A DNA stretch of 32,224 nt from Vicinamibacteria bacterium (GTDB lineage Bacteria > Acidobacteriota > Vicinamibacteria > Fen-336), in NCBI GenBank assembly GCA_025923995.1, contig JAICEW010000030.1, positions 1 to 32,224 of the forward strand. The letters are read 5' to 3'. Every line of letters starts with the position of its first letter. The stretch's first letter is position 1. The translations under genes and the position numbers were made by a program. The notes beneath the pieces are model-generated. The model saw only the letters and a list, made by a program, of their open reading frames with translations. It was not told the DNA's origin and made no database searches. Positions 1 through 32,224 of the stretch are shown one piece after another.

Positions 1-2
1 CG

Positions 3-1181
3 ACCAAGTCTCCCGAGGCGCTGCGGCTCCTCAAGGAGCTGCAGGGCCGCATCGAGAACTTCCAGTTCGGGCCCGCCAACGTCGAGCTGGGCAAGAAGCT
101 GGCCGCCGCCGATCCCAACTTCGCGATGGGCATCTACTACGCTTCGGTGGTCGAGCCCAACCAGGACGAAGCGGTCAAGGCCTACGAGCGCTCGCGCGAG
201 CTGGCCAAGAAGGCTTCCGAGGGCGAGCGCCGCTTCATCGAGGCCATGCAGTACAACCGCTTGAACCAGGGCGTGGACTTCCGCAAGTCCATCGACCCCC
301 TCGTCGGGATCGCCAACGACTATCCGGGCGAGCGGCTCGTGTTCATGATCCTGGGCCAGCTCTACAACGCGGACGGCAAGGGCGACCTGGCCGCGGAGGC
401 GTTCAAGAAGGCGCAGGCCATCGGCCCCCGCTCCGCTCGCGCCGAGGCGTTCCTGGCCGGGCACGCGCTGCTGCAGGGCCGCTACGCGGACGCGCGCGCG
501 CAGTACGAGGCGGTCGAGAAGAACCTGCCCAAGGGCTCCGTGCCGTTCGCCATCCGCTTCGGGACGACCTTCAGCCACCTGTACGAGGGCAACACCGACG
601 CCGCGCTCGCGTCCCTCAAGACCTACCTCGACGAGTACCGCGCGAACGGCCTCGACCAGCAGTTCCCCGAGGTCTTCATCTGGAACGCCATGGCCCGCAT
701 CAACCTGGAGAACGACCGGCTGGACGAGGCCATGAAGGACTACGAGAAGGGCTACGAGAGCATCCCCAACAGCAAGCTGCCCGAGGACCAGAAGACGACC
801 TGGCTGGGCCGGCTCCACCACGGCAAGGCCCGCACGCTGGCCCGCATGGGCAAGCACGAGGAGGCCTGGAAGGAGGTCGAGACGGTCCGCAAGATGATCG
901 TCGACGGCGGCGAGGCGGGCCGGCAGTACTGGAAGGCGTACCACTACCTCGCGGGCTACGCGAAGCTGCAGGCGGGGCAGAACGAAGCCGCGCTGGAGCA
1001 CCTGCTCCAGAGCGACGAGAACGATCCCTTCCACACGCTGCTGCTGGCGCGGGCCTACGAGCGGCTGGGCCGGAAGGCCGACGCCAAGGCCGCCTACCAG
1101 AAGGTCGTCGACTCCCAGGCGGCCGGCATCGAGCGGCCGCTCGCGTATCCGGAGGCGAAGAAGAAGCTGGCGACGCTCTAG
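3..1181 (+). CDS. Tetratricopeptide-repeat protein, 5' end truncated by the window edge
   Basis: The frame is open upstream of the listed ORF start to the window edge (TKSPEALRLLKELQGRIENFQFG...). Repeated helical A/G/Y TPR-like pattern (LGQLYNADGKGDLAAEAFKKAQAIGP; LLARAYERLGRKADAKAAYQKV). Confidence 0.85.
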   Translation, partial: TKSPEALRLLKELQGRIENFQFGPANVELGKKLAAADPNFAMGIYYASVVEPNQDEAVKAYERSRELAKKASEGERRFIEAMQYNRLNQGVDFRKSIDPLVGIANDYPGERLVFMILGQLYNADGKGDLAAEAFKKAQAIGPRSARAEAFLAGHALLQGRYADARAQYEAVEKNLPKGSVPFAIRFGTTFSHLYEGNTDAALASLKTYLDEYRANGLDQQFPEVFIWNAMARINLENDRLDEAMKDYEKGYESIPNSKLPEDQKTTWLGRLHHGKARTLARMGKHEEAWKEVETVRKMIVDGGEAGRQYWKAYHYLAGYAKLQAGQNEAALEHLLQSDENDPFHTLLLARAYERLGRKADAKAAYQKVVDSQAAGIERPLAYPEAKKKLATL

Positions 1182-1197
1182 CGGTCGCGCCGTGAAG

Positions 1198-1230
1198 GAG
1201 CCCGCGAGGTGACGGTGGCCTCGCGGGCTC
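1198..1230. terminator. Bidirectional hairpin terminator between convergent genes
   Basis: GAGCCCGCGAGG-tgacggtgg-CCTCGCGGGCTC, a perfect 12-bp stem with a 9-nt loop, followed by TTC. It lies between the TPR stop (1181) and the queG stop (1233). Confidence 0.7.
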
Positions 1231-1232
1231 TT

Positions 1233-2267
1233 CTACGCGCGGTCCAGCCGCTCCAGGGCCCACCGCGCGTGCTCGCGCACGAGCGGGTCCTCGTCCGCGG
1301 CGAGCCGGTCGAGGATCGGCCGTTGCGACGGATCGCCGCCGTTGCCGATCGCGACGGCGACGTTGCGCAGCAGCCCGCGGCGCTTCGCGCGCTTGACGGG
1401 GCTGCGCCGGAACGCCTCGCGGAACCCCTCTTCGGAGAGCCCCGCGAGCCGTTCCAGGTCCGGGGCCACCAGTCCTTCGCGCGGCTCGAACGCGAGGCCG
1501 CCCTGGTGCCGCCGCCTGCGGTTCCAGGGGCACACGTCCTGGCAGATGTCGCACCCGAACACGTGCCCGCCCAGGCCCTCGCGCCGGTCCTCGGGGATCG
1601 CGCCCTTCAGCTCGATCGTCAGGTAGCTGATGCAGCGCGTCGCGTCCAGCTCGTAGGGCGCGGGCAGCGCCCCGGTCGGACAGGCATCCAGGCACGCGGT
1701 GCACGTGCCGCACATGTCGAGCCGTGGCGTGTCCGGCACCAGCGGCAGGTCCGTCACCGCCTCGCCCAGGAAGAACCACGAGCCGTGCTCGGGATGCAGG
1801 AGGCAGGTGTTCTTGCCCCACGCGCCCAGCCCCGCCGCGGCCGCGTACGCGCGCTCCACGATGGGGCCGGTGTCCACGTACGTGCGCGACTGGAAGGCGC
1901 CGGCCTCGCCGGCGAGCCGCGCCACGAGCCGTTCGAGGAGCGCCTTGAGGACGTCGTGGTAGTCGTCGCCCCACGCGTAGCGCGCGATCCAGCCGCCCGC
2001 CGTCGCCTCGGTCGAGTACGGGTGCGCCGTGTCGTACTGGAGGCCGACCGCGAGGACCGATCGCGCCCAGGGGAAGGCGACGCGCAGGTCCGCGCGCCGG
2101 TCCGCCTGGCCCGTGAGGTACGACATCTCCCCGGCGCGGCCCTTCGCGAGCCACGTCGCGAAGTGGGCCAGCTCCGGCGGAGGGTCGGGGGCCGCGATGC
2201 CGACCAGGTCGAAGCCCACCTCGCGCGCGAGCGTCTTGGCCCGAGCAGTGAGGGCCTCGGGGTTCAT
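1233..2267 (-). CDS. queG: Epoxyqueuosine reductase
   Basis: MNPEALTARAKTLAREVGFDLVGIA...; two Fe-S motifs CGTCTACLDACPTGAL and GCDICQDVCPWN; C-terminal HEAT-like tail. Internal ATG used as start. Confidence 0.93.
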   Translation of the reverse strand: MNPEALTARAKTLAREVGFDLVGIAAPDPPPELAHFATWLAKGRAGEMSYLTGQADRRADLRVAFPWARSVLAVGLQYDTAHPYSTEATAGGWIARYAWGDDYHDVLKALLERLVARLAGEAGAFQSRTYVDTGPIVERAYAAAAGLGAWGKNTCLLHPEHGSWFFLGEAVTDLPLVPDTPRLDMCGTCTACLDACPTGALPAPYELDATRCISYLTIELKGAIPEDRREGLGGHVFGCDICQDVCPWNRRRRHQGGLAFEPREGLVAPDLERLAGLSEEGFREAFRRSPVKRAKRRGLLRNVAVAIGNGGDPSQRPILDRLAADEDPLVREHARWALERLDRA

Positions 2268-3121
2268 GCGCGCCGCCGGCGGCCCAGGCCGCGCAGCAAG
2301 GCCAGCTCGCGCCGCCAGGCTTCGAGCCCGCCCGGCGTCTCCAGCACCTTGGGGACGTCGCGCAGGCGCGGGTCGGCCAGCAGGCGCCGGAACGTGCGCA
2401 GCCCCAGGAAGCCCTCGCCGATCGGCGCGTGGCGGTCCACGCGGCTGCCCAGCGGCTTGCGCGCGTCGTTGAGGTGGATGGCGCGCAGCTTCCCGAGCCC
2501 GACCACGCGGTCGAACTCCCGGAGCGTCTTCTCGTACCCGCGCGGCGTCGCGATGTCGTATCCGGACGCGAAGAGGTGGCAGGTGTCGAGGCAGACGCCG
2601 ACGCGCTCGGGCGACTGCACGCGCATCAGCACGTCGGCCAGGTGCTCGAAGCGATGGCCGACGCAGGAGCCCTGGCCGGCCGTGATCTCGATCGCTGGCA
2701 TCACGCGCGCGCGGCGGCAGGCGGCCAGCACGACGTCCAGGCTCTTCGCGACCGCGCGCACGCCCGCGTCCTCGCCCGCGCCCAGGTGCGCGCCGGGGTG
2801 GAACACCAGCAGCGGGATGCCCAGGTCGTGGCAGCGTGTCATCTCGACGCGGAACGCCTCGCGTCCGCGCTCGGTGAGGACCGGATCGGGGCTGGCCAGG
2901 TTGATGAGGTAGGACGCGTGCGACATGACCGAGCGCACGCCGCTTCCTTCCATCGCCTGACGGAACGCGTCCGCCTCCTCGCCGCCCAGCGGCCGCGCGG
3001 CCCACTGGCGCTGGTTGCGCGTGAAGACCTGGATGGCGGTCGCGCCGATGTCGCGGCCGTGCGCGGGCGCGTTGTGGAGGCCCCCCGCCGTGGGCACGTG
3101 GGCGCCGAGCAGGTCCGTCAC
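2264..3121 (-). CDS. nfo: Endonuclease IV (AP endonuclease)
   Basis: LLGAHVPTAGGLHNA...QVFTRNQRQW...SHASYLINLASP...HPGAHLG...IEITAGQG...VGVCLDTCHLFASGYD...HLNDARKPLGSRVDRHAPIGEG. GTG start; stop overlaps queG ATG (ATGA). Confidence 0.93.
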   Translation of the reverse strand: MTDLLGAHVPTAGGLHNAPAHGRDIGATAIQVFTRNQRQWAARPLGGEEADAFRQAMEGSGVRSVMSHASYLINLASPDPVLTERGREAFRVEMTRCHDLGIPLLVFHPGAHLGAGEDAGVRAVAKSLDVVLAACRRARVMPAIEITAGQGSCVGHRFEHLADVLMRVQSPERVGVCLDTCHLFASGYDIATPRGYEKTLREFDRVVGLGKLRAIHLNDARKPLGSRVDRHAPIGEGFLGLRTFRRLLADPRLRDVPKVLETPGGLEAWRRELALLRGLGRRRRA

Positions 3122-3567
3122 GTGCGAACCGGGATCCGCCTCCGTCCGGCGCGCAGGAAGAACCGCCCGCCGTCCTCCTCGACGTGCTCCAGCAGCGTCT
3201 GGTGCGGGCCGCGGCCGAGTAGGGCCGCGAAGCAGCCGTCGCGCACGCGGCACTCGAACCGGCCCGTGGTCTCGCTCATCCCCAGCGCGTCGTCCCCGAT
3301 GCGCTCCGCCGAGCGGTCGTCCAGGAAGACCCAGGCCTCGTCGTGGTCGTCGTCGACGCGCAGGCTGACCACCTCGAACGGCGGGCCCTCGATCGTCACC
3401 GGCACCCGTTGCGCCCCGTCCACCACGAAGTCGCCCCTCTCCTCGTGCACGAGGCGGGCCTTCAGGTAGCGCAGCCCCTGCTCGTGCGCGACCGGCAGGT
3501 CGCCCACGCGCCACGAGCCGTCCGGGCACACGCGCAGCCCTTCGGGGATCAGGAAGGTGGGCGGCAC
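3118..3567 (-). CDS. DUF1285-like conserved protein
   Basis: 149-aa ORF, GTG start, GTGA overlap with nfo. 'GLRVCPDGSWRVGDLPVAHEQGLRYLKARLVHEERGDFVV' and 'VTIEGPPFEVVSLRV' resemble DUF1285; family recognition is tentative. Confidence 0.6.
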   Translation of the reverse strand: MPPTFLIPEGLRVCPDGSWRVGDLPVAHEQGLRYLKARLVHEERGDFVVDGAQRVPVTIEGPPFEVVSLRVDDDHDEAWVFLDDRSAERIGDDALGMSETTGRFECRVRDGCFAALLGRGPHQTLLEHVEEDGGRFFLRAGRRRIPVRT

Positions 3568-3628
3568 GCCCGCGATTATTGTCGATCGGCACCCGGCGCG
3601 CGAGAGGGCCGTGCGGCTCGCCCCGCCC

Positions 3629-3634
3629 TATACT
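3629..3634 (+). promoter_or_regulatory. Candidate -10 element (TATACT) upstream of nadA
   Basis: TATACT about 22 nt upstream of the nadA ATG, with an AGGAGG SD in between. No convincing -35. Confidence 0.4.
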
Positions 3635-3655
3635 GGCTCGAGGAGGCGAACCGTC

Positions 3656-4747
3656 ATGGCCACGCAGGTCGTGCTGCCGGAAACGATCACCCGGGCGGGC
3701 GCCGACGAGATGCAGGAGCGCATCGCGGCGGCGAAGGCGGCGCTGGGCAAGCGCCTGGTCGTCCTGGGCCATCACTACCAGCGCGACGAGGTCATCCGCC
3801 ACGCGGACTTCACGGGCGACTCCTTCAAGCTGGCGCAGGCGGCTGCCACCCGGCCGGAGGCGGAGTTCATCGTCTTCTGCGGCGTGCACTTCATGGCGGA
3901 GTCGGCCGACATCCTCTCCGCGGACCACCAGAAGGTGATCCTGCCCGACCTCAACGCCGGCTGCACCATGGCCGACATGGCGGAGACGGACCAGGTCGAG
4001 GACTGCTGGGAGCAGGTGACGTCGGAGATCGGCGAGGACATCCTGCCGGTCACGTACATGAACTCCACGGCGGGCCTGAAGGCGTTCGTGGGCCGGCACG
4101 GCGGCGCCGTCTGCACGTCTTCGAACGCGCGGGCGGTGCTCGACTGGGCCTTCCGCCAGAAGCCGCGTGTGCTGTTCTTTCCGGACCAGCACCTGGGCCG
4201 CAACACGGGCTACCGCATGGGCATCCCGCTCCCGGCGATGCCCGTCTGGGATCCGTACGAGCCGGTGGGTGGCCTGGAAGGGCGTGACCTGCCCGCTGCC
4301 AGGATCATCCTCTGGAAGGGGCATTGCTCCGTGCACAACCGGTTCACGCCGGACATGGTCGACCGCCGGCGCGCGCAGATCCCCGGCGTGCAGGTGATCG
4401 TGCACCCCGAATGCCGCTTCGAGGTGGCCCAGAAGTCGGACGCCATCGGCTCGACCGAGGGGATCATCAAGACCGTGCAGGCCAGCCCGGCCGGCACGAA
4501 GTGGGCGGTGGGCACCGAGCTCAACCTGGTGACGCGCCTGGCCCGCGAGTGCGCGCCCGAGCGCCAGGTGGTGAGCCTGGACGACTGCTTCTGCGTCTGC
4601 AGCACCATGTTCCGCATCGACCCGCCGCACCTGCTGTGGGTGCTCGAGAACCTGGCCGAAGGGCGCGTGGTGAACCAGGTGAAGGTCCCTCCGCGCACGA
4701 CGCGGGAGGCCCGCATCGCCCTCGACCGCATGCTGGAGATCCGCTAG
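3656..4747 (+). CDS. nadA: Quinolinate synthase
   Basis: LVVLGHHYQRDEV...DFTGDSFKLAQAA...FCGVHFMAESADILS...ILPDLNAGCTMADM...TYMNSTAGLKAFVGRHGGAVCTSSNA...; AGGAGG upstream of ATG. Confidence 0.96.
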   Translation: MATQVVLPETITRAGADEMQERIAAAKAALGKRLVVLGHHYQRDEVIRHADFTGDSFKLAQAAATRPEAEFIVFCGVHFMAESADILSADHQKVILPDLNAGCTMADMAETDQVEDCWEQVTSEIGEDILPVTYMNSTAGLKAFVGRHGGAVCTSSNARAVLDWAFRQKPRVLFFPDQHLGRNTGYRMGIPLPAMPVWDPYEPVGGLEGRDLPAARIILWKGHCSVHNRFTPDMVDRRRAQIPGVQVIVHPECRFEVAQKSDAIGSTEGIIKTVQASPAGTKWAVGTELNLVTRLARECAPERQVVSLDDCFCVCSTMFRIDPPHLLWVLENLAEGRVVNQVKVPPRTTREARIALDRMLEIR

Positions 4748-4769
4748 ACTCGAAGCGAAGCACATTCTG

Positions 4770-6248
<1,479 letters not shown>

Positions 6249-6252
6249 CCTG

Positions 6253-6924
6253 GTGGGCGAGCCGGTCACGTTCGCGGCCAACGGCGGGACGTGCGGGGGC
6301 TACCTCGCGCGTCCCCCGTCTTCCGGTCCGGGCGTCGTCGTGATCCAGGAGTGGTGGGGCCTCGACGATCACGTCAAGTCGATCGCCGACCGCTTCGCGG
6401 CGGAGGGATTCGTCGCGCTGGCGCCGGACCTGTACCACGGGACGGTCACGAAGTCGCCGGACGAGGCGCAGAAGCTGCTCATGGCTCTCGACATCGCGCG
6501 GGCCGAGAAGGACCTGCGGGGCGCCGTCCGCTTCCTGCGGGACGACACGAAGTCGCCCGTGGGCACGGTCGGCTTCTGCATGGGTGGCACGCTCAGCCTG
6601 TACGCGGCGTGCGCGAACGGCGCCGACGTCGCGGCCTGCGTGGTGTTCTACGGAGGCCATCCGAAGGCGCCGTACGACTTCGACGGGCTCAGGGCGCCGG
6701 TGCTCGGGCACTGGGCCGAGAAGGACCCGGGCGCGAACGCCAACGCCGCGAACGTGGAGAAGGCGTTGCGCGAGCGGGGCAGGTCCTTCGAGTTCCACAC
6801 GTACCCGGGCACCGGGCACGCGTTCTTCAACGACACGCGACCGGTCCACGACCCCCGCGCGTCCGCGCTGGCCTGGCAGCGCACGCTCGCGTTCCTGCGC
6901 GCGCACCTCAAGCCGTCCGCGTGA
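6253..6924 (+). CDS. Dienelactone hydrolase family protein
   Basis: GVVVIQEWWGLDDHVKSIADRFAAEGFVALAPDLYHG...VGTVGFCMGGTLS (nucleophile elbow GFCMGG)...YPGTGHAFFNDTRP. GTG start. Confidence 0.92.
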   Translation: MGEPVTFAANGGTCGGYLARPPSSGPGVVVIQEWWGLDDHVKSIADRFAAEGFVALAPDLYHGTVTKSPDEAQKLLMALDIARAEKDLRGAVRFLRDDTKSPVGTVGFCMGGTLSLYAACANGADVAACVVFYGGHPKAPYDFDGLRAPVLGHWAEKDPGANANAANVEKALRERGRSFEFHTYPGTGHAFFNDTRPVHDPRASALAWQRTLAFLRAHLKPSA

Positions 6925-7616
6925 TCGTCCGGGTCCCCACGCTGGTCGTGATCGGCGGCGGGGACGTGGGCGAGCGCTACGTGCGCCAGCTGGTGAGGGC
7001 GGTGGCGGCCGGCCGCCTGGAGACGGAGCGCATCGTCGTGGTGGACCGCGATCCCGCCTGCGCCGCTCGCGTCCACCACGACCCGCGGCTGCGCTTCGAC
7101 GTGGCGGACTGGTCCGAGTGGCTGGACGCGAACCTCGACCGTTGCGGTGCCGACGACCACGTGGTGCCGTACCACTGGGCGCCGCACCTGTTCCTCGACT
7201 GGCTGCGCCGCCAGGTGGGCCGCGCGGGCGCCTCCGCGCAGACAGGGGGCGAATGGCCCCCGCGCCGCACGCCGTACGAGGGCACGACCGCGGCGGGCGA
7301 TCGCGCGCTCTCGTACGCGACCTGGCCCTGCCCGCCCATGTGCATCGAGCCCGCCCTGTGCCCGCACACGCGCGGGGCCAGGGACTGGAGCCTGGCCGCC
7401 GACCTGACGGCGCCGCGTCCGGGAGAGGCGTCCGACGGCCACCTCGTCTTCCGCTGCCTGCACCTCGTGTACGGCGTCGGCACCACGCCGGTCGCGGCGC
7501 TCCGCGCCGCGCGCGACCGCGTCCTGGCGGGGCTGCATGGCGGCGGCCGCCGCACGTACCTGGTGTCGACGTCGAGCCACTGCCACGGCCTGGCCACACG
7601 TCTCGCGGTCGGCTGA
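6921..7616 (+). CDS. Uncharacterised protein with N-terminal Rossmann-like glycine motif and C-x3-C-x5-C-x-H motif
   Basis: GTG start overlapping the previous stop (GTGA). N-term TLVVIGGGDVGERYVRQL; internal WPCPPMCIEPALCPHTRG. No family recognised. Confidence 0.75.
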   Translation: MIVRVPTLVVIGGGDVGERYVRQLVRAVAAGRLETERIVVVDRDPACAARVHHDPRLRFDVADWSEWLDANLDRCGADDHVVPYHWAPHLFLDWLRRQVGRAGASAQTGGEWPPRRTPYEGTTAAGDRALSYATWPCPPMCIEPALCPHTRGARDWSLAADLTAPRPGEASDGHLVFRCLHLVYGVGTTPVAALRAARDRVLAGLHGGGRRTYLVSTSSHCHGLATRLAVG

Positions 7617-7654
7617 GGCGATCCGCCTGCGCGACAACGCGCCCCGCCCGGCCT

Positions 7655-7712
7655 TGACCTCCGAGGTCATCGCTTTCGGACCTCCGCGGACCGATGTTCT
7701 TCCGCGGAGGTC
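7655..7712. promoter_or_regulatory. Pair of palindromes upstream of the alpha/beta hydrolase gene (candidate operator and/or hairpin)
   Basis: TGACCTC-C-GAGGTCA at 7655-7669; GACCTCCGCGGA (7679-7690) and TCCGCGGAGGTC (7701-7712), a perfect 12-bp inverted repeat with a 10-nt spacer. Confidence 0.55.
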
Positions 7713-7720
7713 ACGAGCGC

Positions 7721-8650
7721 ATGCAGAGAAGGGCTCTCTTCGGGTCGATGCTGTCTGCCGCGGCCGGCGCGGCGCTCTCGGGCGGCGGCGTCGCCTCGGC
7801 CGCTCCGGCCCGGCCGGGGATCATGGACGGGCGTGCGCGCCACTTCCTCGACGCCGGCGACGGCACGAGCCTCTTCTTCAAGGACTGGGGCGGCGGCCCG
7901 CCGGTCGTCTTCGTCTCGGCGTGGGGCCTCAACTCGGACGCCTGGGTTTACGAGATGACGTACCTGGCCGACCACGGCCTGCGCTGCGTCGCCTACGACC
8001 GGCGCGGCCACGGGCGCTCCAGCCAGCCCGGCCGCGGGTACGACTTCGACACGCTGGCCGACGACCTCTCGGTGCTGCTCGAGTCCCTCGACCTGCGCGA
8101 CGTGACGCTGGTCGGGCACTCGATGGGCTGCGCCGAGGTGGTGCGCTACCTCGCGCGGTACGGCGCGTCGCGCGTGGCCCGCGCGGTGCTCGTCTCGACC
8201 GTGACTCCCTGCACGGTGAAGTCGGCCGAGAACCCCGACGGCGTCGATCGCGCGATGCTGGACGCGGGGCGCGAGCGGCTGCGCCGGGACTTCCCGCGGA
8301 CCGTCGACGAGGCGGCGCCCGGCTTCTTCGGCCCGGCCAACCCGATCTCCAGCGCGACCCGCAGCTGGTGGACCGGCATGATCCTCCAGTGCTCGCTGCC
8401 TGCGCTCATCGAGCTGCACCGGGCGTTCACGGAGACCGACTTCCGGCCGGAGCTGCGCTCGCTGCCGGTGCCCGCCCTCCTCGTCCACGGCGACAGCGAC
8501 GTGTCCACGCCCCTGGACCGCACGGGCCGACGCTCCGCCGCGCTCGTCCCGCGCGGCCGGCTCGAGATCTATGCGGGCGCGGCCCACGGCCTGCCGCTCA
8601 CGCACGTCGACCGCCTGAACGCGGACCTGCTGGCCTTTGCGCGCTCCTGA
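7721..8650 (+). CDS. Alpha/beta hydrolase (chloroperoxidase/esterase-like) with possible N-terminal export signal
   Basis: MQRRALFGSMLSAAAGAALSGGGVASA leader; DRRGHGRSSQP; nucleophile elbow GHSMGC; LLVHGDSDVSTPLD; AAHGLPLTH. ATG at 7721 preferred over 7694. Confidence 0.88.
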   Translation: MQRRALFGSMLSAAAGAALSGGGVASAAPARPGIMDGRARHFLDAGDGTSLFFKDWGGGPPVVFVSAWGLNSDAWVYEMTYLADHGLRCVAYDRRGHGRSSQPGRGYDFDTLADDLSVLLESLDLRDVTLVGHSMGCAEVVRYLARYGASRVARAVLVSTVTPCTVKSAENPDGVDRAMLDAGRERLRRDFPRTVDEAAPGFFGPANPISSATRSWWTGMILQCSLPALIELHRAFTETDFRPELRSLPVPALLVHGDSDVSTPLDRTGRRSAALVPRGRLEIYAGAAHGLPLTHVDRLNADLLAFARS

Positions 8651-8654
8651 CCCT

Positions 8655-9185
8655 CTAGCCGGCGGGCGTGGCGACGGCCGACTCGAGTGCGCGACGGAAG
8701 GAGCGCGCGTCGAGAGCGGGATAGCGGTACAGGGCGGGCTCGATCGCGTCGAAGAGCTCGACGAGCCGGGCGCGCTGCACGAGCCCGCGCACCATCATCT
8801 CCCGCACGTCCCCGGTGTCCTGCGCGTGGCCGCGCTCGATCTTGGCCAGGGCCTGGGCGTAGAAGTCGTAGTGATGGAACGCGACGTGGCCTTCCTGCGT
8901 GACGAAAGGGCTCCGCGCCTCCCAGCCCGGCAGCTCCGGGATGAAGTGCGCGGGCGAGACCAGCTCGACGTTGAGCTGGAGCTCCTCCTTGAGGGCCGGC
9001 AGCGCCCGCAGCAGCGGGTCCGACTCGGGCTGGAAGACGAGGTCGACGTCGATCGTCGAGCCCCGCCAGCCCTCGAGAACGGCGCTGGCTCCGCCGGTGA
9101 GATAGGCGCGCGTAGGGGAATCCGACGCGCGCCCCAGAGCATGCATGAACCGGCGGATGCGGTCCCGGTCCGCTAGCTTCCGCAC
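8655..9185 (-). CDS. Nucleotidyltransferase-fold protein (DUF6036/AbiEii-like)
   Basis: AYLTGGASAVLEGWRGSTIDVDLVF fits the Pol-beta NTase hG[GS]...DxD pattern. 176 aa, GTG start overlapping the upstream small gene. Confidence 0.7.
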   Translation of the reverse strand: MRKLADRDRIRRFMHALGRASDSPTRAYLTGGASAVLEGWRGSTIDVDLVFQPESDPLLRALPALKEELQLNVELVSPAHFIPELPGWEARSPFVTQEGHVAFHHYDFYAQALAKIERGHAQDTGDVREMMVRGLVQRARLVELFDAIEPALYRYPALDARSFRRALESAVATPAG

Positions 9186-9442
9186 GGAAGCGCCCGCTCG
9201 AAGCTGACCAGGCGCCGCAGGAGCGCGTTGTATCGGCCGTGCGCGGCGTCGGCGTCGTCCCGGCTCAGCGCTTCGTAGAGGCCATGCTCGGGCTCGGGCA
9301 AGGCCTCGGGAACGTCGAGGCCTGCGCGCCGCAGCCGTGGCGCGCCGATCGACACGAGCCAGGCGGGCACGGTACGCCGGCCGCGGCGCAGGTCTTCGAT
9401 GCCTTCGCGGACCAGCTCCGCGCCGGGCAGGCCCTCGTCCAT
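9173..9442 (-). CDS. Small uncharacterised protein (89 aa) paired with the nucleotidyltransferase
   Basis: MDEGLPGAELVREGIEDLRRGRRTVPAWLVSIGAPRLRRAGL...; shares the frame-offset overlap 9173-9185 with the NTase gene. Confidence 0.65.
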   Translation of the reverse strand: MDEGLPGAELVREGIEDLRRGRRTVPAWLVSIGAPRLRRAGLDVPEALPEPEHGLYEALSRDDADAAHGRYNALLRRLVSFERALPCGS

Positions 9443-9462
9443 GGGGGGATGATACCGCGTGC

Positions 9463-9468
9463 TAGACT
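9463..9468 (+). promoter_or_regulatory. Candidate -10 (TAGACT in GCTAGACTCG) for the Rieske-VWFA operon
   Basis: TAGACT about 40 nt upstream of the Rieske ATG. The same GCTAGACTCG decamer occurs at 4743-4752, upstream of the TPP riboswitch. Confidence 0.35.
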
Positions 9469-9507
9469 CGCCTTTTGGGGCGTGCCCCGACGTGAGGCGA
9501 GGCATTC

Positions 9508-9816
9508 ATGGGTGAGTTCCATCGGGCGCTGGCCGCGGCCGACCTGCCGCCCGGCCAGTGCGCCGAGGCCGCAGTCGGCGGCAAGGCCGTGGCCATCTTC
9601 AACGTGGACGGACGGTTCTACGCCATCTCCAACACGTGCCTGCACCGCGGCGGGCCGCTGGGCCAGGGGATGCTGAGCGGGCCCAGCGTGATGTGCCCGT
9701 GGCATGCCTGGTCCTGGGACGTGACCACCGGCGAGAACACCGCCAACCCTGAGCTGAAGGTGCCCAGCTACCCGGTGAAGGTCGAGGACGGGCAGGTCCT
9801 GGTACAGGTGGACTGA
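9508..9816 (+). CDS. Rieske [2Fe-2S] ferredoxin-like protein
   Basis: CLHRGGPLGQG...CPWHAWSWD (CxH...CxxH). Confidence 0.93.
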   Translation: MGEFHRALAAADLPPGQCAEAAVGGKAVAIFNVDGRFYAISNTCLHRGGPLGQGMLSGPSVMCPWHAWSWDVTTGENTANPELKVPSYPVKVEDGQVLVQVD

Positions 9817-11999
9817 TGATGCGTCTGGTGTCGCTCGCGCTGCTCCTGCTCGCCCCCGTGGACGCGCTGGCGCAGGAGCCCTCTCCCTCGCCCTCCGCTC
9901 CGCCGTCGATCCCTGCGTCCCCCGCTCCCGGAGAATCGCCGACGGAGCCCACGCCCACGTTCGCGGCCGGCGTGGAGCTGGTCACGGTGGACGTGGTGGT
10001 CACGGACAAGAAGAACTCCTCGGTCACCGGCCTGCGCCGCGAGGACTTCACGATCCTGGAGGACGGCCGGCCGCAGGAGATCTCGACCTTCGACGCCGTC
10101 CAGGTGCCGGACGCGCCGGCCGCGGTGCCGGCGCCCAAGCCCGCGCTCTCGGTCAACACGGACTCCGGCGAGCGCACCGCGCGCACCTTCGTGATCGTGT
10201 TCGACGACGTGCACCTCACCCTCTTCCAGGCCCAGCGCGCCAAGCTGGCCATCGCCCAGTTCCTGAAGACGGGCGTGCGCGAGGGCGACCGCGTGAGCAT
10301 CGTGGCCACCGGCGGGGGCGCGTGGTGGAGCACGCGCATGGAGGCGGGCCGCGAGGACCTGATGTCCATCCTGAAGCGCCTGGAGGGCCGGCTGGTGCCG
10401 GACACCTCGCCCGAGCGCATGAGCGACAACGAAGCCATGCGCATCCACGTCTACCGCGACAAGCAGGTGGAGGACCGCGTGGCGCGGCGGTTCGACACCT
10501 ACGGGGTGACCGCGCGGCAGAGCGCGCAGGAGACGCAGCCCTATGCGGACGGCGATCCCTTCGTGCAGGCGCGGGCGGCGGACGTCTACTACCAGGCCGC
10601 GTCGCGCAACCGGATCACGCTGCAGGTGCTGGAGCGCGTGCTGCTGTCGCTGGCCGCGACGCGCGGCCGCAAGTCCCTGATCCTGGTCTCGCAGGGCTTC
10701 ATCTACGACCCCCAGCTCGACGAGTTCAAGACGGTCGTGCAGACCTCGCGGCGCTCCAACGTCGCCATGTACTTCGTGGACACGCGCGGCCTGGGCGGCA
10801 TGCCCAGCTTCGCCACCGCCGAGTTCGGCCCCGCCATCGACAACCAGGACATCGGCGCCGCGTTCGGCGACGAGTTCGAGCAGTCGGCCGGCTCGGAGAC
10901 GCTGGCCTCGGACAGCGGCGGCTTCTCCGTCAAGAACACGAACGACCTGGGCCGCGGGTTCGACCGCATCGCGAACGAGACGAAGAGCTACTACCTGATC
11001 GGCTACCACCCGAACAACCCGAAGGAGGACGGCAAGTTCCGCAAGATCGAGGTCAAGGTCGCGCGGAAGGACATCAGGGTGCGGGCGCGCAAGGGCTACT
11101 TCGCGCCGGTGCCGGGCGGCGCGGTGAACGTGCGCAAGGACGCGGCGGGAGACCCGGACATCCAGGCGGCGCTCGACTCGCCGTACGAGGAGAAGGCCAT
11201 CCCGCTGCGCATGTCCGCCTGGGTGTTCGAGGAGACGCTGCTGGGCAAGGCCAACACCATCGTGGCCACCGACGTGGACGTGCGCGAGTTCGCGTTCAAG
11301 GAGCAGGAAGGCCGCTTCCTGGACACGCTCGAGTTCCTGCTGGTGGTCGCGCACCTGGAGTCGGGCGAGTTCTTCCGCTTCGACCAGAAGGTGGACATGA
11401 AGCTGCTGCCGGCCACGCGCGAGCGGCTCGGAAGGTCCTGGTTCCCGATCGTGCGCGATTTCGAGCTGGCGCCCGGGGCCTACCAGGCCAAGATCGTGGT
11501 GCGCGACGGCAACAGCCGGCGCATCGGCACGGTGGTCCACGAGTTCACGGTGCCCGACCTCACCAAGCTGCGCACGTCCTCGATCATCCTGAGCGACACG
11601 CTGCAGCCCGACAAGGCGGGCGAGCGGCCGCGCCCTGCCCTCGTGGTCCGGCGGACCTTCGCGCCCGACACCACGCTCTACGCGCAGTTCGAGGTGTACG
11701 GCGCCGAGAAGGAGAAGGGCTCGGGCATGCCCAAGGTGTCGGCGGGGTACCAGATCCGCCGCGAGGACGGCACCGTCGTCACCCGCATGGCCCCCACGCA
11801 GATCCTGCCCACCTCGCTGGGCAAGCTCTCGCGCCTGGTCGGCACGGAGCTGCGCGACGCGGTCCCGGGCTCCTACGAGTTCGTGCTGGAGCTGAGGGAC
11901 GAGATCGGCGGCGGCTCCGTGGAGATCCGCGAGCCGTTCCGGGTGGACGCGGCTGCGGTCAAGCCCGCCGCCCCGGCCCCCGTGCCCGGAGGCCCCTGA
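9816..11999 (+). CDS. Acidobacterial VWFA-related domain protein (TIGR03436-like)
   Basis: Signal peptide; VELVTVDVVVTDKKNSSVTGLRREDFTILEDGRPQEISTF; VIVFDDVHLT; YYLIGYHPNNPKEDGKFRKIEVKV. Start overlaps the Rieske stop. Confidence 0.93.
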   Translation: MMRLVSLALLLLAPVDALAQEPSPSPSAPPSIPASPAPGESPTEPTPTFAAGVELVTVDVVVTDKKNSSVTGLRREDFTILEDGRPQEISTFDAVQVPDAPAAVPAPKPALSVNTDSGERTARTFVIVFDDVHLTLFQAQRAKLAIAQFLKTGVREGDRVSIVATGGGAWWSTRMEAGREDLMSILKRLEGRLVPDTSPERMSDNEAMRIHVYRDKQVEDRVARRFDTYGVTARQSAQETQPYADGDPFVQARAADVYYQAASRNRITLQVLERVLLSLAATRGRKSLILVSQGFIYDPQLDEFKTVVQTSRRSNVAMYFVDTRGLGGMPSFATAEFGPAIDNQDIGAAFGDEFEQSAGSETLASDSGGFSVKNTNDLGRGFDRIANETKSYYLIGYHPNNPKEDGKFRKIEVKVARKDIRVRARKGYFAPVPGGAVNVRKDAAGDPDIQAALDSPYEEKAIPLRMSAWVFEETLLGKANTIVATDVDVREFAFKEQEGRFLDTLEFLLVVAHLESGEFFRFDQKVDMKLLPATRERLGRSWFPIVRDFELAPGAYQAKIVVRDGNSRRIGTVVHEFTVPDLTKLRTSSIILSDTLQPDKAGERPRPALVVRRTFAPDTTLYAQFEVYGAEKEKGSGMPKVSAGYQIRREDGTVVTRMAPTQILPTSLGKLSRLVGTELRDAVPGSYEFVLELRDEIGGGSVEIREPFRVDAAAVKPAAPAPVPGGP

Positions 12000-12014
12000 T
12001 CCGGGACGTTCCGG

Positions 12015-12401
12015 CTACGGGGCCGAAGGGGACGCGGCGGGCGCCGGAGCGGAAGCGGGCGGCACCGAGGCCGCGGGCACCGAAGCCGCGGGCACGGATG
12101 CCGCGGGGACGGACGGGGCCGCCACCGGGGCCGTCTGGCCGGCCTTGTCCAGCACCGAGGACGACTTGGGCCTCAGCATCGACAGCGCCAGGCAGGTGAT
12201 CATGAACAGGGCGGCCAGGATGGTGGTGGCCTTCGAGAGCACGTTCGCCGATCCGCGCGGACCGAAGGCGGTCTGCGTGCCGCCGCCGCCGAACGCGCTG
12301 GCCAGGTCCTGGTTCTTGCCCTGCTGGAGGAGCACCACGCCGATCAGGAACAGGCAGGCGATCACGTGGAAGACGATCACGAAGTAGTACGCGACGGTCA
12401 T
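12015..12401 (-). CDS. secG: Preprotein translocase subunit SecG with extended Ala/Pro/Ser tail
   Basis: VFHVIACLFLIGVVLLQQGKNQDLASAFGGGGTQTAFGPRGSANVLSKATTILAALFMITCLALSML. Confidence 0.95.
   Translation of the reverse strand: MTVAYYFVIVFHVIACLFLIGVVLLQQGKNQDLASAFGGGGTQTAFGPRGSANVLSKATTILAALFMITCLALSMLRPKSSSVLDKAGQTAPVAAPSVPAASVPAASVPAASVPPASAPAPAASPSAP
12061..12105. repeat. 15-nt tandem repeat, three copies, inside the secG C-terminal coding region
   Basis: GGCACCGAGGCCGCG / GGCACCGAAGCCGCG / GGCACGGATGCCGCG, encoding (PAASV)n-type repeats on the minus strand. Confidence 0.85.
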
Positions 12402-12488
12402 TGAAGGTTCCTTCTCTCGCGGGCGGCCACCGGGGCACGCCCGAAACCCCGATTTATAGCACGGCCCGGCCCAGCGGGCGAATCGGCC

Positions 12489-13247
12489 TCAGCGGACGTC
12501 GGGCGGGTAGTGGACGATCTTGAGGAACGAGAAGGCCTCCAGCGAGGCGCCTCCCACCAGCGCGCCGTCCAGGTCGGCCTGGGCCATGAGGGCGCCGATG
12601 TTGTCGGGCTTCACGCTGCCGCCGTAGAGGATGCGCAGCGCCGCGGCGGCGGGCGCGCCGTGCGAGCCGGACACGTGCTTCCGGATGAAGGCGTGGACCT
12701 CCTGCGCCTGGTCCGGCGTCGCCGTCCGGCCGGTCCCGATGGCCCAGACCGGCTCGTACGCGACCAGCAGCGCCGCCACCTGGTCCGCGCTCAGCCCGCG
12801 CAGGGCCCGCTCGACCTGGCGCTCCACCACCTCCATCGTGCGCGCGCCCTCCCGCTCCGCCAGCGTCTCGCCGACGCAGACGATCGGCGTCAGACCGTGC
12901 GCGAGCGCCGCGCCGGTCTTGCGGGCGACGCCCTCGTCGGTCTCGCCGAAGAGCTGCCGCCGCTCGGAGTGGCCGAGGATGACGTGCGAGCACCCCACGT
13001 CCTTCAGCATGGCCGGCGAGACCTCGCCCGTGAACGCACCCTCCGTCTCGTGGTGCATGTTCTGACCGGCCAGCCCCACCCGGCTGCCCTTCAGGACCTG
13101 CGCGACGGCGGACAGCGCGGTGAACGGGGGAGCCATCACGACGTCGACGTCACCGGACGCTCCCTGGCACACGGCCTCCGCCAGCGCCTCGGCCTGCGCG
13201 ACCGTCTTGAACATCTTCCAGTTCCCGGCGATGACGGGTCGCCTCAC
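12489..13247 (-). CDS. tpiA: Triosephosphate isomerase
   Basis: VRRPVIAGNWKMFKT...; GHSERRQLFGE; AYEPVWAIGTGRTATPDQAQEVH; ILYGGSVKPDNI. GTG start overlapping the pgk stop. Confidence 0.96.
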   Translation of the reverse strand: MRRPVIAGNWKMFKTVAQAEALAEAVCQGASGDVDVVMAPPFTALSAVAQVLKGSRVGLAGQNMHHETEGAFTGEVSPAMLKDVGCSHVILGHSERRQLFGETDEGVARKTGAALAHGLTPIVCVGETLAEREGARTMEVVERQVERALRGLSADQVAALLVAYEPVWAIGTGRTATPDQAQEVHAFIRKHVSGSHGAPAAAALRILYGGSVKPDNIGALMAQADLDGALVGGASLEAFSFLKIVHYPPDVR

Positions 13248-14431
13248 TTCGCGTCCTCCAGGCAGGCGACGCCGGGCAGCGGCTCTCCGCTCAGGAACTC
13301 GAGCGAGGCGCCGCCGCCCGTGGAGACGTGGTCGATGCGGTCGGCCAGGCCCATCTGGGTGACGGCCGCGACGCTGTCGCCCCCGCCCACGATCGAGACG
13401 CCGGGGCTGTCGGCCAGGGCCTTCGCCATCGCGAGCGTGCCCTGCGCGAACGGGGCCATCTCGAACACGCCCATCGGCCCGTTCCACAGCACGAGCTTGG
13501 CCCGGCCCGCCTCTTCCGCGTACGCCTTCGCGGTGCGGGCGCCGATGTCGAGGCCCATCCAGCCGTCCGGCACCTCCTCGACGGGCAGCGTCCGGTGCTC
13601 GGCGTCCTCCTTGAAGGCCGCGGCGACCACGTGGTCGACCGGCAGGCGCAGCTTGCCGCCCGCCTTCTGCATCAGGTCCTTCGCGAGCGGGATCTTGTCC
13701 TCCTCGACCAGGCTCTTGCCGGTCGCGATGCCGCGCGCCCGCAGGAACGTGTAGGCCATGCCGCCGCCGACGAGGAGAGCGTCCACCCGCGGCAGCAGGC
13801 TCTCGATCACTTCGATCTTGTCCGAGACCTTCGCCCCGCCCAGCACCGTCACGAAGGGCCGCTCGGGCGCCTCCAGGGCCATGCCCAGGTAGCGCAGCTC
13901 CTTCTCCATCAGCAGGCCGGCGACGGAGCGCGCGACGTGGTGCGCGACCCCTTCGGTCGAGGCGTGCGCCCGGTGCGCGGAGCCGAACGCGTCGTTGACG
14001 AAGATCGAGGCACCGCTGTCGGCGATCATGCGCTTCGCGAAGGCGGGGTCGTTCTTCTCCTCCTCCGCATGGAAGCGGACGTTCTCCAGCAGCAGCACGT
14101 CGCCGTCGCCCAGGGCCCCCGCCAGGTCGCTCACGGCCTGTCCCACGCAGTCGGGCGCCATGGTGACCGGCCGGCCCAGCAGCTCGCCCAGGCGGGCCGC
14201 CGCCGGCTTCAGGCTGAACTGCGGGTCGGGCCCCTTCTTGGGCCGTCCCAGGTGCGAGGTGAGGACGAGGCGCGCCCCGGCCTGGCGCAGGTGCTCGAGG
14301 GTCGGCAGCGACGCCCGGATGCGCGTGTCGTCGCTGATGGCGCCGCCCTCGAGCGGGACGTTGTAGTCGACGCGCACGAACACGCGCGCGCCGCGCACGT
14401 CGCCGAGATCCCGGATGGTGGCTTTCGGCAA
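13244..14431 (-). CDS. pgk: Phosphoglycerate kinase
   Basis: ARVFVRVDYNVPLEGG...SHLGRPKKG...FVTVLGGAKVSDKIEVI...GPMGVFE...SIVGGGDSVAAV. Confidence 0.97.
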   Translation of the reverse strand: MPKATIRDLGDVRGARVFVRVDYNVPLEGGAISDDTRIRASLPTLEHLRQAGARLVLTSHLGRPKKGPDPQFSLKPAAARLGELLGRPVTMAPDCVGQAVSDLAGALGDGDVLLLENVRFHAEEEKNDPAFAKRMIADSGASIFVNDAFGSAHRAHASTEGVAHHVARSVAGLLMEKELRYLGMALEAPERPFVTVLGGAKVSDKIEVIESLLPRVDALLVGGGMAYTFLRARGIATGKSLVEEDKIPLAKDLMQKAGGKLRLPVDHVVAAAFKEDAEHRTLPVEEVPDGWMGLDIGARTAKAYAEEAGRAKLVLWNGPMGVFEMAPFAQGTLAMAKALADSPGVSIVGGGDSVAAVTQMGLADRIDHVSTGGGASLEFLSGEPLPGVACLEDAK

Positions 14432-14458
14432 GTCAGTCCCTCCGTGTCGAGGGCCGTC

Positions 14459-15553
<1,095 letters not shown>

Positions 15554-15566
15554 CTAGCTTGCGGGG

Positions 15567-16379
15567 ATGTCGCTTGGGCTGAGGAAGTTGGGCGGTGTGG
15601 CGCTGGCGCTCCTTTCCTGCGGCGCGGCGGCCGCGGACGAGCGGCTCGTGCTGCTCGGAGGCGGTCCTCGGCCCCCCGAGGCCCTGTCCCGCTTCGCCGA
15701 GTGGGCGGGGGGGCGCAAGGCGCGCATCCTCGTGATCGCGTGGGCCAGCTCCGACCCCGCGGAGTCGTTCGACTCGTTGCGCGACGACTTCGCCCCCTAC
15801 CGCCCCGACCGCATGGACCTGGCGCCTTCGCCCCCGCTGGGACCGGGCGCGAAGGCGGATCTCTCGCGCCAGATCGAGCGCGCCACCGGCGTCTTCTTCT
15901 CCGGCGGGGACCAGGGCCGGATCATGGACGTGCTGCGCGACGGACCGCTGCTCGAGTCGCTGCGCGCACGCTACGAGGCGGGAGTGGTGTTCGGCGGCAC
16001 GAGCGCCGGCACCGCCTGCATGTCGAGCCTCATGATCACGGGCGACGGTGATTTCACGGTCATCGACGCCGACGCGGTCGGCGTGCGCGCGGGCCTGGGC
16101 CTGCTGCCGAACGTGATCCTGGACCAGCACTTCATCAAGCGCCAGCGGCAGAACCGCCTGTTCGGGCTGATCCTGAGGCATCCCGGTCGGCTCGGCCTCG
16201 GCGTCGACGAGGGCTCCGCCCTGGTCGTGCGCGACAACCGCCACGCCGAGGTGATGGGACGTGCGCCCGTGATGGTGGTGGACGGCCGCGACAAGCCCGG
16301 AGGGCTGGTGGTGCAGCTGCTGCAGCCGGGCGACCGCTACGACATCAAGAAAAGGAAGCGGGCGAAGGGGAACGACTGA
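15567..16379 (+). CDS. Cyanophycinase-like peptidase (S51 family) with N-terminal export signal
   Basis: LGGVALALLSCGAAAADERLVLLGGGPRP...; GVFFSGGDQGRIMDVL; nucleophile motif VVFGGTSAGTACMSS; GLGLLPNVILDQHFIKRQRQNRLFGLI. Confidence 0.9.
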   Translation: MSLGLRKLGGVALALLSCGAAAADERLVLLGGGPRPPEALSRFAEWAGGRKARILVIAWASSDPAESFDSLRDDFAPYRPDRMDLAPSPPLGPGAKADLSRQIERATGVFFSGGDQGRIMDVLRDGPLLESLRARYEAGVVFGGTSAGTACMSSLMITGDGDFTVIDADAVGVRAGLGLLPNVILDQHFIKRQRQNRLFGLILRHPGRLGLGVDEGSALVVRDNRHAEVMGRAPVMVVDGRDKPGGLVVQLLQPGDRYDIKKRKRAKGND

Positions 16380-16462
16380 GGCGAGGGCGCGTTGGTCCGC
16401 GCCCCCGGCCTCGTACGTGAGGGATGTTCCGTTTGCTCGCGGAGGGGACTTCCCCTTGCTCC

Positions 16463-16621
16463 TTACTTCGGGCCGTTCCCGGGCCACCCGCCGCCGCCTT
16501 CGTCCGTCTCGATCCTGGTCGACGAGTCGGACGTCGCGGTGACGGTCTGGTCGACAGAGGCCTCATAGGTCACGAGGCCAACGGTGAACAGCAGAAAGGC
16601 GATCCAAGTCGCTTGACGCAT
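16463..16621 (-). CDS. Small exported-looking Gly/Trp/Pro-terminated peptide (52 aa)
   Basis: MRQATWIAFLLFTVGLVTYEASVDQTVTATSDSSTRIETDEGGGGWPGNGPK. GGGGAGG SD immediately upstream of ATG at 16621; hydrophobic leader. Confidence 0.65.
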   Translation of the reverse strand: MRQATWIAFLLFTVGLVTYEASVDQTVTATSDSSTRIETDEGGGGWPGNGPK

Positions 16622-16635
16622 CGATCCTCCCCTGT

Positions 16636-16654
16636 AGCCGCCCCCTCGGCGGCT
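16636..16654 (-). promoter_or_regulatory. Leader hairpin just upstream of the small-peptide SD
   Basis: Minus strand AGCCGCC-GAGGG-GGCGGCT (7-bp stem, 5-nt loop) directly before ACAGGGGAGGATCGATG. Confidence 0.5.
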
Positions 16655-16715
16655 CACGAATGCGCATCCTTTAGCCAAAAGGGCGGGCTTGTCCAGCCCC
16701 TTCAGGGGGGCCCCA

Positions 16716-16744
16716 TTGACCGGGAAGCAAATGAGCCGTAAGGT
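16716..16744 (+). promoter_or_regulatory. Candidate promoter for the GAF-like/Fis-HTH regulator
   Basis: TTGACC (16716-16721), 17-nt spacer, TAAGGT (16739-16744). Predicted TSS falls about at the ATG at 16751. Confidence 0.45.
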
Positions 16745-16750
16745 GTGCGC

Positions 16751-17332
16751 ATGCGTGACCTGCCTGAGCTCGCCGCACTCCTGGTTGGACCGGATCCGCG
16801 CCTGGCAGCGGACCGGACGTTGGGGTTCCTGATCGCGCGCAGCCGCGCGCGGGGCGGGGCCGTGCTTCAGCTCCGTGAGGGCGAGCCGATGCCCTTCGCC
16901 ACGCGCGACCTGGCGGCCCCGCGACTGGCCGAGGCCGCCGCGCTCTGGCGCTCGCAGCACACCCGGCTGGTGGCCGGCAAGGTGGTCAGTTCCGCCACCG
17001 GACTGATGGTGCCGCTCCGCGACGAGGGGACGCTCGTGGGGGCGCTCTATCTCGAGGATGGGGGATCGTTCGACGAAGCGAGCGTGATGGCGTCGCTGCT
17101 CACGCTCACCAAGGCGGTGGGGTCGCGGGACCATGTCGAGACTCTCGCCACCTACCTCCCGGCGGTTCCCGCCGACGAGATCCTCCGCGAGCAGATGCTG
17201 GCCGCGCTCGACCGGAACGAGTGGAACATCTCGAAGGTCGCGCGTATCCTTGGCGTCGCGCGCCGGACCGTGTACCTGCGGCTGGAGCGCTACGGGATTC
17301 CGCGAAAGCGAGTGCCCAAGACGCTGAGTTGA
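16751..17332 (+). CDS. Transcriptional regulator: GAF-like N-terminus plus Fis-type C-terminal HTH
   Basis: VPLRDEGTLVGALYLEDGG...FDEASVMASLLTLTKAVG (GAF-like end); C-term LAALDRNEWNISKVARILGVARRTVYLRLERYGIPRKR (HTH_8/Fis). No AAA+ domain. Confidence 0.82.
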   Translation: MRDLPELAALLVGPDPRLAADRTLGFLIARSRARGGAVLQLREGEPMPFATRDLAAPRLAEAAALWRSQHTRLVAGKVVSSATGLMVPLRDEGTLVGALYLEDGGSFDEASVMASLLTLTKAVGSRDHVETLATYLPAVPADEILREQMLAALDRNEWNISKVARILGVARRTVYLRLERYGIPRKRVPKTLS

Positions 17333-18039
17333 TGAGCTCGAGAGAACTGCTGCTCGCGGTCGTGATCCTGGCGGCGGTGGCCGTCATCGCCGGGTTGATC
17401 GTGCGCGGCCGTGTGCGGCAGTGCTGGTCGTTCGCCGCCTACCTGTGCTCCGTCGTGACCTGCGGCGCCTTCTACATCCAGGACGCATACTTCACCAAGG
17501 AGTTCTGGATGACGCGCCAGATCATCTTCGACGTCCTCAAGACGGCGGTCGCGCTGGAGATCGCCTGGCAGGTGGTGCGCGCGTTTCCCGGCGCGTTGCG
17601 CACGGCCCGCGTTTTCGCGCTGCTCCTGCTGGTGGGCAGCACGATCCTCCTCGCGGCGGGCCTGTCGCACTCGTCCAACTACCTGGCCGTGCTTTTCGCG
17701 TGGCAGCCGAGGGTCGTGGCGTGCACGGCGCTGCTCTTCACCCTCACGGCGCTGCTCGTCGCCTGGTACCACCTGCCCATCCGGCGCCTGCACCGCGCGA
17801 TCATGGGCGGGTTCACCGTCTACCTGGCGTTCTTCGCGACCGTGCTGAGCATCCTGCAGCGGAGCTTCCACTCGCCCGAGGCGCGGTACTGGTACGGCCA
17901 GTTGGACTCGTACGCGTACCTGGCGCTCGTGGTCTACTGGGCACGGGCCGCCTGGGCCCGCGCCGAGGAGCCGATGCCTGAGCCTCTGGCCGTCCCGGAA
18001 CGTCGCGAAGCACCGGCGCTCGCGGAGAACGCCGCATGA
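17332..18039 (+). CDS. Polytopic membrane protein of unknown function (about 7 TM by eye)
   Basis: Multiple hydrophobic segments (LLLAVVILAAVAVIAGLIV; VFALLLLVGSTILLAAGL; ACTALLFTLTALLVAWY; FTVYLAFFATVLSIL...). ATGA overlap with the regulator. Confidence 0.75.
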   Translation: MSSRELLLAVVILAAVAVIAGLIVRGRVRQCWSFAAYLCSVVTCGAFYIQDAYFTKEFWMTRQIIFDVLKTAVALEIAWQVVRAFPGALRTARVFALLLLVGSTILLAAGLSHSSNYLAVLFAWQPRVVACTALLFTLTALLVAWYHLPIRRLHRAIMGGFTVYLAFFATVLSILQRSFHSPEARYWYGQLDSYAYLALVVYWARAAWARAEEPMPEPLAVPERREAPALAENAA

Positions 18040-18713
18040 CCTGGGCGATCGTCGCGGCCGGCGCGTCGCTCGTCGTCTTCCTGGTGCTCTCGCGCTACAT
18101 GCACAGCGCGCGGGTCCGTGACTGGCAGGCGCTGCCCACCGTGCGCACGCGCCGCTACCTGGCCGAGGTGGAGGACCAGATCGCGCTGGACGCGCAGGTG
18201 GTGGAGGAGGCCTACGGGGCCGCCGCCGGCTCGCGCGAGACGCCGGACGAGGCCGCGCACCTGCTGCGCTGCGCGTTCGACCTGATCCAGGCCACGCAGA
18301 CGGACCGGCTCCAGCGGCTGAAGCTGATGATGCAGTTCGCGCGCATGAGCGCGGCCATCCTGGTGGCGCCGCCGGTGCGCCCCGCGCGGTTCAAGCTGCG
18401 CGAGGTGCGCTCCGTCGCGGCCCTGGGGTGGCTGCTGCACCAGGTGCTGGTGAGCCCGACTGAGCGCTTCCTGGCCCGCCTGCGCGTGCTGGCCTGGGGC
18501 TTCTGGCTGGCCCTGCGCTCGCTACGCGGCGCGCGCGACCAGGTGAGCGAGAACCCCGCCATCGAGACCAACTGGGCGCGCTTCGAGAACGCCCTGGGCG
18601 ACTGGCGCACGCTCGACCAGGAGCACGCGTTCGCGGTGCGCCACCTGCTGCTCTCGCTGTCGGCCGAGCCGGGCGCGGTCGCGCCGGCGCCGGTCAACAA
18701 CCCACAGCCCTAG
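18036..18713 (+). CDS. Membrane-anchored protein of unknown function
   Basis: N-terminal TM (WAIVAAGASLVVFLVLSRYM), long alpha-helical remainder; ATGA overlap with the upstream gene. Confidence 0.7.
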   Translation: MTWAIVAAGASLVVFLVLSRYMHSARVRDWQALPTVRTRRYLAEVEDQIALDAQVVEEAYGAAAGSRETPDEAAHLLRCAFDLIQATQTDRLQRLKLMMQFARMSAAILVAPPVRPARFKLREVRSVAALGWLLHQVLVSPTERFLARLRVLAWGFWLALRSLRGARDQVSENPAIETNWARFENALGDWRTLDQEHAFAVRHLLLSLSAEPGAVAPAPVNNPQP

Positions 18714-18721
18714 CCTCCCGG

Positions 18722-18741
18722 GGCGCTGCCGGGTGAGCGCC
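18722..18741 (+). terminator. Weak candidate terminator hairpin after the membrane-protein operon
   Basis: GGCGCT-gccgggtg-AGCGCC followed by GTTT. Confidence 0.3.
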
Positions 18742-18802
18742 GTTTCGCGCGATACTTCCGACGAAAGCGAGCCCTCGTCCTTCGGGCCGGAAAGCGTGAG
18801 CC

Positions 18803-20065
18803 CTGTACTTCATCTATAGCGTCCTGCTGGCGGTCGCGTTCGTCCTGGCGGTGCCGTTCTATCTCTGGAAGGGGCGCGCCACCGGCCACTACTGGCGGAC
18901 GTTCCGGGCGCGGATGGGCCGGTTGCCGGAGGGGCTGGCCGCGGGCCGCGAGGGATGCGTCTGGATCCACGCGGTGTCGGTGGGCGAGGCGCTGGCCGCG
19001 CGCTCGCTCGTCGCGCCGCTCCAGGACGCGCTGCCGGGACGCCTCGTGCTCGTGTCGACCTCCACCGCGGCGGGTGGCGCGATCGCGGCCCAGGGGCTGC
19101 CCGCCGAGCGGCTGTTCGTCGCCCCCTTCGACTTCCCGTGGGCCGTCGAGTCCGTGCTGCGCGGCCTGCGGCCGTCGCTGCTGGTGCTGGTCGAGACGGA
19201 GCTCTGGCCCAACCTGATCCGGAGTGCGCGGCGGCGCGGGATCCCGATCGCGGTCGTGAACGGCCGCATCTCCGACCGGTCGTTCCCGCGTTATCGGCGC
19301 ATCCGTGGGCTGCTCCGCCACGTGCTCGCGCAGGTGGACCTGTTCCTCATGCAGGGCGAGACCTACGCGGAGCGCATCCGCGCCCTGGGCGCGCCGCCCG
19401 ACCGCGTGCGCGTGTCGGGCAACCTCAAGTACGACGCGCTCGGCGAGCCGCGCCCGCCCGCGGACCTGCAGGCGCTCGCGAACGGCGCGGGGCCGCTGTG
19501 GGTGGCGGGGAGCACGATGGCCGGCGAAGAGGAGCTGGTCCTGCGTGCGCTGCGCGAGCTGCGCGCCGTGCGGCCCGACGTGCGCCTCATCCTCGCGCCG
19601 CGGCGCCCGGAGCGCTTCGCGGAGGTCCCGGCCCTGGCGGAAGCCGCGGGCTTCCGCTGCGTGAGCCGCACCGCGCTCGGGTCCGCGGCCTGGCGCGACG
19701 GGGAGGTCCTGCTGCTCGACACGGTGGGGGAGCTGGCCGGCGTGTACGCGCTGGCCACGGTCGTGTTCGTCGGGGGCAGCCTGGTGCCGACCGGCGGACA
19801 CAACGTGCTGGAGGCGGCCGTGTGCGGCAAGGCGGTGGTGGTGGGGCCGCACATGGAGAACTTCCAGGAGATCGCGGACGCGTTCCGGGAGGAGGGCGCG
19901 CTCGTGCAGATCGACTCGGCCGCGCGGCTCGGGCCCGAGACCCTCGCGCTGCTGCAGGACGAAACCCGCCGCGAGCGCGTCGGAAGCAGGGCACGCGCGC
20001 TGGTGGACCGCAACCGCGGCGCGCGCCGGAGGACCGTCGATGCGCTGGCCGGCCTGGTCGCGTGA
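18803..20065 (+). CDS. waaA: 3-deoxy-D-manno-octulosonic acid (Kdo) transferase
   Basis: Internal motifs IHAVSVGEALAARSLV, VSTSTAAGG, ETELWPNLI, GGSLVPTGGHNVLEAAVCGKAVVVGPHMENFQEI. N-terminal TM LYFIYSVLLAVAFVLAVPFYLWKG needs an upstream start; CTG at 18803 fits. Confidence 0.92.
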   Translation: MYFIYSVLLAVAFVLAVPFYLWKGRATGHYWRTFRARMGRLPEGLAAGREGCVWIHAVSVGEALAARSLVAPLQDALPGRLVLVSTSTAAGGAIAAQGLPAERLFVAPFDFPWAVESVLRGLRPSLLVLVETELWPNLIRSARRRGIPIAVVNGRISDRSFPRYRRIRGLLRHVLAQVDLFLMQGETYAERIRALGAPPDRVRVSGNLKYDALGEPRPPADLQALANGAGPLWVAGSTMAGEEELVLRALRELRAVRPDVRLILAPRRPERFAEVPALAEAAGFRCVSRTALGSAAWRDGEVLLLDTVGELAGVYALATVVFVGGSLVPTGGHNVLEAAVCGKAVVVGPHMENFQEIADAFREEGALVQIDSAARLGPETLALLQDETRRERVGSRARALVDRNRGARRRTVDALAGLVA

Positions 20066-21054
20066 CCGCGCGCCCGTGGCTGGCCCCCGCGGGCGCGCTG
20101 TACGGCGCGCTGGGAAGGGCTCGCCTGGGCCTCTACCGTCGCGGCGTGCTGCGGTCCGCCAGGCTCGGCGGGCCCGTGATCAGCGTCGGGAACCTGGCGG
20201 TGGGGGGCCGGGGCAAGACGCCGGTGGTGGCGATGGTCGCGGAGTGGGTGCGCGACGCCGGCCTGCCGGTCGCAGTGCTGAGCCGCGGCTATGGCGGGAG
20301 CTTCCGCGGCGACGCGCTCGTGGTGTCCGACGGTGAGGGCGTCCGCGCGGATGCCGAGGAAGCCGGGGACGAGCCGGTGATGCTGGCGCGGCGGCTGCCC
20401 GGCGTCGTGGTCGCGGTGGGCGCGCGCCGGGACCGAGTCGGGCGGGCGGTCGAGGCGCGGTTCGGCCCGCGGGTGCACGTCCTCGACGACGGGTTCCAGC
20501 ACCTGCGCCTTGCGCGCGACCTGGACCTGCTGTGCCTGCGGCCCGAGGACCTGCACGACCGGCCGGTTCCCGCCGGCGAGCTTCGAGAGCGGGCGTCGGC
20601 GGCGGTGCGCGCGGACGTCTACCTGGTCTGGGATGGACCTCCACCGCTCGAGCTGCCCGCGGATCGCTCGTTCGAGGTACGCCGTCGGCTGGAGGGATTC
20701 GTCGATCGCGACGGCGCGCCCGCGGAGGCCCCACGGCGGCCGTATCCGGTTGCGGGCATCGCCCGCCCCGATCTGTTCGCCGCGGACGTCCTCGCAGCGT
20801 GCGGGGGCACCGTTGGCGGTGCCTACTTCGCTGACCATCATCGGTTCCGGGCGGGGGAGCTCCGGTGGGTCGTGCGCGACGCGATCGCCAAGGGCGCCGA
20901 TGCGCTCGTCACGACCGAGAAGGACGTGCCGCGCCTGCCTCCCGTGGACGGGCTGCCCCTGCGCGCCCTGCGCATCGGCGTCGAAGTGACGGAGGCGGAG
21001 CGCCTGCGCGAGCGGGTGCTGGCGGTGGCGCGCCGGGTGGAGGCGCGCACGTGA
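20062..21054 (+). CDS. lpxK: Tetraacyldisaccharide 4'-kinase
   Basis: VTARPWLAPAGALYGALGRARLGLYRRG...VISVGNLAVGGRGKTPVVAMVAEW...LSRGYGG...DEPVMLARRLPG...VHVLDDGFQHLRLARDLDLLCL. GTG start, GTGA overlap. Confidence 0.95.
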   Translation: MTARPWLAPAGALYGALGRARLGLYRRGVLRSARLGGPVISVGNLAVGGRGKTPVVAMVAEWVRDAGLPVAVLSRGYGGSFRGDALVVSDGEGVRADAEEAGDEPVMLARRLPGVVVAVGARRDRVGRAVEARFGPRVHVLDDGFQHLRLARDLDLLCLRPEDLHDRPVPAGELRERASAAVRADVYLVWDGPPPLELPADRSFEVRRRLEGFVDRDGAPAEAPRRPYPVAGIARPDLFAADVLAACGGTVGGAYFADHHRFRAGELRWVVRDAIAKGADALVTTEKDVPRLPPVDGLPLRALRIGVEVTEAERLRERVLAVARRVEART

Positions 21055-21980
21055 CGCGAGCGAAGCGCTTCGCCTGGGAGGAGCGCGCCGTCCGTGCGGC
21101 GTCCGCTCTCTGCGCCTGGCTGCCGCGCGGGCTCGTGCTGCGGCTGGGACGCGCGCTGGGGCGCCTGCTGGGCGACCTGGACCGGCGCCACATCGAGGTC
21201 ACGCGCGACAACCTGCGTCGCGCCTTCCCGGAGTGGCACGAGACGCGCGTGCGCCGGACCGCGCGTGACGTGTACGCGCACTTCGGCCTGGTCGTGTTCG
21301 ACATCCTCTGGCTCAGCCATCGGACGTCCGAGCAGGTGATGGCGCTGGTGGACGTCGTGGACGGGCACCATCTGGAGTCGCTGCGGCCCGAGGGCGGCAT
21401 CCTGGTCACCGCGCACCTGGGAAACTGGGAGCTGTGTGGCGTCGCCCACGGCTACGTCTTCCGTCCGGTGGGCGTGGTGGCGCGGCCCCTCGACAACGAA
21501 GCGCTCGATCGGCGCATGACGCTCTTCCGCGAGCGCGGCGGGAACCGGGTCATCTACAAGCAGAAGGCGCTGGCCCAGGTCCTGCGCGCGCTGCGCGAGC
21601 GGCGCGACGTCGCGTTCCTGATCGACCAGAACGTGCAGGAGAAGGACGGCATCTTCATCCGCTTCTTCGGCAGGCCCGCGGCGGCCACCACCGTCGCGGC
21701 CGCCCTCGCGGTCAAGACCGGCTGCCCCGTCATCGGTGCGCGCGCGGTGCTGTTGCCGAACGGCCGCTATCGGCTCGTGTACGACCCACCCATGCGCGCG
21801 CCCTCTACCGGCAACCGCGCGGCCGACATCGCCGCGATGACGCAGGCCCTGGCCGACACGATCGAGCGCTGGGTGCGCGAGACGCCGGAGCAGTGGCTGT
21901 GGATGCACCGGCGCTGGAAGACCCAGCCTTCTGCACAGCCGTCCTCGCCGCCGGTCGAGGCCGCGGAGCCCTCCGCCTGA
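21051..21980 (+). CDS. Lysophospholipid/lipid A acyltransferase (LpxL/HtrB family)
   Basis: RHIEVTRDNLRRAFPEW; GGILVTAHLGNWELCG; RPLDNEALDRRMTLFRERGG; VAFLIDQNVQEKDGIFIRFFGRPAATTV; PEQWLWMHRRWKT. GTG start, GTGA overlap with lpxK. Confidence 0.93.
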   Translation: MTRAKRFAWEERAVRAASALCAWLPRGLVLRLGRALGRLLGDLDRRHIEVTRDNLRRAFPEWHETRVRRTARDVYAHFGLVVFDILWLSHRTSEQVMALVDVVDGHHLESLRPEGGILVTAHLGNWELCGVAHGYVFRPVGVVARPLDNEALDRRMTLFRERGGNRVIYKQKALAQVLRALRERRDVAFLIDQNVQEKDGIFIRFFGRPAAATTVAAALAVKTGCPVIGARAVLLPNGRYRLVYDPPMRAPSTGNRAADIAAMTQALADTIERWVRETPEQWLWMHRRWKTQPSAQPSSPPVEAAEPSA

Positions 21981-22948
21981 TGCGTGTGCTCGTGCGCGCG
22001 CCCAACTGGCTGGGCGACGTCGTGCTCTCGCTGCCGGCGGTCCGCGACCTGCGGCGCAACTTCCCGGAGGCGCGCATCGAGGTCCTGGCGCGTCCCGCGC
22101 TCGCGGCGCTCTACGGCGCGGTCGCCGAGGTGGACGCCGTGCGGGAGAGCCGGGGCGTGCGTGCCGACGCGCGCGCGATCGCCGGCGCGTTCGACGTCGG
22201 CGTGCTCCTGCCCAACTCGTTCGGGTCGGCCCTTGCGCTCCGGCTCGCGGGCCTCCCGGAGCGCTGGGGCTACTCGACCGACGGACGCGGGCCGCTGCTG
22301 ACGCGGCGCGCGACGGTCCCGCCCGCGGTTCGGGGCCGCAGCCAGGTGTACTACTATCGCGCCATGCTGGCCGGAGTCGGGCTGCGAGTGAGCGCTGCGC
22401 CTCAAACGGGCCTTCGTGCGCCCGCGGAGTGGCTCGACAGCGCCGACCGCCTGCTCGGGCCCGGGGAGTGGATCGGCCTCAACCCGGGCGCCGCCTTCGG
22501 TCCGGCCAAGCGCTGGCCCCTCAGTCGTTTCGCCGCGGTCGGCGACCGGCTCGCGCGCACGACGGGCGCGCAGGTCGCGATCCTGGGCGCGCCCCGCGAG
22601 CGGCCGGTGGCGGAAGCCGTGGCCGGCGCCATGAGCCATCCCGCGCGCGTGCTCGCAGGCGAGACGAGCCTGTCCGACCTCGTGGGCGTGCTGGCTCGCC
22701 TGCGCGTCCTGGTGACGAACGACTCGGGGCCGATGCACGTCGCGTCCGCGCTGGGGACGCCGGTCGCGGCCGTGTTCGGCCCCACCGATCCGCGCGAGAC
22801 CGCACCCGTCGGCCCGGCGCGCCTGCTGAGCGAGCGCGTCCACTGCGCGCCCTGCGGCCTGCGGGCGTGCCCGATCGACCATCGCTGCATGACGCGGGTC
22901 GCGGCCGACCGCGTCGCCGAGGCGGCCGAGGAACTGCTCGCCTCGTGA
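21980..22948 (+). CDS. waaF: Heptosyltransferase II-like (GT9)
   Basis: MRVLVRAPNWLGDVVLSLPAVRDLRRNFP; LNPGAAFGPAKRWP; LVTNDSGPMHVASALGTPVAAVFGPTDPRETAP. Confidence 0.9.
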   Translation: MRVLVRAPNWLGDVVLSLPAVRDLRRNFPEARIEVLARPALAALYGAVAEVDAVRESRGVRADARAIAGAFDVGVLLPNSFGSALALRLAGLPERWGYSTDGRGPLLTRRATVPPAVRGRSQVYYYRAMLAGVGLRVSAAPQTGLRAPAEWLDSADRLLGPGEWIGLNPGAAFGPAKRWPLSRFAAVGDRLARTTGAQVAILGAPRERPVAEAVAGAMSHPARVLAGETSLSDLVGVLARLRVLVTNDSGPMHVASALGTPVAAVFGPTDPRETAPVGPARLLSERVHCAPCGLRACPIDHRCMTRVAADRVAEAAEELLAS

Positions 22949-23535
22949 GGCCTGCGATCTTCATCGACCGCGACGGCACGCTGTCGCACGAGGTCGGCTA
23001 CGTCAACCACGTGTCGCGCTTCCGTCCCTTCGCCTACGCGGCCGACGCGGTGCGCCTCGTGAATCGCAGCCCCTTCGCGGTGGTGCTGGTCACCAACCAG
23101 GCGGGCGTCGCGCGCGGCTACTTCCCGGAGTCGCTGATCGAGCAGGTCCACGCCTCGCTGCGCGAGACGCTGGCCGCGGGCGGAGCGAAGCTCGACGGCA
23201 TCTACTACTGCCCGCACCATCCGACGGCGGGCGAGCCGCCCTACCGGTGCGACTGCGACTGCCGCAAGCCGCGGCCCGGCCTGCTCCGCCGCGCGGCGGC
23301 CGAGCTGGACCTGGACCTCACGCGCTCGTACGTCATCGGCGACCGGCGCGGCGACCTGGAGCTGGCCTGGAAGGTGGGCGCCAGGGCCGTGCTGGTGAAG
23401 AGCGGATACGGCCTGGGCGAGCTCACGTACCACGCCCCGTCCTGGCCGCGCCAGCCGGACCTGGTGGCGGAGAACCTCCTGGAAGCGGTCTCGCGCATCC
23501 TCACCGAGGCCGAGGGGGCGCGCGCCACCGCATGA
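22945..23535 (+). CDS. gmhB: D-glycero-D-manno-heptose 1,7-bisphosphate phosphatase-like (HAD)
   Basis: [57 protein letters not shown] zinc loop; [20 protein letters not shown] start. Confidence 0.92.
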
Positions 23536-24563
23536 GCCCGCAGCCGCAGCCGCCCGAGGGCGGCCGCCTCCTCCACCTGATCGACGCGTTCGCGGGCCGG
23601 CGCATCCTGGTGCTCGCGGACCTGGTCGCGGACGAGTTCCTCTACGGCCGCATCGACCGGGTGAGCCGCGAGGCGCCGGTGCTGATCCTGCAGTACGACG
23701 GCACCGACCTGCGCCTGGGCGGCGGCGCGAACGCGGTCCACAACCTGCGGACGCTCGGGGGCCGACCGGTGCCGCTCGGCGTCGTCGGAGCGGACGACCA
23801 TGGCCGTCGCCTGCGCGCGCTGCTGAAGCAGACCGGGGTGCCGGTCACGGGCGTCGTGGCCGACCCCGCCTACGTCACGCCGGTGAAGACGCGCATCCTG
23901 GCCGGCGGCGTGCACTCCACCAAGCAGCAGGTCGTGCGCATCGACAAGGCCACGCGCCTGCCCGACCAGAGCGGGGCCCGCCGCCGCGTGCGGGCCGCGC
24001 TGCGCGAGTACCACGGGCGCGTGGACGGGGTGCTGGTCAGCGACTACGGGTTCGGCCTGATCGATCCCCAGATCGTCGGCGCGGCGGTCGCGTTCGCCAA
24101 CCGGCGCCGCGTGCCGGTGACCGTGGACTCCCGCTTCGCGCTGCTGGGGTTCCGCGGCATGACCGCGGTCACGCCCAACGAGCCGGAGGTGGAGGCCGCG
24201 CTGGGCGTCACCATCGGCCACGACGTGAAGAAGCTGGAGGCCGCGGGCCGCGCGCTGCTCCGCCGGCTGGGCGTGGCGGCCGCCCTGGTCACGCGCGGCA
24301 GCGACGGGATGGCGCTGTTCGAGCCGGGCCGCCCTCCGCAGCACATCCCGATCTACGGCTCGGACCAGGTGGCCGACGTCACGGGCGCGGGGGACACCGT
24401 GATCGCCGCGTTCACGCTGGCGCTCACGGCGGGGGCGACTCCCTCCGAGGCCGCGCACCTGGCCAACTACGCCGGCGGCATCGTCGTCATGAAGCGCGGC
24501 ACCGCCACCGTCTCGGCCGCGGAGCTCCGGCGGGCGGTGTCGCAGGACCAATCGCTCGCGTGA
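23532..24563 (+). CDS. hldA: D-glycero-beta-D-manno-heptose-7-phosphate kinase (RfaE domain I)
   Basis: [68 protein letters not shown]. Confidence 0.92.
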
Positions 24564-25045
24564 CGCCGAGGCCCGCCCGAGAGAAGATCGGATCCCTCGA
24601 GGACGCTTCGCGCATGGTGGAAGAGGCGCGCGCGAGCGGCCGGACGGTCGCGCTGGCCAACGGCTGCTTCGACCTGCTGCACGTCGGGCACGTGCGCTAC
24701 CTGGCCGGGGCCAGGGCCGAGGCGGACGTCCTGGTGGTCGGCGTGAACGGCGACGCGTCGGTGCGGCGGCTCAAGGGAGAGGGCCGTCCGCTGCTCCAGG
24801 CCGCCGACCGCGCGCTGCTGGTGGCGGCGCTGCGCAGCGTCGATCGGGTGGTGGTGTTCGAGGAGGACACGGTCGAGCGGCTGCTGCTCACGCTGCGGCC
24901 GGACGTGCACTGCAAGGGCACCGACTACACGGCCGACACCGTGCCCGAGCGGGAGGTCGTGCGCTCCTACGGCGGCCGCGTCGCGATCGTGGGGGATCCC
25001 AAGGACCACGACACGCGCAAGCTGATCGAGAGGCTGCGCTCGTGA
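24560..25045 (+). CDS. hldC: D-glycero-beta-D-manno-heptose 1-phosphate adenylyltransferase (RfaE domain II)
   Basis: [71 protein letters not shown] start. Confidence 0.92.
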
Positions 25046-26067
25046 AGACGCTGGTGGTCCGGCTGTCCGCCATCGGCGACGTGGTGCACACGCTGCCGGC
25101 CGCCGCGGCGCTGCGCCGGCACGGCTACGAGGTGGGCTGGGTGGTGGAGCCGGCCGCGCGGCCGCTGATCCAGGGCAACCCGCTGGTGTCGTACGTGACG
25201 CCGGTCCCGCCGGCGCGCGCGTTCCGGCTCGGCCCCTTCCGGCAGGCGGTGCGCGCGCTGCGCGGCGAGCGCTACGACGTCGCGCTCGACTTCCAGGGCC
25301 TGTGGAAGTCGGCGGCGTGGGCGCGCCTGTCGGGCGCGCCGCACGTCACCGGGTACGGCGGGCCCTGGCGCCGCGAGCCGCTCTCGCGCCTGCTCATCAA
25401 GGAGGCGATGTTCTTCCCGCCGGAGGTGCACGTCATCGACAAGAACCTGGCGCTGCTGCGTGCGCTCGACGTCAGCGCCGTGGGCACGCGCGACTTCACG
25501 TTCCCGCCGACCGCCGCCGAAGCGCGCACGATCGAGTCCCGCCTGCAGGAAGCGGGGCTGCGCGCGGAGCAGCTGGTGATCCTGAATCCCGGCGGCGGCT
25601 GGGACAGCAAGCTCTGGCCCCCGGCCGGGTTCGGCGAGGTCGCGCGCGGCCTGCGCGAGAGGGGCCTCACGCCGCTCGTGACCTGGGGTCCGGGGGAGGA
25701 GCGGCTGGCCTCGCGCGTGATCATGGCCTCGGCCGGCACCGCGGTGCTGTGCTTCCCGACCACGCTGCTGGAGCTGCTGGAGCTGGTGCGCCGCGTGCGG
25801 CTGATGGTGGCGGCGGACACGGGCCCGCTCCACCTGGCCTGCGCCGTCGGCACGCCCGTGGTCGGCATCTACGGGCCGACCGACCCGGCGCGCAACGGGC
25901 CCTTCTCGACCGCGGACGTCGTCGTGCGGCGGACGCCGCTGTGCGCGCCCTGCCATCGCCGCCGCTGCGACCTGCACGAGGGCGCGATGGAAGCGATCAC
26001 CTCGCTGGAGGTGCTGCGCGCCATCGACCGCAGGCTGGCGGACGCGCCCGTGCCGCGGACGGCATGA
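25042..26067 (+). CDS. waaC: Heptosyltransferase I-like (GT9)
   Basis: [95 protein letters not shown]. Confidence 0.88.
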
Positions 26068-28628
26068 GCACCGAGGGCGGACCCGGAGCCGAGGCGCTGT
26101 GCCGCGAGATCGCGGCGCTCCCGGACCCCGAGCGCTCGGCGCGCCTGGCGGCGCTGCGGCGCGAGTCGCCCCGGCTCGCGCGCGAGGTGGAGGATCTGCT
26201 GGCCACCACGCTGGCCACCATGGGGATGTTCGAGACTCCGGCCGCGGGCGAGCCTCTCGCCCAGCCGGGGGCCGCGCCCTCGCGGCTGGGCGCCTGGCGC
26301 CTGGTCGAGCCCCTGGGCGAGGGCGGCATGGGCGAGGTGTGGCTGGCCGAGCGCATCGAGGGCGGCTTCAAGCAGCAGGCCGCGCTCAAGCTGGTGCGGG
26401 CCGCGGTCGCGCGGGAGCACGCGCTGGCGCGCTTCCGGCTGGAGCGGCAGGTGCTCGCGCATCTCAACCACCCGGCGATCGCCAAGGTGCTGGACGGCGG
26501 CATCGCGCCCGATGGCCGGCCCTGGTTCGCGATGGAGCTGGTGGCGGGCCGGCCGATCACGGACTTCGCGCGCGAGCGCTCGCTGCCGCTGCGCGAGCGC
26601 CTGCTGCTGCTGATCGCGGTGTGCGAGGCGGTCGACTACGCCCACCGGAGCCTGGTGGTGCACCGGGACCTCAAGCCGTCCAACATCGTGGTGACCCCGT
26701 CGGGCGAGCCCCGGCTGCTGGACTTCGGCCTGGCCAAGATGCTCGAGGCCGACGACGATCCCGGCCTCACGCGCACCCACATGCTGGCGTTCACGCCCGC
26801 CTACGCGGCGCCCGAGCAGGTGCTGGGCGGCGCCATCACCACGGCCACGGACGTGTACGCGCTGGGCGTGCTGCTCTACGAGCTGCTCACGGGCCGGCTG
26901 CCCCACGACCGGGGCGCGCGCAGCCCTGCCGCGCTGGCGGACATGGTGTCGCACGAGACGGTCACGCGCCCGTCGCTGGCGCTGCGGCGCGACCTGTCCG
27001 GCGTGCCGGCCGCTCCCGACGCGGTGCACCGGGCGCGCGCGATGGAGGGAGACGTCGACACCATCGCGCTGAAGGCGCTCCACCGCGAGCCCGAGCGGCG
27101 CTACCAGGGTGCGGCCGCGCTGGCCGACGACCTGCGCCGCTACCTGGAGGGGCGGCCCATCGCGGCCCGGCCGGACACGCTGGGCTACCGCGCGCGCCGC
27201 TTCGTGGGGAGGCACCGGGTCGTGGTGGCGCTGGCCGCCCTCGCGTTCCTCTCGCTGGCCACGGGGCTGGGCGCGGCGCTCGTGCAGCGCAACCACGCGC
27301 GGCGCGAGGCCGACCGCGCGCAGAGCGAGGCCCGCCGCGCCGAGCGCATCAAGGGCTTCGCGCTGGAGCTGCTCTCGCAGGCCGACCCGACCCAGAGCAC
27401 GCGCGGGCGGGAGATGTCGGCCGCGGAGCTGCTGCACAGCGCGGCCGCGCAGGTGGAGAAGGGGCTCGCGGACGAGCCCGCCGCCCGCACCGAGATGAGG
27501 ATGGTCGTGGCCCGCGGCCTGGTGAGCCTGGGCGAGTCGAAGGAGGCCCTGCCCCTGCTCGACCGCTCGCTCGCGGAGATGCGCTCCCGACCGACGGAGC
27601 CGGCGGCGCTCAGCCTGGCCCTGCACGAGAAGGCGAAGGCGCTCTTCAACTCGAGCGACCTCGAGGGCTCGCGGGCGGCCGCGGAGGAGGCGCTCGCCCT
27701 CCTGGACGGGCTGGGGGCGCAGGCCGACGCGGAAGCGCGCATCCGCGTCCGCACCACCCTGCTGCGGCTCGCCAACGTCCAGGGCCGGCACGCGGACGCG
27801 GTCGACATCGGCCGGCGGAACCTCGAGGAGCGTCGCGCTCTCCTGGGTCCGGACGCCCCCGCGCTCGCGCCCGACTGGAACAACCTGGCCGCGTCGCAGC
27901 TGGCGCTCGACCGCTACGCCGACGCGGAGCGCGGGTTCCGCGAGGCGTCGCGGCTGCTCGCGCTCGACCCCAAGGCGCCCGAGTCCCGGCAGGCCTGGAT
28001 CAAGAACGGGATCGGCTCGGCCGTGTGGAGCCTCGGACGGCTCGACGAGAGCCGACGCGAGCTGGAGCAGGCGCGCGAGATCGCCGTGCGCACGCTGGGG
28101 CCCGAGCACGAGCTGGTGGGCCTGACGCTGCTCAACATGGGCGTGACCGGCGCGCGTGAGGGGCGCACGGCCGACGCGCTGGCCCGCCTGGAAGAGGCCC
28201 GGACGATCTATGCCCGGCTCAACCATCCGCAGATCGCGCGCGTGGACCTCGAGCGCGGCGTGGTCCGCCTCACGCTGGGGCGCGACGCCGAGGCCGAGCG
28301 CATCCTGGCGGACCTGACGGCGCGCTTCGCACAGCGGCCGCAGGACCGCTCCGAGGTGCGCTACCGCGGGCAGGCCGCGCTGGGCCTGGCGCGGGCGCGC
28401 CTGGGGCGGACGGCCGAGGGCGCGGCCCTCGCGCAGGACGCGCTCGGCGAGCTCGAGAAGAGCGGGCTGGGGAGCAGCGACGACTACGCGTACTCCGCCG
28501 CCTACCTGGCGGAGATCCTGGAGCGGCAGGGCAAGGGGGACGAGGCGCGCGCCTGGCGCGAGCGCTCGCAGGCGACGCTGGTGTCGCTGCTGGGCCGGGA
28601 CCACCCGGCGCTGCGGACGGCGCGTTGA
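26064..28628 (+). CDS. Transmembrane Ser/Thr protein kinase with C-terminal TPR region
   Basis: LGEGGMGEVWLAERIEGGFKQQAALKLV; VVHRDLKPSNIVV; LLDFGLAKM; TPAYAAPEQ; TM segment VVVALAALAFLSLATGLGAALVQ; TPR-like repeats. ATGA overlap with waaC. Confidence 0.95.
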   Translation: MSTEGGPGAEALCREIAALPDPERSARLAALRRESPRLAREVEDLLATTLATMGMFETPAAGEPLAQPGAAPSRLGAWRLVEPLGEGGMGEVWLAERIEGGFKQQAALKLVRAAVAREHALARFRLERQVLAHLNHPAIAKVLDGGIAPDGRPWFAMELVAGRPITDFARERSLPLRERLLLLIAVCEAVDYAHRSLVVHRDLKPSNIVVTPSGEPRLLDFGLAKMLEADDDPGLTRTHMLAFTPAYAAPEQVLGGAITTATDVYALGVLLYELLTGRLPHDRGARSPAALADMVSHETVTRPSLALRRDLSGVPAAPDAVHRARAMEGDVDTIALKALHREPERRYQGAAALADDLRRYLEGRPIAARPDTLGYRARRFVGRHRVVVALAALAFLSLATGLGAALVQRNHARREADRAQSEARRAERIKGFALELLSQADPTQSTRGREMSAAELLHSAAAQVEKGLADEPAARTEMRMVVARGLVSLGESKEALPLLDRSLAEMRSRPTEPAALSLALHEKAKALFNSSDLEGSRAAAEEALALLDGLGAQADAEARIRVRTTLLRLANVQGRHADAVDIGRRNLEERRALLGPDAPALAPDWNNLAASQLALDRYADAERGFREASRLLALDPKAPESRQAWIKNGIGSAVWSLGRLDESRRELEQAREIAVRTLGPEHELVGLTLLNMGVTGAREGRTADALARLEEARTIYARLNHPQIARVDLERGVVRLTLGRDAEAERILADLTARFAQRPQDRSEVRYRGQAALGLARARLGRTAEGAALAQDALGELEKSGLGSSDDYAYSAAYLAEILERQGKGDEARAWRERSQATLVSLLGRDHPALRTAR

Positions 28629-29152
28629 AGCTGTCGCGTCTGCGCGTCCCGGCCGGCTATCTGGTCGGCGCGCTGGTGATCGTCCTCGCGCGCCCCTCGC
28701 CGCTCGCGCTGGCGGCGGGAGCCGCGCTGGCCGCGGCCGGAGAGGCCGTGCGCCTCTGGGCCTCGGGTCACATCGAGAAGACGCGCCGCCTGGCCACCGG
28801 CGGGCCCTACGCGCACACCCGCAACCCGCTCTACGTCGGCAGCGTGCTCATGGCGATCGGCCTCGCGGTCGGCACCGCCAGCCCGTGGGTGGTGGCGGCG
28901 GTCGCGCTCTACTTCGCCGCGTTCTACCCGCCCGTGATCCGCGAGGAGTCGGCGTTCCTGCGCGAGAAGTTCGGAGAGGAGTACGCGGCCTGGGCGGCGG
29001 ACGTCCCGGCGTTCCTCCCGCGGCTCACACCAGGCGGGCCGCGGGCCACGCGCTTTCTCTGGACACGCGTCCGCGTGAACCGCGAGTGGCGCACGGCGCT
29101 GGCGGTGCCGCTGCTGGTGGCCCTGCTCTACGCGCGGGGGCGCTGGCTCTAG
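28625..29152 (+). CDS. Isoprenylcysteine carboxyl methyltransferase-like (ICMT/PEMT) membrane methyltransferase
   Basis: GGPYAHTRNPLYVGSVLMAIGLAV...EESAFLREKFGEEYAAWAADVPAFLPRL. TTG start overlapping the kinase stop (TTGA). Confidence 0.85.
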   Translation: MKLSRLRVPAGYLVGALVIVLARPSPLALAAGAALAAAGEAVRLWASGHIEKTRRLATGGPYAHTRNPLYVGSVLMAIGLAVGTASPWVVAAVALYFAAFYPPVIREESAFLREKFGEEYAAWAADVPAFLPRLTPGGPRATRFLWTRVRVNREWRTALAVPLLVALLYARGRWL

Positions 29153-29158
29153 GCGCGC

Positions 29159-31906
29159 TCACTCCTGGCGCAGCGCCGTCATCGGGTCGAGACGCGAGGC
29201 CCGGTGGGCGGGCCAGTAGGCGGCATTGAGCGCGGCGAGAACGAGCAGGGCGGTCGCCGCGGCCAGGGTGAGCGGGTCGGCCGGGGCCACGCCGTACAGG
29301 CGGGCGCCGATCAGGCGCGCCGCCGCGAACGTGAGGGCCAGGCCGGCGGCCACCCCGATGCCGACGACCGCTCCCGTCTCGCGGAGGATCATCGCGATCA
29401 CGCCGCCGGGCCGCGCACCGAGGGCGATGCGGACCGCGATCTCGCGCGTGCGTCGCGCGATCTCGTACGAGAGCACGCCGTAGAGGCCGATGGCGGCAAG
29501 GGCCAGGGCGACGCACCCGAACACCGCGGCCAGCTGCGCGGTCGTGCGGTCCTGAGCCGTCAGGGGTGCCAGCTGCTCGTCGAGCGACGCCGCGTCGAGG
29601 ATGGGAAGACCGGCGTCGACGCGCGCGATCGACTTGCGGACGGCCGTCGTCATGGAGAGGGGCTCGCCCGACGTCCGGATGAGGAACGTGGGGGTCTTGA
29701 GCCGCGGGAGCGCCTGCAGTCCCGCCACGAAGTGGCGGGGCACGACGGCGTCGCGCAGCCCCTGGGTGCGTGCGTCGCGGGCGACGCCGACCACGCGGCA
29801 GCTCTTCGCCAGCGCGTTGCCGTGCTCCACCTGCGTGACGCCCAGCCCCAGCGGGTCGCGGCCGGCGAAGAAGCGGCGGACGAAGCTCTCGTTGACCACG
29901 CAGGCGTCGGCGGCACCCGCGGCGTCCGCCTCGGTGACCTCGCGACCCCTGACGACGGGGACGCCGAGTGTCGAGAAGTACCCCGGTCCGACGACGTCGA
30001 AGGCGGACGAGCGGTCGTCGTCGCCGGTGGGCTCGTGCCCTTCCGCACGGATGGTCGCGCTCGACTCGCCTCCGGTGAACAGGCCCAGCTGGGAGAAGCT
30101 CACCGCGCGCACTCCGGGGACGCGCGCGAGCTCGCCGAGCAGCTCGCGCAGCACGCCGCCGCGCCGGACGTCGTCGTAGCCGGCCTCGCGGAGGTCGACG
30201 CGCACCAGCAGCAGCCGCTCCGCGGGGTAGCCGAGGTCGGCGTGCTTCAGGTTGTGGACCGTGCGCGCGAGCAGGCCCGCGCCCACCAGCAGCGGGAGCG
30301 ACAGGGCCAGCTGCGCGCTCACGAGCGAACGGCCCGAGCGCCGCTGGCCCTCCCAGCCCACGGCGCCGCGGCTCTCCTGCCGCAGGCCCGCGCCCGCCTC
30401 GGTCCTCGTCACCTGCCATGCCGGAAGCAGCCCGAACAGGATCGCGGCGGCGACGGTGGCGCCCGTCAGGAACGTGAGGACCACCGGATCGAGATGGAAT
30501 CCCATACGGAAGTCCGAGTCGGACCTCGCCAGCATCCGGACGAGCGCGCCGTGGAGGGCGAAGGCCACGGCGAGCCCGGCCAGGCCCCCCAGGGCGGCCA
30601 CCGCCAGGCTCTCCGTCAGCAGCTGGCGGAGCAGCCTCGCGCGCGTCGCGCCCAGCGCCAGCCGCAGCGCGATCTCGGGCATGCGCGCGGTGCCGCGCGC
30701 CAGCAGGAGGGTCGCGAGGTTGGCGCAGGCGATCAGCAGGAGCACGCCGACGGCGGCCAGCAAGGCGGTCAGCGACTGCGAGAAGTCGGGCCGCCGCGAC
30801 GAGGCCCCGCGCGCGGCGGGCCGGACCTCGAGGCGCTGGTCCAGGTACTCGCTGCGCCGCGGCCCGGTGGCGATGGCGCCGTAGAAGGACTCGAGGCCGG
30901 CGCGGAAGACGGTGTTCGCCTCGGCGTCCGCCTGGGCCAGCGTCACGCCCGGCCGCAGCCTCCCGAACACGTGCAGCCACATGACCTTCTCCGGCGGCGT
31001 GTCGTGCAGGCGATCGGTGCCGGGCAGCACGAGCGGTTGCGCGCGCAGCGGGAGCCACAGGTCCGGCTGCTGGCCGGCGGTCTCGCCGATGAAGCCGGGC
31101 GCCGCGACGCCGACGATGGGGAAGGCCGTCTGGCGGACGATCAGCGTCCGGCCGAGCACGTCCGCCCGGCCGTCGAACCTCCGGCGCCAGTAGCCGTGGC
31201 TCAGCACGACGCCGGGCGCCTCCCGCCGATCCCCGACGCCGAAGACGCGGCCGATCGCCACGCCCGCGCCCAGGACCTGGAAGAACTCGTCGGAGACGAG
31301 CCGGCCGCTGGCCTCCTCCGGTTCGTCGTGCTCGAAGCGGACCCGCCACGAGCTCAGGCTGCACTGCGACGCCATCAGCTCGGAGAAGCTCCGGGCCTGG
31401 TCGCGCAGCTGCAGGAACTCCTCGTGGGAGAGCCAGGCCCGCGGGCCATCCGAGGCGTCCCAACGGCCCGTCCAGCTGCCGGACTCGTCCGGGTTCGACA
31501 ACATCACGAGCTGCTCGGGACGGTCGACGGCCGGAAGCGGCGCGTGCAGGATGCCGTTCCACAGCGCGAAGATGGCGGCGTTGGCCCCGATGCCCAGCGC
31601 GAGCGACAGGACCGCGAAGACGGTGAAGAGCGGATCGCGCCGGAGCCGCCGCAGGCCGTACCGAAGGTCGTGGGCGAGGGCCTCGAGACGCGCGCCGGCG
31701 CGCGCCTCGCGCACCTTCTGCCTGGTCGCCGCCAGCGGCCCCAGCTCGGCGGCGGCGGCGCGACGGGCGGCGTCGGCGGTCTGGCCCGCCCGGACCTTCT
31801 CCTCGACGGCCAGGTCGAGCACGGCCGCCAGCTCGTCGTCCAGTTCCCGATCGACGTGCGCGCGGTGCGCCAGGTTGCGCCAGAGGCTCGCCAGCCGGGA
31901 TCGCAT
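29159..31906 (-). CDS. ABC transporter permease, acidobacterial duplicated orphan permease (ADOP) type
   Basis: N-term MRSRLASLWRNLAHRAHVDRELDDELAAVLDLAVEEKVRAG; LRYGLRRLRRDPLFTVFAVLSLALGIGANAAIFALWNGIL; two FtsX-like blocks; C-term YWPAHRASRLDPMTALRQE. Confidence 0.95.
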   Translation of the reverse strand: MRSRLASLWRNLAHRAHVDRELDDELAAVLDLAVEEKVRAGQTADAARRAAAAELGPLAATRQKVREARAGARLEALAHDLRYGLRRLRRDPLFTVFAVLSLALGIGANAAIFALWNGILHAPLPAVDRPEQLVMLSNPDESGSWTGRWDASDGPRAWLSHEEFLQLRDQARSFSELMASQCSLSSWRVRFEHDEPEEASGRLVSDEFFQVLGAGVAIGRVFGVGDRREAPGVVLSHGYWRRRFDGRADVLGRTLIVRQTAFPIVGVAAPGFIGETAGQQPDLWLPLRAQPLVLPGTDRLHDTPPEKVMWLHVFGRLRPGVTLAQADAEANTVFRAGLESFYGAIATGPRRSEYLDQRLEVRPAARGASSRRPDFSQSLTALLAAVGVLLLIACANLATLLLARGTARMPEIALRLALGATRARLLRQLLTESLAVAALGGLAGLAVAFALHGALVRMLARSDSDFRMGFHLDPVVLTFLTGATVAAAILFGLLPAWQVTRTEAGAGLRQESRGAVGWEGQRRSGRSLVSAQLALSLPLLVGAGLLARTVHNLKHADLGYPAERLLLVRVDLREAGYDDVRRGGVLRELLGELARVPGVRAVSFSQLGLFTGGESSATIRAEGHEPTGDDDRSSAFDVVGPGYFSTLGVPVVRGREVTEADAAGAADACVVNESFVRRFFAGRDPLGLGVTQVEHGNALAKSCRVVGVARDARTQGLRDAVVPRHFVAGLQALPRLKTPTFLIRTSGEPLSMTTAVRKSIARVDAGLPILDAASLDEQLAPLTAQDRTTAQLAAVFGCVALALAAIGLYGVLSYEIARRTREIAVRIALGARPGGVIAMILRETGAVVGIGVAAGLALTFAAARLIGARLYGVAPADPLTLAAATALLVLAALNAAYWPAHRASRLDPMTALRQE

Positions 31907-31915
31907 GTGCGCCTC

Positions 31916-32224
31916 TCAGGCCTCGAGAGCGCGCGCGATGGCGAGGGCGATGCGGTTCCACTGCTGCGTCTCCTCGCCCAGCTGGCGCCGGCCCGCCTTG
32001 GTCAGCTCGTAGTACTTCGCGCGGCGGTTGTTCTCGGAGGCCTCCCAGCGCGCGGCCAGCCATCCGGCCTCCTCCAGGCGGTGCAGCGCGGGGAAGAGGG
32101 ATCCGGGCTGGACCACGAAGGTGCCGCCGGTGATCTGCTCGATGCGGCGCGAGACGCCCAGCCCGTGCTGCTCGCCGGCGGAGAGCGCCTTGAGGATCAG
32201 CAGGTCCAGCGTGCCCTGGAGCAG
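31916..32224 (-). CDS. PadR-family transcriptional regulator, 5' end truncated by window edge
   Basis: Frame continues to the window edge: LLQGTLDLLILKALSAGEQHGLGVSRRIEQITGGTFVVQPGSLFPALHRLEEAGWLAARWEASENNRRAKYYELTKAGRRQL. Confidence 0.95.
   Translation of the reverse strand: MLQGTLDLLILKALSAGEQHGLGVSRRIEQITGGTFVVQPGSLFPALHRLEEAGWLAARWEASENNRRAKYYELTKAGRRQLGEETQQWNRIALAIARALEA

Follow-up and report, generated by a model that had tools for sequence, protein, structure and literature searches.

The window, by which is meant the whole stretch of 32,224 nucleotides analysed, contains a module of four genes (Table 1), all of which are present as first described. A gene for a small peptide precursor is transcribed divergently from a regulator gene, REG, which is followed by genes for two membrane proteins, M1 and M2. 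The preliminary description had assigned the peptide gene its own ribosome-binding site, and the ATG is indeed preceded by a strong one, GGGGAGG (16632-16626). GC content by codon position in this ORF is 0.55/0.55/0.83, which is coding-like in a GC-rich genome. ATGA overlaps had been claimed for both junctions on the other strand. That between M1 and M2 is confirmed by the sequence, but REG and M1 meet in TGATG, a 1-nt overlap.

Table 1. Genes and features of the peptide and membrane protein module in the window.
Feature	Position	Strand	Description
Peptide precursor gene	16463..16621	-	52 aa, MRQATWIAFLLFTVGLVTYEASVDQTVTATSDSSTRIETDEGGGGWPGNGPK; hydrophobic leader (from which export is inferred), variable linker, single-copy Gly/Pro tail
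Ribosome-binding site of peptide gene	16626..16632	-	GGGGAGG, read from sequence
Divergent intergenic region	16622..16750		129 bp, common to the peptide gene and the regulator gene
REG	16751..17332	+	193 aa; GAF-like domain (residues ~41-110) and Fis-type HTH (146-181), AAA+ absent
M1	17332..18039	+	Membrane protein of 235 aa with seven predicted helices, oriented N-out/C-in according to its positive charges
M2	18036..18713	+	225 aa; N-terminal membrane helix and predicted cytoplasmic helical domain

The peptide gene is convergent with a peptidase S51 (cyanophycinase-like) gene (15567-16379, + strand; PF03575, E 2e-19), a neighbour not seen at other modules. Downstream of the module is a run of KDO transferase, lpxK, lipid A acyltransferase and heptosyltransferase genes (18851-22948, + strand). 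A functional link to these LPS genes is unlikely, and the module is probably unrelated to the lipid A/core genes, because the neighbours differ at other loci.

Domain searches of REG found GAF and HTH regions only, in keeping with the earlier reading that it lacks an AAA+ domain. The Fis-type HTH belongs to PF02954 (HTH_8, E 4e-11). The GAF domain gives a weak match in the window member (E 0.02) and a clear one in 7 of 14 homologues (best E 1e-11). A GAF domain combined with a Fis HTH recalls NtrC and NifA, and among PDB entries the HTH half of REG has matches in NifA and in a chain of a sigma-54 regulator. However, REG is without the AAA+ sigma-54 activation domain, and therefore cannot work by the NtrC/NifA sigma-54 mechanism.

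In the divergent gap of the window, TTGACC-N17-TAAGGT (16716-16744, + strand) faces REG, a weak match that was unreported by the promoter scan. A different element, GTATAC-N17-GTATAC, is absent from the window's own gap and is present in the REG/peptide gaps of L030-L035 and L045, 36-52 bp before the peptide start. At two or fewer mismatches the pair was found in 7 of 19 gaps, compared with an average of 0.04 and a maximum of 1 in shuffles. With one mismatch allowed, it occurs at eight places in eight whole genomes, and six of these are the gaps named; the other two sites are at G000:C313:1411 and, in G002, in the stretch separating M1 from a small gene. Because its 17-base spacing equals the -35/-10 spacing, the element could serve as an operator, as a special promoter or as both. 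Judged from such sequence features, REG is likely to control the precursor; for the window, geometry alone points to this.

Neither membrane protein had been recognised when the locus was first described, and M1 and M2 match no known family or pathway. Sequence searches of Pfam, NCBIfam, PHROGs, PADLOC and the PDB gave no usable match for M1, M2 or the peptide. Isolated matches, to lipoprotein signal peptidase (E 0.04) and YccF (E 1e-4, in 2 of 21), were judged to be composition or HTH noise, as were CagY repeats over part of M2 (E 2e-6) and a PADLOC mad1 match confined to the HTH. The AlphaFold2 model of M1 has seven helices (pLDDT 88, pTM 0.82) and that of M2 one membrane helix and a helical domain (pLDDT 79.5). 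From the placement of positive residues, the N-terminus of M1 is predicted to be outside and its C-terminus inside, and the M2 domain is predicted to be cytoplasmic. Foldseek comparison of both models with the PDB gave nothing significant. The best natural matches of M1 were 7TM receptors and rhodopsins, and as these are non-significant (best E 0.1, TM-score ∼0.4-0.5) no relation to GPCRs is claimed. Three polar residues of M1, E76, W203 and W208, are invariant. A CAAX-type intramembrane protease was considered for M1 in view of the invariant E76 but rejected, there being no conserved ExxxR or His partner.

The two faces of M1 differ in conservation, with 2.50 bits in the cytoplasmic half and 1.90 bits in the outer half (Mann-Whitney p 4e-11, residues not being independent), and the outer half diverged significantly faster in six of the seven pairs tested. 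Mean identities over 66 locus pairs are 33.7% for M1, 39.5% for M2 and 38.8% for REG. Such variation would be expected of an M1 whose outer face contacts a variable peptide and whose inner face contacts conserved partners.

M1 is present in 13 of 40 relatives and M2 in 14 of the 17 genomes of the window's order. Among the 193 genomes searched from the window's class, M2 was found in no others, and a 396-genome sample of the phylum added one match; as the class-level samples are draws from larger groups, prevalence figures here and below are approximate. The named records are draft metagenome-assembled genomes of Acidobacteria and one labelled Acidimicrobiia, which groups in the same class as the other records in the genome search. 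Genomes with the module have one to three copies of it, divergent from each other. In a check for a mobile origin, M1 was not found in plasmid records and M2 was not found in phage records.

All 18 examined loci of the window's order that keep REG, its upstream region and M1 also have an ORF of 32-68 aa divergent from REG, with a gap of 116-310 bp between the two. M1 and M2 lie behind REG in 10 of these loci and behind the peptide gene in 8. The divergent REG/peptide arrangement is thus the fixed element, whichever promoter serves M1-M2. A strict rule, which demands an SD, an ATG start, a length of 30-75 aa, a hydrophobic leader and an Asp/Gly..Pro tail, is satisfied in 15 of the 18 modules, and the other three own the ORF, each deviating on one point. 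Elsewhere in the sequence of these loci the same rule picks out one look-alike in ∼242 kb, or ∼0.0014 per interval. Under a similar rule, no non-divergent look-alikes were found within 1.5 kb of REG. Likewise, the peptide ORF was found beside none of seven REG paralogues without M1/M2, one of which offered 281 bp to inspect. Conservation of the peptide beside the regulator in relatives, which had been named as a check on the original proposal, is therefore seen in the loci examined.

Precursors in the window's order open with a short N-terminus and a hydrophobic stretch, which a variable middle part connects to the tail, and many are small, at 32-60 aa with one short tail. The window tail is DEGGGGWPGNGPK, and single-copy tails elsewhere in the order are DGGNPWPKPPK, DGTSLPPPPPGP, DGSSPIPPPPPPPGP, MEDPFPPPRP, EGPINPPPKP, AGDPYGIPTPTPDL and NDGPGDMPPKR; DGSTGIPPHYADGSTGIPPH is a further example of a tail in the order. 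Tandem arrays replace the single tail in four loci of the order (DGSTGIPPHYA x3, AEGGAAFPTY x3, DGMTGIPP x3 and DGGSGIPPV x2). In a second class the ORF in this position is a longer array. The L086 precursor, divergent from REG and followed by M1 and M2, begins MKRMALIFTLVIGVLIGG and goes on to repeat DGGGPIPPAPTQ[IV]A in ten units, of which one has PAPAQ and the last ends in PPA-stop. L222 has four units of the DGGGPIPPAPTQ[IV]A type in the same layout, and L088 has two units. In the L087 genome, at least 8 units of EPVPPTAVLIADGP are on the contig bearing M1-M2, and the REG-bearing contig breaks off inside a precursor of which it retains the start (MKKTALKSLVVVVFLVSLGSYTTLSIAEQ) and three further units, the repeats having probably broken the assembly. 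Multi-copy precursors thus have 2-10 tandem cores, which are Asp/Glu and Gly rich and mostly not cationic. By its layout, the single-copy tail of the window is a short version within the family to which these long multi-copy precursors also belong. No signal-peptidase site was recognisable in the precursor, and no dedicated protease or exporter in the module.

For comparison between units, the repeats were cut by period, blind to their sequence. The resulting pN/pS values are 0.11 for L086 (10 units), 0.09 for L087 (8 units), 0.13 for L035 (3 units) and 0 for L031 (3 units). Since the differences between units are mainly synonymous (pN/pS ∼0.1), purifying selection is acting on the amino acid sequence of the core, and the selection on the peptide that had been sought as a further check is seen in its multi-copy relatives. 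Homogenising recombination is an insufficient explanation, because recombination has no preference for synonymous differences. L031 and L035 differ in their core, which has been exchanged in every copy of the array, and between these two loci M1 is 64% identical, REG 80% and M2 82%. Given the strict-rule background counts and the pN/pS of the repeat units, a chance ORF is excluded. From the comparison of loci, it is close to certain that the gene module is real.

The M1 profile also has matches in 60 of 399 genomes sampled from the second class, and the distant M1 proteins belong to the same family (hhalign probability 99.6%, E 7e-24, 216 columns). Of the 20 M1 loci fetched from this sample, L222 is of the close type and two have <130 bp upstream, and 17 remain for the count. 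A precursor, exported-type by its leader, is directly upstream of M1 on the same strand in 15 of the 17. These precursors carry one to five Asp/Glu-Gly..Pro-Pro cores (ADG..PPP type), examples being ADGVPLPPPTQPPP x4, ADGGLPMPPPPKNAAS, ADGPEMPPPGIYL x5, DGTQPPVPPKA x5 and ADGTEPPPPP x2. The tail pattern was learned from the window-order loci, so that the distant loci are the more independent test of the strict rule, which is satisfied upstream of M1 in 13 of the 17, versus one match elsewhere in 280 kb of strand. The gene after M1 overlaps or abuts it in 18 of the 20 loci and encodes a protein of 177-202 aa with an N-terminal membrane segment, which occupies the same place as M2, though no homology to M2 is detectable (hhalign probability 7%). 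REG was found in L222 only among the 20 loci. On gene neighbourhood, the widespread unit is the precursor together with the seven-helix M1, to which some lineages have added the GAF-Fis regulator.

These proteins apparently form an undescribed family of exported-type, often multi-copy, proline-rich peptide precursors that accompany M1 across Acidobacteriota. The preliminary description had suggested a peptide-signalling or envelope-sensing module in which exported peptide, membrane protein and regulator belong together. The conserved association and the selection on the core speak for this suggestion, whereas the core unit differs from the one proposed at that time, since it is the precursor and M1 that are widespread and REG is limited to certain lineages. 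We give roughly even chances to an undescribed peptide-signalling system made up of the precursor, M1 as a 7TM receptor or processor, the anchored M2 and a lineage-specific GAF-Fis regulator. In such a system the hydrophobic N-terminus would take the precursor into or across the inner membrane, leaving outside the Gly/Asp- and Pro-rich tail with its one or many short cores. The variable outer face of M1 would recognise (or process) the core, and the conserved cytoplasmic face would pass the state on to M2, the anchored helical protein. In the window's lineage, REG would close the loop by controlling the precursor promoter from its divergent position. The computed support consists of the gene association, the multi-copy precursors, the purifying selection acting on their cores, the contrast in conservation between the two faces of M1 and, for one subgroup, an operator-like repeat. 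Weighing against the signalling reading are the failure to recognise a cleavage site, protease or exporter, the lack of any sequence or significant fold match between M1 and a receptor, the absence of REG beside most distant M1 genes and, in the window, a tail of one copy and a divergent gap devoid of the operator-like repeat.

Known systems resemble the module in part, most closely the repeated propeptides of Bacillota and of yeast. Agr-type and ComCDE-type systems combine an exported peptide, a multi-helix membrane sensor and divergent peptide variants, but the module is without a kinase, response regulator, AgrB-like protease or peptidase-containing ABC exporter, and domain searches of REG, M1 and M2 found no histidine kinase or receiver domain. 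RRNPPA quorum sensing of Bacillota (Rap-Phr and relatives) includes tandemly duplicated Phr propeptides, and its receptors are cytoplasmic TPR proteins (PMC11343458). The likeness lies in a small exported-type propeptide (export here being judged from the leader) that is beside its partner genes and holds one or several short cores, and in the several divergent paralogous pairs per genome. The constant partner here is instead a seven-helix membrane protein and the regulator is GAF-Fis, in a different phylum and with no homology. A TPR peptide-binding domain was not found in the module, where REG has GAF and Fis HTH domains and M2 gave isolated sub-threshold TPR matches. The yeast alpha-mating-factor precursor MFalpha1 has tandem identical cores, and its receptor is a 7TM G-protein-coupled receptor (PMC5850478). 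A tandem-core precursor and a seven-helix membrane protein as presumed partner are likewise found here, but the yeast system is eukaryotic and G-protein-coupled, and the fold resemblance of M1 to 7TM receptors is non-significant (E 0.1). The M1 alignment shows no conserved lysine for retinal binding in its final helix, and a G protein is absent from the module. An independent bacterial parallel to fungal alpha-factor, with multi-copy proline-rich pheromones sensed by M1 as seven-helix receptor, relayed by the anchored partner and forming several channels per genome, is a tentative proposal that we hold at somewhat below even chances.

The same gene association would be seen if the precursor were a small regulatory protein tethered to the membrane, in the manner of MgrB or SafA, with the attached tail binding M1 of its own cell to tune an envelope response and with no intercellular message. 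The leader resembles a membrane anchor and has no clear cleavage site, and many members have a single tail copy. Up to ten identical spacer-joined cores, however, are more in keeping with a product released in many copies than with an anchor, and the cores have been replaced in concert in all array copies between L031 and L035; we regard tethering as unlikely. Multi-copy proline-rich precursors are also known for antimicrobial peptides such as apidaecins, a precedent for a bacteriocin or antimicrobial peptide with M1 and M2 in immunity or export and REG controlling the producer, and a variable peptide with a matching variable membrane protein is typical of immunity pairs as well. Cores of the composition given above do not suit this function, the module has no transporter or modification enzyme, PADLOC and PHROGs gave no match for M1 or M2, and a strongly conserved cytoplasmic face of M1 is needless for outward immunity, all of which makes a bacteriocin quite improbable.

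A similarly low probability is given to a structural or surface peptide, or a substrate that M1 and M2 modify or display (such as a linker in the cell envelope or a novel modified-peptide product), rather than a regulator. Pro/Gly repeats are common in extended surface proteins and the invariant E76, W203 and W208 could be catalytic. Against this, a scaffold would need more length than many precursors have, a regulator with a fixed divergent position across the window-order loci points to a regulated signal, and no known modifying-enzyme domain is present. The consecutive prolines near the stop codon, and the position of M1-M2 after the peptide gene in 8 of the 18 window-order loci, would suit a translational arrest or leader peptide controlling M1-M2 in cis. 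Control in cis is impossible at the other 10 loci because M1-M2 lie on the other strand there, and stalling needs no tandem copies. Arrest is accordingly rejected as a general explanation, and together with a chance ORF it is given a very small probability indeed.

Open-access literature yielded nothing on peptide signalling in Acidobacteriota, a phylum among the commonest in soil, or on the core sequences, which is weak evidence of absence. If the signalling reading is true, the phylum gains a cell-to-cell language in which the words, being repeated cores, can be read from genomes, together with a candidate membrane receptor of a new kind, promoters to assay, and a function for unannotated protein families found in many genomes. 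If the module is not for signalling, an unannotated family of exported-type multi-copy precursors with a dedicated seven-helix partner would still stand.

Several further features were seen at individual loci. Copies of M1 that are frameshifted or truncated occur in L037 (6464-7317) and L047 (7152-7804), and in L047 an intact-looking peptide gene (tail DDGTPIPRPPK) persists beside the M1 fragment. An extra ORF for a soluble protein of 80 aa (MQAQLSRSIP...) is found between M1 and M2 in L032 (174-416) and L034 (6729-6971), in two genomes of one genus, and one of these ORFs has its own GTATAC pair upstream. M2-like proteins of 243-280 aa, mostly distant from M2 and with an N-terminal membrane helix, are present in ∼47 of 299 second-class genomes. 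They were rejected as module members, as the 20 loci fetched (L156-L175) have no M1, REG or peptide nearby, and their genes are often beside lysyl-tRNA-synthetase-like or phosphofructokinase-like genes. The core DGGGPIPPAPTQ of L086 (3060-3578) includes PIPP.AP, which could be coincidence in proline-rich sequence; we take it to recall the plant peptide hormone IDA, as a lead only. Elsewhere in the window, a TPP riboswitch (RF00059, 72.5 bits; 4762-4869, + strand) is upstream of an ORF (4914-6248) resembling thiC.
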